Shown here: piece by piece, positions 1 to 64,000 of the stretch
Layout of the letters: each line of letters starts with the position of its first letter
Numbering within the stretch: the first letter of the stretch is position 1
Source: Prauserella cavernicola
GTDB taxonomy: Bacteria; Actinomycetota; Actinomycetes; Mycobacteriales; Pseudonocardiaceae
NCBI RefSeq assembly: GCF_016595675.1
Contig: NZ_JAENJH010000009.1
Span: 186,001 to 250,000, forward strand
Direction: 5' to 3'
DNA: 64,000 nt
The notes under the pieces: generated by a model
Seen by the model: only the letters and a program-made list of their open reading frames with translations
What the model was told of the DNA's origin: nothing
The model's database searches: none
Translations under genes and position numbers: made by a program

Positions 1-132
1 GATCTGCTCGCCGTGGCGCAGGGTGAGGCTCGTCTCGACCCGCGCGTGCGTCAGCAGCATCCGCCCGTAGCGGCCCGCGCCGGGGGCCGGGGTGAACGTG
101 CCGGGCTCGAACCGGGCGCCTGTCGCCGTCAC
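1..132 (-). CDS. ABC exporter permease, N-terminal fragment
   Basis: Only the first 44 codons lie in the window; the gene runs off the left edge. It starts with GTG at 132, overlapping the TGA of the upstream ATPase gene (GTGA), so the two are translationally coupled. The visible residues (TATGARFEPGTF, then GRMLLTHARVETSLTLRHGE) look like the cytoplasmic N-terminus of an ABC-2 type permease just before its first membrane segment. The partner gene and the match to the Rv1457c-Rv1458c region of mycobacteria support the call. The substrate is unknown. Confidence 0.7.
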   Translation of the reverse strand, partial: MTATGARFEPGTFTPAPGAGRYGRMLLTHARVETSLTLRHGEQI

Positions 133-1061
133 GTCCGCAGCTCCCGTCCGGTCAGCTCGAGGAAGACCTCTTCCAGGTCGCGCTTGCCGACGTGCAGCTC
201 CTCGGCGAGCACTCCCTGCTGGGCGCACCACGCGGTGACGGTCGACACCACCTGCGGGCTGACCAGCCCGGCCACGCGGTAGCCGCCGGGCGACGACTCG
301 CGCACGAGGTAGCCCTCGGGCAGCGCGGCGGTGAGCAGGTCGGTGTTGAGTCCGGGCCGCGCCTTGAACCGCAGCTGGGCGTCCTCGGCGTGCTCGGCGG
401 TGAGCGCGCTCGGCGATCCCTGTGCGATGACGTTGCCGTCGTCGACGATCACCACCTCGTCGGCCAGCGTCTCGGCCTCCTCCATGAGGTGGGTGGTGAG
501 CAGCACGCTCACGCCGTCGCCGCGCAACGCGGTGAGCAGATCCCAGACCAAGCGCCGCGCCTGCGGGTCCATGCCCGCGGTGGGTTCGTCGAGGAACACC
601 AGCTCGGGGCGGCCGACGAGCGCGCACGCGAGCGAGAGCCGCTGCTGCTGGCCGCCGGAGAGCCGCTTGTACGGGGTGCGCTTGGCTGAGGCGAGTCCGA
701 GGGTGTCGAGCAGCCACGCGGGGTCGAGCGGGGAGGCCGCGCACGCGGCGACGAGCCGGAGCATCTCCTCGGCCCGCACGCCCGGGTAGGCGCCGCCGCC
801 CTGCGGCATCACGCCGATGCGAGGACGCAGCGCGGAACCGTCCCTCGCGGGGTCCAGACCGAGCACGCGCACGGTGCCGGCGTCGGGCCGCAGAAAGCCT
901 TCGCAGATCTCGACGGTGGTGGTCTTGCCCGCTCCGTTGGGGCCCAGCAGGGCGAGCAGGCTGGCCCTCGGCATCTTCAGATCGAGTCCGTCAACCGCCG
1001 TGACCGCCCCGAAGCGCTTCACCAGCCCGGTGATCTCGACGGCTGCACTCACAGCTGTCAA
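129..1061 (-). CDS. ABC exporter ATP-binding protein
   Basis: This 310-residue protein is the ATPase of a drug/lipid-type ABC-2 exporter. Visible motifs are Walker A GPNGAGKTT (about residues 40-48), Q-loop VMPQGG near 85, signature LSGGQQQR (134-141), Walker B LVFLDEP (154-160) and a switch histidine in LLTTHLMEEAE. It sits 15 bp after mptB on the same strand and overlaps the permease gene that follows, so the three probably form one operon, as in the mycobacterial Rv1459c-Rv1457c region. The start used is TTG at 1061; GTG at 1052 is equally possible because neither has a clear ribosome binding site. The transported substrate cannot be read from the sequence. Confidence 0.88.
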   Translation of the reverse strand: MTAVSAAVEITGLVKRFGAVTAVDGLDLKMPRASLLALLGPNGAGKTTTVEICEGFLRPDAGTVRVLGLDPARDGSALRPRIGVMPQGGGAYPGVRAEEMLRLVAACAASPLDPAWLLDTLGLASAKRTPYKRLSGGQQQRLSLACALVGRPELVFLDEPTAGMDPQARRLVWDLLTALRGDGVSVLLTTHLMEEAETLADEVVIVDDGNVIAQGSPSALTAEHAEDAQLRFKARPGLNTDLLTAALPEGYLVRESSPGGYRVAGLVSPQVVSTVTAWCAQQGVLAEELHVGKRDLEEVFLELTGRELRT

Positions 1062-1076
1062 GGGTACGGCGTGACC

Positions 1077-2735
1077 TCAGGCCACCTCGTGCCGCGTCTG
1101 TCCGAGCCTGGGCGAGAACAGCATGGGAGCGGCGCGCCAGACGATCACCAGCGTCAGCAGGAGCACGATCCCGCCCGCGATGTAGGCCTGGGACACGATG
1201 TAGGAGCGCCCGTCGAAAGTGCTCCCGGTGGGCGGGATGACCATCGCCAGCACGGCGCTCACCGCGGTGGCGACCGCGCGGAAGCGCGAGGTCCCCGCCG
1301 AGGCGGCGAGCGGGATCACGGCCCACAGCAGCCACCACGGCTGCATCGCGACGTGCAGCACCATGAACGCGCCGAGCGAGACGCCGAGGCCGATGATCGG
1401 CCGGTACCGCCAGCGGAAGCTGTCCCACAGGAACTTGACGGTGATCGCGCCCGCCACCGCGTAGCCGAGGATGCCCAGGATCGCGATCACGCCCGCGGTG
1501 TGGTTCCCGAGCCCGAGTGTGATGCCGAGGATGCCGCCGAGCTGGCCGAGCTCGGCCAGCGGCGAGATCCAGTTCCACACCATGCCGGGGGTGCCCAGCG
1601 CGCTGACCCAGCCGAAGCCGAGGCCGGTGCCGAAGCAGATCCCGGCGGTGACGGCCACGCACACGAGCGTCATCAGCGCGGCCGCCTTCACCAGGTCCAT
1701 GAGCTTGCCGTGCCAGCGTCTGGCGATCATCACCCCGAAGAAGCCGAGCGCGACGACCGCGTGGATCTTCACCATGGCGGCCCCGGTGATCACCACGGCG
1801 CCGAGCACGATCCACATCAGCTCGCCCTTCGCGAGCGGTGGTGGACTGTCCCCGGACACGCGCATCGGCAGCTTGCGGATGCCGATCTCGAGGCCCGCGA
1901 GCATCAGTCCGATGCCGAGCGCCTCGTTGTGGGCGCCCGCGACGAGGTGGAACAGCACGAGCGGGTTGGCGGCGCCGAGCCACAGCGCGGTGGTGGGCTG
2001 CACGCCGAAGCGGCGGGCGAGCCGGGGCAGCGACCACACGATGAGCGCGAGGCCGACCAGCGCCAGTCCGCGCATCAGGAGCACCCCGACGGCGACCTGC
2101 GTGCCGACGAGGCCGGAGATCCAGCTGCCGACGTCGAGGAAGAGCGGACCGTAGGGAGCGGGCGTCTCGCGCCACATGTTGGACACGCCCGCCGTGAGCG
2201 GGTCGGCCACGCCGAGCGCCTGGGCCGGGCCGAGCGCGTAGGGGTCCATGCCGCGGTGCACGATCGCGCTCTGCGCGAGGTAGCTGTAGACGTCGCGGGA
2301 GAACAGCGGCGGGATGACCAGCAGCGGGATCGTCCACATCGCGAGCGTGCGGTAGAGCTGGCCAGGGCTGGCGAGCCGCGTCCGGCCCGGCCTCGAGAAC
2401 CGGCCGAGCAGCAGCCAGCCGGCGACCATCATGCCCATGCCGGCGAAGGCGATCGCCAGCGACACCGTGGGGATGCGGGCGAAGAGCCGCAGCACCGGGA
2501 TGTCGAACACCGGGTTGAGAATCGGTGCCGCACCCGCGCCGAGCGATCCGAACGCCAGGAAGAGCGCGCCCACGATCCCGAGCCAGCGCACGACGCGCAG
2601 CCCTCGGGACTCCTCGGCGTTCAGCGGTTCCGGGTCGCCGGGGTGCACGGGGGAGAGGGTGGGCGCCTCGACGGCTCCGGCGACCGCGAGATCACCGTCC
2701 GTCTGCTGTTGCGTTCCGCCTTTACCCAGAGCCAC
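1077..2735 (-). CDS. mptB: MptB-like alpha-1,6-mannosyltransferase
   Basis: A 552-residue polytopic membrane protein with about 13 hydrophobic segments. It fits the GT-C polyprenol-phosphomannose-dependent alpha-(1->6)-mannosyltransferase MptB (Rv1459c), which starts the mannan backbone of lipomannan/lipoarabinomannan in mycobacteria and corynebacteria. The motif FSRDVYSYLAQ (Asp near residue 148) lies in an early loop, where GT-C enzymes keep a catalytic acidic residue, and is followed by the PYALGP and APYGPLFLD loops. It starts with GTG and is divergent from sufR, exactly the mycobacterial order. The acceptor glycolipid in this organism is inferred only. Confidence 0.85.
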   Translation of the reverse strand: MALGKGGTQQQTDGDLAVAGAVEAPTLSPVHPGDPEPLNAEESRGLRVVRWLGIVGALFLAFGSLGAGAAPILNPVFDIPVLRLFARIPTVSLAIAFAGMGMMVAGWLLLGRFSRPGRTRLASPGQLYRTLAMWTIPLLVIPPLFSRDVYSYLAQSAIVHRGMDPYALGPAQALGVADPLTAGVSNMWRETPAPYGPLFLDVGSWISGLVGTQVAVGVLLMRGLALVGLALIVWSLPRLARRFGVQPTTALWLGAANPLVLFHLVAGAHNEALGIGLMLAGLEIGIRKLPMRVSGDSPPPLAKGELMWIVLGAVVITGAAMVKIHAVVALGFFGVMIARRWHGKLMDLVKAAALMTLVCVAVTAGICFGTGLGFGWVSALGTPGMVWNWISPLAELGQLGGILGITLGLGNHTAGVIAILGILGYAVAGAITVKFLWDSFRWRYRPIIGLGVSLGAFMVLHVAMQPWWLLWAVIPLAASAGTSRFRAVATAVSAVLAMVIPPTGSTFDGRSYIVSQAYIAGGIVLLLTLVIVWRAAPMLFSPRLGQTRHEVA

Positions 2736-2819
2736 GGTCGAGAGCGTATCGAGTGGTTGTCCACGTGAGTCCGGTCACTCGGATTTCGAGGGTCTTTGCC
2801 GTCCGCGAGGAAATACGAC

Positions 2820-2834
2820 ACACTTATGTTGTGA
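2820..2834 (+). promoter_or_regulatory. Predicted SufR operator over the sufR start
   Basis: The sequence ACACT-TATGT-TGTGA fits the ACACT-N5-TGTGA motif that I recall being reported for mycobacterial SufR. It overlaps the GTG start of sufR at 2831. No ribosome binding site lies at a usual distance upstream (GAGG at 2807-2810 is 20 nt away), which suggests a leaderless transcript with the operator over the transcription start. This would give direct autorepression of the suf operon. Confidence 0.65.
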
Positions 2835-3583
2835 AAAAGCAGGAGACCTTCGACCAGCACGGTGGCGGCCAGCCATCGGCTGTCGGCGGTGTGCCTGCTC
2901 AGGTGACGGCCGAGGGCCGGACCCGCGACGAGGTCGCCCGGCTGCTGCTCGAGCAGGGCCCGATGACAGCCGTGGCGGTGGCCGAGCAGCTCGGCATCAG
3001 CCCGACGGCGGTGCGTCGTCATCTCGACGTGCTGCTGGCCGACTCCGAGGCCGAGACCCGGGAAGCCTCCCGGCGAGGGCCGAGGGGCCGGGGCCGCCCC
3101 GCCAAGCTCTTCCTGCTCACCGAGCAGGGCAGGGCGAGGTTCGGGCACGCCTACGACGACCTGGCGGTCGCCGCCGTCCGCTTCCTCGCGGAACACGCGG
3201 GAGAGGACGCGGTGCGCGCGTTCGCCGAGCGCCGCGTGGCGGCACTCGTCGAGCCGTACCAGGACTCGGTCACCGGCGAGGGCGCGCCGGCGTCCAGGGC
3301 GGAGGCCCTGGCAACGGCGTTGACCAGGGAGGGTTACGCTGCGTCGACCCGGCAGGTCGGCGCGGGTGAACAGCTCTGCCAGCACCACTGCCCCGTCGCT
3401 CACGTCGCAGCCGAGTTCCCGCAACTGTGCGAGGCCGAGACGGAAGCATTCGCCAAGCTGCTCGGTACACACGTGCAGCGACTGGCGACGATCGCACGCG
3501 GCGACGCCGCGTGTACCACGCACGTGCCCGCCGACAAGCCGGGTGACGAAGCACGATCTCCGAATGGAGGGACCACCGCATGA
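2831..3583 (+). CDS. sufR: Fe-S cluster repressor SufR
   Basis: A 250-residue winged-helix repressor of the suf operon. The N-terminal wHTH covers about residues 28-105 ([19 protein letters not shown] as recognition region). Four cysteines at 183, 187, 200 and 228 follow CxHHC...LC...C and keep the spacing of the cluster-ligating cysteines known in mycobacterial SufR. The frame is open much further upstream, but GTG at 2831 is chosen because it gives the family length, begins directly at the HTH module and coincides with the operator. Its stop overlaps the sufB start (ATGA). SufR is expected to bind a [4Fe-4S] cluster and to respond to iron or oxidative/NO stress. Confidence 0.92.
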
Positions 3584-5028
3584 CTGCCGCTGCCGAGCAG
3601 CGCAATCCCACCACCACGCCACTCAGCCAGGAAGAGACCATCGACTCTCTTGGCAAGTACGCGTTCGGCTGGTCGGACCCGGACACCGCGGGCGCGAGCG
3701 CCCGACGTGGGCTCAACGAGGAGGTCGTCACTGACATCTCCGAGAAGAAGTCCGAGCCGGAGTGGATGCGCGAAGCACGACTGAAGGCCCTCAAGCTCTT
3801 CGAGCGCAAGCCCATGCCCAACTGGGGGGCCGACCTCTCGGGGATCGACTTCGACAACATCAAGTACTTCGTTCGGTCCACGGAGAAGCAGGCCACCAGC
3901 TGGGAAGAGCTGCCCGAGGACATCAAGAACACCTACGACAGGCTCGGCATCCCCGAGGCGGAGAAGCAGCGCCTCATCGCCGGTGTCGCCGCCCAGTACG
4001 AGTCCGAGGTGGTCTACCACCAGATCCGCGAGGACCTCGAGCAGCAGGGTGTGCAGTTCCTCGACACGGACACCGCGCTCAAGGAGCACCCGGAGCTGTT
4101 CAAGGAGTACTTCGGCTCGGTCATCCCGGCCGGTGACAACAAGTTCTCCGCGCTGAACACCGCCGTGTGGTCGGGTGGCTCGTTCATCTACGTGCCGCCG
4201 GGCGTGCACGTGGACATCCCGCTGCAGGCCTACTTCCGGATCAACACCGAGAACATGGGCCAGTTCGAGCGGACGCTGATCATCGTCGACGAGGGTGCCT
4301 ACGTGCACTACGTCGAGGGCTGCACCGCGCCGATCTACCAGTCCGACTCGCTGCACTCCGCGGTCGTCGAGATCATCGTGAAGAAGGGCGGCCGCTGCCG
4401 CTACACGACGATCCAGAACTGGTCGAACAACGTCTACAACCTGGTCACCAAGCGCGCCAAGTGCGAAGAGGGCGCGACCATGGAGTGGATCGACGGCAAC
4501 ATCGGCTCCAAGGTGACGATGAAGTACCCGTCGGTGTTCCTCATGGGCGAGCACGCCAAGGGCGAGGTCCTCTCGGTCGCGTTCGCGGGCGAGGGCCAGC
4601 ACCAGGACGCGGGCGCCAAGATGGAGCACCTCGCGCCGCACACGTCCTCGACCATCGTGTCGAAGTCGGTGGCGCGCGGCGGCGGCCGTACCTCGTACCG
4701 CGGCCTGGTCAAGGTCGCCAAGCGGGCGCACCACTCGCGCTCGAGCGTGGTCTGCGACGCGCTGCTGGTGGACACCATCTCGCGTTCGGACACCTACCCC
4801 TACGTCGACATCCGCAACGACGAGGTGTCGATGGGCCACGAGGCCACGGTGTCCAAGGTGAGCGAGGACCAGCTGTTCTACCTCATGTCGCGTGGTCTGT
4901 CCGAGGACGAGGCCATGGCGATGGTGGTGCGCGGCTTCGTCGAGCCGATCGCCCGCGAGCTCCCGATGGAGTACGCACTCGAGCTCAACCGCCTGATCGA
5001 ACTGCAGATGGAAGGAGCCGTCGGCTGA
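3580..5028 (+). CDS. sufB: Fe-S cluster assembly scaffold SufB
   Basis: A 482-residue SufB, the scaffold on which Fe-S clusters are assembled in the SufBC2D complex in the cytoplasm. Characteristic stretches include [19 protein letters not shown], the core beta-helix repeat region and the C-terminal [22 protein letters not shown] segment. Cysteines near the middle ([20 protein letters not shown]) match those used for cluster assembly. The length is typical of actinobacterial SufB without an intein (several mycobacterial sufB genes carry one). It overlaps sufR by 4 bp, and sufD begins 1 bp after its stop. Confidence 0.96.
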
Positions 5029-5029
5029 C

Positions 5030-6202
5030 ATGACGGTGACGAACGACGCGGCGCGCACAGCAGAGGCTGCGGAGGCGACCATTCCGGCCGCCTCCCGCGC
5101 CGAGCGGTTCGCTTCCTACGACGTCGAGGCCTTCGAGGTCCCCGGCGGTCGTGAGGAGAACTGGCGGTTCACGCCGATGAAGCGGCTGCGGGGCCTGCAC
5201 GACGGCTCCGCGGCCGCCTCCGGCGAGGTCAAGGTCGACGCCGACGCCGCACCCGAGGTGCGCGTGGAGAACGTCGCCCGCGACGACGAGCGCCTCGGCG
5301 AGGCCGGTGTCCCCAGCGACCGCATCGCGGCACAGGCGTACTCCGCCTTCGACTCCGCCACGCTGGTGACGGTGCCGAAGGACACGGTGGCGTCGGCGCC
5401 GTCGCTGATCCGGCTCACGGGGCCCGGCGAAGGCAAGACCGCCTACGGTCACGTCCAGGTGCGGGCCGAGGCCTTCGCCCAGGCGACGGTCGTGCTCGAC
5501 CACGTCGGCTCGGGAACCTACGCCGACAACGTGGAGTTCGTGATCGGCGACGGTGCGCAGCTCACGGTGCTGAGCGTGCAGGACTGGGCCGACGACGCGG
5601 TGCACGTGTCCGAGCAGCACCTGCGGCTCGGTCGCGACGCGCGGCTCAAGCACGTGGTCGTGACGCTCGGCGGTGACCTGGTTCGCGTGAGCCCCACCGC
5701 CACCTTCGCGGGCCCCGGCGGCGACGTCGAGATGCTCGGCGTGCACTTCGCCGACGCCGGCCAGCACCAGGAGCACCGGCTCTTCGTCGACCACGCGGTG
5801 CCGCACTGCAAGTCGAACGTGCTCTACAAAGGCGCGTTGCAGGGCGACGGCGCGCACTCGGTCTGGATCGGCGACGTGCTGATCCGCGCGGCCGCGGAGG
5901 CCACCGAGACGTTCGAGCTCAACCGCAACCTGGTGCTCACCGAGGGCGCGCGGGCCGACTCCGTGCCGAACCTCGAGATCGAGACCGGCGAGATCACGGG
6001 CGCGGGTCACGCGAGCGCGACGGGAAGGTTCGACGACGAGCAGTTGTTCTACCTGCAGTCGCGCGGAATCGCCGAGGAGCAGGCGCGCAGGCTGGTCGTG
6101 CGCGGGTTCTTCCACGAGATCCTGATGAAGATCGACGTGCCCGAGGTGCGCGAGCGCCTCGAAGCCGCGATCGAGGCCGAGCTGCAGGCCGTCGGCGCCT
6201 GA
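5030..6202 (+). CDS. sufD: Fe-S cluster assembly protein SufD
   Basis: A 390-residue paralogue of SufB that pairs with it in the SufBC2D complex and supports iron entry. The beta-helix core carries the signature regions GHASATGRFDDEQLFYLQSRG and RRLVVRGFFHEIL at the C-terminus, which bind SufC. A conserved histidine lies in the segment GQHQEHRLFVDHAVPHCKSN. It is read through from sufB with a 1-bp gap and precedes sufC by 34 bp, where GAGAGAAAACGAGAAGC supplies the sufC ribosome binding site. Confidence 0.95.
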   Translation: MTVTNDAARTAEAAEATIPAASRAERFASYDVEAFEVPGGREENWRFTPMKRLRGLHDGSAAASGEVKVDADAAPEVRVENVARDDERLGEAGVPSDRIAAQAYSAFDSATLVTVPKDTVASAPSLIRLTGPGEGKTAYGHVQVRAEAFAQATVVLDHVGSGTYADNVEFVIGDGAQLTVLSVQDWADDAVHVSEQHLRLGRDARLKHVVVTLGGDLVRVSPTATFAGPGGDVEMLGVHFADAGQHQEHRLFVDHAVPHCKSNVLYKGALQGDGAHSVWIGDVLIRAAAEATETFELNRNLVLTEGARADSVPNLEIETGEITGAGHASATGRFDDEQLFYLQSRGIAEEQARRLVVRGFFHEILMKIDVPEVRERLEAAIEAELQAVGA

Positions 6203-6236
6203 CCCACACCCGAACTGACGAGAGAAAACGAGAAGC

Positions 6237-8782
<2,546 letters not shown>

Positions 8783-8786
<4 letters not shown>

Positions 8787-9178
8787 CCGAGACGCCCGAA
8801 CACCGCGAGGGCAGGACCGCCGCGGATCTGCCGGAGCAGACCCCGCCGCCCTCGGCCGAGGTGGCCAAGATCGAGGACGTCGAGGAGGCCATGCGCGATG
8901 TGGTCGACCCCGAGCTCGGCATCAACGTCGTCGACCTCGGTCTCGTCTACGACATCCGCGTCGAGCCGGACAACACGGCCACGATCGACATGACGCTGAC
9001 GTCGGCGGCCTGCCCGCTGACCGACGTGATCGAGGATCAGACCGCGTCGGTGCTCACCGGCAGCGGCACCCTGGTCAAGGACTTCCGGATCAACTGGGTC
9101 TGGATGCCGCCGTGGGGCCCGGAGAAGATCACCGAGGACGGCCGCGAGCAGCTGCGCGCCCTCGGCTTCACGGTCTGA
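8783..9178 (+). CDS. sufT: SufT, MIP18/DUF59 Fe-S maturation factor
   Basis: A 131-residue MIP18-family (DUF59) protein. The signature DPELGINVVDLGLVYDI starts at residue 42, and Cys77 in SAACPLTD is the conserved cysteine. The C-terminus NWVWMPPWGPEKITEDGREQLRALGF is typical of SufT, which helps transfer clusters to target apoproteins. The N-terminal ~28 residues are a variable, acidic, proline-rich tail. It is the last gene of the suf operon, as Rv1466 is in M. tuberculosis, and is followed by a large repeat/hairpin block. Confidence 0.93.
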
Positions 9179-9183
9179 CCCAG

Positions 9184-9331
9184 CCCGCGAGTCCCCCACT
9201 CCAGTCCGCGAGTCCCCCACTCCAGCCCGCGAGTCCCCCGCTCCAGCCCGCGAGTTGCCCGTTCGGTACTCCCGAACGGGCAACTCGGCTGCCGGAGCGG
9301 GGGACTCGCGCGCTGTGGTGGGGGACTCGCG
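9184..9331. repeat. 21-bp tandem repeats and 16-bp hairpin, convergent-gene terminator
   Basis: Three direct 21-bp copies with core CGCGAGTCCCCC(A/G)CTCCAG lie at 9184-9204, 9205-9225 and 9226-9246. A fourth, diverging copy leads into a perfect stem (9251-9266 pairing with 9272-9287, loop TACTC). Two inverted copies of the core (GGAGCGGGGGACTCGCG at 9294-9310; a second with GGGGGACTCGCG ending at 9331) follow. The block fills the space between convergent sufT and a kinase gene, so it may act as a two-way terminator, but the repeated design is richer than a terminator needs. Confidence 0.8.
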
Positions 9332-9351
9332 ACTGCGGGCACGGCTCGCGG

Positions 9352-10551
9352 TTACGGGAGGCTGGGGGTCCGGTCCGGTTCCGTGACCGGGAGGTGGACC
9401 TTCAGGCGCCAGCCGGTGCCCTCCGGGCCCGCGCGCAGCGTGCCGCCCAGCAGGGCGACGCGCTCGCGCATGCCCGTCAGGCCGTGGCCCGTGTGTTCGG
9501 CCGAGCCCGTGTCGGAGGGGACGCCGTCGCCGTCGTCGGCGATCTCCAGCCGCACGTGACCGCCGTCGAGTTCGGCGGTGAGCCACACGTGCGCCGCCGA
9601 CCCCGCGTGCTTGGCCACGTTGGTGAGTCCCTCCTGCACCAGCCGTAGCACCGCGAGCCCCCGCACCGTGTCGAGTCCGGCCAGCGCGGGATCCACCGTG
9701 GCGTCGACGTGCAACCCCACCTGACGCGCGCGGTCCACGACGGCGGCGACGGCGACGGGCAGCTCCGACGGGTCCACCAGGTCGCCGCCCGCGGTGTCGT
9801 GCGCCTCGGGGTCGCGCAGCACCGCCACGAGCCTGCGCAGGTCGGCGAGCGCGCTCGACCCGGTGTCGTGGACGTCGTCGAGCACCTGCCGCATCGGTTC
9901 GTCGCTGCCGTCGAGCAGGTGCCGTGCCACGCCCACCCGCAGCACGATCGACGCGACGTGGTGGGCGACGAGGTCGTGCAGCTCCCGCGCGATCGCCGTG
10001 CGCTCGGCCACGCGCACCACCCGCGCCTCGGACCGGCGCAGCCGCTCCTGTTCCGCGGCCCGCGCCTCGGCCTCCCTCGCGCGCGCGTTCGCGGCCCGGA
10101 TGTAGATGCCCAGCAGGAGCGGCCCGCCAACCACGAGCGAGGCCTGGAACGCGACCTCCACGGGCGTACGGGTCGCGTGGGTGAGGCCGACGAGCACAGA
10201 GACGGCCGACAGCGCCGTCGCGCCCAGCGGCAGCGCCCAGCCGCTGCGGCGCATGGCCAGCTCGAACAGCGCGAAGCTCGCCAGCACCTTGAGCGGGATC
10301 ATGTTGTCGGCGGCCAGGAACTCGCCCACCGCGAGCAGCCCGGTCTGCGCCAGAGCGCTGGCCAGCGGGAAGCGCGGGGAGAACCACGCGGCGGCGATGG
10401 CGCCGAGTAGCAGCGACCAGCCCACCGGGCCCGCCAGTTCGTCGGGCCGCGCGAGCACCACGAGATAGCCGGCGCTCACCGCGGCCAGCAGTCCCACTCG
10501 CACCGGCGTCGCGTTGCGGTCGAAGAACCTCGCGATCAGCGGGGCGAGCAT
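9352..10551 (-). CDS. NarL-family sensor histidine kinase
   Basis: A 399-residue membrane histidine kinase. About four to five hydrophobic segments occupy residues 15-150, followed by a short coiled region (AREAEARAAEQERLRR), the HisKA_3 dimerisation domain with phospho-acceptor His192 in ARELHDLVAHHVASIV, and a HATPase_c domain (VQEGLTNVAKHAG, DDGDGVP, GHGLTGMRERVALLGG). No separate sensor domain is visible; sensing may be through the membrane part. No response regulator is next to it on its own strand. It is divergent from a second kinase gene at 10674, with 122 bp between them. Confidence 0.9.
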   Translation of the reverse strand: MLAPLIARFFDRNATPVRVGLLAAVSAGYLVVLARPDELAGPVGWSLLLGAIAAAWFSPRFPLASALAQTGLLAVGEFLAADNMIPLKVLASFALFELAMRRSGWALPLGATALSAVSVLVGLTHATRTPVEVAFQASLVVGGPLLLGIYIRAANARAREAEARAAEQERLRRSEARVVRVAERTAIARELHDLVAHHVASIVLRVGVARHLLDGSDEPMRQVLDDVHDTGSSALADLRRLVAVLRDPEAHDTAGGDLVDPSELPVAVAAVVDRARQVGLHVDATVDPALAGLDTVRGLAVLRLVQEGLTNVAKHAGSAAHVWLTAELDGGHVRLEIADDGDGVPSDTGSAEHTGHGLTGMRERVALLGGTLRAGPEGTGWRLKVHLPVTEPDRTPSLP

Positions 10552-10673
10552 GGGGGACCTCGTTCGTCGGCGCGGGGCTGTTCGGCGGGATCACCTTAGT
10601 CAGGGGTCGCCTCGGCTCGGATCTCCCGCTGAGGAGGGAGGCGCGGCGGGGGAGGTTTTGCGAGGATCGTCGG

Positions 10674-11909
10674 GTGATTCGGCGGATCCTCGGCCCGGTG
10701 ACGAGCCGCACGACGTACCGCCGCTGGACGTATCTGATCCTCGGCGGGGCGCTCTCGGCGCCGTACCTGCTCTTCGCGGGTGTGGTGGTGCCCTCGATCG
10801 TTCCCGTGTCCGCCGACGTCGGCGTCTCGCTCGCCATCGGCGGTGTGGCGGCACTGGTGGTGCTCGCCGGGACGGGACTGCTGCCGCCCGTGCGCGCACT
10901 CGAGACCGCCGCCGTCCGTGAGCTGCTCGACGATCCGGTGCCCGAGGCGGATCCGTCCGCGACGGGCGGGGGCGCACGCCTGCTCGCGGCGGCGATGTTC
11001 TGCTGCCACGTGCTGCTGGGCGCTCTGGTCAGCCTGCTGAGCCTGCTGGTGCCCGCGCTGCTCGGGCTCGCCGTGGCGGCCCCGTTCACGGGCAGCCTCG
11101 GCGCGCCGGGAAGCCCCTTCCCGGTGCCCCGAGGCTGGGCGAGCGCGTGGTTGCCCGCGGTCCTGCTGTTCGCGCTCGTGTTGCTGTTCCCGCTCGTCTC
11201 CGCCACCGGCGCGCTGCTGGTCCGCGCCGCGACGGCGTGGCTCGGACTGCCCGCGGCCGAGCGCATCGAGCGCCTGGAGCGCCGCGCGGGGCAGCTCGCC
11301 GAACGCAACCGGCTCGCGCGCGAGCTGCACGACTCGGTGGGGCACGCGCTCAGCGTCGTGTCGCTGCAGGCCGGAGCCGCCCGCCGCACGCTGCGCCGCG
11401 ATCCGGACACCGCCGAACGCGCGTTGCTCGCGATCGAGGACTCCGCCCGCGCCGCGCTCGACGACCTCGACCACGTGCTCGGCCTGCTGCGGGACGAGAC
11501 GCCGGGGCGCGCGCCACAGGCGGGGCTGGCCGAGCTGCCCGCGCTGCTGTCGGCGACCAGGGCAGCGGGCCTCGACGTGGCCGACGAGGTGAGCCTCGAC
11601 GCCGCGGTCGCGCCCGTCGTGTCCCGCGAGGCCTACCGCATCGTGCAGGAATGCCTCACCAACGTGCTCCGGCACGCGGGCAAGGTGCCCGTCACGGTGC
11701 GCGTGTGCACGGCGGACGGCGAGCTGGCGCTGAGCGTGCGCAACCCGGCAGGCTCGGCGGACGGAACGGCGCGCGAAGGCGGCGGCAGCGGGCTGCCGGG
11801 CATCACCGAGCGCGTGGAGGTGCTGGGCGGCAGGCTGCGGGCAGGCCGCGACGGAGCGGACTGGGAGGTGGCTGTGTGGCTGCCGACCGGGACCCGAGGG
11901 GGAGGGTGA
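10674..11909 (+). CDS. NarL-family sensor histidine kinase
   Basis: A 411-residue histidine kinase with four or so transmembrane segments (residues 20-75 and 105-190). His219 lies in the HisKA_3 motif LARELHDSVGHALSVVSLQ, and a HATPase_c domain follows (VQECLTNVLRHAGK, GSGLPGITERVEVLGG). GTG at 10674 is chosen; AGG at 10663-10665 lies 8 nt upstream. Its TGA is immediately followed by the GTG of the response regulator, so the two form a two-component system. The signal is unknown. Confidence 0.9.
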   Translation: MIRRILGPVTSRTTYRRWTYLILGGALSAPYLLFAGVVVPSIVPVSADVGVSLAIGGVAALVVLAGTGLLPPVRALETAAVRELLDDPVPEADPSATGGGARLLAAAMFCCHVLLGALVSLLSLLVPALLGLAVAAPFTGSLGAPGSPFPVPRGWASAWLPAVLLFALVLLFPLVSATGALLVRAATAWLGLPAAERIERLERRAGQLAERNRLARELHDSVGHALSVVSLQAGAARRTLRRDPDTAERALLAIEDSARAALDDLDHVLGLLRDETPGRAPQAGLAELPALLSATRAAGLDVADEVSLDAAVAPVVSREAYRIVQECLTNVLRHAGKVPVTVRVCTADGELALSVRNPAGSADGTAREGGGSGLPGITERVEVLGGRLRAGRDGADWEVAVWLPTGTRGGG

Positions 11910-12587
11910 GTGGACGGCGACCGCATCGGGGTGCTGCTCGTGGACGACGAGCAGCTCGTGCGCACGGGGCTCAGGGCGATCCTGGAGTCCGAACCGGACC
12001 TGACGGTGGTGGCCGAGGCCGCCGACGGCGCCGAGGTGCCGGGGCTGGTGTCGCGGCACCGGCCCGACGTCGTGCTGATGGACGTGCGCATGCCGACGGT
12101 GGACGGCATCAGGGCTACCGAGCACCTGCTGTCCACATCGGAGTTTCCGCCGAAGGTCGTGGTGGTGACGACGTTCGAGAACGACGACTACGTCTACGAC
12201 GCACTGCGCGCGGGCGCGAGCGGTTTTCTACTCAAGCGTGCGCGACCGGAGGAGATCGTCGCCGCGGTGCGCACCGTGCTGGCCGGTGACTCGCTGTTGT
12301 TCCCCGCCGCGATCCGCAGGCTCGCCGCCAGGAACGCTCCAGGCACTGCCAGGGATGCGCTGAGCGGGGCGAGGCTCACCGAGCGTGAGGCCGAGGTGCT
12401 GCGGTTGATGGCGTCCGGTTTGTCCAATGTGGAGATCGCGGAGCGCTTGTTCCTCGGCCTGCAGACCGTCAAGACCCACGTCGGCAACGTGCTCGGCAAG
12501 CTGGGCGCGCGCGACCGGACACAGGCGGTGATCGAAGCCTACGAGTCGGGTTTCGTGTCGCCGCTCGACGGGGCGGGCGGGGCTTGA
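11910..12587 (+). CDS. NarL/LuxR-type response regulator
   Basis: A 225-residue response regulator: receiver domain at residues 5-122 with phospho-acceptor Asp58 (VVLMDVRMP), acidic pair DDE at 12-14, switch Thr in VVTTFEND and Lys in FLLKRARPEE, then a LuxR-type HTH (LTEREAEVLRLMASGLSNVEIAERL to KTHVGNVLGKLGARDR). It follows the kinase gene with no gap. It is the only regulator gene here for two kinases, so it may serve one or both. Confidence 0.92.
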   Translation: MDGDRIGVLLVDDEQLVRTGLRAILESEPDLTVVAEAADGAEVPGLVSRHRPDVVLMDVRMPTVDGIRATEHLLSTSEFPPKVVVVTTFENDDYVYDALRAGASGFLLKRARPEEIVAAVRTVLAGDSLLFPAAIRRLAARNAPGTARDALSGARLTEREAEVLRLMASGLSNVEIAERLFLGLQTVKTHVGNVLGKLGARDRTQAVIEAYESGFVSPLDGAGGA

Positions 12588-12609
12588 TCGCTCCGTTACG
12601 GTTGTGCGC

Positions 12610-14175
12610 ATGAACGACGAGCGCGATGCCAGGGCGCGGCGCAGGGACGAGGCCGCGGAGTCGGGTGGGTTCGCCGACCTGATCGGCAGTCCCTTCCGGC
12701 TCGACCGCGACCGGATCGCGGCCTCGCCGTTCTTCGCTCGCCTCGGCGGTGTCACCCAGGTCGTCAGCGCGGGCGGGTCGGGGCTGCTGCACAACCGGCT
12801 CACCCACAGCCTCAAGGTCGCGCAGGTGGCGCGGGCGATCGCGGAGCGCGTCACGGCGCAGGGCGACACGGGCGAGATCGTCGCCAAGCTCGGCGGCTGT
12901 GACCCCGACGTCGCCGAGGCCGCCGCGCTGGGCCACGACCTCGGGCACCCGCCGTTCGGCCACCTCGGCGAGCAGGTGCTCGACCGCGTCGCGCGGCACC
13001 GCTACGGGCTGCCCGACGGCTTCGAGGGCAACGCGCAGACGTTTCGCATCGTCACCAAGACCGAGGTCGGCGGGCCCACGCCGCAGGGGCTGAACCTGAC
13101 GGCGGCGGTGCGCGCCGCGCTGCTGAAGTACCCGTGGGCCCGGCTGCACTATCCGGACCCGCACCCGGCGGCGCTGAGCATCCCGCCCCGGGGAGCCGCC
13201 GAACCGGACGAGGCGCCCGGCACGGGCTCGGTGAAGTTCTCGGCCTACACCACGGAGCTGGAGGACCTTGAGCACTCGCGGGCGCCGTTCGCGGGGCTGA
13301 TCGAGCGCTGGCAGCAGACCGTCGAGGCCTCGGTGATGGACCTGGCCGACGACATCGCCTACGCCATCCACGACATCCAGGACTTCCACCGCATCGGCGT
13401 GCTGCAGCACGCGGCCGTCGCCACCGAGCTCGGCCAGTGGCTCGCGCACGCGGGCGAGCTCGCGGACCTGCCCTCGGCCGCGCTGCACGACGAGCACCGC
13501 AACCCCGGGCGCTCGCTGGAGTACCTGCGCCGCCGCATGCACCTCAAGGACTCGTGGGTGGTCGACGACGACGCGTTCGCCCACGCTGTGGCGCGCGTGC
13601 GGGCGGAGCTGGTCGACGATCTGCTGGCCATCCCGTTCGACGGTTCGATCGAAGCCGAGCAGGCGATGGCCACGTTCTCGGCTCGCTGGACCGCGCGCCT
13701 CGTGGACGGCGTGCTGGTGACGCCCGCGCCGCCGACGCGCACCGGGCACGTCACGCTGCGGACCGCGCAGTGGCACGAGGTGCAGGTGCTGAAGTTCGTG
13801 CACCGCCGGTTCGTGCTGCAGCGGCCGGATCTGGCCCTGCACCAGCGCGGCCAGGCCAGCATGATCACCAACCTCGTGGACGCGCTCGACGCGTGGCTCA
13901 CCGACCGCGACGAGGCCCGCAGGCTTCCGCGCAGGCTGCACGACCTCGTGGCGCTGGCGCACCTGGAGTACACCGCGCTCGCCGACCGCTCGCCCGAACT
14001 GCTGGTGGGGGCCACGGGGGAGCCGGTGAGCGGAGCCGACGCCGTGCGCTCGCTCGCGCGAGGACGCGCGGTGGTGGACTTCGTGGCCTCGCTGACCGAC
14101 CGTCAGGCGGCCAGCATGCTCGACGCGATCTCGGGCCACGCCGCGCAGCCGTGGTCGGAGTCGTTCGTTCTGTGA
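12610..14175 (+). CDS. dgt: dGTP triphosphohydrolase (dGTPase-like HD)
   Basis: A 521-residue HD-domain dNTP triphosphohydrolase that would remove the triphosphate from dGTP and other dNTPs. The metal motif reads HNRLTHSLKVAQVAR, then AALGHDLGHPPFGHLGEQ (HD pair) and later LADDIAYAIHDIQDF (third Asp). ATG at 12610 is preferred over GTG at 12604. Neither has a clear ribosome binding site, and TACGGT lies about 8 nt upstream, so the mRNA may be leaderless. It is followed by the acVLRF1 gene after 7 bp. Confidence 0.9.
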   Translation: MNDERDARARRRDEAAESGGFADLIGSPFRLDRDRIAASPFFARLGGVTQVVSAGGSGLLHNRLTHSLKVAQVARAIAERVTAQGDTGEIVAKLGGCDPDVAEAAALGHDLGHPPFGHLGEQVLDRVARHRYGLPDGFEGNAQTFRIVTKTEVGGPTPQGLNLTAAVRAALLKYPWARLHYPDPHPAALSIPPRGAAEPDEAPGTGSVKFSAYTTELEDLEHSRAPFAGLIERWQQTVEASVMDLADDIAYAIHDIQDFHRIGVLQHAAVATELGQWLAHAGELADLPSAALHDEHRNPGRSLEYLRRRMHLKDSWVVDDDAFAHAVARVRAELVDDLLAIPFDGSIEAEQAMATFSARWTARLVDGVLVTPAPPTRTGHVTLRTAQWHEVQVLKFVHRRFVLQRPDLALHQRGQASMITNLVDALDAWLTDRDEARRLPRRLHDLVALAHLEYTALADRSPELLVGATGEPVSGADAVRSLARGRAVVDFVASLTDRQAASMLDAISGHAAQPWSESFVL

Positions 14176-14182
14176 GAGTCCG

Positions 14183-14851
14183 GTGAGCGCGCGGCAGGTG
14201 CGGGGCGGCGGCCGTGCCGTCGAGGTGGAGCCCGACCGGCTCGCCGGGTGGTTCGAGCGCTTCGCGACCCGCAACGACGGCGTGGTGAGCACGGTGCTGG
14301 GGGCCGAGGAGGTGGTGGTGACCGGCGGCAACGGCACCACGGCGACCGCGGCCGTGCCGTTCCCACCGCTGGGCGTCGAGGGCGAGCACCGCGAGCACGA
14401 GGGGCTCGCCGTGGCGCCGCTGGTCGAGCACGCCAGTCTGGACCGGAGGATCGGCCTGCTGCTCGTGCGGCTCGGCGGGCACAGCGTCGGCGTCGCGCAG
14501 CGGGGCGAGGTGGTGCTCTCGCGAACCGACCGGCGACTCGTCCACGGCCGCAACGCGGCGGGCGGGTGGTCGCAGCAGCGGTTCGCGCGCCGCAGGGAGG
14601 GCCAGGCACGGCAGGCACTGCGCGCGGCCGCCGACGACGCGGCCGAGGTCCTGCTGCCGCACGTGTCCGAATTGGACGGCGTGGTGCTCGGCGGCGATCG
14701 CAAGGCACTCGACGAGCTGCGCGCCGACCGCAGGCTGGCCCCGCTGTTCGCGCTGGCGGCCCCTCGGGTGCTCGACATCGCCGAGCCGCGCAGGACCGTG
14801 CTCGACGACGCGGCGCGGCGGACGCTCGCCGTGGAGATCGTGCTCAGGTGA
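14183..14851 (+). CDS. acVLRF1-family peptidyl-tRNA hydrolase
   Basis: A 222-residue protein matching the actinobacterial Vms1/eRF1-like (acVLRF1) family. In eukaryotes Vms1/ANKZF1 cleaves peptidyl-tRNA on stalled 60S subunits in ribosome quality control. Here NAAGGWSQQRFARRREGQ (residues 124-141) corresponds to the release-factor loop, with Gln131/Gln132 as the likely catalytic glutamine. The C-terminal half (ELDGVVLGGDRKALDEL...) is the eRF1 domain 3-like part. The GTG start lies 7 bp after the dGTPase stop. Function is inferred from the family. Confidence 0.8.
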   Translation: MSARQVRGGGRAVEVEPDRLAGWFERFATRNDGVVSTVLGAEEVVVTGGNGTTATAAVPFPPLGVEGEHREHEGLAVAPLVEHASLDRRIGLLLVRLGGHSVGVAQRGEVVLSRTDRRLVHGRNAAGGWSQQRFARRREGQARQALRAAADDAAEVLLPHVSELDGVVLGGDRKALDELRADRRLAPLFALAAPRVLDIAEPRRTVLDDAARRTLAVEIVLR

Positions 14852-14904
14852 GTCCGATCACCGCCGGGTAAAGCCACTGGACCCCGGTCCGTACACTGGC
14901 TGTC

Positions 14905-14957
14905 GTGGTCGTTCGCCTCGAGTAGCAGCCCCGCCCCGAGCGGGTTGTTCACGCTGC
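14905..14957 (+). promoter_or_regulatory. Possible uORF/attenuator leader of the ABC-F gene
   Basis: A -10-like TACACT (14892-14897) is followed after 7 nt by a 6-codon ORF, GTG GTC GTT CGC CTC GAG TAG (VVVRLE), which could be leaderless. Directly after its stop, GCAGC (14925-14929) pairs with GCTGC (14953-14957) around an inner CCCGC/GCGGG stem (14930-14944). CTCG of the uORF (14917-14920) can instead pair with CGAG (14937-14940) and break the inner stem. This fits ribosome-mediated attenuation as known for antibiotic-resistance ABC-F genes, but is unproven. Confidence 0.4.
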
Positions 14958-14990
14958 CCTAGTTTCCGCCTCGACGCCACGGAGTTCTCC

Positions 14991-16619
<1,629 letters not shown>

Positions 16620-16810
16620 GTTGGCTTGATGCCAAATAGCCGTCCAGATCGTTAGTTGATGTTCGGCAAACACTGAATCGGCCCAATATCTTCGCAGTTT
16701 CGGAAGGTTTTTGGCCCGTCGTCTGGCATTCCGCCGCTCAGTGTTCGATCATTGCGGCGGCAGGGGTCGAATGTGGCCCGAAACACCATACGGGCGGAAG
16801 GTGGATCGAC

Positions 16811-17020
16811 GTGGCAGACCTGAAGAAGGGTGCGCGGATCACCGGAAACACGCGCGACAAGTTGGCCGCCGACCTGAAGAAGAAATATGAGAAGGGGGCG
16901 AGCATTCGCTCACTCGCGGAGTCCACGGGCCGTTCCTACGGTTTCGTGCACCGGGTCCTCTCGGAATCCGGGGTCCAGCTCCGCGGTCGCGGCGGCGCGA
17001 CGCGCGTCAAGAAGAAGTAA
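16811..17020 (+). CDS. Small HTH protein, Rv1473A-like
   Basis: A 69-residue basic protein with one helix-turn-helix: KKKYEKGASIRSLAESTGRSYGFVHRVLSESGVQLRGRGG. It resembles Rv1473A, which also follows the ABC-F gene Rv1473. The fold suggests a small DNA-binding protein; its target is not known. GGAAGG lies about 9 nt before the GTG start. Its last 14 bp overlap the end of the convergent membrane-protein gene. Confidence 0.82.
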   Translation: MADLKKGARITGNTRDKLAADLKKKYEKGASIRSLAESTGRSYGFVHRVLSESGVQLRGRGGATRVKKK

Positions 17021-18329
17021 AGGGAGTCGACTCGGACGAGGTGCCGGCGCCGGGCGTCGCGGCGACGCGGGAGGCCGACTCCCGGCTCGGGAAACACAAC
17101 ATCGCGCCCAACAGGACTACCGGATACACCAGATAACCGAATCGGGTGGCCGGCGTGAGCATCGTGAAGGTGCCCAGGCCGACCGCGATACGAAGGAGTG
17201 CGTCCCCACCGGTGACGGGAGGTCGCCGGATGATCCACCACATGATCGCCAGAGCCGCTGCACCGAGCAGCCCGAACGTGAACGCCTTACCGATCGGACC
17301 GGCGCTGGCGATGAGATGACCCGGAAGTGGGCTCGCCGCGGGTGAGGTGACCGCTCCGAGTCCGGCCGGGAACCGGATCACGTGCTCGAGGAACGCCTCC
17401 GGATGCACGAGGTACACCGGCACGTTCACCGCCGCGCAGACGGCGAGCAGCACCAGTACGAAGCGCAGCAGGGCACGCCGCCCCAGCCGGGCGAGCACGA
17501 GGATCCCGAGTACGACGGCGGCGGGCGCGACGATGAGCTTCGCGCTTGTGACCAGCGCCAGCACGACGGCTGAGAGCGCCGGCCGGTCCGTTGCGGCCAG
17601 TGCGGCACCCAGTACGAGCAGGCTCACGATCGCCAGGTCGGGGCCCGCTGTCGCGAACGTCAGAGCGGTGAGCGGGAACACCGCGACGAGCTGGGCCGCG
17701 CGGACCGGAATCCTCGGCTTGCCCAGCAGCCGCCACGCGCCCCACGCGCACAGCACGGCGGTGAGGGCGAAGTACAGCCGCGCGTCCGTCAGCACGTCGG
17801 TGACGGGCGTGCCGCCCGCGAGCGCCCTCGGCAGTCCGAACACCGTCATCACAGGGCCGTAGGGCGTGTAGTCGTTCACCTCGGGGGGTCTGCCGAGCGC
17901 GCCCACGTCGACGTAGGGCGTGCCGGTGTCGAGGAACAGGCTCGCCGAGCGTTCGATCACCCACACCTCGGGCTGCGCGCTCCACGACCACGGGGTCTCC
18001 AGCCAGTCCACGCCCGTGAGCCTGCGCACGAGCAGGAACACCAGCGGGGCCAGCATGCCGACCACTCCGACGGCGCCGATCCCCAGCCAGCGCGAGCGCC
18101 ACCAGCCGCCCTCGCGGCGCGGCGTCAGCCGCAGCCAGCACGTGTGCGCCAGCGCGAGGGTGTAGGCGGCGACGGCGAAGTTCGCCCAGATCCGGAAGCC
18201 GTAGTGCTTGTCGGTGAGTGCCAGCGCGAGCGCGTAACCCGCGGCGATGGCGTAGAGCGCGAGGTCGAGGCGCAGCGGGCGTTCCGCCCAGCCTTGGCGT
18301 ATCCACTGTCCGACCCCGCGACTCCCCAT
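17007..18329 (-). CDS. GT87-like polytopic membrane protein
   Basis: A 440-residue membrane protein with about 11 hydrophobic segments. The periplasmic-loop motif NDYTPYGPVMTVFG after the second or third segment resembles the DUF2029/GT87 mannosyltransferase-like family, which uses polyprenyl-phosphate sugars. A clear catalytic acidic motif is hard to place, so the glycosyltransferase call is by family resemblance only. The gene is monocistronic, convergent with the HTH gene (14-bp overlap) and divergent from the ABC exporter gene at 18506. Confidence 0.6.
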   Translation of the reverse strand: MGSRGVGQWIRQGWAERPLRLDLALYAIAAGYALALALTDKHYGFRIWANFAVAAYTLALAHTCWLRLTPRREGGWWRSRWLGIGAVGVVGMLAPLVFLLVRRLTGVDWLETPWSWSAQPEVWVIERSASLFLDTGTPYVDVGALGRPPEVNDYTPYGPVMTVFGLPRALAGGTPVTDVLTDARLYFALTAVLCAWGAWRLLGKPRIPVRAAQLVAVFPLTALTFATAGPDLAIVSLLVLGAALAATDRPALSAVVLALVTSAKLIVAPAAVVLGILVLARLGRRALLRFVLVLLAVCAAVNVPVYLVHPEAFLEHVIRFPAGLGAVTSPAASPLPGHLIASAGPIGKAFTFGLLGAAALAIMWWIIRRPPVTGGDALLRIAVGLGTFTMLTPATRFGYLVYPVVLLGAMLCFPSRESASRVAATPGAGTSSESTPFTSS

Positions 18330-18440
18330 GGTGCGCCAGGTTAGCGAGGGGCCACGACCGCCAGGAGGCGACCGGGGGAGAATTTTTCCCGGCTGCGGGA
18401 AGGATCACGTAGGACACTGTGTTGTCCAGGGCATATGGGT

Positions 18441-18470
18441 GCAAGATCTCAAGTATTGTCGAGATATTGC
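18441..18470. promoter_or_regulatory. 10-bp inverted repeat, likely operator of ABC exporter
   Basis: GCAAGATCTC (18441-18450) and GAGATATTGC (18461-18470) form an inverted repeat matching at 9 of 10 positions, with a 10-nt spacer, in a locally AT-rich stretch 36 nt before the exporter start. The size and position suit a dimeric repressor such as PadR or TetR type. No regulator gene is adjacent, so the repressor would be encoded elsewhere. Confidence 0.5.
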
Positions 18471-18505
18471 ACGCTCGGCGCGGAGCACGGAGAGGCTGGG
18501 GACGC

Positions 18506-20374
18506 ATGGATAACACCTGGACACTGATGAGTGGCGCGATGAGATCGGCGGACGCGCCGAGGGGGCTGCGCAAGGGAACCGTGCGTCGCATCGCGAGCTT
18601 CGCCCGGCCGCACTGGGCCCGCCTCGGGATCTTCCTCGGGCTGACGGTGGTCTCCGCCGTGCTGGCCGTGAGCACGCCTCTGCTCGCCGGCCGCGTGGTG
18701 GACGAGATCGTCGGTGGGGGAGTCGCCTCGATCGTGATCTTGCTGGCGCTGGCGATCGCGGGACTTGCCATCGCCGACGCGGGACTCGGGCTGGCCGAAC
18801 GCTGGCAGTCGGCGCGCATCGGCGAGGGACTGATCCTCGACCTGCGCCGCGCGGTGTACGAGCACGTGCAGCGCATGCCGGTCGCGTTCTTCACCCGCAC
18901 CCGCACCGGCGCGTTGGTGAGCAGGCTCAACAACGACGTGATCGGCGCGCAGCGCACGTTCACGGCCACGTTGTCGGGCCTGGTCACCAACGTGATCCAG
19001 CTCGTGCTGTCGCTGGCCGTGATGGTCACCCTGTCCTGGCAGGTCACCCTGCTGGCACTGGTGCTGCTGCCGGTGTTCGTGCTGCCCGCGCGGCGTCTCG
19101 GCAGGCGCATGGCGGACCTGCAGCGGGAGTCGGCCGAGCTCAACGCGTCGATGACCACGCAGATGACGGAACGGTTCTCGGCGCCGGGGGCCACACTCGT
19201 GAAGCTGTTCGGCAGGCCGCGCGCGGAGGCCGACGAGTTCGGCGCGCGGGCCGGGCGGGTGCGCGACATCGGGGTGCGCACCGCGATGCTGACGCGCTGG
19301 TTCATGACGAGCCTGACCTTGGTGTCCGCGCTCGCGCAGGCGCTGGTCTACGGGCTCGGCGGCTGGCTGGCGCTGCGCGGCGACCTCGCGCCCGGCACCG
19401 TCGTGGCGCTGGCGTTGCTGCTGACCAGGCTGTACACGCCGCTGACGGCGCTGGCCAACGTGCGGGTGGACGTGATGACGGCGCTCGTGTCGTTCGAGCG
19501 GGTTTTCGAGGTGCTCGACCTCGACCCGATGATCAGGGAGAAGCCCGACGCGCGGGCGCTGCCCTCGGGTGGCGTGTCGGTGGAGCTCGACGACGTGCGC
19601 TTCGCGTACCCCTCGGCGGAGAAGTACTCGCTGGCCTCCCTGGAAGACGTGTCCACACTGGACAACCGGGGTGGCGAGGACGTGCTGCACGGCGTGAGCC
19701 TGCGGGCCGAGCCGGGAGAGCTGGTGGCGCTGGTCGGCTCGTCCGGCGCGGGCAAGTCCACCATCGCCTCGCTGGTGCCGCGTCTCTACGACGTCGACGC
19801 GGGAACCGTACGGTTGTCCGGTGTGGACGTCAGGGACCTCACGTTCGACTCGGTGCGCGAGACCGTGGGCGTGGTGACCCAGGACGGGCACCTCTTCCAC
19901 GACACGATCCGCAACAACCTCGCCTACGCCGCGCCCGGCGCCACCGACCCCGAGATCTGGCACGCCCTCGACCGGGCCAGGCTCACCGCGCTGGTGCGGT
20001 CGCTGCCCGACCAGCTCGACACGGTCATCGGCGAGCGCGGTTACCGGCTCTCCGGCGGCGAGCGCCAGCGGCTCACGATCGCCCGCCTGCTGCTGGCGCA
20101 GCCCAGGGTCGTGGTGCTCGACGAGGCCACCGCCCACCTCGACTCGGAGTCCGAGGCCGCGGTCGGGGAGGCCCTCACCGACGCGCTCGACGGGCGCACC
20201 GCGATCGTTATCGCCCACCGGCTGTCCACCATCCGGGCCGCTGACCGCATCATGGTGGTGGAAGCAGGCCGCGTGGCGGAGCAGGGTACGCACGAGCAGT
20301 TGCTCGCCGCGGGAGGCCGGTACGCGGAACTGCACCGGACGCAGTTCCGCCAGAATGCGCCCACCGCGGCGTGA
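18506..20374 (+). CDS. ABC multidrug/lipid exporter half-transporter
   Basis: A 622-residue fused permease-ATPase. Six transmembrane helices occupy about residues 45-310 (with VEHVQRMPVAFFTRTRTGALVSRL-type coupling helix sequence). The ATPase domain has SGAGKST as Walker A, signature LSGGERQRL, Walker B VVVLDEATAHLD and switch His in IVIAHRLSTIRAAD. ATG at 18506 is chosen, after GGAGAGG; the frame is open 29 codons further upstream across the operator-like repeat. It probably works as a homodimer exporting a hydrophobic compound. It is followed after 11 bp by an alpha/beta hydrolase gene. Confidence 0.9.
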   Translation: MDNTWTLMSGAMRSADAPRGLRKGTVRRIASFARPHWARLGIFLGLTVVSAVLAVSTPLLAGRVVDEIVGGGVASIVILLALAIAGLAIADAGLGLAERWQSARIGEGLILDLRRAVYEHVQRMPVAFFTRTRTGALVSRLNNDVIGAQRTFTATLSGLVTNVIQLVLSLAVMVTLSWQVTLLALVLLPVFVLPARRLGRRMADLQRESAELNASMTTQMTERFSAPGATLVKLFGRPRAEADEFGARAGRVRDIGVRTAMLTRWFMTSLTLVSALAQALVYGLGGWLALRGDLAPGTVVALALLLTRLYTPLTALANVRVDVMTALVSFERVFEVLDLDPMIREKPDARALPSGGVSVELDDVRFAYPSAEKYSLASLEDVSTLDNRGGEDVLHGVSLRAEPGELVALVGSSGAGKSTIASLVPRLYDVDAGTVRLSGVDVRDLTFDSVRETVGVVTQDGHLFHDTIRNNLAYAAPGATDPEIWHALDRARLTALVRSLPDQLDTVIGERGYRLSGGERQRLTIARLLLAQPRVVVLDEATAHLDSESEAAVGEALTDALDGRTAIVIAHRLSTIRAADRIMVVEAGRVAEQGTHEQLLAAGGRYAELHRTQFRQNAPTAA

Positions 20375-20385
20375 GGAGGACGTGA

Positions 20386-21081
20386 GTGATCGACGACGAA
20401 CCGGCGATGGCCGTCCGGCGGTCGCCGGTTCCGGCGCGCGCGGTGGCACTGGTGCTGCACGGCGGGTCGGAACACGGAACCGCCGTCGTGCGGCCCTGGC
20501 GGCTCGCCTACCTGCGGATGGTGCCCTTCGCGAAGGCGCTGCACGCGGCCGGTGCGGCTCAGGGGCTCGAGGTGCGGCTGCTGCGCAACCGCGTGCGCGG
20601 GTGGAACGCGCCCACACTCGACCCGGTGCGCGACGCCCGCTGGGCGCTCGACCGGATCCGCGCCGAGACTCCCGACGTGCCCGTGCTGCTGGTCGGTCAC
20701 TCGATGGGCGGCAGGGTCGCGCTGCGGGTGGCCGACGACCCGGCGGTGACCGCGGTGTGCGCGCTCGCACCGTGGACTCCCGAGGGTGAGCCGGTGGAGC
20801 CGGTGCGTGACCGCTCGGTGCTGATCGCCCACGGCACGCGCGACCGGATGACCAGCCCCGAGGCCTCCCACGCCTACGCCAGGCGCGCGGCGGGCACGGC
20901 GGCCAGGCTCGCGCGGTTCGAGGTGGCCGACGAGGGCCACGCCATGCTGCGCAAGTCCGCGGTGTGGAACCGGTTCGTGACGGGATTCGCGGCGGGGGAG
21001 CTGGACTGGCCGGGTCAGGACGGTGTGCCCGCTTCGGCGTGGAGCGCTCCGGCGGACTTGCGACTGCGACTCGCGCTCTGA
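20386..21081 (+). CDS. Alpha/beta hydrolase
   Basis: A 231-residue serine hydrolase fold. The strand VALVLHGGSEHG is followed by the nucleophile elbow VGHSMGGRVAL (Ser), an acid in IAHGTRDRMTS (Asp) and a His in DEGHAMLRK, giving a complete catalytic triad. GTG at 20386 is preceded by AGGAGGA at 5 nt. It follows the ABC exporter closely and may be co-transcribed. Natural substrate unknown; the small size suggests an esterase or dienelactone-hydrolase-like enzyme. Confidence 0.82.
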   Translation: MIDDEPAMAVRRSPVPARAVALVLHGGSEHGTAVVRPWRLAYLRMVPFAKALHAAGAAQGLEVRLLRNRVRGWNAPTLDPVRDARWALDRIRAETPDVPVLLVGHSMGGRVALRVADDPAVTAVCALAPWTPEGEPVEPVRDRSVLIAHGTRDRMTSPEASHAYARRAAGTAARLARFEVADEGHAMLRKSAVWNRFVTGFAAGELDWPGQDGVPASAWSAPADLRLRLAL

Positions 21082-21201
21082 GCGGGGCACGCCGGGCTCG
21101 ACCGGGACGCCGGCTCTGAAAAAGAGGCTCCGACCTGGGCTGTCACTGAGCGGCGTGTCGGACACAACCCGATCGGGGGACCATGCGTCCATTGTCGGGG
21201 G

Positions 21202-21227
21202 CCGTGCGGTTTAGTAGTCCCGCACGG
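21202..21227. promoter_or_regulatory. Inverted repeat upstream of LCP gene
   Basis: CCGTGCGG (21202-21209) and CCGCACGG (21220-21227) form a perfect 8-bp inverted repeat with a 10-nt AT-richer spacer (TTTAGTAGTC), 30 nt before the LCP start. It could be a repressor site or a leader hairpin; the sequence does not decide. Confidence 0.4.
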
Positions 21228-21257
21228 ACGCGGCACGACACCGATCGGGAGACGGCG

Positions 21258-22442
21258 ATGACGTACGGCGGACACTACGGCGGCCAGCAGCCCCCGGGCG
21301 GCAACCGCCGCCCGCCCCGTGGCCCCAGGCAGCACCAGAGCGCGCAGATGCTGCCCGTGCCCGGCAGCGACCGGGCGCGCCAGGGCCCGCCGCAACGTCC
21401 ACACCAGCCGACCCGGATGGCGCCGCTGCCCGACGGCCCGCCGCACCAGCCGCCGCCGGGCGGTGAGCGGCCGGCTCCGCCGAAACCCAAGCGCAGGCGC
21501 TGGTCGTTCGGCAAGGTCCTGATGTGCCTGCTGCTGGTGTTCGTGCTGTTCCTCGGCGCGGTGTGGGCCTATCTCGAGTTCTCCATCAACCGCATCGACG
21601 CGCTGCCCGGCGAGTACGAGGGCAGGCCCGCGGCCGCCGCGGGCACCAACTGGCTCATCGTCGGTTCCGACTCGCGCGCGGGCCTCGACGCCGACCAGCA
21701 GGCGGAGCTGAGCACCGGCGACGCGGGCGGTCAGCGCACCGACACGATCATGATCGCTCACATCCCGGACAACGACACCGCGCCCACGCTGCTGAGCCTG
21801 CCGCGCGACTCGCAGGTCGAGATCCCTGGCTACGGCACCAACAAGATCAACGCGGCGTTCGCGTTCGGCGGCGCGCCGCTGCTCGCGCAGACCATCGAGC
21901 AGGCCACGGGCCTGCGGCTCGACCACTACGCCGAGATCGGCTTCGGCGGGTTCGCCAACCTCGTCGACGCGATGGGCGGGGTCGAGATGGACATCCCCGA
22001 CGAGATGCGCGACACCAAGACCGGCCTCGTCATCCCCGCGGGAGCGCAGACGCTCGACGGCGCTCAGGCGCTGGGCTTCGTCCGGATGCGCTACAGCACG
22101 GCGACCCCGCGTTCGGACCTCGACCGGGTGGCCAACCAGCGGAAGTTCATCGGCGCGATGGCCAGCCAGATGGCGAGCCCCGGCACGCTGCTGAACCCGT
22201 TCTCCGTGTTCCCGCTGCTGGCCGACGCGCCGGACGCGCTGACGATGGACACCGACGACCACCTGCACAACCTGCTGGGTCTGGCGTGGGCCATGCGCGG
22301 TATCTCCGACGGTGGTGTGGTGACCACGACGATGCCCACCACGTCGAGCTCGGCGGAGTACTGGGACGAGGAGAAGTCGCAGCAGCTGTTCGACGCCTTC
22401 CGCAACGACACCCCGGTGCCCGACAGCGCGATCGTCGACTAG
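21258..22442 (+). CDS. LCP family cell-wall glycopolymer ligase
   Basis: A 394-residue LytR-CpsA-Psr protein that would attach polyprenyl-linked glycopolymers (arabinogalactan in relatives) to peptidoglycan. The first ~80 residues are a proline/glutamine-rich cytoplasmic tail, then one transmembrane helix (KVLMCLLLVFVLFLGAVWAYL, about 90-110), then the extracellular LCP domain with GSDSRAG, QRTDTIMI, LPRDSQVEIPG, NKINAAFAFGG and RMRYSTATPRSDLDRVANQ, which carry the Arg/Asp residues binding pyrophosphate. ATG at 21258 follows GGGAGA. The frame is open 25 codons earlier without a better site. Confidence 0.9.
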   Translation: MTYGGHYGGQQPPGGNRRPPRGPRQHQSAQMLPVPGSDRARQGPPQRPHQPTRMAPLPDGPPHQPPPGGERPAPPKPKRRRWSFGKVLMCLLLVFVLFLGAVWAYLEFSINRIDALPGEYEGRPAAAAGTNWLIVGSDSRAGLDADQQAELSTGDAGGQRTDTIMIAHIPDNDTAPTLLSLPRDSQVEIPGYGTNKINAAFAFGGAPLLAQTIEQATGLRLDHYAEIGFGGFANLVDAMGGVEMDIPDEMRDTKTGLVIPAGAQTLDGAQALGFVRMRYSTATPRSDLDRVANQRKFIGAMASQMASPGTLLNPFSVFPLLADAPDALTMDTDDHLHNLLGLAWAMRGISDGGVVTTTMPTTSSSAEYWDEEKSQQLFDAFRNDTPVPDSAIVD

Positions 22443-22467
22443 CGCCTGTCCGGCGGTGGTGCTCGGT

Positions 22468-22567
22468 CCCGCTCGGACCGGACTCCGTCGCTGTGCTCCA
22501 CGCGGCGGGCGCCGAGGGCAACACCACCGAGCCGAGCCGGTGGCCGACGGTGACCGGTCCGAGCGGG
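22468..22567. terminator. Large inverted repeat between convergent genes
   Basis: CCCGCTCGGACCGG (22468-22481) pairs perfectly with CCGGTCCGAGCGGG (22554-22567). The outer flanks CGGT and AACCG extend it with one bulge. The arms are separated by 72 nt, longer than a normal terminator loop. It lies between the LCP gene and the convergent secreted-protein gene and is best read as a two-way terminator or cruciform-forming element. Confidence 0.5.
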
Positions 22568-22590
22568 AACCGACGGCGTCGGCGCGCCCG

Positions 22591-23751
22591 CTAGCAGGCG
22601 GGCACGTCGCCCGCCGAGCCCGCGTCGACGAAGGCGGCCGACACGTGGTGACCCGGCCCGATGCGGTACCAGACATCGGTGGTGCCCTCCGGACCGGTCA
22701 CCGACGTGCCCGTGGCCTGGCACTCGAGCGGCACCCCCGCGCGGTTGCCCGCGAGCCCGACGTCGCCGGAGTCGGTGCTCACGTCCGCGCGCACCGTGAG
22801 CGGCCCTCCGTCGGTGGTGATCTCGCCGGTCTCGCCTGAGCCCGTCCAGAGATAGGTGGCGTTGACCCAGCCGTTGTCGTCCATGCCGAGGCCGTCCCAG
22901 AACGTGCCGTCGGCGAGGTCGATCCCCGCTGGGTTGGCGACCGTGCGGTCGAACTGGTCCTTGCCGCCGTTGTAGCCGTCCTCGTGCGCGGCCTGTGCCT
23001 GCGGCGTGCCCTGCGGCAGGTCGGTCCACATCTCCCGCTCGTCCGACGGGCTCCAGTAGTCGTCCTTGGTGTTCCACGGGCCGACGTCCCAGACGGCCGC
23101 GTACGCGCACCTGCTCCCGTCGGTGAGGCACACGCGCACCGAGTAGTCGCCGGTGTCCTTCGGGGACAGTGACCGGCCCGACGGCAGCGCCACGAAGTGG
23201 TCGCGCTCGGTGATCACGTGGCCGTTGGCCGTGGTGCCGCCGACGAGGCCCTCGCGGGTCGCGAACACCTCGTACGTCAGCGCGTCCTGGGCCACCTCGG
23301 CGCGGGCGGCCGGCGCCTGCTCGCCGCGCAGTCCGACCGAGCGCACCTCGGGCGCCGCGGTGGCGGTGGCCGTGAGTTCCACGCGGGCCTGCACGGTGGT
23401 GACCGCGCGGTCCAGAGTGGAACCCGCGGGAGTCCACTGCGTCCAGCGGTCGCCGTCGAGGCCGCGAACCTCCACGCGCACGGACGTGCCGTCGGGCACG
23501 ACCGCGTCGACGTCGGCGACGACGCGGTTGACAGGCCGGTCGAGATCCCGTTGCGCCAGCACGAGATACCCGGTGCCGGGCCGGGTCGTGGTCAGCACCG
23601 TGCCGTCGTGGCGGACGCCGGTGTCGTCGGCATCCACAGTGGAGACCTCGGCGGTCCAGGAGGGGCCGGTGTCCTGGACCGCCGTGGCGATCATGGGGGT
23701 GAGGGCGACCAGTGGGGTCGCCAGGAGAGGAAGGAGTCTGCGGCCGCGCAT
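22591..23751 (-). CDS. Secreted protein with C-terminal SH3-like region
   Basis: A 386-residue protein with a Sec signal peptide (MRGRRLLPLLATPLVALTPMIATA, cleavage near 25). No enzyme motif was recognised. Residues about 60-150 look like a beta-rich domain (VRVEVRGLDGDRWTQWTPAG) seen in exported cell-wall proteins. Residues 150-290 contain paired cysteines (VCLTDGSRCAY) and aromatic stretches (WDVGPWNTKDDYWSPSDE). The end (DVWYRIGPGHHVSAAFVDAG) resembles a bacterial SH3 domain, like the protein encoded at 26904. It lies just downstream of the SARP gene but has its own upstream region with TGTAC repeats. Function unknown. Confidence 0.75.
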   Translation of the reverse strand: MRGRRLLPLLATPLVALTPMIATAVQDTGPSWTAEVSTVDADDTGVRHDGTVLTTTRPGTGYLVLAQRDLDRPVNRVVADVDAVVPDGTSVRVEVRGLDGDRWTQWTPAGSTLDRAVTTVQARVELTATATAAPEVRSVGLRGEQAPAARAEVAQDALTYEVFATREGLVGGTTANGHVITERDHFVALPSGRSLSPKDTGDYSVRVCLTDGSRCAYAAVWDVGPWNTKDDYWSPSDEREMWTDLPQGTPQAQAAHEDGYNGGKDQFDRTVANPAGIDLADGTFWDGLGMDDNGWVNATYLWTGSGETGEITTDGGPLTVRADVSTDSGDVGLAGNRAGVPLECQATGTSVTGPEGTTDVWYRIGPGHHVSAAFVDAGSAGDVPAC

Positions 23752-23806
23752 TCGGGGGTTCCCTTCGAGCTCGCCGGTGGGGTACGCGGCGCAGTCTCGG
23801 TCAGGG

Positions 23807-23824
23807 AGGTACACGATCTGTACA
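23807..23824 (-). promoter_or_regulatory. TGTAC direct repeat, predicted SARP (or PhoP) site
   Basis: Read on the minus strand, TGTACAG-ATCG-TGTACCT places two heptads 11 bp apart. The next 8 nt are followed by GAGACT, a possible -10 hexamer. This is the geometry known for AfsR-type SARP targets (heptads at 11-bp spacing, 8 bp before -10). PHO boxes also repeat every 11 bp, so PhoP is an alternative. The site lies 55 nt before the secreted-protein start. Confidence 0.5.
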
Positions 23825-23834
23825 AAAAGGATGT

Positions 23835-26750
23835 TCAGGCTCTGCCCGCCGTGTATGCGTCGTCGCGCCGGCCGGGCAGCAGCCGCTGCGCGCGCTCTGT
23901 GATGTCGAGCTCCCGCCACAGCGCCAGCGCGCTCGCGTAGTAGCGGCGGGAGCGTTCCGGCTGACCCAGCGCGTCGTGCAGCTCGCCGAGCCGCTCGCTG
24001 ACCTCGGCCTCGGACCGCCGGTCGCCCGAGAGCCGGGTGGCCGACAGCGAGTTCACGAGCAGCAGCTGCGCGTGCGCCAGGTCGCCGCTGCACAGGCACA
24101 GCTCGCCCAGGCTCTGGTGTGCGTAGCCCACGCACCGGTCGTCGCCGAGCTCGGTGAAGATCGCGATCGCCTCGTCGAGCTGCTGCCTGGCCGCGCCGAG
24201 CCTGCCCCGGCGCTGGTGCAGCAGCGCCTGCCGTTGCAGGGCGTGGGCCTGGCGGTGCCGGTCGCCGAGCTCGGCGGCGAGCTCCCTGGCTTCGCTGAAC
24301 CAGCGGTCGGCCGTCGCCGTGCAGCCGCGCGCGAGCCACAGGCTGCCGATCGCGAGCCTGGCCACGGCCTCGCCGTGCCGGTCGCCGGTGCGGGCGAACA
24401 GAGTCAGCGCCTCGTGGCAGCACCGCAGACCCGCGTCGTGCTCGCCGAGGATGCGGTGCACGGTCGTCCTGCCGGTCAGCGCCACCGCGGCGCCGCGCTC
24501 GTCGCCCTCCGCGAGAAACAGCGCGTGCGCGCGCATGAACGAGGCCAGCGCGCCGTCGTAGTCGTCCTGGTAGATCAGCAGCTGCCCGAGGTTGCGCAGC
24601 AGGATCGCCTGCCCGCGGGCGTCTCCCGTGCGCTTGGCCGCGTCGAGTCCGATGCGGTGGGTGCTCATCCAGTCGTCGTGGTGGTCGCGCAGGTCGAAGT
24701 AGGGCAGGAACGCGGCGGCCAGCCGCCAGGCGAGGTCGTCGAGGCCCAGGCGCGCGGCCAGCGACACCGCGGCGACGCCGGTGTGGTGCTCGGCCTCGAA
24801 CCACGCCACCGGATCGGCGAGCAGCCCGGCCGACTCGTCGGGGACCCAGCGCCGGTCGTCGCGCGCGGGCAGCAGGCCGAAGAAACGCACAGGCATGCGC
24901 TCGGTGGCCTCCAGTGCGAGCTCGAGGTAGCCCTCCAGCACCCTGCGCGCCACGTCGAGTCTGGCCTCGCCGTCGTCGTGTTCGGCGCGCTCGGCGGCGT
25001 AGCAGCGCAGCAGGTCGTGCAGGCGATAGCGGGGCCGGCCCGCCGCGTCCGTGCCGACGGGCTCCACGAGGTGTGCGTCGAGCAGCACGTCCAGCACGTC
25101 GTCGGCGTGAACCCGGTCGAGCACCGCCGCCGCGGCCCAGGCGGGAAAGCGCACCGCGCCGAGACAGCCGAGCCCGCGCAGGGCCCGTGCGGCGCTGCCG
25201 GGCAGCTGGTCGTAGCTCAGGGTCACGCTCGCGCGCACGGCCAGGTCGCCCACGCGCAGCTCGTCGAGTCGCCTGCGTTCGTCGCTCAGCCGGTCGGCGA
25301 ACATCCGCAGTGTCCAGCCCGGCCGGTGCGCGAGCTTCGCGCCCGCGACGCGGATCGCGAGTGGCAGGTGCCCGCACGAGTCGAGCAGCTCGTCGGCGGC
25401 CTCGGGTTCGGCGGCCGCGCGGTCCTCGCCGACGACGGCCGTGAGCAGGCCCTTCGCCTCGGCGGGCGGCAGCACGTCGAGCTCGACGGGCGTGGCGCCG
25501 GCGAGGTCGGGCAGGCGGGCGCGGCTCGTCACGAGCACGGCGCAGGTGCCCGCGCCGGGCAGCAGCGGCCGGACCTGTGCGGCGTCGGCCGCGTCGTCGA
25601 GCACGACGCACAACCGCGCCGTCGTCAACCGGGCCCGCAGCAGCGCGGCGCGCTCGGTCTGCTGCCTCGGCAGTGTGGAGTCCGGCACGCCCAGCGCCCG
25701 CAGCAGTTCGGCCAGCAGGTCGCCGGGCCTGCGCGGCGTGGCCGTCGTGCCGCCGAGGGCGAGGTGCAGTTGCCCGTCGGGGAACTCCTCCCGCACGGCG
25801 TGGGCCACGTGGACGGCGACGGCCGATTTGCCGACCCCCGGCGGGCCGGACAGCACGGCGACGGTGGGCAGGCCCTCGGTGCCGCGCCGCCGGATCAGCC
25901 CGGCCAGCTCGGTGACGCAGTCCCGTCTGCCGGTGAAGTCGGGCAGATTCAGCGGCAGCCTGCACCCGGGCGCCTGGGCAGGAGCGGGCGGGGGCGGCCG
26001 CGTGGGCGCGGGCGCGGTGCTCAGGGTGGCGTACAGCTCGCGCAGCCGGGGGCCGGGCCGGGCGTCGAGCTCGTCCCGCAGCACCTGCTCGGCCTCGGTG
26101 TAGGCGGTCACCGCCTCGGCCCTGCGCCCTCCCAGGTCGAGTGCGCGGACGAGCTGGAGCCAGAACTCCTCGCGCAGCGGGTGTTTCTCGAGCAGTCCCC
26201 GCAGCTCGGCGACCGCCTCCTCGTACTCGCCGAGATCGACGCGGGTGCGCAGGCGCAGCTCGTGCGCGCCGAGGCGTAGCTCCGCGAGCCTGGCCAGCGG
26301 CGCGCCCCACGTGTGGCTGTGCGGCAGGTCCGCGAGTGCGGGGCCGCGCCAGAGCCGTTCGGCCTCGGTCAGCAGCGCGAGCGCGGACCTGGGATCGGCG
26401 CCGCCCAGCGCCGTGCGGGCCTCGGCGAGGCGGTCCTCGAACAGCGTCGTGTCGAGCAGCCCCGGCTCCACCGTGAGCAGGTAACCGGACGAGCTGCGCT
26501 CGAGTCCCGCGCCGCTGCCCTCGAGTCTGGCGCGCAGGAAGTGCACGTAGGTGCGAAGGTTCGCGGCAGCGGACGCGGGCGGGGAGTCGGGCCACAACAC
26601 CTCGGCGAGATGGTCCTTCGACACGGTCACGCCGGGTTGCAGCAGCAGGGCGGCCAGAAGCATGCGGGGTTTGCGCCCGCCGAGCGGGACCGCCCGTCCC
26701 TCGACGACGACCTCGAGCGGGCCGAGCAGGCGGAAGAGAGTCGCGGTCAC
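23835..26750 (-). CDS. SARP transcriptional activator, AfsR-type with NB-ARC and TPR
   Basis: A 971-residue regulator with the full AfsR architecture. An OmpR-like winged helix is at residues 5-95, the bacterial activation domain (BTAD) at 96-245 and a proline-rich linker at 248-265. An NB-ARC STAND ATPase follows, with Walker A SGPPGVGKS (301-309), Walker B LCVVLDD (380-386), TSRARLPDL sensor and CGHLPLAIRVAG. TPR repeats run from about 650 to the end. GTG at 26750 is chosen because the frame upstream lacks SARP sequence and a G-rich site (GGGGGTGG) precedes it. It is divergent from the SH3/phoD operon. The trigger molecule is unknown. Confidence 0.9.
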   Translation of the reverse strand: MTATLFRLLGPLEVVVEGRAVPLGGRKPRMLLAALLLQPGVTVSKDHLAEVLWPDSPPASAAANLRTYVHFLRARLEGSGAGLERSSSGYLLTVEPGLLDTTLFEDRLAEARTALGGADPRSALALLTEAERLWRGPALADLPHSHTWGAPLARLAELRLGAHELRLRTRVDLGEYEEAVAELRGLLEKHPLREEFWLQLVRALDLGGRRAEAVTAYTEAEQVLRDELDARPGPRLRELYATLSTAPAPTRPPPPAPAQAPGCRLPLNLPDFTGRRDCVTELAGLIRRRGTEGLPTVAVLSGPPGVGKSAVAVHVAHAVREEFPDGQLHLALGGTTATPRRPGDLLAELLRALGVPDSTLPRQQTERAALLRARLTTARLCVVLDDAADAAQVRPLLPGAGTCAVLVTSRARLPDLAGATPVELDVLPPAEAKGLLTAVVGEDRAAAEPEAADELLDSCGHLPLAIRVAGAKLAHRPGWTLRMFADRLSDERRRLDELRVGDLAVRASVTLSYDQLPGSAARALRGLGCLGAVRFPAWAAAAVLDRVHADDVLDVLLDAHLVEPVGTDAAGRPRYRLHDLLRCYAAERAEHDDGEARLDVARRVLEGYLELALEATERMPVRFFGLLPARDDRRWVPDESAGLLADPVAWFEAEHHTGVAAVSLAARLGLDDLAWRLAAAFLPYFDLRDHHDDWMSTHRIGLDAAKRTGDARGQAILLRNLGQLLIYQDDYDGALASFMRAHALFLAEGDERGAAVALTGRTTVHRILGEHDAGLRCCHEALTLFARTGDRHGEAVARLAIGSLWLARGCTATADRWFSEARELAAELGDRHRQAHALQRQALLHQRRGRLGAARQQLDEAIAIFTELGDDRCVGYAHQSLGELCLCSGDLAHAQLLLVNSLSATRLSGDRRSEAEVSERLGELHDALGQPERSRRYYASALALWRELDITERAQRLLPGRRDDAYTAGRA

Positions 26751-26864
26751 GCTCGACCACCCCCAGCGCTGCGCGGACCAGGTCAAACCCGGATCGTAGG
26801 TCCAGACCGCACGGTCCGACAGTGCCAAAGGTAGGCCGGTTGGTGAACGCTGAACAGGCCACCT

Positions 26865-26882
26865 TGTACGAAACATGTACAC
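26865..26882 (+). promoter_or_regulatory. TGTAC direct repeat upstream of SH3-phoD operon
   Basis: TGTACGA-AACA-TGTACAC has the same 11-bp heptad spacing as the site at 23807-23824. A CACGCT hexamer lies 8 nt downstream (26891-26896), which would place the transcription start close to the ATG at 26904. The second unit with its flank (GTACACCCGTC) also resembles a PHO-box unit, so PhoP control of the phosphatase operon is an alternative to SARP control. Confidence 0.5.
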
Positions 26883-26903
26883 CCGTCCCGCACGCTCGAG
26901 GAC

Positions 26904-27548
26904 ATGGCGCGCTCACCGATCCGCATCGCCGCCGCCGCACTGGCCGCCGCGGCGGCACTGGCACTGGCGGCTCCGCCCGCGGCCGCGGCCGTCGACGGCA
27001 CGGTCGAGACCGGGGGTGAGGCGCTGACCGTCCGCCGCGCGGCGAGCACCAGCTCCACCGACGTCGGCGAGGTCGCGAACGGCACCGCGGTGAGCATCGA
27101 CTGCCGCACCACGGGACCCGAGGTCTCCGGTCCCGTCGGCACCACCACGCGCTGGGACTACGTGCCCGAACTCGAGGGATATGTCTCGGGCGCCTACGTC
27201 CGGATCGCCGACTCCCAGACCGCGCCCGACTGCGGCGTCGGCACCGGCAGCGCCCGGTGCTCGTCGGGCTCGTGCGCCGGTGAGGCGGTGTTCGACTCCG
27301 CGGATCCGCGGTTCGTGGTGTACGACCAGGCAGCCGACGGCAGGTCCGCGGTGGTCACGTACTGGCTCGACGGCGGGGCGGGCCCGCAGTACGCCTGGAA
27401 CTCCGAGGGCAACGGCACGGACGTCGAGCGTCCCGTCGAGGTGGCCTCGGGCGAATGGATCCACTACCGCGTGTGCGTGGCCAACTATTCCGACAGCGAC
27501 CCCGATCTCGAGTCCTGTGGGCCCGCGATCACCGACTACGCGGCGTGA
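26904..27548 (+). CDS. Secreted SH3-domain protein
   Basis: A 214-residue exported protein: Sec signal peptide through about residue 29 (LAAPPAAAA), then an SH3b-type domain (residues 35-105: GEALTVRRAASTSSTDVGEVANGTAVSID...WDYVPELEGYVSGAYV), then a C-terminal domain with four cysteines (CGVGTGSARCSSGSC, and later VCVANYSDSDPDLESCG). No catalytic motif is visible. It is followed after 19 bp by phoD and is probably co-transcribed with it. SH3b domains often bind the cell wall, so it may hold a partner at the surface; this is inference. Confidence 0.8.
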   Translation: MARSPIRIAAAALAAAAALALAAPPAAAAVDGTVETGGEALTVRRAASTSSTDVGEVANGTAVSIDCRTTGPEVSGPVGTTTRWDYVPELEGYVSGAYVRIADSQTAPDCGVGTGSARCSSGSCAGEAVFDSADPRFVVYDQAADGRSAVVTYWLDGGAGPQYAWNSEGNGTDVERPVEVASGEWIHYRVCVANYSDSDPDLESCGPAITDYAA

Positions 27549-27567
27549 ACGAGAACGGAGGCACGCG

Positions 27568-29121
27568 ATGGCACAGGTGAACCGGCGGCTGGTTCTGCTC
27601 GGCGGCGTCGCGGCCGCGGCGGGAGCCGTCACGCTGCCCACGTCCCTGCCCGCCTGGGCACGATCCAGGACCGCCGCGTCGGCACCGGCAATCCGAGACC
27701 CGTTTCAACTGGGGGTGGCCTCGGGTGACCCGTTGCCGGACAGCGTCGTGCTGTGGACGCGCCTCGCGCCCGCGCCGCTCAACGAGGACGGGTTCGGCGG
27801 CATGCCGGACGCGGCCTACGACGTGGAGTGGGAGCTGGCCACCGACGAGAACTTCGGTTCGGTGGTGCAGAACGGCACGGTGTCCACCTCGCGCGCGATG
27901 GGGCACAGCGTGCACGTGGAGCCCGAGGGGCTCGAGGCGGGCAGGGACTATTTCTACCGGTTCCGCACCGAGGGCCACCTCTCGCCCGCGGGCCGCACCC
28001 GCACCGCACCGGCGGCGGACTCGGCGGTGGACAGCCTCACCTACTGCTTCACGTCCTGCCAGCACTGGGAGGAGGGCTGGTACCACGCGCACCGCGGCAT
28101 CGCCGACGACGACCCGGATCTGGTGCTGTTCCTCGGCGACTACATCTACGAGAAGCCGTCGGGGCGGGAACCGGAGCTGAAGGTGCGGGGGCTCGCCGTC
28201 ACCGACGAGACCACGACGCTCGCCCTGTACCGCGCCCGCTACGGCCAGCACAAGACGGACTCCGACCTGCAGGCCGCGCACGCGGCGGCGCCGTGGCTCG
28301 TCGTGTTCGACGACCACGAGGTGGTCAACAACTGGAACTCGACGTCGAGCCCCGCCGGGACCCAGCGCAAGGAGGAGGCGTTCCAGGCGTTCTACGAGAA
28401 CATGCCGATCCGCTCGTCGGCCGTGCCGGACGGCGCGAAGATCCAGCTGTACCGGCGGTTCCAGTGGGGTCAGCTCGCCCGGTTCCACCTGCTCGACACC
28501 CGCCAGCATCGCGACGCGCAGGCCGAGGACGACAGCTGCTCCGTGATGCGCGACCCCGACCGCACGATCACCGGCTCGGAGCAGGAGAAGTGGCTGCTCG
28601 ACGCGTTCGCCACGCAGCCGTCGACGTGGGACTTCCTCGGTCAGCAGGTGTTCTTCGCCCAGCGCGACGGCGACGGCGACAAGGACACGTGCGACGACAC
28701 CGACGCCTGGGACGGCTACGAGGGCTCGCGCGACCGCATCACCCAGGGCTGGGTGGACGCGGGGGTGCCGAACATGGTGGTGCTGACCGGCGACGTCCAC
28801 CGGCACTGGGCGGCCGATCTGCGCCAGGACTACTTCGACCACGACAGCGCCGTGGTCGGCTCGGAGCTGGTCACCACATCGGTGTCGAGCACGAGTGCGG
28901 GCGCGGAACCGCCGAGCGAACAGTGGCTGGCGAACAACCCGCACATCAAGTACTGCCAGGGAGAACGCGGCTACGTGCGGGTCACCGCGACGTCCGGCGA
29001 ACTCAAGGCCGACTTCCGCGTGGTGTCCGACGCGCTGGAACAGGACCCGGCGAAGGTGGAGATCACCACCGATGCCAGCTACGTCGTGGAGGCGGGAACG
29101 CCGGGACTGAAACCCGCCTAG
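27568..29121 (+). CDS. phoD: PhoD-type alkaline phosphatase/phosphodiesterase
   Basis: A 517-residue PhoD-family enzyme that releases phosphate from phosphomono- or diesters outside the cell using Fe/Ca. The N-terminus has a twin-arginine signal (NRRLVLLGGVAAAAGAVTLP, residues 5-24, AWA near 30). The PhoD N-terminal domain (FQLGVASGDPLPDSVVLWTRLAP) and metallophosphatase motifs follow: CFTSCQ, FLGDYIYE, FDDHEVVNNW and VVLTGDVHRHW. ATG at 27568 follows GGAG. Its last codons lie in the left copy of the 21-bp repeat bounding the insert at 29132. Confidence 0.9.
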   Translation: MAQVNRRLVLLGGVAAAAGAVTLPTSLPAWARSRTAASAPAIRDPFQLGVASGDPLPDSVVLWTRLAPAPLNEDGFGGMPDAAYDVEWELATDENFGSVVQNGTVSTSRAMGHSVHVEPEGLEAGRDYFYRFRTEGHLSPAGRTRTAPAADSAVDSLTYCFTSCQHWEEGWYHAHRGIADDDPDLVLFLGDYIYEKPSGREPELKVRGLAVTDETTTLALYRARYGQHKTDSDLQAAHAAAPWLVVFDDHEVVNNWNSTSSPAGTQRKEEAFQAFYENMPIRSSAVPDGAKIQLYRRFQWGQLARFHLLDTRQHRDAQAEDDSCSVMRDPDRTITGSEQEKWLLDAFATQPSTWDFLGQQVFFAQRDGDGDKDTCDDTDAWDGYEGSRDRITQGWVDAGVPNMVVLTGDVHRHWAADLRQDYFDHDSAVVGSELVTTSVSSTSAGAEPPSEQWLANNPHIKYCQGERGYVRVTATSGELKADFRVVSDALEQDPAKVEITTDASYVVEAGTPGLKPA

Positions 29122-29131
29122 CTCGCGCGCA
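29111..29131. repeat. Left 21-bp direct repeat (attL-like)
   Basis: AACCCGCCTAGCTCGCGCGC plus A, identical to 32287-32307. It contains the last codons and TAG of phoD and, on the other strand, the last codons and TAG of bcp, since CTAG serves as a stop on both strands. It therefore looks like the original overlap of two convergent genes, duplicated on insertion. Confidence 0.85.
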
Positions 29132-29151
29132 CCCACCGGCGCCCCGGTGGG
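29132..29151. terminator. Perfect 8-bp hairpin at left insert boundary
   Basis: CCCACCGG-CGCC-CCGGTGGG starts at the base after the left direct repeat. It can act as a terminator for phoD, or be a recombinase recognition structure of the inserted element. Confidence 0.55.
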
Positions 29152-29193
29152 CGAGTCGGACAGCGCACGACCAGCTTGACCTACCCTTGATTT

Positions 29194-30084
29194 ATGGGCA
29201 CGACGGAGCCGGATACGGGTGGGCTGGCTGTCGTGTTGCCGTCGCCGCTGGTGGAGCTGCGCGACCTCCGTCTGGACGAGCACGAGGTGCGCGTCTACCT
29301 CAAACGGGACGACCTGATTCATCCTGAGGTATCAGGCAACAAGTGGCGGAAGTTGAAGTACAACCTGGCGGCAGCGAAGGAGCAGGGGCACAGTCGTCTG
29401 CTGACCTTCGGTGGTGCGTACTCGAACCATGTTCGGGCGATGGCCGCAGCGGGGTACTACTTCGGGTTCGAGACCGTTGGTGTCATTCGGGGCGAGGAGC
29501 ATCTGCCGCTGAACGAGTCGCTGGTCTACGCCGTTGACCGGGGAATGACGTTGACCTACCTGGACCGCACGACATACCGGCGCAAAACTGAGCCGGATGT
29601 GCTGGCGGCGCTGGTCGACGATTTCGGACCCTGCTGTGTGGTGCCGGAGGGCGGCAGCAACGGACCGGGTGTGCGCGGCTGCGCTGAGCTTCCCGGTGAG
29701 ATCGAGATCGACTTCGACGTCGTCTGTTGTGCAACCGGCAGCGGCGGCACCGTGGCTGGGATCGCTGCGGGGCTCACCGGAAACCAGCGCGCTCTCGGGT
29801 TCGCTGTCTTGAAGGGTGGCCAGTTCCTCGACGCGGAGGTGCGGCGGCTTCAGGGTGAGGGTTTCGGAGTGGAGACAGCGAATTGGGCTCTCGTCCATGA
29901 CTTTCACTTCGGCGGCTACGCGAAGCATAAGCCCGAGCTGGGAAGTTTCATCGCGGACTTCGATACACGGCACGGCATCACGCTGGACTGGGTGTATGAG
30001 GCAAAGATGATGTACGGCTTGTTCGATCGTGTTGCCTCCGGTGCGTTCGCACGCGGTTCGACGGTCGTGGCGGTGTTGAGCTGA
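29194..30084 (+). CDS. PLP-dependent ACC deaminase/D-cysteine desulfhydrase-like, C-terminally short
   Basis: A 296-residue fold-type II PLP enzyme. Lys50 in SGNKWRKLKYN would hold PLP, GGAYSNHVRA binds the substrate carboxylate, and TGSGGTVAGIAAGL binds the phosphate. The family (about 330 residues) normally ends with a HTGG-type strand next to the PLP ring; here the protein stops at STVVAVLS, just before it. The enzyme may therefore be truncated or altered. The start lies 6 nt after a -10-like TACCCT (29182-29187) with no ribosome binding site, so the mRNA is probably leaderless. It is convergent with the XRE gene, 4 bp apart. Confidence 0.75.
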   Translation: MGTTEPDTGGLAVVLPSPLVELRDLRLDEHEVRVYLKRDDLIHPEVSGNKWRKLKYNLAAAKEQGHSRLLTFGGAYSNHVRAMAAAGYYFGFETVGVIRGEEHLPLNESLVYAVDRGMTLTYLDRTTYRRKTEPDVLAALVDDFGPCCVVPEGGSNGPGVRGCAELPGEIEIDFDVVCCATGSGGTVAGIAAGLTGNQRALGFAVLKGGQFLDAEVRRLQGEGFGVETANWALVHDFHFGGYAKHKPELGSFIADFDTRHGITLDWVYEAKMMYGLFDRVASGAFARGSTVVAVLS

Positions 30085-30088
30085 GCCG

Positions 30089-31114
30089 TTACGCCTTGTC
30101 GTGGTAGCCGCGCTGGGCGGCTTTCGAGATCGTGGTCTCGGACAGGGCGAGTTCCCATTGGCCGCTGTTGATGGTGAAGTCGCGGCCGAAGCCGAGCCAC
30201 AGGCCGGTCATCCGGCGGCCGGCCGGATCGATGACCAGTTGCATGGTGCCGTGGTAGGTCGCTCCCTTGTAGTAGCCAGTTGGTGAGGTCTGTTCGCGCC
30301 AGGTGCCGGTGGCGACCGACTTGTGCACGGCCAGTTCCAGACGCATACGCGAGCCGATCGAGTGGGGCAGGCTCTGACCGATGAGCCGGTCGCCGTGCTG
30401 GCGCATGACGACGTAGTGCTCGCCGGTGAAGTTCTTGGCGCGGCCGGTGCTGGGGTAAACGTAGCGGCTGTGCCAGATGCCGGAGAAGTCGTCGAGCGGC
30501 GGGGCGACCGGAGCGGGACTGTCTTCGACGTCATCGGCAAGCGCCGGGCTGGTTGAGGCCAGCGACAAGGCAGCACTGACCTTCAGCAGCAGCGCCCGAC
30601 GGTTGACGTTATTGCCATTGCTCCGGGCCCAGGTGGTGACCATCGTTGCCAGTTCGTGGACGTCGATCTGGTCGAGTCGCGTCACGAATTCACGCATCGC
30701 TGAGTCGGTGTTTCCAGCGTTGTCCAAAACGGAGAGTTGTTCGTTGTGGCGGTAGGCCTCGTCGGCCGAGCGGAAGTCGGCGACGTCGCTGACGAGATCA
30801 GCCAGCTGGCAAGTGTAGAGCTCGGCGAGCCGGCTCAGTACCTCCAGGGAGGGTGCGTGGCCGGTGTCGGCTGGCCATTGCTCCCAGTAGGAGAAGTTCT
30901 TGAACGTCTTGGGATCGGCGGGCCAGCGCTCGTTCCAGGAGTCGGCGGCTTCGCGTTGGCTCCAGCCGTGTGCCAGGCGGAACGCCGCCCGCATGTTGAC
31001 GTGGTAGCGCTCGGCGAACTCGCTGGCGATCTCGGCCCAGGTCTTGGCCCGGGCGCGCAGTTCGGCGCTGAGTTGCCGTTGCTGCTGGCGCACGCTGCGG
31101 ATCGCGGTCGGCAT
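30089..31114 (-). CDS. XRE-type HTH regulator with Tat-like segment and beta-domain
   Basis: A 341-residue protein in three parts. Residues 1-110 hold an XRE-like HTH ([28 protein letters not shown]... [21 protein letters not shown]). Residues about 165-190 read [23 protein letters not shown], which looks like a twin-arginine signal or membrane segment but sits mid-protein. Residues 200-341 form a Trp/Gly-rich beta domain ([27 protein letters not shown]... [11 protein letters not shown]) without recognised family. Similar internal RR segments occur in other actinobacterial XRE proteins. The ligand and targets are unknown. It is divergent from the small cysteine-protein gene at 31299. Confidence 0.7.
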
Positions 31115-31298
31115 CTTCTGCCCCTTTCCGGCGTCGACTGCGCGGACCCTACGTAGTTTCCACTGCGATGCATTTTATCCCAGTTCAACAGGGAAAATAT
31201 GTGCGTCAAGATCACTGCCGACCAGGGTGGAATGGTCGTCCGAACTGGGGTTTTGTGGTGCTGCGACACGCTTTGAACGGACATGAAAGAGGTGAACG
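31115..31298. promoter_or_regulatory. AT-rich divergent promoter region
   Basis: This 184-bp gap separates the XRE gene and the 31299 gene. It is markedly richer in A+T than the flanks. It holds the palindrome CTACGTAG (31149-31156) and a loose dyad TTTTATCCC/GGGAAAATA (31173-31199). GGGATAAAAT on the minus strand could supply a -10 (TAAAAT) for the XRE gene. Exact promoters cannot be fixed. Confidence 0.4.
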
Positions 31299-31724
31299 AT
31301 GGCACCGCGAGCTGAGCAATGGTTCATCTCATGGTTTACCAGCGCAGCGGACGGCCGTGACCACGCGGTCACCGACGACGAAGCCGGGCACGCCTTCCGA
31401 ACAGGGACTGATCCTGCGGCCGTATGCGGCTACCGGGTGGTCCCAGTACCGCTCGCGACTCCGCCAGGACCGTGCTGCCTGCGTTGCCGGGCTCGCATTC
31501 GCGCCCGCACTGGCTCGCCGGGGTTCACTCTGCAGACTGCGTTGCCGCGCCGTCGTCACCGCAAGCTGTCGTGGTTCCGGCGGTTGTTTCGTCACACATC
31601 CCCTGCCGAGTCCGCAACTCAGGGCCCCGAGACCAAGGCGGCCAGGGCCTCGACGGCGGTGGTCCCGTCGTTGGCCCCGAACTCCGGCAGCGCCGACGCT
31701 CACCACGTCGAAGGCCGACGGTGA
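31299..31724 (+). CDS. Small cysteine-containing protein of unknown function
   Basis: A 141-residue protein with an AAAGAGGTG ribosome binding site 4-5 nt before ATG. Residues 40-70 contain CGY(R)VVPVPLATPPGPCCLRCRAR, where C..CxxC could form a zinc site with the upstream Cys. The tail from about 75 is basic, then low-complexity. It is divergent from the XRE regulator and overlaps the next ORF (GTGA). Small proteins paired with such XRE regulators are common in actinobacterial genomes, but no function is established. Confidence 0.55.
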   Translation: MAPRAEQWFISWFTSAADGRDHAVTDDEAGHAFRTGTDPAAVCGYRVVPVPLATPPGPCCLRCRARIRARTGSPGFTLQTALPRRRHRKLSWFRRLFRHTSPAESATQGPETKAARASTAVVPSLAPNSGSADAHHVEGRR

Positions 31725-32071
31725 CACGAGAGGAGAAGCCGCACATCGCGGCCATCAAACGCAGCGTCGAGGCCGGGTTTCGGTTTCTCCATCTGTGTGA
31801 CGGTGATGGCGACGCGGTCACAGCGATCCATGCCGAACGCAAGCACGGCGACGTGGTTGAGACCTACGCGTTCCAGGACATGACCGAGGCCGTCGCGGCG
31901 CGGTTCCGGGCCGGGGCGTACCCCTCTGGTGATCCCGTGTGGCAGGAACACGGCACGGTCGCCGACGTCATCGCTGCGTTGTTGGAACTGCCGCCGCATG
32001 GCGCGCCCGGAGCGCCGACGACCACCCGGCGAGCGCCGAGTTCGCTGTGGCTGCCCAGTGGCTTGCGCTGA
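31721..32071 (+). CDS. Hypothetical protein, probably 3'-decayed
   Basis: A 116-residue ORF with a GTG start overlapping the previous stop. Residues 1-90 look like genuine protein (IAAIKRSVEAGFRFLHLCDGDGDAVTAI... TVADVIAALLELPPHGAPGAP). The tail (TTTRRAPSSLWLPSGLR) looks like out-of-frame reading. The neighbouring frame continues with DDHPASAEFAVAAQWLAL and the third frame with GLAGFIRGDLVDDIPTQPLWP, both protein-like. The gene may originally have run to 32240 and suffered two frame changes. No family recognised. Confidence 0.5.
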   Translation: MTREEKPHIAAIKRSVEAGFRFLHLCDGDGDAVTAIHAERKHGDVVETYAFQDMTEAVAARFRAGAYPSGDPVWQEHGTVADVIAALLELPPHGAPGAPTTTRRAPSSLWLPSGLR

Positions 32072-32240
32072 CGCCCATCGTCGCGACGGGCTCGCCGGGT
32101 TCATCAGAGGCGATCTCGTCGACGACATCCCGACCCAGCCCTTGTGGCCGGCAGCGGACACGCCGCTGCGCCAGCAGTGGGCGACGCCGACGCCCGAGCT
32201 GTTGGCACGCGTGCTCGCGGGCTTGAAGGACCGCTTGTGA
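32058..32240 (+). pseudogene. Possible C-terminal remnant of the preceding gene
   Basis: This frame gives about 60 residues from a GTG at 32058: VACADAHRRDGLAGFIRGDL, then VDDIPTQPLWPAADTPLRQQ, then WATPTPELLARVLAGLKDRL. The composition is protein-like and ends in a regular helix, while the N-terminal part has no proper start or ribosome binding site. It is read as the displaced end of the 31721 gene, or a very small separate gene. Confidence 0.35.
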
Positions 32241-32249
32241 GGCCGCCGA

Positions 32250-32266
32250 GGAGCACGGAATGCTCC
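32250..32266 (+). terminator. Hairpin near right insert boundary
   Basis: GGAGCA-CGGAA-TGCTCC is a 6-bp perfect stem 10 nt after the last ORF of the insert. It probably ends its plus-strand transcription before bcp. Confidence 0.45.
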
Positions 32267-32286
32267 GCGACGGACCACCCAGAATG

Positions 32287-32307
32287 AACCCGCCTAGCTC
32301 GCGCGCA
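32287..32307. repeat. Right 21-bp direct repeat (attR-like)
   Basis: Identical to 29111-29131. On the minus strand it encodes the last codons and TAG of bcp. On the plus strand it preserves the final codons of phoD (AAC CCG CC TAG context), which have no use here, as expected for a duplicated junction. Confidence 0.85.
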
Positions 32308-32743
32308 GTGCCTCGAGCGCCTTGTCGGCGTGCACGGCGAAGCGCAGCTCGCTCTTGATCACGGCGAGCACCGTGCGGTCGGTGCCGATGACGAACGTGT
32401 GCCGCCGCGTGAGCAGCGGGCCGAACTTGCGGCGCACCCCGAATTGCGTGGCCACGGCACCGTCGGGATCGGACAGCAGCGGGTAGTCGAAGTCGTGCTG
32501 GGCGCTGAAGGCGAGCTGCTTGTCGACCGCGTCGGGGCTGATGCCGACGCGGTGGGCGCCCACCTCCTTGAACTCCGCGGCGAGGTCGCGGAAGTGGCAG
32601 CTCTCGGCCGTGCAGCCGCTCGTCATCGCGGCGGGGTAGAAGAACAGCACCACCGGGCCGGTCTCCAGGAACTCCGAGAGGGTGCGCTGCTCGCCGTTCT
32701 CGTCGGGCAGTGTGAAGTCCGGTGCCTGATCTCCCTGTTTCAT
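32294..32743 (-). CDS. bcp: Thioredoxin-dependent peroxiredoxin (BCP/PrxQ)
   Basis: A 149-residue atypical 2-Cys peroxiredoxin that reduces peroxides with thioredoxin. The peroxidatic Cys44 and resolving Cys49 are in PAAMTSGCTAESC, the usual BCP spacing of five, and the family motif FFYP precedes them. An Arg near 120 completes the active site (GVRRKFGP region). ATG at 32743 is chosen although the frame is open into the upstream gene, because 149 residues is the family length. It lies 2 bp after the GGDEF/EAL gene on the same strand. Its last codons lie in the right direct repeat. Confidence 0.92.
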   Translation of the reverse strand: MKQGDQAPDFTLPDENGEQRTLSEFLETGPVVLFFYPAAMTSGCTAESCHFRDLAAEFKEVGAHRVGISPDAVDKQLAFSAQHDFDYPLLSDPDGAVATQFGVRRKFGPLLTRRHTFVIGTDRTVLAVIKSELRFAVHADKALEALRAS

Positions 32744-32745
32744 GG

Positions 32746-34614
32746 TCACGATCGTACGTGCTCGGGGGCGTTCGACTCGATCAGCGTGCGGATCTCGGGC
32801 GCGGGGGCGGCGCGGCCGTAGAGCCTGCCCCTGCCCGCGATGATGCCGAGGTCGCGCAGCCGGTGCGCGTGTTCGAGCGTGTGCACGCCCTCGGCGCCGA
32901 TCCGCTTGACGCCCAGTGCCCTGGCCCGTTCCAGCAAGGCGATGAGGTGCTTGCGGGCGTTGTCGGCCTCGGGCCCGTCGGCGGCGAGCGCGTCGATGAG
33001 CGGGCCCGCGAGGATCAGGAAGCCGACCGGCAGCTTGTGCAGCCGGATCAGTTCCAGGTCGGACCCGGCCGAGACCGCGAGCGTGATCTTGACGTCGAGG
33101 TCGGCGAGCACCGCCAGCGTCTCCAGCACCTCGCCCCGCGGGTCGGTCAGCGCGGCCGCGTCGGTGCAGATCCGCAGCTTCTGCGGAGGCAGGCCGGTGT
33201 GCTCCAGCTGGTCGCGGATGATGCCGACCAGGTTCGGGTCGATCGCGAGCCGAAGCGGCAGCCGGACGCAGAGATCGGGCGCGCTCGGGTACTCGTCGTG
33301 CCACTCGGCCGCGTCGGCCATCGACGTGGTGAGTAGCCAGCGGCCCAGGCTCAGTGCCATGCCCGTGGTGTCGGCGAGCGGGAAGAACTCCTCGGGGTTC
33401 AGCAGCCCGTGCTCGGGGTGGTTCCAGCGCAGCACGGCGTTGACCACGGCGACCTCGGCCGAGCCGTCGAGCTTCACGGTGGGCTGGTACTCCAGCTGGA
33501 ACTGGCCGTTCTCCAGCGCCCCGCCGATGACCGCGCCGATGCCGTAGCGCCGCCGGTCACGGTTGTCGAGCTCCTCCTCGAACATCATCCACTGCGCCCT
33601 GCCGTTCTCCTTGGCGCGGTGCAGGGTGATTTCCGCGGCCCGGTGCAGGTTCTCCTGGGTGCCACCGGTCGCGTCGCGCACGACGATGCCGACGCTCACG
33701 CTCACGCCGATGCCGCGGTCGGCGACGTAGACCGGTTCGGCGAGCTCGGTCATGGCCTCCTCGACGAGCGTCACGACCTCCGCCCTGGTGAACCGGCCGC
33801 GCATCAGCACGGCGAACCCGTCGCCGGAGAGGCGGGCGACGAACGCGTCGTGGTCGGTGAAGGTGTCCGCGAGCTTGCGCGCGACGTGCCGCAGCACTTC
33901 GTCGCCAGCGCCGGGCCCGAGCCCGTCGTTGACGACCTTGAAGCCGTCGATGTCGAAGTACACGAGCGCGAGCCGGTCGTCGGCGGGCGCGGCGAGCGTG
34001 GCCTCGAGTTTGTTGCCGAAGCTGCGCTGGTTGGGCAGGCCGGTGAGGGGGTCCTGCACGTTCTGCTTGCGCAGCGTCTCGCGCAGCAGGCTCAGCTCGC
34101 TGACGTCCTCGACCATCAGCACCGGGAAGATCGTGCCCGGCGTGTCGCCAGGCAGGCCCGCGATCGTCACGTATGTCCTGAGTGGACCGTCGACGGCGTG
34201 TTCGAGCTCGAGCGGCTCTCGCTGGCGGGAGCGGGCCATGGTGCGCAGGTCCTCGAAGCCGGACAGCAGTGCCTCGTTGTCGGAATCGGTGGCGCCGAGG
34301 CCGGTGAGCGGCCTGCCGATGAGATCGTCGGGCTGGTAACCGAGCAGCTCGATCAGCGCGGGGTTGACGTCGAGGACGTTGCCCTGCTCGTCGGCGAGCA
34401 GCAGCCCGACAGGCGAACAGGAGTAGAGGTCGGCGAACCGCTCGATGGCCGCGTCCTTGGCGGTGGCCGCCTGCGCGTAGGCCTCTTCGGCGACGGACAA
34501 CAGCATGCGTTCGAGGTCGCCGCTGGAAAGCGCGACCCCGTCCGTGTCGGCGAGCTGTGCCGCCCAACGGCGAGCGATGTCCGCCAACCCTGGTGTGTCA
34601 CCAGGCTCCGGCAA
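32746..34614 (-). CDS. PAS-GGDEF-EAL protein with degenerate active sites
   Basis: A 622-residue protein with a PAS domain (residues 58-180), GGDEF domain (185-345) and EAL domain (355-612). The substrate Asp region FDIDGFKVVND is kept, but the GGDEF signature is SGDGF (263-267), losing the catalytic acid. The EAL motif is NAV (392-394), and the DDFGTGYSSL loop is replaced by LAVSAGSDLELIRL. It is therefore unlikely to make or degrade c-di-GMP and may instead sense it, or bind GTP, or act as a scaffold. No membrane segment. It is co-directional with bcp, which starts 2 bp after its stop. Confidence 0.85.
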   Translation of the reverse strand: MPEPGDTPGLADIARRWAAQLADTDGVALSSGDLERMLLSVAEEAYAQAATAKDAAIERFADLYSCSPVGLLLADEQGNVLDVNPALIELLGYQPDDLIGRPLTGLGATDSDNEALLSGFEDLRTMARSRQREPLELEHAVDGPLRTYVTIAGLPGDTPGTIFPVLMVEDVSELSLLRETLRKQNVQDPLTGLPNQRSFGNKLEATLAAPADDRLALVYFDIDGFKVVNDGLGPGAGDEVLRHVARKLADTFTDHDAFVARLSGDGFAVLMRGRFTRAEVVTLVEEAMTELAEPVYVADRGIGVSVSVGIVVRDATGGTQENLHRAAEITLHRAKENGRAQWMMFEEELDNRDRRRYGIGAVIGGALENGQFQLEYQPTVKLDGSAEVAVVNAVLRWNHPEHGLLNPEEFFPLADTTGMALSLGRWLLTTSMADAAEWHDEYPSAPDLCVRLPLRLAIDPNLVGIIRDQLEHTGLPPQKLRICTDAAALTDPRGEVLETLAVLADLDVKITLAVSAGSDLELIRLHKLPVGFLILAGPLIDALAADGPEADNARKHLIALLERARALGVKRIGAEGVHTLEHAHRLRDLGIIAGRGRLYGRAAPAPEIRTLIESNAPEHVRS

Positions 34615-34784
34615 CCTGCACCTCTCCAGAAGCGTTGATGGCCTGCTCGGAGCACGTGCGATCCGCCAGGCGGCACACGTCGGCCCCGAGTCGACCGAGA
34701 GCCTTGCAACCGCATCATGCAGGCCGCACCATGTCTACCGGCTGTCCGAGTGGTTCTCGCCTGCTCGGAGTTCACGCTCGGTGA

Positions 34785-36236
34785 TTATATTCGCTGGAGC
34801 CGGATCGGCAGCCCGTCGACCGGAACCGGTAGCGACACGTAGTCCCAGCGCACCCGGTAGCCCGAGGGCACGCTCCAGCGGTAACGCCGCAGCATCTCGT
34901 GCAGCAGCGCCTTGACCTCGTACGTGCCGAAGTGCAGTCCGATGCACTTGTGCGCGCCGCCGCCGAAGGGCATCCACGCGAACCGGTGCGACTTGTCCTC
35001 CCTGCGCTCGGCGCTGAACCGCTCGGGGTCGAACGTGTGAGGGTCGGTCCAGTACGCGGGGTCGAAGTGGTTCACCGACGGCGAGACGCCCACGAGCGTG
35101 CCCGCAGGCAGGTGGTAGCCGAGCACGTCGGTGTCCTTGATCGTCTTGCGCGACATGCTCGGCACCGGCGCTACGAGCCGCAGGGACTCCTTGATCACCA
35201 GATCCAGAGCCGTCAGCCCGTCGAGCGCTTCCGTGCCGGGCAGGTCGTCGCCGAGCGCGAGCGACTCCTCGCGGGCTCGCTCCTGCCACTCGGGGTGCTT
35301 GGCGAGGTAGTAGGCCGCGGCGGTCGACGTGATCGTGGACGTGTCGTGCGCGGCCATCATGAGGAAGATCATGTGGTTGATCACGTCGTCGTCGGTGAAG
35401 CGTTCGCCGTCGTCGGTGGTGGCGTGGCACAGCGCGGAGAACAGGTCGCGGCCCTCGCCGGCGCGCTTGGCGGGCAGGTTGCTCGCGAAGTAGCGCTCCA
35501 GCAGCCGCCTGCCCTTGAGCCCGGCGCGCCAGCGCCCGCCCGGCAAGGGGTAGCGCACCACCGACGTCGCGGCGCGCACGCACGCGACGAAGGCGCGGTT
35601 GATCTTCAGCGCGTCGTCGCCGCTGGGCATGTCCATGAACACCCGCGTGGCCACGTCGAGGGTGAGTTGCTTGAGCGCCCAGTACAGGCGCGGGTTCGGT
35701 GTGCTGTCCCACGAGGCGACGCCCTCGCGCAGCGTCGGTCCCATGCTGTCGACGTAGCCCACGAGGCGGTCGCGGGTGAACGCCTCCTGCATGATCCGGC
35801 GGTGGGTGTGGTGCTCACCGAAGTCGAGCAGCATCAGGCCGCGGTTGAAGAAGCGCTCGATGAAGAACTTCCAGCCCTCCTGGCTGAACGCCTTGTCCTT
35901 GTTGACGAGCGCGATCTGCGTGGCGTCGGGCCCGGTGAGCGTCACGATGCGTTTGCCGAACGCGCCCGACCACCACACCGGCCCGTACCGCGCGTGGCGC
36001 CGCAGCCCGTAGGTGACGCCGTAGCGCATCTGGCGCACCGTGTGCCCGAGCAGTGGAGGGCCCGCGTCGCCCGGGATGGGCTTGAGCCCGCTGCCCTCGG
36101 GTGGTGCGGCGAGGTCGCTCGACGGCCACGCCCTGCGGAGCACGCGCTCGTCGACCGCGCGGGGCAGCGGTACGGCCGTGAGCGGCGGGATCCGCTCGCG
36201 GAGTGTCTCGGTCATCCTGTCGACGGCTGTCACCAT
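34785..36236 (-). CDS. Cytochrome P450
   Basis: A 483-residue bacterial P450. The I-helix oxygen motif is MMAAHDTST, the K-helix ExxR is KESLR, the PERF region is FDPERF, and the heme-binding loop is FGGGAHKCIGLHFG with Cys as iron ligand. It has no membrane anchor, so it should be soluble and need a ferredoxin and reductase encoded elsewhere. ATG at 36236 lies 9 nt after AGGAG; ATG at 36245 directly abuts that site and is less likely. No neighbour suggests a substrate. Confidence 0.9.
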   Translation of the reverse strand: MVTAVDRMTETLRERIPPLTAVPLPRAVDERVLRRAWPSSDLAAPPEGSGLKPIPGDAGPPLLGHTVRQMRYGVTYGLRRHARYGPVWWSGAFGKRIVTLTGPDATQIALVNKDKAFSQEGWKFFIERFFNRGLMLLDFGEHHTHRRIMQEAFTRDRLVGYVDSMGPTLREGVASWDSTPNPRLYWALKQLTLDVATRVFMDMPSGDDALKINRAFVACVRAATSVVRYPLPGGRWRAGLKGRRLLERYFASNLPAKRAGEGRDLFSALCHATTDDGERFTDDDVINHMIFLMMAAHDTSTITSTAAAYYLAKHPEWQERAREESLALGDDLPGTEALDGLTALDLVIKESLRLVAPVPSMSRKTIKDTDVLGYHLPAGTLVGVSPSVNHFDPAYWTDPHTFDPERFSAERREDKSHRFAWMPFGGGAHKCIGLHFGTYEVKALLHEMLRRYRWSVPSGYRVRWDYVSLPVPVDGLPIRLQRI

Positions 36237-36321
36237 GGCGACCATCTCCTCGTTGGGCCCACTCCACGGTGCCGCACTATTGGCAGCGTGACAAGAGTGT
36301 TCCGCCGGACGGGTGCCGCCC

Positions 36322-36349
36322 CCGGGGACGCCGCGACGGGCGCCCCCGG
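36322..36349 (-). terminator. Terminator hairpin after nrdB
   Basis: On the minus strand CCGGGGGCGCC pairs with GGCGTCCCCGG (11 bp including one G-U), loop CGTCGC, starting 9 nt after the nrdB stop. It lacks a U-tract, as usual in high-GC actinobacteria. Confidence 0.6.
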
Positions 36350-36358
36350 AGAGCCGGC

Positions 36359-37408
36359 TCAGTCCCAGTCGAGCGCCGCTCCGCTCTGGTACTCCAGGAC
36401 CCGCGTCTCGAAGAAGTTCTTCTCCTTCTTGAGGTCCATGGCCTCCGACATCCACGGGAACGGATTCTCGTCCTCGCCGAAGATCGGGGCGAGCCCCAGC
36501 TGGCGGGCCCTGCGGTCGGTGATGAAGTGCATGTACTGCTCGCACTGCGCCGCCGAGAGCCCGAGCATGCCGCGCGGCATCGTGTCGCGCGCGTAGGCGA
36601 CCTCCAACTCACAGGCCTCGGTCAGCATCTCGCGGATCTCCTGCTGGAACTCCGGCGTCCACAGGTGCGGGTTCTCGATCTTGATCTGGTTGATGCAGTC
36701 GATGCCGAAGTTCAGGTGGATCGACTCGTCGCGCAGGATGTACTGGTACTGCTCGGCGATGCCCACCATCTTGTTGCGCCTGCCGAGCGAGAGCACCTGC
36801 GCGAACCCGGTGTAGAACCACATGCCCTCGAACACCACGTAGAACGCGACCAGGTCCCGCAACAGGTTCTGGTCGGCCTCGGTGGTGCCGGTGGCGAAGT
36901 CCGGGTTCTCCAGGTTCTGGGTGTAGCGCAGCGCCCACGCGTCCTTGTCGGCGATCGAGGGCACCTCGCGGTAGGCGTTGAACAGCTCGCCCTCGTTGAG
37001 CCCGAGGCTCTCGCAGATGTACTGGAACGTGTGCGTGTGCACGGCCTCCTCGAAGGCCTGACGCAACAGGTACTGGCGGCACTCGGGGTTGGTGATGTGC
37101 CGGTACACCGCGAGCACGATGTTGTTGGCCACCAACGACTCCGCCGTGGCGAAGAAGCCGAGGTTGCGCTTGAGCATCAGACGCTCGTCCTCGGTGAGGC
37201 CGTCGGTCGACTTCCACAGCGCGATGTCGGCCTGCATCGCGACCTCGGTGGGCATCCAGTGGTTGTTGCACCCGGCGAGGTACTTGTCCCACGCCCAGCC
37301 GTACTTCAGCGGCAGGAGCTGGTTGACGTCGGCGCGGGCGTTGATCATCGCCTTGTCGTCGACGCTGACCCGCTCGGCGCCGCGGATGATGGGTTCGAAT
37401 GTCGTCAC
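36359..37408 (-). CDS. nrdB: Ribonucleotide reductase beta subunit, class Ic type
   Basis: A 349-residue R2 subunit that generates the radical used by NrdA to reduce ribonucleotides. Metal ligands can be placed at Glu90 (FATAES), Glu121 and His124 (EEAVHTHTF), with later EGMWF and DESIHLNFG. The position of the radical tyrosine of class Ia R2 is Phe128 (HTHTF), exactly as in the Chlamydia trachomatis class Ic protein (Phe127), whose Mn/Fe cofactor replaces the tyrosyl radical. The overall sequence ([20 protein letters not shown]) also resembles that enzyme. It lies 13 bp after nrdA in one operon. Confidence 0.92.
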
Positions 37409-37421
37409 GGGGATTCGTCCT

Positions 37422-40283
37422 TTACTGGCAGGCTTCGCAGTCGGGGTCTTCGATCCGGCACGCGGCGGGCTCGGCCTCCGGAGACACCGCCGTGGCGGTG
37501 GCGGGCACCGGCGCCGAGGGCGCGACGGCGTTGAGCTTGCCGTCGGTGCCGCGCAGCGTGCTCTTCTCCACGTGCGTGGCCGACTGCGCCCGCAGGTAGT
37601 AGGTGGTCTTGAGGCCCTTGTGCCACGCGTAGCGGTACAGCTCGTCGAGCTTGCGCCCGCTCGGCGAGGCGAGATAGAGGTTCAGCGACTGCGCCTGGTC
37701 GATCCACTTCTGCCTGCGCGAGGCGGCGTCCACGAGCCAGCGGCTGTCCACTTCGAACGCCGTGGCGTAGAGCGCCTTCAGCTCGTCCGGCACGCGGTCG
37801 ATGGCGCCGAGGCTGCCGTCGAAGTACTTCAGGTCCGACACCATCACCTCGTCCCACAGCCCGCGCGCCTTGAGGTCGCGCACGAGGTGCGGGTTGACGA
37901 CGGTGAAGTCGCCGGACATGTTGGATTTCACGAACAGGTTGCGGAACAGCGGCTCGATCGACTGGCCGACACCGCAGATGTTGGAGATCGTCGCCGTGGG
38001 CGCGATGGCCATGACGTTCGAGTTGCGCATGCCGTCGGCGACTACGCGCTCGCGCAGCGAGTCCCAGTCCAGAGTGGACGAGAAGTCGACATCGAGCGCG
38101 TCGCCCTCGCGGTGCTGTGCCAGCAGCCGCAGCGAGTCCAGCGGCAGGATTCCCCTGCTCCACAGGGAACCGTCGAACGTCTCGTAGGTGCCGCGCTCGG
38201 CGGCCAGCCGCGACGACGCCGCGATGGCGTAGTAGCTCAGGTGCTCCATACTGCGGTCGGCGAACTCCACGGCCTCCGGTGTGGCGAGCGCGATGCCCTG
38301 CTCGAACAGCGCCTCCTGGTGGCCCATCAGGCCCAGGCCCACCGGGCGGTGCCGCAGGTTGGACCTGCGGGCGGGCTCGATGGTGTAGAAGTTGATGTCG
38401 ATCACGTTGTCGAGCATCCGCACGGCGGTGGTGACGGTGCGCTCGAGCCGCTCGACGTCCAGTCCGTCGCGCGTGACGTGGCGGGCGAGGTTCACAGAGC
38501 CGAGGTTGCACACGGCCACCTCGTCGCTGCTGGTGTTGAGCGTGATCTCGGTGCACAGGTTGGACGAGTGCACCACCCCGTTGTGCTGCTGCGGCGAGCG
38601 CAGGTTGCACGGGTCCTTGAACGTGATCCACGGGTGCCCGGTCTCGAAGAGCATGGTGAGCATCCGCCGCCACAGCTCCACGGCCCGCACCCGGCGGAAG
38701 ACCTTGATCTCGCCGCGGTCGGCCGCGGCCTCGTACTCGCGGTAGCGCTCGGCGAAGGCGGTGCCGTAGAGGTCGTGCAGGTCGGCGACCTCGTCGGGGG
38801 AGAACAGCGTCCACGAGGCGTCGGCCTCGACGCGGCGCAGGAACTCGTCGGGCACCCAGTTGGCCGTGTTCATGTCGTGGGTGCGCCTGCGCTCGTCGCC
38901 GGTGTTCTTGCGCAGGTCGAGGAACTCCTCGATGTCGACGTGCCACGTCTCCAGGTACGCGCACGCCGCGCCCTTGCGCTTGCCGCCCTGGTTGACGGCC
39001 ACCGCGGTGTCGTTGGCGATCTTCAAGAACGGCACCACGCCCTGCGACTGGCCGTTGGTGCCCTTGATGTGGGCGCCGAGGCCGCGCACGGGGGTCCAGT
39101 CGTTGCCCAGCCCGCCCGAGTACTTCGCCAGCAGCGCGTTGTTCTGGTAGCCCTGGAAGATCGCGTCCAGGTCGTCGTCGACGGTGGTCAGGAAGCACGA
39201 CGACAGCTGCGGGCGCGTGGTGCCCGAGTTGAACAGCGTCGGCGTGGACGCCATGAAGTGGAAGGTCGACAGCAGCTCGTAGAACTCGATGGCCCGAGCC
39301 TCCCGGTCGTCCTCACGCACGGCCAGGCCCATCGCGACGCGCAGGAAGAACGCCTGCGGCAGCTCGAACCGCGTGCCGTCGTGGTGCAGGAAGTACCGGT
39401 CGTACAGCGTCTGCAGGCCGAGGAAGCCGAAGTCGAGGTCGCGCTCGGGACGCAGCGCCGCGGTGACGCGGTCGAGGTCGAAGCGCTCCAGCTCGGGGTC
39501 GAGCAGCTCCAGCTCCACGGCGCGGCGCACGTAGTCGCGGAAGTAGGCACCGTAGGACTCGGCCATCTCGTCCTGGTCGGCCAGTCGCGGCGTGCCGGCG
39601 AGGTAGGTGAGCGCCTCGCCGCGCAGCTTGTCCAGTAGCAGGCGCGCGCTGACGTAGGAGTAACCGGGCTCCTGCTCGACCAGCGTGCGGGCCGCCATGA
39701 TCTGGGCCAGTGCCAGCTCGTCGGCGGTGATGCCGTCGTAGATGTTGCGGCGCGTCTCGGCCAGCACCGGCTCGGCGGCGGTGTCGGCCAGCCCCGCGAC
39801 GGCCTGGGTGACCACCTCGGTGACGCGGGCCCAGTCCAGCGGTGTCAGCGTGCCGTCCTCGGCCTTGACGGACAGCTCGGGCTCCGGTTCGGGCGCGGGC
39901 CGCTCGGTCTCCCTCGCCTCCCTGGCCCTGGTGCGGTCCTCGCGGTAGAGCACGTAGGCGCGGGCGATCTTGTGGTGCTCGCCCCGCATGAGCGTGAGCT
40001 CCACGATGTCCTGGATGTGCTCGATGTGCAGTGCGGTCTCCGCCCCGGCGTGGCGCGCCAGCGAGGCGCACACCTGCCCGGTCAGTTCGGTGACCACGTG
40101 GTGCAGTCGCGACGACGCGGCGGCGTCGCCCCCCTCGACGGCGAGAAACGCCTTGGTCATCGCCACGGAGATCTTGCCGGCGTCGAACACCGACACGCTT
40201 CCGTCCCTGCGGATCACCCGCATCGCCGTCAGCGCGTCCGTGGACGCGGTCCTCTCGGGCGTTGCCGCCACGCTGTGAGTCAC
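37422..40283 (-). CDS. nrdA: Ribonucleotide reductase alpha subunit NrdA
   Basis: A 953-residue large subunit. An N-terminal ATP-cone (residues ~18-115, [22 protein letters not shown]) gives allosteric control. The catalytic barrel carries NLCTEI and the [10 protein letters not shown] region, and the C-terminus ends in a cysteine pair (PDCEACQ) that shuttles reducing equivalents. GTG at 40283 follows AGGAGAG at 5 nt; the frame is open upstream across the riboswitch and is not coding there. The gene heads the nrdAB operon under the cobalamin riboswitch. Confidence 0.93.
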
Positions 40284-40402
40284 AGCTCTCTCCTCGCGAG
40301 CTCGACAGCCGAATGTCGCGGGGGCGCGCGAGCGCGACGAGAGCACAGTGGCGCGGCGATGACGCCGGCTCCGTGCAGGCCCTCCCTCGAGGCCCCCGGA
40401 CG

Positions 40403-40423
40403 ACGCACACCGGCGGTGTGCGT
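40403..40423 (-). terminator. Palindromic expression platform after riboswitch
   Basis: ACGCACACCG and CGGTGTGCGT form 10-bp arms around a single G, directly after the B12 box on the transcript. It may be the terminator stem of the riboswitch, formed when cobalamin is bound. Confidence 0.5.
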
Positions 40424-40424
40424 A

Positions 40425-40650
40425 CGGGTGGCAGGTCTTCGGACTCGCGGGCGGGCCCGGTCGTCGCTCGACCGGACCGGACCTACTGGCCGTCGCTTCC
40501 CAGGCCCGTCGGCCCAGTGCTGCAGCGCGCCGTCCGTCGACGGCACGGTGACGGCGGTCGTTCCCGCTCACCGCTGCGGGGCAGTCCCGGATTCACACCG
40601 GGTTCCCTCTTGCCTCGCCCCGCGCGAACACCGGGCGAACCACCAGCGGG
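40425..40650 (-). ncRNA. Cobalamin (B12) riboswitch
   Basis: On the minus strand the conserved elements appear in order: the core AAGAGGGAACCCGGTG, then TGAATCCGGGACTGCCCCGC, then GGCCAGTA, then the B12 box GTCCGAAGACCTGCC (near 40444-40430). It controls nrdAB. The same logic is known in Streptomyces coelicolor, where B12 represses the class I reductase so that the B12-dependent class II enzyme is used. The B12-dependent reductase is not in this window. Confidence 0.92.
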
Positions 40651-40721
40651 AGGAACACTACATGTTGGGGTGGGCGTGGCGACGTCGCCCATATACGGGC
40701 GTGTCGGTGTGTTATGGGTCA

Positions 40722-42185
40722 CTACCCGGCGGCGCCGACGCGGAAGTCGGCGAGGTCCACCCTGCGTGTGCGCCTGCGGTACTCGTGCGTGCGGCCGGGC
40801 CAGTTGGCGACCACGCGGCCGTGCTCGTTGCGGTACCAGCTGTCGCAGCGGGTCCACACCGAGCGCGCCAAGCGCGTCTGGACCTCGACGTCCCAGTCCC
40901 GTTCCGCCGCCGGGCGCACGTCGAGCCAGCGGCGGGGGTGCTCGGCGAGGATCCGCACCGCGTCGCGGACGTAGCGCGCCTGGCTCTCCAGCATGTAGAT
41001 GATCGAGCCTCCGCCGAGGTTGGTGTTGGGGCCGTAGATCAGGAACAGATTGGGGAACCCGGGAACCGTGATGCCGAGGTGCGCGCGGGCGCCCTCGCTC
41101 CACGTCTGTTCCAGACCGCGGCCGTCGAGGCCGTGGATCTTCATGGGGGCCAGCAGGTCGAGCGCGGCGAAGCCGGTGCCGTAGATGAGCACGTCGGCGT
41201 CGTGGTGCGTGCCGTCGGCGGTGCGCACACCTTTCGGTGTCACCTCGGTGATCTCGTCCGTCATTAGGTCTACATTGGACTTGGTGACAGCGGGCAGGTA
41301 GTCGTTGCTGAAGAGCACGCGTTTGCAGCCCAGTGCGTAGTCCGGCGTCAGCCTGTAGCGCAGCCCGGGATCGGTGACCTTCTCGCGCAGGTGCCTGCTC
41401 GTCTGCCGCTGGAACAGCGGGGTGAAGAACCGCCACTTCGACAGGCACTGCTGGGCGAACTCGGCGTAGAGCCAGAAGCCGAGCCTGTCGAGCGTCTGCA
41501 GGATCGGCAGTGCGCGAAAAGCCTTTTGGTGCCAGGGTTTGTAGGCGTGGTCGCGTTTGGGCAGGATGTACTGCGCCGAGCGCTGGAACACCGTGAGCCG
41601 CCGCGCGCCGGGCTGGATCTCCGGCACGAACTGGATCGCGCTCGCGCCGGTGCCGATCACGGCGATGCGCTTGCCCTCCAGTTCGGCGTCGTGGTCCCAC
41701 TCGGCGGAGTGGAACGACGTGCCGCCGAAGCTCTCGAGGCCGGGGATCGAGGGAAAGGCGGGGCGCGAGAGCTGTCCGGTGGCGGGGATGAAGGCCCTGG
41801 CACTGAACTCCGTGCCGTCGGTGGTGCGCACCAGCCATTCGGCCGTGCTCTCGTCGAACTCGGCCGAGGTGACCTCCTGGCCGAAGCGGATGTGCGACAG
41901 GACGCCGAAGCGGCGCGCGGTGCGCGCGACGTAGGCGTGGATGTCGCGCTGGCCCGCGTAGCGCCGGGGCCAGGTCAGGTTGCGCGCGTAGGAGAACGAG
42001 TACAGCGGCGACGGGACGTCGCAGCCGGAACCGGGGTAGGTGTTCTCGCGCCAGACGCCGCCGAGGTCGTCGGCCTTCTCCAGTACGACGAAGTCGTGGA
42101 TGCCGGCGCGGCGCAGCTCGATCGCCATGGCGATGCCGCCGAAACCCGCGCCGACGATGAGCGCGGTCGTGCGGGTGGTGGTCAT
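40722..42185 (-). CDS. Baeyer-Villiger-type flavin monooxygenase
   Basis: A 487-residue class B flavoprotein monooxygenase using FAD and NADPH. The FAD Rossmann motif is GAGFGGIAMA near the N-terminus, the NADPH motif is IGTGASAIQF, and the fingerprint FGGTSFHSAEW matches the BVMO FxGxxxHxxxW pattern. The second motif YGTGF is also present. ATG at 42185 is used; the frame is open 64 codons further up but into the divergent regulator region. It faces an AraC-type regulator gene 73 bp away, a common pairing for inducible monooxygenases. Substrate (ketone, steroid or other) unknown. Confidence 0.87.
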   Translation of the reverse strand: MTTTRTTALIVGAGFGGIAMAIELRRAGIHDFVVLEKADDLGGVWRENTYPGSGCDVPSPLYSFSYARNLTWPRRYAGQRDIHAYVARTARRFGVLSHIRFGQEVTSAEFDESTAEWLVRTTDGTEFSARAFIPATGQLSRPAFPSIPGLESFGGTSFHSAEWDHDAELEGKRIAVIGTGASAIQFVPEIQPGARRLTVFQRSAQYILPKRDHAYKPWHQKAFRALPILQTLDRLGFWLYAEFAQQCLSKWRFFTPLFQRQTSRHLREKVTDPGLRYRLTPDYALGCKRVLFSNDYLPAVTKSNVDLMTDEITEVTPKGVRTADGTHHDADVLIYGTGFAALDLLAPMKIHGLDGRGLEQTWSEGARAHLGITVPGFPNLFLIYGPNTNLGGGSIIYMLESQARYVRDAVRILAEHPRRWLDVRPAAERDWDVEVQTRLARSVWTRCDSWYRNEHGRVVANWPGRTHEYRRRTRRVDLADFRVGAAG

Positions 42186-42258
42186 GAGCACGAGATTAGG
42201 TCGCGCGTACCACCGGCCCCAGCGCACGCGCGGACAAGATATTGATATTTTCGGACAC
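42186..42258. promoter_or_regulatory. Divergent promoter of monooxygenase and AraC genes
   Basis: Within this 73-bp spacer, GATATTGATATTTT (42236-42250 area) is a sharp AT-rich island in GC-rich DNA and contains a directly repeated GATATT. It lies 8-10 nt before the AraC ATG without a ribosome binding site, which suggests a -10 and a leaderless regulator mRNA. Confidence 0.45.
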
Positions 42259-43302
42259 ATGGTCGGCTGGGACTTCACTCGCGGCGTCGCGAGTGCCGCG
42301 CTGCTGGCCGAGTTCGCGGGTGAGCTCGGCATCGCGCCGGGCGACGTGCTGCGCGGCTCGGGCCTCGACGAGACCACGCTCAGGGACCCGCTCGCGCACG
42401 TCGAGGCGCATCAGGAGCTGACCGTGGTGCGCAACCTGCTGCGGCGTGCGCCCTCCGGCGACGCCGCCCTGCTCGGGCTCGCCGTGGGTCAGCGCTACCA
42501 CGCGACGTCCTACGGCATCTGGGGTTACGCGCTGACCAGCAGCCGCACGGTGCACGACGCCATGGAGCTGGCGCTGCGCTACGTCGAGCTGACGTATGTC
42601 TTCTGTGTCCCGGAGCTACGGGTGGAAGCCGATGCGGCGCACCTGTACTGCCGCGACGACGACGTGCCCTCCGACGTGCGCTCGTTCCTGCTCGCCAGGG
42701 ACATCGCCGCGATCTTCACCCTGGTGCGGGAACAGGTCGGCGCGCCGCTGCGCGCTCGCGAAGTGGTGCTGCGGTTGCCCGGACCACGCGACGTGACGCC
42801 GTACCGCGAGGTGCTCGGACTCGAGCCCGAGTTCGGGCACGAGCGCACGCGCGTGAGTTTCGACCGGGCGCTGCTCAACCAGCCGATGCCGCAGGCCAAC
42901 GAGCACACGGCGGCGCTGTGCGAGCGGCAATGCCGCGAGCTGCTGGCGCGTCGTCGCGAGCGCACCGGCGTCGCGCGCCTGGTGCGCGACGAGCTGCTCG
43001 CCGTGGACGGTCTGCGCTCCGACATGGAGCAGGTCGCCGCCGGGCTGTCGATGACGGTGCGCACCCTGCGCCGCAAGCTCGCCACCGAGGGCGCGACGTA
43101 CCGGGCGCTGCTCGACGAGGTGCGTGAGGCCTATGCGGAGGAGCTGTTGGCCACGCAGGCACTGTCGGTGGAGCAGGTCGCCTACCGGCTCGGCTACAGC
43201 GAGGCGTCGAGCTTCATCCACGCCTTCACCCGCTGGAAAGGCGTCAGCCCCAGGGAGTTCAGGCGCCGAACCGGATCCGGAAGTCCCCGAGGTGGGCGCT
43301 GA
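42259..43302 (+). CDS. AraC-family regulator (OruR-like)
   Basis: A 347-residue regulator. Residues 1-200 match the arabinose-binding-like N-terminal domain typical of OruR/Rv1931-type AraC proteins (HATSYGIWGYALTSSRTVHDAMELALRYV). Residues 240-340 hold two HTH motifs (LSMTVRTLRRKLATEGATYRALLDEVREAYAEELL; VAYRLGYSEASSFIHAFTRWKGVSPREFR). It probably activates the divergent monooxygenase gene in response to its substrate. Its final 44 bp overlap the end of the convergent gene below. Confidence 0.88.
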   Translation: MVGWDFTRGVASAALLAEFAGELGIAPGDVLRGSGLDETTLRDPLAHVEAHQELTVVRNLLRRAPSGDAALLGLAVGQRYHATSYGIWGYALTSSRTVHDAMELALRYVELTYVFCVPELRVEADAAHLYCRDDDVPSDVRSFLLARDIAAIFTLVREQVGAPLRAREVVLRLPGPRDVTPYREVLGLEPEFGHERTRVSFDRALLNQPMPQANEHTAALCERQCRELLARRRERTGVARLVRDELLAVDGLRSDMEQVAAGLSMTVRTLRRKLATEGATYRALLDEVREAYAEELLATQALSVEQVAYRLGYSEASSFIHAFTRWKGVSPREFRRRTGSGSPRGGR

Positions 43303-43870
43303 GCAGCGGACGGCGCCCCGCCAGGTAGCCCAGTGGCCCACCGGGGTTGATGTTCCAGCTCGCGGCCGCCGCGTGCGGCTTTCCCTTCGAGCGGACGTCG
43401 CTGACCAGCGGGCGGCCGTCGGCCGACTGCGCGATCGCGAAGTTCGCGGGTAGCCGCACCGGCGGGCCGGGCCTGGGCGAGAACGCCGCCGTGGCGATCC
43501 AGTCGTCGCCCGCGCTCGCCGACGCCGTGAAACCTCTGCCGTAGGCGAACTCCAGCGTCGCCAGATCCTTCGGGATGGCCCACAGCTCGCGCCCGCCCGC
43601 GAGCGAGATCTCGCTGTCGACCCAGATCTCGGTGATGCTGCCCGTCGCGCGCGGTCCGTTGCGGACGGCCACAGTGGACAGCAGCTCGTGGTAGGCGAGC
43701 TGGCCCGGCGGCTGGTAGTCGATCCAGGCGGTGAACACCACGGCGTTGCCGCCGATCGTCAGCGGCCGCACGGTGGCGGGCACCCGGGGCAGGCCGGAGC
43801 GCGGCACCGACCAGACCGACAGGTACGCGTTGCCCGCGAGGTTCCACGGTTGCGGCGGGTACTCGGGCAT
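43259..43870 (-). CDS. Acetoacetate decarboxylase-family protein
   Basis: A 203-residue protein of the acetoacetate decarboxylase fold: GLPRVPATVRPLTIGG, VDSEISLAGGRELWAIPKDLATLEF and NPGGPLGYLAGRR fit the beta-cone family. The Schiff-base Lys of true acetoacetate decarboxylase lies in a WGxPK context, matched here by WAIPKDL, so activity is possible but unproven; many members do other chemistry. ATG at 43870 is 1 bp after the enoyl-CoA hydratase stop, forming a two-gene operon. Confidence 0.72.
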   Translation of the reverse strand: MPEYPPQPWNLAGNAYLSVWSVPRSGLPRVPATVRPLTIGGNAVVFTAWIDYQPPGQLAYHELLSTVAVRNGPRATGSITEIWVDSEISLAGGRELWAIPKDLATLEFAYGRGFTASASAGDDWIATAAFSPRPGPPVRLPANFAIAQSADGRPLVSDVRSKGKPHAAAASWNINPGGPLGYLAGRRPLLSAHLGDFRIRFGA

Positions 43871-43871
43871 G

Positions 43872-44723
43872 TCAGCTCTCCTGACGCCAGGGCAGGAAGT
43901 CCGGCTGGTCCGCCCCGGCGCGCAGGCGGAACTCCGGCGGGCGCTTCTGCAGGAACGACAGTACGCCCTCGATGGAGTCGGGGTTGCTCGTGATGCCGGC
44001 GATGAGCTTCGAGTCCAGTTCGTGCACCGGCACGGGTGAGTCCATTCCGGACATGCGGTACAGCAGCTGGCGGGTGACCGCGACCGACACCGGGGCGGTG
44101 CTGGCGACGAGGTCGGCGGCGAGCTCGTAGGCCGCGGCCAGTAGCTTCTCCGGCTCGTGCAGGCTGTGCACGAGCCCGCCCGCGTGGGCCTCCTCGGCGC
44201 CGAAGACGCGGCCGCTCACCATCCAGTCGAGCGCTCTGCCGAGCCCGACGAGCCGGGGCAGGAACCACGCGGAGGCGCCCTCGGGGTAGATGCCGCGCCG
44301 GGTGAACACGAACCCGAACCGCGCGTCGGTCGCGGCGAGCCGGTAGTCGGCCGCGAGTGTGATGGTGATGCCGCCACCGATCGCGGCGCCCTGGATGGCG
44401 GCGATCACGGGCTTGTTCATGGCGAACATCCGCTTGGAGCACCGGCCCGCGGGCTCCTGCCATTCGGGCCCCGGACCCTTCTCGGCGTCGAAGTCGAAGC
44501 CGCCCTGGGACAGGTCGGCGCCGACGCAGAAGTCCTTGCCCTCGCCCGTGAGCACGACGACGCGCACGTCCTCGTCGGTGTCGGCGCGGTCGAGTGCGGC
44601 GGCCAGTTCGTCGGCCATGCGCACGGTGTAGCCGTTGCGGGCGTGCGGACGGTTCAGCGCGACCGTGGCGATCCGGTCGGCGACCCGGTACGTGATCTCG
44701 GTGTACTCGCTGTCGTCACCCAC
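43872..44723 (-). CDS. Enoyl-CoA hydratase/isomerase (crotonase family)
   Basis: A 283-residue crotonase-fold protein acting on acyl-CoA thioesters. The oxyanion-hole segments are DFCVGADLS and IQGAAIGGGITITLAADYRLAA, followed by RRGIYPEGASAWFLPRLVG with the second acidic region. GTG at 44723 follows AGGAGA at 7 nt. It is divergent from the TIGR03084/AtuA operon and probably works in the same pathway, taking the position EchA proteins have beside the homologous mycobacterial cluster. Confidence 0.85.
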   Translation of the reverse strand: MGDDSEYTEITYRVADRIATVALNRPHARNGYTVRMADELAAALDRADTDEDVRVVVLTGEGKDFCVGADLSQGGFDFDAEKGPGPEWQEPAGRCSKRMFAMNKPVIAAIQGAAIGGGITITLAADYRLAATDARFGFVFTRRGIYPEGASAWFLPRLVGLGRALDWMVSGRVFGAEEAHAGGLVHSLHEPEKLLAAAYELAADLVASTAPVSVAVTRQLLYRMSGMDSPVPVHELDSKLIAGITSNPDSIEGVLSFLQKRPPEFRLRAGADQPDFLPWRQES

Positions 44724-44789
44724 GAAGGTCTCCTGGCGTCGTCGTTGAGGCGACCGTATTGCACCACACACTTGCTGGCAACCTGTCAA

Positions 44790-44840
44790 CAAGCAAAACA
44801 ATCATGCGTGCTTGATTTATCTCGCGGCCGGTGCGACTCT
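44790..44840 (+). promoter_or_regulatory. Promoter and dyad of the AtuA operon
   Basis: TTGATT (44812-44817), a 17-nt spacer and GACTCT (44835-44840) fit a sigma-70-type promoter for the operon starting at 44869. The inverted repeat CAAGCA (44790-44795)/TGCTTG (44809-44814) overlaps the -35, and a third half-site CTTGCT is at 44771. It is a reasonable operator for the TetR protein encoded at the end of the operon. Confidence 0.45.
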
Positions 44841-44868
44841 GGCCGCAGACAGCTCGAGGAGGTGCTGC

Positions 44869-45660
44869 GTGGCGGATCTCGAGGCGATCCTGAGCGACCT
44901 GGACGCGGAGAGTCAGGAGGTCGACGGGCTCGTGGCCGGGCTCGCCGCGCAGGACTGGGCGCGCCTGACGCCGGCCGAGGGCTGGACGATCGCGCACCAG
45001 ATCGCGCATCTGCTCTGGACCGACCAGAAGGCGCTGCTCTCGGCCACGGAACCCGACGAGTTCGGCGAGGAGCTCAAACGAGCCCTCGCCGCGGGCGACG
45101 ACTACGCCGGTCAGTGCGCCGCCGAGCTGGCGACCGCGCCTCCCGGCGAGCTGCTGGCCCGGTGGCGGGAGGGCCGTGCCGAACTGCGTCAGGCGCTGGC
45201 CTCGGTGCCCAAGGGAGCGAAACTGCCGTGGTACGGGCCACCGATGAGCGTCGCCTCCCTGGCGACCGCCCGGCTGATGGAGACCTGGGCGCACGGCCAG
45301 GACGTCGCCGACGCACTCGGCGTCCACCGCGTCCCCACCGGCCGGCTCTGGCACATCGCGCGCTTCGGCGTGCGCACGCGGGACTTCGCGTTCGCCGTCA
45401 ACTCGCTGGCCCCTCCCGTCGAGGAGTTCCGTGTCGAGCTGACCGCGCCGGACGGTGACACGTGGGCGTTCGGGCCCGACGACGCCGCCGAGCGGGTCAC
45501 GGGCAGCGCGCTCGGGTTCTGCTTCGTGGTGACCCAGCGCAGGCATCCCGCCGACACCGACGTGCACGCCGAGGGCGAGTCGGCGCGGGAGTGGCTCGGC
45601 ATCGCGCAGGCGTTCGCGGGCCAGCCCGGCGCGGGACGTGAGCCGGGGCAGTTCGCATGA
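44869..45660 (+). CDS. TIGR03084-family (DinB/MDMPI-like) protein
   Basis: A 263-residue protein with the mycothiol maleylpyruvate isomerase-like helical bundle: LTPAEGWTIAHQIAHLLWTDQ contains the first His ligand, and LMETWAHGQDVADALG the Glu and second His of the presumed metal site. The family TIGR03084 accompanies acyl-CoA catabolic clusters in actinobacteria; its reaction is not known, and a mycothiol-dependent step is only a guess. GTG at 44869 follows GAGGAGG at 5 nt. Its stop overlaps the AtuA-like gene (ATGA). Confidence 0.78.
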   Translation: MADLEAILSDLDAESQEVDGLVAGLAAQDWARLTPAEGWTIAHQIAHLLWTDQKALLSATEPDEFGEELKRALAAGDDYAGQCAAELATAPPGELLARWREGRAELRQALASVPKGAKLPWYGPPMSVASLATARLMETWAHGQDVADALGVHRVPTGRLWHIARFGVRTRDFAFAVNSLAPPVEEFRVELTAPDGDTWAFGPDDAAERVTGSALGFCFVVTQRRHPADTDVHAEGESAREWLGIAQAFAGQPGAGREPGQFA

Positions 45661-47342
45661 TTCGCATCGGCAACGCCTCGGGTTTCTACGGCGACCGCTT
45701 CTCCGCGATGCGCGAGATGCTCACCGGGGGGCCGCTCGACGTGCTCACCGGCGACTACCTGGCCGAGCTGACGATGTTGATCCTCGGCCGTGACCGGCTC
45801 AAGGACCCGGGCCGAGGCTATGCGAAGACGTTCCTGCGCCAGCTCGAGGACAACCTCGGGCTCGCCAAGGACAAGGGCGTCACGATCGTCACCAACGCCG
45901 GCGGGCTCAACCCCGCCGGGCTCGCCGACGCGCTGCGCGAGCTGGCGGACCGGCTCGGGCTCGACGTCCGCGTCGCCCACGTCGAGGGCGACGACCTGCT
46001 GCCCCGCGCGGGCGAGCTGGACCTCGGCGAACCGCTCACCGCCAACGCCTACCTCGGCGCGTGGGGCATCGCCGACTGCCTGAAGGCCGGCGCGGACGTG
46101 GTGGTGACCGGCCGGGTCACCGACGCCTCGGTGATCGTCGGCCCCGCCGCGGCGCACTTCGGCTGGGCGCGCGACGACTACGACGCGCTCGCGGGGGCCG
46201 TGGCGGCCGGGCACGTGATCGAGTGCGGCGCGCAGGCCACCGGCGGCAACTACGCGTTCTTCACCGAGCATTCCTTTGGTGTGCCGGGATTTCCGATCGC
46301 CGAGATCCACGCCGACGGCTCCAGCGTGATCACCAAGCACGACGGCACGGGCGGCGTGGTCAGCACGGGCACGGTCACCGCGCAGCTGCTCTACGAGATC
46401 GCGGGCCCCCGTTATGCCGGGCCGGACGTCACCGCGCGCTTCGACACCCTCCGGCTCGACGACGACGGCCCGGACCGCGTGCGCATCAGCGGCGTGCGCG
46501 GCGAAGCGCCACCCCCGACGCTCAAGGTGTGCCTCAACCGGCTCGGCGGGTTCCGCAACGAGGTCACGTTCGTGCTCACCGGTCTCGACATCGAGGCCAA
46601 GGCCGCGCTGGTGCGGGAACAGCTGGAGGCCGGGCTCGGGCAGCGGCCGCCGCGGGAGGTCCGCTGGACGCTGGGCCGCACCGACCACACCGACGCCGAC
46701 ACGCAGGAGGCGGCGAGTGCGCTGCTGCACTGTGCCGTCAAGGATCCCGACCCGACGATCGCGGGGCGGGCGTTCAGCGGCGCCGCCATCGAACTCGCAC
46801 TGGCGAGCTACCCCGGCTTCCACGTCACCGCGCCGCCCTCGGACGCCTCGCCCTACGGCGTCTACACCGAGGCCTACGTCGACGCGGCGCGGGTGCCGCA
46901 CGTCGCCGTGCTGCCGGACGGCACCAGGGTGGACATCGCCAAGGCCGGGCGCACGCTGGCACTGTCCGCCGTGGACGAACCGGAACTGCCGGAACCGTTG
47001 CCGGATGGACCTGTGCGCAGGGCGCCGCTCGGCCTCGTCGCGGGTGCGCGCAGCGGCGACAAGGGCGGCAACGCCAACGTCGGCGTGTGGGTGCGCTCGG
47101 AGGCAGCGTGGCGCTGGCTGGCGCACACGCTCACCGTCACCGAGCTGAAACGCCTGCTGCCCGAGACCTCGGGGCTGGAGGTGCGCCGCTTCGTGTTCGG
47201 CAACCTGCGGGCCCTGAACTTCGTGGTCGAGGGGCTGCTCGGCGAGGGCGTGGCGGCGCAGGCCCGCTTCGACCCTCAGGCCAAGGCACTGGGCGAGTGG
47301 CTGCGCGGCCGGCACGTCGACATCCCGGAGGAACTGTGGTGA
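45657..47342 (+). CDS. AtuA-family acyclic terpene utilisation protein (DUF1446)
   Basis: A 561-residue protein of the AtuA family, with NASGFYGDRFSAMREML at the start, VTNAGGLNPAGLADAL, and the glycine-rich ECGAQATGGNY. The C-terminal AtuA-like domain contains GARSGDKGGNANVGVWV. The family is needed for citronellol/geraniol catabolism in Pseudomonas, but its chemistry is unsolved. Rv0976c is the mycobacterial counterpart, followed by the same four genes as here. It overlaps both neighbours, so the operon is tightly coupled. Confidence 0.85.
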   Translation: MIRIGNASGFYGDRFSAMREMLTGGPLDVLTGDYLAELTMLILGRDRLKDPGRGYAKTFLRQLEDNLGLAKDKGVTIVTNAGGLNPAGLADALRELADRLGLDVRVAHVEGDDLLPRAGELDLGEPLTANAYLGAWGIADCLKAGADVVVTGRVTDASVIVGPAAAHFGWARDDYDALAGAVAAGHVIECGAQATGGNYAFFTEHSFGVPGFPIAEIHADGSSVITKHDGTGGVVSTGTVTAQLLYEIAGPRYAGPDVTARFDTLRLDDDGPDRVRISGVRGEAPPPTLKVCLNRLGGFRNEVTFVLTGLDIEAKAALVREQLEAGLGQRPPREVRWTLGRTDHTDADTQEAASALLHCAVKDPDPTIAGRAFSGAAIELALASYPGFHVTAPPSDASPYGVYTEAYVDAARVPHVAVLPDGTRVDIAKAGRTLALSAVDEPELPEPLPDGPVRRAPLGLVAGARSGDKGGNANVGVWVRSEAAWRWLAHTLTVTELKRLLPETSGLEVRRFVFGNLRALNFVVEGLLGEGVAAQARFDPQAKALGEWLRGRHVDIPEELW

Positions 47343-48487
47343 CCGACGTCTTCGCCACCCCGGAACGGCTCGCGTTGCGCCAGACCGTCCGCCGGTTCAC
47401 CGAGACCGAGGTGCTGCCCCACCTCGCCGGCTGGGAGCGCGCCGGGGAACTGCCGAGAGACCTGCACCGCAGGGCGGGTGAGCTCGGACTGCTCGGCATC
47501 GAGTTCCCGGAGAGTGCGGGTGGCGGGGGCGGTGACTACCTCGACGCGCTCACCGTCGCCGAGGAGATCCACTACGCGGGCGGGTCGGGCGGGCTGATCG
47601 CCTCGTTGTTCACGTGCGGCATCGCGGTGCCCCACCTGGTCGCAGCGGCAGACGGGACCCAGCTCGAGAAGTGGGTCAGGCCGACACTGCGCGGCGAGCT
47701 GATCGGCGCGCTCGCGGTGACCGAGCCCGACGGCGGTTCCGACGTCGCCGGGGTGCGCACCACCGCGCGCCGCGAGGGAGACCACTACGTCGTCAACGGC
47801 GCCAAGACGTTCATCACCTCCGGTTGCCGGGCCGACTTCGTCACCACTGTGGTCCGCACGGGCGAACCCGGCGCGCGCGGGCTCTCGCTGCTCGTCGTCG
47901 AGAAGGGCACCCCGGGGTTCACGGTGACCCGCAAGCTCGACAAGATGGGCTGGCACTGCTCCGACACCGCTGAACTGTCCTACGTGGACGCTAGAGTGCC
48001 GGTCGCGAACGTGGTGGGCGCGGAGAACAGCGGATTCGCCCAGGTGGCCACGCAGTTCGTCACCGAGCGGCTGTCACTGGCGGTGCAGGCCTACGCGACC
48101 GCGCAGCGCGCACTGGATCTGACGCTGGAGTGGTGCCGGCTGCGGGAGACGTTCGGGCGACCGCTCATCTCGCGCCAGCTCGTGCAGCACAAGCTCGTGG
48201 ACATGGCCCGCAGGATCGACGTCGCGCGCACCTACGTCCGCCAGATCGCCCAGCGTCACGTCGCCGGCGAGGAGGTGATCGCCGAGGCCTGCTTCGCCAA
48301 GAACACGGCGGTGGAGACGGGCGAGTGGGTGGTCAACGAGGCGGTGCAGCTGCACGGCGGGCTCGGGTACATGAGTGAGTCCGAGGTGGAACGGCACTAC
48401 CGCGACATGCGAATCCTCGGCATCGGCGGCGGCACCACCGAGATCCTGGCCGGGCTCGCGGCGAAACGATTGGGGTACACGGCGTGA
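47339..48487 (+). CDS. fadE13: Acyl-CoA dehydrogenase, FadE13-like
   Basis: A 382-residue FAD-dependent acyl-CoA dehydrogenase. The FAD/substrate loop is ALAVTEPDGGSDVAGVRT, and VVNGAKTFITSG is the beta-domain motif. The common C-terminal catalytic Glu (YEGT context) is replaced by GGGT. A Glu in QFVTERLSLAVQ on helix G matches the isovaleryl-CoA dehydrogenase base, suggesting a branched-chain or terpenoid-CoA substrate (AtuD-like). Length equals that of M. tuberculosis FadE13. The start GTG overlaps the AtuA stop. Confidence 0.88.
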   Translation: MTDVFATPERLALRQTVRRFTETEVLPHLAGWERAGELPRDLHRRAGELGLLGIEFPESAGGGGGDYLDALTVAEEIHYAGGSGGLIASLFTCGIAVPHLVAAADGTQLEKWVRPTLRGELIGALAVTEPDGGSDVAGVRTTARREGDHYVVNGAKTFITSGCRADFVTTVVRTGEPGARGLSLLVVEKGTPGFTVTRKLDKMGWHCSDTAELSYVDARVPVANVVGAENSGFAQVATQFVTERLSLAVQAYATAQRALDLTLEWCRLRETFGRPLISRQLVQHKLVDMARRIDVARTYVRQIAQRHVAGEEVIAEACFAKNTAVETGEWVVNEAVQLHGGLGYMSESEVERHYRDMRILGIGGGTTEILAGLAAKRLGYTA

Positions 48488-50091
48488 CGGCACTGCGTTC
48501 CACACTGGACACCGCGAGCGCCGAGTTCGCGGGCTACCGCGACGCGATGCTCGCCAAGCTCGCCGAACTGGAGACCGAGCACGCCAAGGCCGTCGAGGGC
48601 GGCGGCGAGAAGTACACGACCCGCCATCACCAGCGGGGCAAGCTCCTCGCGCGCGAGCGGATCGAGCTGCTGGTCGACGAGGACTCGCCGTTTCTCGAGC
48701 TCTCGCCGCTGGCGGGCTGGGGCAGCGATTTCACGGTCGGCGCCAGCGTGGTCACCGGCATCGGCGTGGTCGAGGGCGTCGAGTGCATGATCATCGCCAA
48801 CGACCCCACGGTGCGCGGCGGATCGAGCAACCCGTGGACGGTGCGCAAGATCTTCCGCGCCTCCGACATCGCGCTGGAGAACCGGCTGCCGGTGCTCAAC
48901 CTGGTGGAGTCGGGCGGCGCGGATCTGCCGACGCAGAAGGAGATCTTCATCCCCGGTGGCAGGCTGTTCCGTGACCTCACGCGGCTGTCGGCGGCCGGGA
49001 TCCCCACGATCGCGCTCGTGTTCGGCAACTCGACCGCGGGCGGCGCGTACGTGCCGGGCATGTCCGACCACGTCGTGATGATCGAGGAGCGCTCCAAGGT
49101 CTTCCTCGGCGGGCCACCGCTGGTGAAGATGGCCACCGGCGAGGAGTCCGACGACGAGTCGCTCGGGGGCGCGGCGATGCACGCCCGCTCGTCGGGTCTG
49201 GCCGACTACCTCGCTCGCGACGAGCCCGACGCCCTGCGGATCGGGCGTCGCATCGTCGCCAGGCTCAACTGGGCAAAGCGCGGCCCGGCCCCGGCTCCGG
49301 TGAGCCCGCCCCGCTACGACGAGGAGGAGCTGCTCGGCGTCGTGCCCGACGGGCTCAAGGTGCCCTTCGACCCGAGGGACGTGCTCGCGCGGGTGGTCGA
49401 CGGTTCCGAGTTCGACGAGTTCAAACCCTTGTACGGCACCAGTCTCGTCACCGGCTGGGCACGCGTGCACGGCTATCCGGTGGGGGTGCTCGCCAACGCG
49501 CGCGGCATCCTGTTCAGCGAGGAGTCGCAGAAGGCTGCCCAGTTCATCCAGCTGGCCAACCAGACGAACACGCCGCTGCTGTTCCTGCACAACACCACCG
49601 GCTACATGGTGGGCAAGGACTACGAGCAGGGCGGCATCATCAAGCACGGCGCGATGATGATCAACGCCGTGTCCAACAGCAAGGTGCCGCACGTCTCGCT
49701 GCTGATCGGCGCCTCCTACGGCGCGGGCCACTACGGCATGTGCGGCCGGGCCTACGACCCGCGGTTCCTGTTCGCGTGGCCCAGCGCGAAGTCCGCCGTG
49801 ATGGGCCCGCAGCAGCTGGCCGGGGTGCTGTCCATCGTGGCCAGAGCGGCCAGCGAGGCGCGCGGGCAGGCCTACGACGAGGACGGCGACGCCGCCATGC
49901 GGGCCGCGGTGGAGGCTCAGGTGGAGGCCGAGTCGCTGCCGACGTTTCTGTCCGGCCGTCTCTACGACGACGGCGTGATCGACCCGAGGGACACCCGCAC
50001 CGTGCTGGGGCTGTGCCTGTCGGCCATCCACACCAACTCCGTCGAGGGTGCCCGGTTCGACGGCACCGGCTTCGGCGTCTTCCGGATGTGA
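48484..50091 (+). CDS. accD2: Acyl-CoA carboxylase beta subunit, AccD2-like
   Basis: A 535-residue carboxyltransferase. Two crotonase-like domains are present; SGGADLPTQKEIF and FGNSTAGGAYVPGMSD line the first oxyanion hole, and GASYGAGHYGMCGRAYDPRF the second. The GGPPLVKMATGEE segment is typical of methylcrotonyl/geranyl-CoA type beta subunits rather than propionyl-CoA carboxylase. It pairs with the alpha subunit gene 4 bp downstream and overlaps fadE13 (GTGA). Confidence 0.9.
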   Translation: MTALRSTLDTASAEFAGYRDAMLAKLAELETEHAKAVEGGGEKYTTRHHQRGKLLARERIELLVDEDSPFLELSPLAGWGSDFTVGASVVTGIGVVEGVECMIIANDPTVRGGSSNPWTVRKIFRASDIALENRLPVLNLVESGGADLPTQKEIFIPGGRLFRDLTRLSAAGIPTIALVFGNSTAGGAYVPGMSDHVVMIEERSKVFLGGPPLVKMATGEESDDESLGGAAMHARSSGLADYLARDEPDALRIGRRIVARLNWAKRGPAPAPVSPPRYDEEELLGVVPDGLKVPFDPRDVLARVVDGSEFDEFKPLYGTSLVTGWARVHGYPVGVLANARGILFSEESQKAAQFIQLANQTNTPLLFLHNTTGYMVGKDYEQGGIIKHGAMMINAVSNSKVPHVSLLIGASYGAGHYGMCGRAYDPRFLFAWPSAKSAVMGPQQLAGVLSIVARAASEARGQAYDEDGDAAMRAAVEAQVEAESLPTFLSGRLYDDGVIDPRDTRTVLGLCLSAIHTNSVEGARFDGTGFGVFRM

Positions 50092-50095
50092 GCTG

Positions 50096-52054
50096 ATGAT
50101 CGAGAACGTTCTGGTCGCCAACCGCGGGGAGATCGCACTGCGGATCTTCCGGTCCTGCCGCGACGCCGGGATCGGCACCGTCGCCGTGTACTCCGACGCC
50201 GACGAGGCCTCGCCCCACGTGGCGGCGGCCGACGCCGCGATCCGGTTGCCGGGCGACACCCCGGCGCAGACCTACCTCCGTGGCGACCTCGTCGTGCGGG
50301 CCGCGCTCGCCGCTGGCGCCGACGCGGTGCACCCCGGTTACGGCTTCCTGTCGGAGAACGCGGACTTCGCGCGTGCCGTGGCCGAGGCGGGGCTGGTCTG
50401 GATCGGGCCGGAGCCCGGCGCGATGCGGGCGATGGGCTCCAAAGTGGAGTCCAAGCGCCTCATGGCCGACGCCGGGGTTCCGGTGCTGCCCGAACTCGAC
50501 CCCGCCGAGGTGAGCGAGTCCGACCTGCCCGTGCTGGTCAAGGCCTCGGCTGGTGGCGGAGGGCGTGGCATGCGCGTGGTGCGCGAGCTCGCCGGCCTCG
50601 ACGAGGCGGTGCGCGGCGCGAGCGCCGAGGCGGCCTCGGCGTTCGGCGACGCCACCGTGTTCTGCGAGCGCTACCTGGACACGGGGCGCCACATCGAGGT
50701 GCAGGTGCTGGCCGACACGCATGGCACCGTGTGGGCCGTCGGCGAGCGGGAGTGCTCGATCCAGCGCCGGCACCAGAAGGTGGTGGAGGAGACTCCGTCG
50801 CCGCTCGTGGACGCGGCGATGCGGGAGCGGCTGTTCGCGGCGGCCACGAGCGCGGCCAAGGCCGTGGACTACACGGGTGCTGGCACCGTCGAGTTCCTGG
50901 CCACCGGGGACGGTGACTTCTACTTCCTCGAGATGAACACGCGCCTGCAGGTGGAGCATCCGGTCACGGAGTGCACCACGGGCCTCGACCTGGTGGCGTG
51001 GCAGCTGCGGATCGCCGAGGGCGCCCGGCTCGACCCAGAACCTCCACAGTGGACGGGGCATGCCATCGAGGTTCGGCTCTACGCCGAGGATCCCGCTGAG
51101 GACTGGCAACCGCAGAGCGGAACCCTGCACACCGTCGAGGTGCCCGGGGTGGTGGCCGAGTTCGTCGTGCCGGGCTCGTACGGTATCCGGCTCGACAGCG
51201 GCGTGGTCGACGGCTCGGTGGTGGGCGTGCACTACGACCCGATGCTCGCCAAGGTGATCTCCTATGGTCCCGAGCGTGCCTCGGCCGCCCGTGCGCTCGC
51301 GGGCGCACTGGCGCGGGCGCGCATCCACGGTCTGCGCACCAACCGCGACCTGCTCGTCAACGTCCTGCGGCATCCCGCGTTCCTCGCGGGCGAGACCGAC
51401 ACCGCGTTCCTGGACCGGCACGGCCTCGCCGCGCTCGCGGCGCCGCTGGCCGACGGTGACGCGGTCCGGTTGTCCGCGCTCGCCGCGGCGCTGGCCGACG
51501 CGGCGGCCAACCGCGCTCGGGCCGCGGTGCTGGGAGGGCTGCCCAGCGGCTGGCGCAACGTGGGCTCGTTGCCGCAGCGCAAGACCTACACCGTGGCCGG
51601 CGTCGAGCACGAGGTGCGCTACCGGCTCGGCCGCGACGGTCTGCGCGCCGAAGGCTTCGACGACGTGACGCTGGTGGAGGCGCGGCCGGAGCACGTGGTG
51701 CTGGAGACCCGAGGCGTGCGGCGGGTGTTCACCGTCGCCCGCTATCCGGGGCTGGTGGCGGTGGACTCGCCGCTCGGCCCGGTGAGCCTCGTCCCCGTGC
51801 CGCGCTTCACCGACCCGGACGCCGAGGTCGCGGCGGGCTCACTGCTCGCCCCGATGCCCGGCACGGTCGTCCGGATCGCCGTGGAGCAGGGACAGGCGGT
51901 GCGCGCGGGGGAGCCGCTGCTGTGGCTCGAGGCGATGAAGATGGAGCACCGCATCGCCGCACCCGCCGACGGCGTGGTGACGGAACTGCCCGTGGTGGCG
52001 AGCCAGCAGGTCGAACCCGGCACGGTGCTCGCGGTCGTGAACACGGAGGAGTAG
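50096..52054 (+). CDS. accA2: Acyl-CoA carboxylase alpha subunit, AccA2-like
   Basis: A 652-residue biotin carboxylase plus biotin carrier. VANRGEIALRIFRSCRDAG opens the BC domain; the ATP loop KASAGGGGRGMRVV and EMNTRLQVEHPVTE follow. The BCCP domain at the end carries the biotinylated Lys in LEAMKMEHRI. ATG at 50096 is chosen because the BC domain begins at once; the frame extends 16 codons upstream inside accD2. With AccD2 it would carboxylate a branched enoyl-CoA made by a FadE. Confidence 0.92.
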   Translation: MIENVLVANRGEIALRIFRSCRDAGIGTVAVYSDADEASPHVAAADAAIRLPGDTPAQTYLRGDLVVRAALAAGADAVHPGYGFLSENADFARAVAEAGLVWIGPEPGAMRAMGSKVESKRLMADAGVPVLPELDPAEVSESDLPVLVKASAGGGGRGMRVVRELAGLDEAVRGASAEAASAFGDATVFCERYLDTGRHIEVQVLADTHGTVWAVGERECSIQRRHQKVVEETPSPLVDAAMRERLFAAATSAAKAVDYTGAGTVEFLATGDGDFYFLEMNTRLQVEHPVTECTTGLDLVAWQLRIAEGARLDPEPPQWTGHAIEVRLYAEDPAEDWQPQSGTLHTVEVPGVVAEFVVPGSYGIRLDSGVVDGSVVGVHYDPMLAKVISYGPERASAARALAGALARARIHGLRTNRDLLVNVLRHPAFLAGETDTAFLDRHGLAALAAPLADGDAVRLSALAAALADAAANRARAAVLGGLPSGWRNVGSLPQRKTYTVAGVEHEVRYRLGRDGLRAEGFDDVTLVEARPEHVVLETRGVRRVFTVARYPGLVAVDSPLGPVSLVPVPRFTDPDAEVAAGSLLAPMPGTVVRIAVEQGQAVRAGEPLLWLEAMKMEHRIAAPADGVVTELPVVASQQVEPGTVLAVVNTEE

Positions 52055-52058
52055 AGCG

Positions 52059-53216
52059 ATGGAGTTCGTCGAGTCCACCGAACGGCAGGAGCTGCGCGCG
52101 GCGGTCGCCGCACTGGCGCGCGGCTACGGCCACGAGTACTACGCCGAGAAAGCCCGCTCCGGCGGGCACACCACCGAGCTGTGGGACGAGGCGGGCGCAC
52201 TCGGCTACCTCGGCGTGTCCGTGCCCGAGGAGTACGGCGGCGGCGGAGCGGGCATCGGCGACCTCGCCGCCGTGTGCGAGGAGTTCTGCGCCGCGGGCAC
52301 GCCCATGCTGCTCATGGTCGTCTCGCCCGCCATCTGCGCGACCGTCATCGCCCGCTTCGGCACCGACGAGCAGAAGAAGCACTGGCTGCCCGGCTTCGCG
52401 AACGGCAGCGTGCGCATGGCCTTCGGCATCACCGAGCCCGACGCCGGGTCCAACTCACACCGCATCACCACCACGGCGCGGCGCGACGGCGGCGACTGGA
52501 TCCTCAGTGGACGCAAGGTCTACATCTCCGGCGTGGACGAGGCCGACGCCGTGCTGATCGTCGGCAGGACCGAGGACGCCAAGACCGGGCGGCTCAAGCC
52601 CGCGCTCTACATCGTGCCCACCGACGCGCCCGGGTTCGAGTACCGCAGGATCCCGATGGACCTGGTGTCGGCGGACAGCCAGTTCTCGCTGTTCCTCGAC
52701 GACGTGCGCCTGCCGGCCGAGGCGCTCGTCGGCTCGGAGGACGCCGCGATCGCGCAGCTGTTCGCCGGGCTCAACCCCGAGCGCATCATGGGCGCGGCGT
52801 TCTCCGTGGGCATCGCGCGCTACGCACTCGACAAGGGCGTGGCCTACGCCAAGGAGCGCAACGTCTTCGGCGTGCCCATCGGCGCGCACCAGGGGCTCGC
52901 GCACCCGCTGGCCCAGGTGAAGATCGAGCTCGAGCTCGCCAAACTGATGACGCAGAAGGCCGCCGCGCTCTATGACTCCGGCGACGACTTCGGCGCGGGC
53001 GAGTCGGCCAACATGGCCAAGTACGCGGGCGCGGAGGCGGCCATCCGGGCCGTGGACCAGGCCGTGCAGGTGCACGGCGGCAACGGGCTCGCGTCGGAGT
53101 ACGGGCTCGGCACGTTGCTCGGCGCCGTGCGCGTCGGCCGCATCGCCCCGGTGAGCAGGGAGATGGTGCTGAACTTCGTCGCCCAGCACAGCCTCGGCCT
53201 GCCCAAGTCCTACTGA
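52059..53216 (+). CDS. fadE12: Acyl-CoA dehydrogenase, FadE12-like
   Basis: A 385-residue acyl-CoA dehydrogenase. MAFGITEPDAGSNSHRITT and ILSGRKVYISGVDEAD are the FAD-domain motifs, and QVHGGNGLASEYGLG the C-terminal helix motif. The usual catalytic Glu near the C-terminus is replaced (RIAPVSREM), and GLNPERIMGAAFS offers a helix-G Glu instead. Gene order matches fadE12 after accA2 in mycobacteria. GGAGGA inside the accA2 end serves as ribosome binding site. Confidence 0.88.
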   Translation: MEFVESTERQELRAAVAALARGYGHEYYAEKARSGGHTTELWDEAGALGYLGVSVPEEYGGGGAGIGDLAAVCEEFCAAGTPMLLMVVSPAICATVIARFGTDEQKKHWLPGFANGSVRMAFGITEPDAGSNSHRITTTARRDGGDWILSGRKVYISGVDEADAVLIVGRTEDAKTGRLKPALYIVPTDAPGFEYRRIPMDLVSADSQFSLFLDDVRLPAEALVGSEDAAIAQLFAGLNPERIMGAAFSVGIARYALDKGVAYAKERNVFGVPIGAHQGLAHPLAQVKIELELAKLMTQKAAALYDSGDDFGAGESANMAKYAGAEAAIRAVDQAVQVHGGNGLASEYGLGTLLGAVRVGRIAPVSREMVLNFVAQHSLGLPKSY

Positions 53217-53241
53217 GTCCTACGACAGAGGGAGCACGACC

Positions 53242-54072
53242 GTGACACTCGCGGGCAAGACACTGATCATGTCCGGCGGCAGCAGGGGCATCGGGGAGGC
53301 GATCGCCGTGCGCGCCGCCCGCGACGGTGCCAACGTGGCGCTGCTCGCCAAGACCACCGAGCCGCACCCGACACTGCCCGGCACGATCTACACGGCGGCC
53401 AAGGCGATCGAGGAGGCGGGCGGCACGGCGCTGCCCATCGTCGGGGACGTGCGGGACGAGGACGGCGTCGCCGAGGCCGTGGCGAAGGCGGCCGAGCAGT
53501 TCGGCGGCATCGACATCGTCGTGAACAACGCCAGTGCGATCGACCTGACGCCGTCGGAGCACATTCCGATGAAGCGCTACGACCTGATGCAGGACATCAA
53601 CGCGCGCGGGTCGTTCGTGCTGGCGCGCAGCGCGATCCCGCACCTGCGCCGGTCGGACAACCCGCACATCCTCACGCTGTCGCCGCCGATCCGGCTCGAG
53701 GAGAAGTGGTTCCAGGCGGGACATCTGGCCTACAGCATCGCGAAGTACTCGATGAGCCTGGTGACCGTCGGCCTCGCCGCCGAGCTCAAGGGCGACGGCA
53801 TCGCGGCGAACTCGCTGTGGCCGCGCACGACGATCGACACCGCCGCCATCCGCAACGTGGTGGGCGCTGAGCTGGCCAACCGCTCGCGCACGCCGGAGAT
53901 CATGGCCGACGCGGCGTACGCGATCCTCACCACGCCGAGCCGCGAGGCGACGGGCCGCTTCTTCATCGACGACGAGGTGCTGGCCGCCGCGGGCGTCACC
54001 GACCTCGCGAAGTACCGGATCGGCGAGCGCGAGGAGGACCTCCAGCTCGACTTCTGGGTTGATCCGGCTTGA
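53242..54072 (+). CDS. HSDL2-like short-chain dehydrogenase/reductase
   Basis: A 276-residue SDR. Cofactor motif is GGSRGIGEAI, NNAS follows, and the active-site region LTLSPPIRLEEKWF with YSIAK (Tyr/Lys) matches the HSDL2-type atypical SDRs found near acyl-CoA genes. GTG start preceded by AGAGGGAG. It occupies the place of echA7 in the mycobacterial cluster. It probably oxidises or reduces a hydroxyacyl or keto intermediate of the operon's pathway. Its stop overlaps the TetR start. Confidence 0.85.
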   Translation: MTLAGKTLIMSGGSRGIGEAIAVRAARDGANVALLAKTTEPHPTLPGTIYTAAKAIEEAGGTALPIVGDVRDEDGVAEAVAKAAEQFGGIDIVVNNASAIDLTPSEHIPMKRYDLMQDINARGSFVLARSAIPHLRRSDNPHILTLSPPIRLEEKWFQAGHLAYSIAKYSMSLVTVGLAAELKGDGIAANSLWPRTTIDTAAIRNVVGAELANRSRTPEIMADAAYAILTTPSREATGRFFIDDEVLAAAGVTDLAKYRIGEREEDLQLDFWVDPA

Positions 54073-54683
54073 CGGCCAGGCGCGACGGACAGGTCCTGCG
54101 CGAGCCGAGGCAGGAACGCAGCAGGACGACGCGACGGCGGCTCATCGACGCCGCCGTCGAATGCCTGGCCGAGCTCGGCTGGCACGGCACCACGGTGTCG
54201 ATGATCGCCGAGCGGGCGGGAGTCTCGCGCGGCGCGGCGCAGCACCACTTCCCGACCAGGGAGGACCTGGTGGTGGCCGCCGTCGGCCACCTCGGCGAGG
54301 AACAGATCGCCGAGCTGCGCGCCCGCGCCGCGGCGCTGCCGGCGGGGCCGTCGCGTGCCCTGCCGGTCGCGGAGATGCTGCTGGATCTCTACACGGGCGT
54401 GAAGTTCCGCGCCGCGCTGCACCTGTGGGTCGCCGCGTCCACCGACGAGGCGCTGCGCGAGGTGCTGGTGCCGTTGCAGGCGAAGGTGGGCCGCGAGGCG
54501 CACCGCGTGGCGCTGGAACTGCTCGGCGCGGACGAGAGCAGGCCGGGCGTGCGCGAGACCGTGCAGGCGACACTGGACCTCGCGCGCGGACTCGGACTGG
54601 CGAACCTGCTCGCCGACGACACCAACCGCAGGCGCCAGATCACGAGGCAGTGGGCGACGCTGCTCGAACCCGTGGTGCCGTAG
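54069..54683 (+). CDS. TetR-family regulator at end of AtuA operon
   Basis: A 204-residue TetR protein: HTH at residues 20-65 (RRRLIDAAVECLAELGWHGTTVSMIAERAGVSRGAAQHHFPTRE) and a helical ligand domain. It starts with TTG overlapping the SDR stop (TTGA). As last gene of the operon it probably controls it, with an acyl-CoA intermediate as inducer. It ends 5 bp from the convergent deaminase gene. Confidence 0.87.
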   Translation: MTARRDGQVLREPRQERSRTTRRRLIDAAVECLAELGWHGTTVSMIAERAGVSRGAAQHHFPTREDLVVAAVGHLGEEQIAELRARAAALPAGPSRALPVAEMLLDLYTGVKFRAALHLWVAASTDEALREVLVPLQAKVGREAHRVALELLGADESRPGVRETVQATLDLARGLGLANLLADDTNRRRQITRQWATLLEPVVP

Positions 54684-54688
54684 GCGTG

Positions 54689-55156
54689 CTAGCCCCGCGC
54701 GGTGGCGTCGGAACCGATGTCCTCGAACCACAGCTCGGGGCTGCGCTCGATGAAGCGCGACATCAGCTCCACGCACTCGGGGTCGTCCAGCAGCGTGATG
54801 CGCACGCCGTGTTCGGCGAGCCAGTCGTGCCCGCCCGAGAACGTGGTGGCCTCGCCGATCACCACGTGGGAGATGCCGAACTGGCGCACCAGTCCGCTGC
54901 AGTACCAGCACGGCGAGAGCGTCGTGACCATCACGGTGTCGCGGTAGTGCGGCCTGCGCCCCGCCGCGCGGAAGGCGCTGGTCTCGGCGTGCATCGACGG
55001 GTCGTCGTCCTGCACCCGCCGGTTGTGTCCGCGGCCCAGGAGCTCGCCACCGGCCGTGAACAGGGCCGCGCCGATGGGGATTCCGCCCTCGGCCTCTCCC
55101 GTCCTGGCCTCGTCGCGTGCCACGGCGAGCAGGGCGGCGGTGTCGATGGGTTTCAT
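54689..55156 (-). CDS. Fungal-type cytosine deaminase homologue
   Basis: A 155-residue zinc deaminase. His56 and catalytic Glu58 (MHAETSAF), Cys83 and Cys86 (SPCWYCSG) are the zinc motif. Unlike tRNA adenosine or guanine deaminases, the sequence tracks yeast cytosine deaminase Fcy1: EGGIPIGAAL, GRGHNRR, VVIGEATTF and the end FIERSPELWFEDIG, where the last segment closes the yeast active site. It would convert cytosine to uracil for salvage. ATG at 55156 is used. The palindrome at 55219 lies upstream, so the neighbouring TetR may control it. Confidence 0.82.
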   Translation of the reverse strand: MKPIDTAALLAVARDEARTGEAEGGIPIGAALFTAGGELLGRGHNRRVQDDDPSMHAETSAFRAAGRRPHYRDTVMVTTLSPCWYCSGLVRQFGISHVVIGEATTFSGGHDWLAEHGVRITLLDDPECVELMSRFIERSPELWFEDIGSDATARG

Positions 55157-55218
55157 GATCCCACTGTCCGGCAGCGCGTCCGGGCTGACAAGGGCCGACC
55201 GGACGCTGGCGAGAGTGG

Positions 55219-55232
55219 TGAGCGAGCGCTTA
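55219..55232. promoter_or_regulatory. TetR operator-like palindrome, copy 1
   Basis: TGAGCG-AG-CGCTTA, one mismatch from the perfect palindrome at 55895. It lies 63 nt upstream of the cytosine deaminase start, between that gene and the end of the TetR gene. Confidence 0.55.
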
Positions 55233-55269
55233 GTATGTCGCGGTGGCCAACGACGCCTCCGGGGACGGA

Positions 55270-55884
55270 TCAGCTCTGCGTGGCACCCAGCATGCGCAGT
55301 GCGAGCTGGCCGTACTCCGTGCCGAGTTTCTCCGGGGTCTTGCGATGGCGCTCGGTGTACCAGCGCGCGACGTCGATGCCCAGCGAGAGCAGTGCACGCG
55401 CGGCCGTTCCGGGATCGGCGACGGTGAACTCGCCCGACTCGGTACCCGCCACCACGAGCTCGCGCAGGATGCGTTCGATGTCGCGGCGCAGCCCTGCCAC
55501 CACCGCGTACTCCTGCTCGGGCAGCGCGCCCAGCTCGTACTGCACGACGCGGGCCACGGTGTGCCTGCGCGCGTGCCACGCGACGAACTGCTCGACGATC
55601 CCGCGCACGGCGTCGGTGGGGGAGTCCGTGTTCTCGGCGGCCTGCTTGACCAGCGCCAGCACCTGCTCGTGGCCGCTGCGGCTGATCGCGAACAGCAGCG
55701 CGGCCTTGGAGGGGAAGTGCACGTACAGCGCGGCGGGGCTCATCCCCGCGCTGCCCGCGATGTCGCGGGTGGTGGTGGCGTGGTAGCCGCGCTGCGCGAA
55801 CGACTCGACCCCCGCGAGCATCAGTCTGCGCGCCGTCTCCGGCTGGACCTCCGGCCACAACTCGGCCGACAACGACATCGTCAT
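55270..55884 (-). CDS. TetR-family regulator
   Basis: A 204-residue TetR protein with HTH at residues 15-60 (TARRLMLAGVESFAQRGYHATTTRDIAGSAGMSPAALYVHFPSKAAL) and an all-helical ligand domain. A perfect palindrome TAAGCG-AG-CGCTTA sits 11 bp upstream of its start, between it and the divergent SDR operon. Near-identical sites occur before the deaminase gene and before the fabG-maoC-fadE operon. It is therefore the likely repressor of all three, with an acyl-CoA as probable ligand. Confidence 0.88.
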   Translation of the reverse strand: MTMSLSAELWPEVQPETARRLMLAGVESFAQRGYHATTTRDIAGSAGMSPAALYVHFPSKAALLFAISRSGHEQVLALVKQAAENTDSPTDAVRGIVEQFVAWHARRHTVARVVQYELGALPEQEYAVVAGLRRDIERILRELVVAGTESGEFTVADPGTAARALLSLGIDVARWYTERHRKTPEKLGTEYGQLALRMLGATQS

Positions 55885-55894
55885 GACCAGAGTG

Positions 55895-55908
55895 TAAGCG
55901 AGCGCTTA
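55895..55908. promoter_or_regulatory. TetR operator-like palindrome, copy 2
   Basis: TAAGCG-AG-CGCTTA, a perfect 6+6 palindrome in the 47-bp gap between the divergent TetR and SDR genes. Confidence 0.7.
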
Positions 55909-55931
55909 GCGCGGATTGGAGATCGGCACCG

Positions 55932-56684
55932 GTGAACTCACTCAAGGACCGCGTGGCCATTGTGACAGGCGCGAGCAGGGGCATCGGCCTCGGCGTCGCC
56001 AGGGAACTGGTGGAGCGCGGCGCCAAGGTGTGCATCACGGCGCGCAAGCCCGATCCGCTCGCCGAGGCGGTGGAGCAGCTCGGCGGCCCCTCGGTCGCAC
56101 TCGGCGTGCCCGGCAAGACCGACGACCCCGAGCACCAGGACGACGTCATCGCGCGAACCATCGAGACGTTCGGCGGACTCGACTTCCTGGTCAACAACAC
56201 CGGCATCAACCCGGTTTTCGGGTCGATCCTCGACGTGGACACCGACGCGGCGGCCAAGCTCTTCGGCGTCAACGTGCTCGCGCCGCTGTCGTGGACCCGC
56301 AAGGTGCGCGACGCGCGGCTGGGCGAGCACGGCGGCGCGGTCGTCAACGTCTCGTCCATCGCGGGCCTGCGTACCTCGCCCGGCATCGGGATGTACGGCG
56401 TCACCAAGGCCGCGCTGATCCGGCTCACGATGGAGCTCGCGGGCGAGCTGGGACCGGGCATCCGCGTCAACGCCGTCGCGCCCGCCGTGGTGAAGACGAA
56501 GTTCGCGACCGCCCTGTACGAGGACCGCGAGGACGAGGTGGCCTCGGCCTACCCGATGAAGCGGCTCGGCGTGCCCGCCGACATCGCGAGTGCCGTGGCG
56601 TTCCTGTTGTCGGACGAGGCCGGGTGGATCACCGGGCAGACGCTCGTGCTCGACGGCGGTGTCACGCTGGGCGGCGGGCTGTGA
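55932..56684 (+). CDS. Short-chain dehydrogenase/reductase
   Basis: A 250-residue classical SDR: cofactor motif GASRGIGLGVA, NNTG, catalytic Ser in VNVSSIAGL and YGVTK. It resembles Rv2766c-like 3-oxoacyl reductases over its length (GEHGGAVVNVSSIAG, GEPADIASAVAFL-type end). GTG start after GGAGA. The stop overlaps a second SDR gene (GTGA). Expected to be under the TetR operator at 55895. Confidence 0.87.
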   Translation: MNSLKDRVAIVTGASRGIGLGVARELVERGAKVCITARKPDPLAEAVEQLGGPSVALGVPGKTDDPEHQDDVIARTIETFGGLDFLVNNTGINPVFGSILDVDTDAAAKLFGVNVLAPLSWTRKVRDARLGEHGGAVVNVSSIAGLRTSPGIGMYGVTKAALIRLTMELAGELGPGIRVNAVAPAVVKTKFATALYEDREDEVASAYPMKRLGVPADIASAVAFLLSDEAGWITGQTLVLDGGVTLGGGL

Positions 56685-57466
56685 CCGCGCGGCTCGACGG
56701 CGCGGGCGTGGTCGTCACCGGCGGCGGCGGCGGGATCGGCGCGGCGCTGGCGCGGCGGCTGGCCGGTGAGGGCGCACGGCTCGTGCTGGCCGATCTCGAC
56801 GGCGACGCCGTGACCGCGGTGGCCGAGGAGGTCGGTGGCGTGGCCGTGGTGGGCGACGCGGCGAGCGAGGACGGCGTGCGGCGGCTCGTCGAGCGCGCCC
56901 GCGCCGAACTCGGCGAGATCGACCTCTACTGCGCCAACGCGGGCGTCGCCGTCCACGGTGGACCGGAGACCCCCGAGGACGGCTGGGCGCTGTCGTGGGA
57001 GGTCAACGTGATGGCCCACGTGCGAGCCACGCGCGAGCTGCTGCCCGCGTGGCTGGAGCGCGGGCGCGGGCACTTCCTCGCCACCGTGTCGGCGGCCGGG
57101 CTCCTGACGAGCCTCGGCTCGGCGCCGTACTCCGTCACCAAGCACGGCGCCCTGGCGTTCGCCGAGTGGCTCTCGGCGACCTACCGCCACCGCGGCATCA
57201 CGGTGCAGGCCGTGTGCCCACAGGGCGTGCGCACCAAGATGCTCGCGGACACCGGCGAGGAGGGCGAGTTCATCATGGGCGCCACCGCGATCGAGCCGGA
57301 GGACGTGGCCGACACGTGCCTGGAAGCGCTGCGCGACGGACGGTTCCTGATCCTGCCGCACCCCGAGATCGCCGGCTACTACGCGGCGAGGGCGACCCAG
57401 AACGAGCGCTGGCTGGGCGGCATGAACAAGTTGCAGCGCAAAGTGGAGGAACAGATCGCGCGGTGA
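56681..57466 (+). CDS. Short-chain dehydrogenase/reductase
   Basis: A 261-residue SDR: GGGGGIGAALARRL, acidic residue at DLDGDAV indicating NAD(H) preference, NAG, SAAGLLTSLGSAPYSVTKHG with Ser and YxxxK, and a C-terminal MNKLQRK extension. GTG start overlaps the preceding SDR stop. The two SDRs are co-transcribed; substrate not known, most likely acyl-CoA or alcohol intermediates. Confidence 0.87.
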   Translation: MTARLDGAGVVVTGGGGGIGAALARRLAGEGARLVLADLDGDAVTAVAEEVGGVAVVGDAASEDGVRRLVERARAELGEIDLYCANAGVAVHGGPETPEDGWALSWEVNVMAHVRATRELLPAWLERGRGHFLATVSAAGLLTSLGSAPYSVTKHGALAFAEWLSATYRHRGITVQAVCPQGVRTKMLADTGEEGEFIMGATAIEPEDVADTCLEALRDGRFLILPHPEIAGYYAARATQNERWLGGMNKLQRKVEEQIAR

Positions 57467-57491
57467 GCGGGTGGTTGCCTAGGGTGGCGGT

Positions 57492-57824
57492 ATGTCTGGC
57501 ATGTCTACGGACCACGTCATCGTCGCCACCACCACCGACTCCGAGGACGCCGCGCACGCACTGGCCGCCGCGGCCGTCGAGACCAAGCTCGGCGCGTGCG
57601 CGCAGATCGTCGGGCCCATCACGAGCGTCTTTCGCTGGGAGGGCATCGTGGAGACCGCCCGTGAGTGGCGCGTCGAGGTGAAGACGGCGGCCGACCGCGC
57701 CGAGGCCCTCACCGAGGAGCTGCGCGCCCGCCACGCCTACGACGTGCCCGAGGTGATCGTCACGCCGATCATCGGCGGCCACGCCGAGTACCTGTCCTGG
57801 CTGGAAACGGAAACCCGCCCCTGA
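57492..57824 (+). CDS. cutA: CutA divalent-ion tolerance protein
   Basis: A 110-residue CutA1-type protein, which forms ferredoxin-like trimers and is linked with divalent metal tolerance. The hallmark stretches are ACAQIVGPITSVFRWEG, then EEWRVEVKT-like EWRVEVKT, and HAYDVPEVIVTPIIGGHAEYLSWL. ATG at 57492 is used; the second ATG three codons later is possible. It ends before a 23-bp perfect hairpin. Confidence 0.92.
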   Translation: MSGMSTDHVIVATTTDSEDAAHALAAAAVETKLGACAQIVGPITSVFRWEGIVETAREWRVEVKTAADRAEALTEELRARHAYDVPEVIVTPIIGGHAEYLSWLETETRP

Positions 57825-57838
57825 CCCTGGCCGCGACT

Positions 57839-57891
57839 GCGGTGAAGGGCACCTTTACTGCGTTGGATGCAGTAAAGGTGCCCTTCACCGC
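57839..57891. terminator. Perfect 23-bp inverted repeat between convergent genes
   Basis: The arm from 57839 (GCGGTGAAGGGCACCTTTAC..., 23 nt) pairs perfectly with 57869-57891, leaving a 7-nt loop GTTGGAT. It lies between cutA and the convergent acyl-CoA dehydrogenase gene (stop at 57904). It should terminate both. The length and perfection suggest a repeated intergenic palindrome family; I recall similar GTGAAGGGCACCTT palindromes in Amycolatopsis-type genomes. Confidence 0.8.
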
Positions 57892-57903
57892 GGTCGGCGG
57901 GGG

Positions 57904-59022
57904 CTAACCGGGGAGGTCCACCAGGGTTGCCAGGGTGGCGCGGTGCTTGCCCGGCGTGCCCAGTGCCAGCTGGCTCGCCTTGGCGCGCTTGAGATACAGG
58001 TGCGCCGGATGCTCCCACGTCATGCCGATGCCGCCGTGCAGCTGCACGCACTCCTCGGCCGCGTGCACGGCCACCGTCGCGCAGTACGACTGCGCCACGG
58101 CCACCGCCACGCCCGCGTCGTCGCTGCCGGTCGCCAGCGCGTCCGCCGCGTAGCGCGCCGCGGCCCTCGCGGCCACGAGCTCCAGCCACACGTCGGCGAT
58201 GCGGTGCTTGAGCGCCTGGAACGAGCCCACCGGGCGGCCGAACTGGTACCGGTCGCGCACGTGGGCCACGGTCGTCTCGAGGCACCACTGCGCCACGCCG
58301 AGCTGTTCGGAGGCGAGCAGTCCCGCGCCGGTCAGCAGCGCGTGCTCCAGCGCCGCCGGAGCTCCGTTCGCGCCGGCCAGCAGCGTCGCCTGGGCACCCG
58401 CGAACGTCACATCCGCGATCCGGCGCGTGAGGTCGAGCGACACCGGTTCCGCCACGGTCGCCGCGCTCGCCTCCACGGCGTAGAGCCCCGGTCCGTCCGG
58501 CCCGGTCGCCGGCACCACGAACACCTCGGCGGCCCCGCCGTCGGCCACCGAGCGCACGGTGCCGCTGAGCCGTCCGCCGCCGTCGGCCGCGACCGCCGAC
58601 GGGAACGCCGAGCCCGGCGCCGTCGACAGCGGCACGGCGAGCGCACCGCTCGCCTCGCCCGAAGCGAGCCTGCGCAGCAGAGCCGCCACCGGCTCGTGCC
58701 CGGTGTCGGCGCCGAGCAGCGCCGCCGTCGCGAGCACGGCGCTGCCGAGGAACGGCACCGGCGCCACGCTGCGACCCAGTTCCTCCAGCACCAGCGCGGT
58801 CTCGCGCACCGACGCGCCCTGCCCGCCCAGTTCCTCGGGCACGGGGAGCCCGGCCAGGCCGAGCTCCGCGGCGAGCGTGCGCCACAGCTTGGTGTCGTAC
58901 GGTTCGGCGCTCTCGACCCGCGCCAGCAGCGCGGTGGGCTCGCAGCGGTCGGTGAGCAGATCGCGCACGCTCGCGCGCAGATCGGTCTCGACGTCGGAGT
59001 ACAGCAGGTCCGGAGTGCTCAT
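57904..59022 (-). CDS. Acyl-CoA dehydrogenase, FadE (small partner)
   Basis: A 372-residue acyl-CoA dehydrogenase with a weakly conserved FAD domain (alanine-rich middle) and a clear C-terminal domain (FGRPVGSFQALKHRIADVWLEL, VQLHGGIGMTWEHPAHLYLKR). ATG at 59022 overlaps the stop of the upstream FadE gene (ATGA). Paired overlapping fadE genes with one short and one standard subunit are typical of the alpha2-beta2 heterotetrameric dehydrogenases known in mycobacterial steroid catabolism. That arrangement is inferred here. Confidence 0.82.
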   Translation of the reverse strand: MSTPDLLYSDVETDLRASVRDLLTDRCEPTALLARVESAEPYDTKLWRTLAAELGLAGLPVPEELGGQGASVRETALVLEELGRSVAPVPFLGSAVLATAALLGADTGHEPVAALLRRLASGEASGALAVPLSTAPGSAFPSAVAADGGGRLSGTVRSVADGGAAEVFVVPATGPDGPGLYAVEASAATVAEPVSLDLTRRIADVTFAGAQATLLAGANGAPAALEHALLTGAGLLASEQLGVAQWCLETTVAHVRDRYQFGRPVGSFQALKHRIADVWLELVAARAAARYAADALATGSDDAGVAVAVAQSYCATVAVHAAEECVQLHGGIGMTWEHPAHLYLKRAKASQLALGTPGKHRATLATLVDLPG

Positions 59023-60212
59023 CGGGGCAGGTCCTTCCACGCGACGTCCTTGTCGGTCCGCGGTTCGGACGGCAGCCCGAGAACGCGCTCAGCGATGATG
59101 TTGCGCAGGATCTCCGAGGTGCCGCCCTCGATCGAGTTCCCCTTCGCGCGCAGGTAGCGGTATCCGGCCTCGCGGCCGGTGAAGTCGACGAGCTCCGGTC
59201 TGCGCATCGTCCAGTCGTCGTAGCGCAGCCCGTCGTCGCCGAGCAGTTCCACCTCCAGCCCGGACAGCGCCTGCGACAGGCGGGCGAACGCGAGCTTCAT
59301 CCCGGAGCCCTCGGGCCCCGGCGAGCCGACGGCGAGCTGCTGGCGCAACCGCGTGCCCGCGAGCCGGAACGCCTCGGACTCCGCCCACAGCGTCAGCAGC
59401 CGGTCGTGCAGCTCCGCCGTGCGCAGCTCGGGCCGCTCGCGCCACGTGGCCGCGACCTTGCCGAGCATCCCGCCCTCGCGCGGCATCGCGTTGCCGCCGA
59501 TGGCCACGCGCTCGTTCATCAGCGTCGTCTGCGCGACGCGCCAGCCCTCGCCCACGGCGCCGAGCCGGTGGGCGTCGGGGATCCGCACGTCGTTGAGGAA
59601 GACCTCGTTGAACTCCGCCTCGCCGGTGATCTGGCGCAGCGGCCGCACGTCCACGCCCGGCTGCGTCATGTCGCACACGAAGTACGTCATCCCGGCGTGC
59701 TTGGGGACATCGGGATCGGTGCGGGTCACCAGGATCGCCCACCGCGCGGTGTGAGCGCTGGAGGTCCACACCTTCTGCCCGTTCACCACCCAGTCGTCAC
59801 CGTCGCGCACCGCGCGGGTGGCCAGCGCCGCGAGGTCCGATCCGGCGCCCGGCTCGGAGAACAGCTGGCACCACACCTCCTCGCCGGTCCACAGTGGACG
59901 TAAGAAGCGCTGTTTCAGCTCGTCTGAGCCGAACCGCAGCACCGTCGGCGCGGCCATGCCGAGCCCGATGCCGATGCGGCGCGGGTCGTTGTCCGGCGCA
60001 CCCGCCGCGGCCAGTTCGGCCTCCACGACCGACTGGAGCTCGCGCGGCGCGTTCAGCCCGCCGAGCCCCACCGGGTAGTGCACCCACGCCAGCCCGGCGT
60101 CGAACCGGGCGCGCAGGAACTCCGGGCGCTCCGTGGTCGCGGGATCGTGTTCGGCCAGCAGCGCGGCGACCCGGTCGCGCAGCTCTGCGGCGTCTATAGT
60201 GGACTCACTCAT
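59019..60212 (-). CDS. Acyl-CoA dehydrogenase, FadE (large partner)
   Basis: A 397-residue acyl-CoA dehydrogenase: WCQLFSEPGAGSDLAAL and VNGQKVWTSSAHTARWAILVTRT in the FAD domain, and SIEGGTSEILRNIIAERVLGLPSEPR at the C-terminus. The latter form is seen in the catalytic subunits of heterotetrameric FadE pairs. ATG at 60212 overlaps the preceding stop by one base (TGATG). It sits between two other fadE genes in one operon. Confidence 0.86.
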   Translation of the reverse strand: MSESTIDAAELRDRVAALLAEHDPATTERPEFLRARFDAGLAWVHYPVGLGGLNAPRELQSVVEAELAAAGAPDNDPRRIGIGLGMAAPTVLRFGSDELKQRFLRPLWTGEEVWCQLFSEPGAGSDLAALATRAVRDGDDWVVNGQKVWTSSAHTARWAILVTRTDPDVPKHAGMTYFVCDMTQPGVDVRPLRQITGEAEFNEVFLNDVRIPDAHRLGAVGEGWRVAQTTLMNERVAIGGNAMPREGGMLGKVAATWRERPELRTAELHDRLLTLWAESEAFRLAGTRLRQQLAVGSPGPEGSGMKLAFARLSQALSGLEVELLGDDGLRYDDWTMRRPELVDFTGREAGYRYLRAKGNSIEGGTSEILRNIIAERVLGLPSEPRTDKDVAWKDLPR

Positions 60213-61420
60213 CACAGGTACCTCTTCAGCTCGCGGCGCGCCAGTGAGCGCTTGTGCACCTCGTCGGGACCGTCGGCCAGCCGCAGCATCCGCGCGGCGG
60301 CCCACAGTTCGGCCAGCGGGAAGTCCTGGCTCACCCCGCCCGCGCCGTGCAGCTGGATCGCCTTGTCGAGAATCCACTCCACCGACGCCGGAGTGGCGAT
60401 CTTGATCGACTGGATCTCGGTGTGCGCGCCCTTGTTTCCCTGGGTGTCCATCAGCCACGCGGTCTTGAGCACCAGCAGCCGCAGCTGTTCCACGCGCACG
60501 CGTGCCTCGGCGATCCACTCCTGAACCACGCCCTGCTGCGCGAGTGCCTTGCCGAACGCCTCGCGCGAGACGGCCCTGCGGCACATCAGCTCGATGGCGC
60601 GCTCGGCCATCCCGATGAGCCGCATGCAGTGGTGGATCCGGCCGGGGCCGAGCCGGGCCTGTGCGATCGCGAACCCGCTGCCCTCGGCGTCGATCAGGTT
60701 CTCAGCCGGCACCCGCGCGTCGTCGAAGATCACCTCGGCGTGCCCGCCGTGGTCGCCGTCGGTGTAGCCGAACACCTGCATCCCGCGCTTGACGTGCACA
60801 CCGGGCGTGTCCCTCGGCACGAGGATCATGCTCTGCTGGCGGTGCGGCTCCGCGTCGGGATCGGTCTTGCCCATCACGATGAAGATCCGGCAGTTCGGGT
60901 TCATCGCACCGGAGATGTACCACTTGCGCCCGTTGAGCACGTAGTCCGCGCCGTCACGGCGGATGCTGGTGGCGATGTTGCGCGCATCGGAGGAGGCGAC
61001 GTCGGGTTCGGTCATCGCGAAGGCGGAGCGGATCTCGCCGTCCAGCAACGGTTGCAGCCACTGCTTGCGCTGCGCCTCGGTGCCGAACATGGCGAGCACT
61101 TCCATGTTTCCCGTGTCCGGCGCGGCGCAGTTCAGCGCAGCCGGTGCGAGCGAGGGGCTGCGCCCGGTGATCTCGGCCAGCGGCGCGTACTGCAGGTTGG
61201 TCAGTCCCGCGCCCAGCTCGCCCGGCAGGAAGAAGTTCCACAGCCCGCGCGTGCGGGCCTCGGTCTTGAGCTCCTCGACCACCGGCACGCTCGTCCAGGG
61301 GTTCTCGCGCTCGGCGAGCTGCTCGTGGAACACCGGCTCGGCGGGATAGACGCGCTCGTCCATGAACGCGAGTAGCTGTTCGCGCAGCCGCTCGGTCGTC
61401 GCGTCGTAAGCGAAGTCCAT
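60212..61420 (-). CDS. ACAD10/11-type acyl-CoA dehydrogenase, FadE2-like
   Basis: A 402-residue dehydrogenase with FAMTEPDVASSDARNIATSI and VLNGRKWYISGAMNPNCRIFIVMGKT, and the C-terminal motif LADGPDEVHKRSLARREL, which marks the ACAD10/ACAD11/FadE2 group. It starts where the phosphotransferase gene stops, one base shared. In human ACAD10 and ACAD11 the same two domains are fused and act on 4-hydroxyacyl-CoA after phosphorylation. Here they are separate, adjacent genes. Confidence 0.86.
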   Translation of the reverse strand: MDFAYDATTERLREQLLAFMDERVYPAEPVFHEQLAERENPWTSVPVVEELKTEARTRGLWNFFLPGELGAGLTNLQYAPLAEITGRSPSLAPAALNCAAPDTGNMEVLAMFGTEAQRKQWLQPLLDGEIRSAFAMTEPDVASSDARNIATSIRRDGADYVLNGRKWYISGAMNPNCRIFIVMGKTDPDAEPHRQQSMILVPRDTPGVHVKRGMQVFGYTDGDHGGHAEVIFDDARVPAENLIDAEGSGFAIAQARLGPGRIHHCMRLIGMAERAIELMCRRAVSREAFGKALAQQGVVQEWIAEARVRVEQLRLLVLKTAWLMDTQGNKGAHTEIQSIKIATPASVEWILDKAIQLHGAGGVSQDFPLAELWAAARMLRLADGPDEVHKRSLARRELKRYL

Positions 61421-62442
61421 CAGTCCTCCTCGAGAATCGCGTTGCCGTGCCGCACGAGCGCGGGCACGCCGCCGCCGATCGCCTCGAAGCCCGACCCGAC
61501 GGTCTTGCCCTGGCTGAACCGGTAGTAGATGCCCTCGAGGATCACGGCGAGCTTGAAGAAGGCGAAGCCCGTGTAGTACGCCAGCGCCGAGACGTCGCGG
61601 CCCGAGCGCCGCGCGTAGCGGGCGACGATCTCGTCGGCACCCGGATGTCCCGGCGCCGCGCTGACGTTGCTCACGAAGCTCAGGTCCAGCGAACGGCGCT
61701 CCGAGTAGGCCAGCAGCAGACCGAGGTCGGTGAGCGGGTCGCCCAGGGTCGACATCTCCCAGTCCAGCACGGCCGTGATCTCGTCGTCGGAGCCCACGAG
61801 CACGTTGTCGAGGCGGTAGTCGCCGTGCACGATCGCGGGCGGCGGTGACTCCGGGATCCGGCGTGCGAGCCGTTCGTGCAGGTCGTCGATGCCGGGCAGG
61901 TCCCTGCTGCGCGAGGCGTCGAGCTGTTTCTTCCAGCGGCGCAGCTGCCGCTCGAGAAAGCCCTCGGGCCTGCCGAAGTCACCGAGCCCGACGCTCTCGG
62001 GCTCCACCGCGTGCAGGTCCACGAGCGTGTCGACGAGCCGGTCGGCGATGGCCCCGGTGCGCTGCGGCCCCAGCTCGGTGAGCTCCTCCGCGCTGCGGAA
62101 CGGCGTGCCCGCCACGAAGTCCATCACGTAGAACTGCGCGCCGAGCACGGAGTCGTCCTCGCACAGCAGGATCGTCGGCGGCACCGGCACGCTCGTGGGG
62201 CCCAGCGCGCTCATGACCCGGTGCTCACGCTTCATGTCGTGAGCCGTGGGCAGCACGTGCCCGAGCGGCGGGCGGCGCACCACCCAGCTCGCCGAGCCGT
62301 CGGTGACGATGTAGGTGAGGTTCGACCGGCCGCCCTCCACCACGGAGGCGGACAGCGGCCCGCCCACCAGACCGGGCCGTTCGTGGTCGAGGTGGGTGCG
62401 CAACCGCGCCAGGTCGAGCCCGGGTGGGTTCTCGTCGCTCAT
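61420..62442 (-). CDS. APH-fold kinase, ACAD11 kinase-domain-like
   Basis: A 340-residue aminoglycoside-phosphotransferase-fold kinase. GGRSNLTYIVTDGSASWVVRRPP is the nucleotide strand region with the ATP-binding Lys replaced by Arg-Arg, IVHGDYRLDNVLVG is the Brenner catalytic loop (Asp base), and VLDWEMSTLGDPLTDLG holds the Mg-binding Asp. It is closest in layout to the kinase half of ACAD10/11, which phosphorylates hydroxyacyl-CoA, rather than to antibiotic kinases. Its stop shares a base with the dehydrogenase start, supporting a joint reaction. Confidence 0.84.
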   Translation of the reverse strand: MSDENPPGLDLARLRTHLDHERPGLVGGPLSASVVEGGRSNLTYIVTDGSASWVVRRPPLGHVLPTAHDMKREHRVMSALGPTSVPVPPTILLCEDDSVLGAQFYVMDFVAGTPFRSAEELTELGPQRTGAIADRLVDTLVDLHAVEPESVGLGDFGRPEGFLERQLRRWKKQLDASRSRDLPGIDDLHERLARRIPESPPPAIVHGDYRLDNVLVGSDDEITAVLDWEMSTLGDPLTDLGLLLAYSERRSLDLSFVSNVSAAPGHPGADEIVARYARRSGRDVSALAYYTGFAFFKLAVILEGIYYRFSQGKTVGSGFEAIGGGVPALVRHGNAILEED

Positions 62443-62491
62443 CTGACCTCCCTGTCAGCGGTGCGGCCGGTCGTTCGATCCCTCCGACGCA

Positions 62492-62953
62492 TCAGGCGAT
62501 CAGGATGGAGACCGTCTCCGCGACGCACGCGGGTTTGGCCTCGCCGTCGATCTCGATGGTCCACCGCACGATCGCCTGCTTGCCCTGCGCGGCATCGGAG
62601 ACCTCGGTCAGCTCCGCTCCGGCCCTGACCTTCGATCCCACCGTGACGGGCTGAGGGAAGCGCACCTTGTTGACGCCGTAGTTGATGCCCATGCGCAGGC
62701 CGTCGACGCGGTAGAGCTCCTTGCCCAGCATGGGAATCAGCGACAGCGTGAGGTAGCCGTGCGCGATCGGTGCGCCGAACGGGCCCTGCGCGGCCCGCTC
62801 GGGGTCGACGTGGATCCACTGGTGGTCGCCGGTGGCGTCGGCGAAGAGATCGACCTGCTCCTGGGTGACGGTGTGCCAGTCGGTGTAGCCGAAGTGCTGG
62901 CCCACGGCCGCGGCGAAGTCGTCCAGACTGGCGAAGACGCGCAGGCCGGTCAT
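62492..62953 (-). CDS. MaoC-family (R)-enoyl-CoA hydratase, Rv0130/HtdZ-like
   Basis: A 153-residue single hot-dog hydratase. The hydratase-2 motif is FADATGDHQWIHVDPERAAQGPFGAPIAHGYLTLSL, with catalytic Asp (ATGDHQ) and His (HVDP). The full length tracks Rv0130, an (R)-specific enoyl-CoA hydratase (TDWHTVTQEQVDLF; INYGVNKVRFPQPV). It overlaps the fabG stop (ATGA). It would hydrate enoyl-CoA produced by the FadE enzymes of this operon. Confidence 0.9.
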   Translation of the reverse strand: MTGLRVFASLDDFAAAVGQHFGYTDWHTVTQEQVDLFADATGDHQWIHVDPERAAQGPFGAPIAHGYLTLSLIPMLGKELYRVDGLRMGINYGVNKVRFPQPVTVGSKVRAGAELTEVSDAAQGKQAIVRWTIEIDGEAKPACVAETVSILIA

Positions 62954-63711
62954 GCCTTCGGCCCGCCGGCCACGTAGATCACCTGGCCGGAGACGAACCC
63001 GGCTCCCTCGCTGACGAGGAACGACACGACGTTGGCGATGTCCTCGGGCTCGCCGACCCTGCGCACGGGGATCTCCTGCGCCGCGGCCTTCTTGAAGTCC
63101 TCGAACGGCATCCCGAGGCGCTCGGCGGTCGCCGCGGTCATGTCGGTGGCGATGAAGCCAGGGGCGATCGCATTGGCGGTGACACCGAACTTGCCGAGCT
63201 CGATCGCGAGCGTCTTGGTGAAGCCCTGCAGACCGGCCTTCGCGGTGGAGTAGTTGGCCTGGCCGCGGTTGCCCAGCGCCGAGGTGGAGGAGAGGTTGAC
63301 GATGCGGCCCCAGCCCTGCTCGGTCATGTACTTCTGCGTCGCCTTGCTCATGAGGAACGAGCCGCGCAGGTGCACGCCCAGCACCGAGTCCCAGTCGGTC
63401 TCGCTCATCTTGAAAAGGAGGTTGTCGCGCGTGATCCCGGCGTTGTTGATCAGCACCGTCGGCGCGCCCAGCTGCTCGGCCACGGTGGCGACAGCCGACT
63501 CCACCTGATCGGCGTCGCTCACGTCGAGGCCGACGCCGATCGCTGTGCCGCCGCCGGAGGCGATGGCCTCGGCCGCCGCCTTCGCGCCCGCCTCGTCGAG
63601 GTCGAGGATCCCGACGGCGAACCCGTCGCCGGCGAGCTTGCGGGCGATGGCGGCGCCGATTCCGCGACCGGCTCCGGTGACGATGGCGACACGGGAAGGC
63701 GACTGCGTCAC
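62950..63711 (-). CDS. 3-oxoacyl-ACP/CoA reductase, FabG-type SDR
   Basis: A 253-residue SDR with GAGRGIGAAIA, NNAGITRDNLLFKM, catalytic Ser in NLSSTSALG and YSTAK, and the FabG-like end SGQVIYVAGG. GTG at 63711 is chosen over ATG at 63726: AGGAGG lies 6 nt before the GTG, inside the would-be coding sequence from the ATG. It is the first gene of a six-gene operon ending at 57904. A TAAGCG palindrome lies 20 bp upstream. Together with MaoC it performs the (R)-3-hydroxyacyl steps. Confidence 0.88.
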   Translation of the reverse strand: MTQSPSRVAIVTGAGRGIGAAIARKLAGDGFAVGILDLDEAGAKAAAEAIASGGGTAIGVGLDVSDADQVESAVATVAEQLGAPTVLINNAGITRDNLLFKMSETDWDSVLGVHLRGSFLMSKATQKYMTEQGWGRIVNLSSTSALGNRGQANYSTAKAGLQGFTKTLAIELGKFGVTANAIAPGFIATDMTAATAERLGMPFEDFKKAAAQEIPVRRVGEPEDIANVVSFLVSEGAGFVSGQVIYVAGGPKA

Positions 63712-63730
63712 GTGGGTCCTCCTCATTGAG

Positions 63731-63744
63731 TAAGCGTTCGCTTA
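63731..63744. promoter_or_regulatory. TetR operator-like palindrome, copy 3
   Basis: TAAGCG-TT-CGCTTA, a perfect 6+6 palindrome immediately upstream of the fabG-maoC-APH-fadE operon. Its last three bases are also the stop codon of the upstream membrane-protein gene. Confidence 0.7.
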
Positions 63745-64000
63745 GGAAGGTACCAGGGGAGCGGCCGTGGCGGGAGCGGGCGAGCGGAGGCGGAGCAGGC
63801 CCGGCACGAGCGCCGCGATCGCGAGCACCTCGTTGAGCGCGAGGAGCCGTTCGACCAGGCCGAGCGGGATCGCGCGCCACCACGGCTCGCCCCCGGCCAG
63901 CATCACGAACACGGCCCCCAGGATCAGTCCGAACCACGCGAGCGACAGCAGGCTCAGCACGCGGGCGACCAGGCGCGGGCCGGGGGAGTGCGGGTACGCG
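63742..64000 (-). CDS. Membrane protein, C-terminal fragment (DUF998-like)
   Basis: The gene enters from the right edge; about 85 codons are visible. Two hydrophobic segments (LSLLSLAWFGLILGAVFVML and LLALNEVLAIAALVPGLL) flank the motif IPLGLVERL, which resembles the end of DUF998 proteins. The stop TAA overlaps the operator at 63731. Function unknown. Confidence 0.5.
   Translation of the reverse strand, partial: AYPHSPGPRLVARVLSLLSLAWFGLILGAVFVMLAGGEPWWRAIPLGLVERLLALNEVLAIAALVPGLLRLRSPAPATAAPLVPS

Follow-up and report, generated by a model that had tools for sequence, protein, structure and literature searches.

Large AfsR-type SARPs combine an OmpR-type wHTH and a BTAD with a following NB-ARC and TPR part, and AfsR of Streptomyces coelicolor displays this order. 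A second protein of the SARP fold, EmbR of Mycobacterium tuberculosis, is linked to the cell wall, where its targets are synthesis genes. It carries an FHA domain in place of NB-ARC-TPR (described in PMC10936776; compare PMC9239209). AfsR is seen in cryo-EM as a side-by-side dimer, and its afs box places two 11-bp direct repeats over the -35 region ahead of a weak -10 (as summarized in PMC10936776). The same account gives as a rule for SARP promoters a repeat period of 11 bp (or 22 bp) with 8 bp between the 3' repeat and the -10, and lists Q48, W74, P79, T88, R94 and K95 of AfsR as conserved DNA-contacting residues (PMC10936776). The AfsR repeat is given as CGTT(T/C)ATCGNN, and the cluster-situated SARPs ActII-4, DnrI and PimR are described as using direct heptads, generally over the -35 region (PMC10972967).

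In the window, a 64,000-nucleotide stretch of Prauserella cavernicola DNA, a gene with a GTG start (23835..26750, minus strand) encodes an AfsR-like activator of 971 amino acids with the same order of wHTH, BTAD, NB-ARC/STAND and TPR. Pfam detects BTAD (8e-35), NB-ARC (3.8e-11) and TPR; BTAD, NB-ARC and TPR_12 exceed their cut-offs and Trans_reg_C falls narrowly under its own, which places the protein among the large AfsR-type SARPs. To our knowledge, small cluster-situated SARPs have no NB-ARC-TPR part of this kind. The match to AfsR in the PDB reaches E 1e-115 across residues 4-953, and EmbR (2fez) is matched at E 9e-30. With the NCBIfam AfsR equivalog model NF053617, the protein scores 534 bits, under the cut-off of 1430. 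Alignment to AfsR and to orthologues assigns the recognition helix to residues 62-75 (AANLRTYVHFLRAR, coding stretch 26526..26567, minus strand). Four of the six listed DNA-contact residues are kept (W53, P58, T67 and R73), whereas Q48 is replaced by K27 and K95 by A74; S91 and R92 of AfsR are replaced as well.

The SARP gene is flanked by genes for exported proteins. On one side lies a gene that we label secA (22591..23751, minus strand), whose product of 386 amino acids has a beta-rich N-terminal part, a conserved middle and a C-terminal SH3b domain; for the latter, a profile of 10 orthologues matches SH3b chains in the PDB (best E 2.6e-7). A Pfam search with secA returned no family match, and its low-confidence structure model (mean pLDDT 55) was left unused. 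By eye, the middle region resembles what we take to be the motif of RlpA-type double-psi barrels. We do not claim this identity, as the window protein had no Pfam hit with E up to 5. On the other side, SH3 (26904..27548, plus strand) encodes an exported protein of 214 amino acids with an N-terminal SH3b domain, which matches Pfam SH3_3 at E 1.7e-4 (22.1 bits, under the cut-off of 27). Both SH3 and secA match the N-terminal part of NCBIfam GsmA, with 53.5 and 33.5 bits, under the cut-off of 240. A PhoD-like phosphatase/phosphodiesterase gene follows 19 bp past SH3 (27568..29121, plus strand; PhoD 1.8e-100, PhoD_N 2.4e-32 in Pfam), and its product has a Tat-type leader as judged by eye.

Two 11-bp direct repeats lie upstream of these genes: site A (TGTACAGATCGTGTAC, 23809..23824, minus strand) ahead of secA and site B (TGTACGAAACATGTAC, 26865..26880, plus strand) ahead of the SH3-phoD pair. 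Both read TGTAC-N6-TGTAC and are followed exactly 10 bp on by a -10-like xAnnCT, namely GAGACT (23793..23798, minus strand) and CACGCT (26891..26896, plus strand), which we regard as putative -10 elements. The latter ends 7 nt ahead of the ATG, so the SH3 mRNA is probably leaderless. Read as 7-mers, the sites show an 11-bp periodicity and 8 bp to the -10-like element. The first-pass annotation had described TGTAC heptads in identical geometry with a possible -10 at 8 bp, an AfsR-type arrangement, and two SH3-type secreted proteins and a PhoD rather than an antibiotic cluster beside them. All of this is borne out; the core TGTAC is shared and the whole 7-mers differ (TGTACAG/TGTACCT and TGTACGA/TGTACAC). 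With its putative -10, the arrangement follows the rule given for SARP promoters (as stated in PMC10936776). Its core, TGTACG, differs from the CGTT(T/C)A of the afs box, and the best match to the afs box repeat around the two sites was 11 of 18. Thus, the sites represent the AfsR arrangement with another sequence, and we reject their identity with the AfsR box. While AfsR targets afsS, and ActII-4, DnrI and PimR control biosynthetic clusters, both window sites precede genes for exported proteins.

The genome search that the annotation had proposed returned three exact matches to TGTAC-N6-TGTAC in the 7,209,600-base genome, against one for the reversed control pattern; the copy number by itself is hence unremarkable. 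Two of the three copies flank the SARP gene; three randomly placed positions would include a pair no more than 3,056 bp apart with a probability of 0.0026. This value leaves aside the outward orientation of both sites into promoters. The third copy (L078:6393, minus strand) lies upstream of an XRE-cupin regulator and lacks the A..CT. The composite pattern of repeats and -10 occurs only at sites A and B in this genome, also when a leading T is added and one mismatch is allowed. With two mismatches allowed in TGTACN6TGTAC, the window holds 13 matches versus 11.1 expected, which indicates that the signal resides in the exact sites.

The annotation had named a lack of the repeats in relatives with the gene trio as refuting its proposal, and this check favours the proposal, the repeats being retained in relatives that keep the genes. 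Among 16 SH3 orthologues found by protein (the window and 15 others), TGTAY-N6-TGTAY is present upstream in 15, and in all 16 xAnnCT lies exactly 10 bp past the box and the ATG 38-40 nt from the box start. Upstream of secA, TGTAY-N6-TGTA(C/G) occurs at all 12 loci found, the window counted. At three weaker SH3 matches in g24 (L026, L027 and L030), TGTA-N7-TGTA is absent from 3.3 kb. A separate search for related loci returned at least 55, none above 50% identity among the matches listed. That two promoters acquired such repeats by chance, as the small number of exact copies close to the control could suggest, is refuted by this retention and also argued against by the clustering; we consider its probability negligible.

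Across 200 genomes of the family, the composite site occurs 104 times versus 5 for the reversed control, while in 391 genomes outside the family it occurs 12 times versus 17. Gaps of 6 and 11 account for 91 of the 150 matches listed, among which the next combination accounts for 16. The annotation had predicted a self-contained regulon. This holds for the window genome, where the composite site is confined to the module, and fails for relatives, which carry up to 8 sites per genome among the 200. By our reading, an exported-protein gene lies downstream of 90 of the 104 sites, the class being judged from the first-ranked downstream gene; a signal-peptide heuristic is positive at 89 of 101 distinct site contexts versus 21-25% at random positions. 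The downstream classes comprise PhoD and SH3b proteins and, beyond secA and SH3-phoD, M23 peptidases and CHAP-like, PG-binding, sialidase-like, GH6 and GH39-like proteins in relatives. The box appears to be a conserved switch that in this actinomycete family marks mostly genes for exported proteins rather than antibiotic genes, and many of these proteins are likely cell-wall or polysaccharide enzymes. The remaining 14 sites have no recognised exported gene downstream. Four of them, the TGTATACAAGCTGTATG class, fit the composite pattern and precede a DUF2848 gene whose product is not exported; they are included in the 104 and excluded from the 90. This class resembles a GntR palindrome. The ten further misses (G002, G061, two at C27 of G066, G088, G118, G158, G162, G171 and G177) include, by eye, a radical-SAM-like gene at G066 and a glycosyltransferase-like gene at G177.

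The PHO boxes of actinomycetes are read by an OmpR-type protein, a response regulator and not a SARP. They too consist of 11-bp direct repeat units (as described in PMC6880422 and PMC4415409), and this shared periodicity, together with phoD among the targets, would fit a role of sites A and B in the response to phosphate, either as PHO boxes or as sites shared by SARP and PhoP. Moreover, AfsR and PhoP are described as competing at afsS in Streptomyces (PMC4415409), and in site B the second repeat, GTACACC, differs from the PHO core GTTCACC at a single position. However, the consensus core over 75 distinct composite sites, with the TGTATACAAGCTGTATG class excluded, is TGTACGG, and the targets elsewhere include peptidases and glycosidases. 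A PHO box requires two GTTCACC-like 11-nt units, and around both sites no pair of PHO words at 11 bp exceeds 10 of 14 matches; we therefore rejected this identity. The meeting point of SARP and PhoP suggested by the annotation is accordingly not borne out, as TGTACG is unlike the GtTCacc repeat given for Saccharopolyspora erythraea (PMC6880422), and a phosphate-responsive role of the sites seems very unlikely.

Site-bearing genomes tend to encode an orthologue of this SARP. An orthologue of at least 57% identity, a line set after seeing the gap beneath it, is present in 22 of 40 site-positive versus 9 of 160 site-negative genomes (Fisher p=8e-12, uncorrected for relatedness; the 22 genomes span five genera). 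Site and orthologue co-occur even where they are unlinked: in G022 the SARP lies on a different contig from both sites, and in genus g26 no box adjoins the SARP in the four site-positive genomes whose SARP region was read. Elsewhere the site lies near this SARP lineage with other partners, namely an M23 gene in G012, G057, G114 and, outside the family, Nonomuraea dietziae (L149), or a CHAP-like gene in G010, G084 and G122, so that three partner types are found. These observations argue against a conserved box that is read by another regulator, either a paralogous SARP or some OmpR-type protein unrelated to it, with this SARP a mere neighbour. Several others favour such a reader. First-look SARP candidates number dozens per genome, so a paralogue could read the box. 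The close orthologue is missing from 18 of the 40 site-positive genomes, 11 of which have SARPs at 45-52% identity; the other 7 have SARPs of lower similarity or, at the cut-off applied, none. In G088, G158 and G171 (g21), a SARP of 36-44% identity instead starts 82-248 bp away from the composite match, which points away from it and has no clear target. The base-contacting R92 of AfsR is F in the window SARP and S, G or N in close orthologues, which likewise counts against this SARP as reader, as does the lack of a box beside the SARP in the four g26 genomes. Two further points weigh against the proposed regulon: the 14 sites with no recognised exported gene downstream, and the absence of the composite site from 9 of the 31 genomes that carry an orthologue. 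Among these 9, G012, G057 and G114 show a looser site close to the SARP, and in the other six (G026, G127, G131, G143, G145 and G159) no TGTA-N7-TGTA was found in the 19-20 kb read around it. Taken together, we regard another reader as unlikely.

We consider it likely, from sequence comparison, that the AfsR-like STAND-SARP activates an exported, largely wall- or polysaccharide-directed regulon through its own 11-bp repeat box. Sites A and B would then serve as operators for the SARP whose gene lies between them. On the TGTACG repeats, two protomers would sit side by side, taking the place of a well-formed -35 element, and would bring RNA polymerase to the weak -10 (xAnnCT) 10 bp downstream. 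As in AfsR, a signal received via the NB-ARC/TPR part presumably governs the SARP part, and the output would be exported proteins, in the window genome secA and SH3-phoD. Their purpose could be the remodelling of the cell's own wall, or attack on other cells and feeding from them. More speculatively, and less likely than not, the NLR-like STAND protein might respond to a damaged wall or to an adjacent cell by switching on a combined lytic secretome via the TGTACG box, as regulated wall attack or remodelling. SARPs have mostly been studied as antibiotic switches, and a wall-directed exported regulon would, if true, represent a second role for the family. It would also allow orphan AfsR-like STAND regulators to be sorted by a readable operator and supply a simple system for asking what such NB-ARC/TPR proteins sense. 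Among the papers listed in the literature survey, largely at the level of abstracts, none ties a SARP to a TGTACG box or to wall-enzyme genes. The lytic secretome would comprise the PhoD phosphodiesterase, endopeptidases, a CHAP-like amidase, sialidase-like and other glycosidases and SH3b wall binders, arranged as one core module (secA/SARP/SH3-phoD) with lineage-specific additions.

The SARP regulator gene (23835-26750, minus strand) encodes wHTH, BTAD, NB-ARC and TPR parts, and its product matches the solved AfsR structure over residues 4-953. On one side lies secA (22591-23751, minus strand), which encodes an exported protein with a C-terminal SH3b domain, and on the other the divergent SH3-phoD pair (26904-29121, plus strand); outside these genes, Pfam matches identify a protein of the LCP family and a PLP enzyme. 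The matching TGTAC repeats that the first-pass annotation had placed at both flanking promoters are borne out: TGTAC-N6-TGTAC occupies 23824-23809 (minus strand) and 26865-26880 (plus strand), each followed 10 bp later by an xAnnCT hexamer (GAGACT and CACGCT, respectively). The genome search it had proposed returned three exact repeats in the 7.21-Mb genome versus one match for the reversed control. Two of the three flank the SARP gene, 3,056 bp apart and both pointing outward, a closeness with a probability of 0.0026 under random placement. Only these two sites match the repeat plus -10 pattern, and again only these two when an extra leading T and one mismatch are allowed. The third exact site (L078:6393, minus strand), upstream of an XRE-cupin regulator and without A..CT, is probably due to chance. 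On the SARP strand, GTTCAGCGTTCACC (26838-26857, minus strand) holds two PHO-like words spaced 7 bp rather than 11; G002, a genome of the same genus, retains GTGAAC on the opposite strand.

A search with the SH3 protein over 200 family genomes, the window's own among them, found matches in 42; the 15 near-full-length ones outside the window form, together with the window, a set of 16 orthologous loci. The repeats proved conserved, with TGTAY-N6-TGTAY at the same place in 15 of the 16 (window counted) and TGTAC-N6-TATAT in the single exception, G162, where no SARP was found within the 20 kb read. xAnnCT lies exactly 10 bp past the box and the ATG 38-40 nt from its first base in all 16 loci, so that the -10 ends 6-8 nt ahead of the SH3 start codon, suggesting a leaderless transcript. 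The AfsR box lies at -40 to -19 according to an excerpt of the AfsR study (PMC10936776); by that measure, transcription would begin at roughly base 41 (box start as base 1), near the SH3 ATGs. secA is present in 12 of the 16 loci, each time preceded by TGTAY-N6-TGTA(C/G), and a SARP of at least 58% identity lies within the module in 12 (window included). SARPs of 44-47% identity occur near two further SH3 loci (G066, at 6.5 kb; G031, at 0.9 kb). The module of G022 lacks the SARP, whose orthologue (63%) lies on another contig, and keeps both sites back to back. These two boxes, at secA and at SH3, share one sequence (TGTACGGATCGTGTAC; L034:9841, minus strand, and 9863, plus strand).

Next, the composite pattern TGTAY-N6-TGTAY-N11-ANNCT was run on the same 200 genomes and gave 104 matches in 40 of them, versus 5 for the reversed pattern. 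Outside the family it is at background, because 391 genomes yielded 12 matches versus 17 reversed. With both gaps free (33 genomes), gaps of 6 and 11 account for 91 of 150 among the matches listed; the next-commonest combination accounts for 16, many being one repeated sequence that is perhaps coding. The repeat consensus from 75 distinct sites is TGTACGGnTCT.

The script's first-ranked downstream reading frame was taken for each of the 104 matches and then judged by eye, overriding the frame or start for a CHAP-like gene in G186 (similar context) and a sialidase-like gene in G193 (start misplaced). Proteins were named by Pfam/NCBIfam matches of representatives, several under curated cut-offs. 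On this assignment by eye, 90 sites precede exported-protein genes: SH3-phoD (15), secA and paralogues (13), PG-binding proteins (12; matches just under cut-off, E 1.3e-4, or weaker), CHAP-like proteins (12; one sub-cut-off match, E 7e-4 in G122, and sequence likeness), a second SH3 protein (11; Pfam 25.2, under the cut-off of 27), M23 (10), sialidase-like proteins (10; as BNR) and GH6 (5), the representatives of these last three passing Pfam cut-offs, and two others, one GH39-like, GH39 also passing. A crude signal-peptide rule, which errs in both directions, was positive in 89 of 101 distinct family contexts, versus 21% (627/3000) and 25% (490/2000) at random positions. Ten of the other 14 sites have no recognisable exported gene and four precede a DUF2848 gene. 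The latter, TGTATACAAGCTGTATG at L079:6440 (minus strand) and three orthologous places, identical in four g15 genomes, we rejected as true boxes, as the sequence looks like a GntR-type palindrome that fits the composite pattern by accident. A variant box with the -10 one base closer (L128:6804 and L129:6853, minus strand) lies upstream of a gene whose product has a Tat-like leader and, in L128, matches Pfam Phage_RBD_prop (E 6.8e-14), the 5-bladed propeller of phage receptor-binding platforms.

A SARP orthologue (at least 57% identity, a line set after the fact) is present in 22 of 40 site-positive versus 9 of 160 site-negative genomes (Fisher p 8e-12, uncorrected for relatedness, the 22 spanning five genera). 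Of the 31 orthologues, those of G112 and G145 are fragmented or incomplete. In three of the nine site-negative genomes (G012, G057, G114), a looser box lies ahead of an M23 gene close to the SARP; the other six have no box within the 19-20 kb read at the SARP. In genus g26, the box precedes a CHAP-like gene in eight of nine site-positive genomes and, in the ninth (G028), the second SH3 protein and a secA paralogue. Here the link is co-occurrence only, because no box lies beside the SARP in the four genomes with that region read (G028, G112, G174, G186). In G010, G084 and G122, a 45% SARP adjoins a CHAP-like gene with a TGTAY-N6-TGTAY box. In three g21 genomes, a SARP of 36-44% identity starts 82-248 bp from the composite match (L105:5840, minus strand; L051:1501 and L052:1501, plus strand), which points away from it with no clear target gene. 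Furthermore, in Nonomuraea dietziae DSM 44320 (L149), 20 bp separate the start of a 45% SARP match from a perfect composite site preceding an M23 peptidase gene (Pfam 7e-26). This site is the only TGTAY-N6-TGTAY in the 876 kb of the 55 related loci listed. The variety of partners near a single regulator lineage is the strongest sequence-level evidence that the SARP reads the box.

AfsR residues W74, P79, T88 and R94 align with W53, P58, T67 and R73 of the window SARP. AfsR R92, which touches T-38 according to the same excerpt (PMC10936776), is replaced by F71, and by S, G or N in close orthologues, while the S91 position is H. Such an altered recognition helix would fit the altered box core, TGTACG here versus CGTT(T/C)A for AfsR.

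Through its box, the SARP is predicted to control a regulon of exported proteins. Peptidoglycan is the substrate or ligand of the M23, CHAP, PG-binding and SH3b families, and the sialidase-like and GH6 proteins extend the target range to polysaccharides. Bacillus subtilis PhoD is described in an excerpt as an extracytoplasmic phosphodiesterase (PMC4223295). The wall acted on may be the producer's own, during growth or sporulation, or that of other cells. An M23 peptidase and a sialidase-like protein (L081:6115-7023 and L082:4473-5978) have in common, by eye, roughly 100 C-terminal residues that end in CG; the Nonomuraea M23 (L149:6997-7911) has this stretch too, which is possibly a shared wall- or glycan-binding module.

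Composite site, SH3 match and close SARP are all absent from two of the three other genomes of the window's genus. In the third, G002, SARP, SH3 and phoD are gone from the module's place (L077:6496-6977); what remains is a decayed fragment of secA together with the two sites, one with the identical 16-mer (TGTACGAAACATGTAC). Judging from these remnants, this is a scar left by deletion of the module. Elsewhere in its genome, G002 shows neither an SH3 match nor a close SARP, and therefore switch and targets were lost together, though possibly through one deletion.
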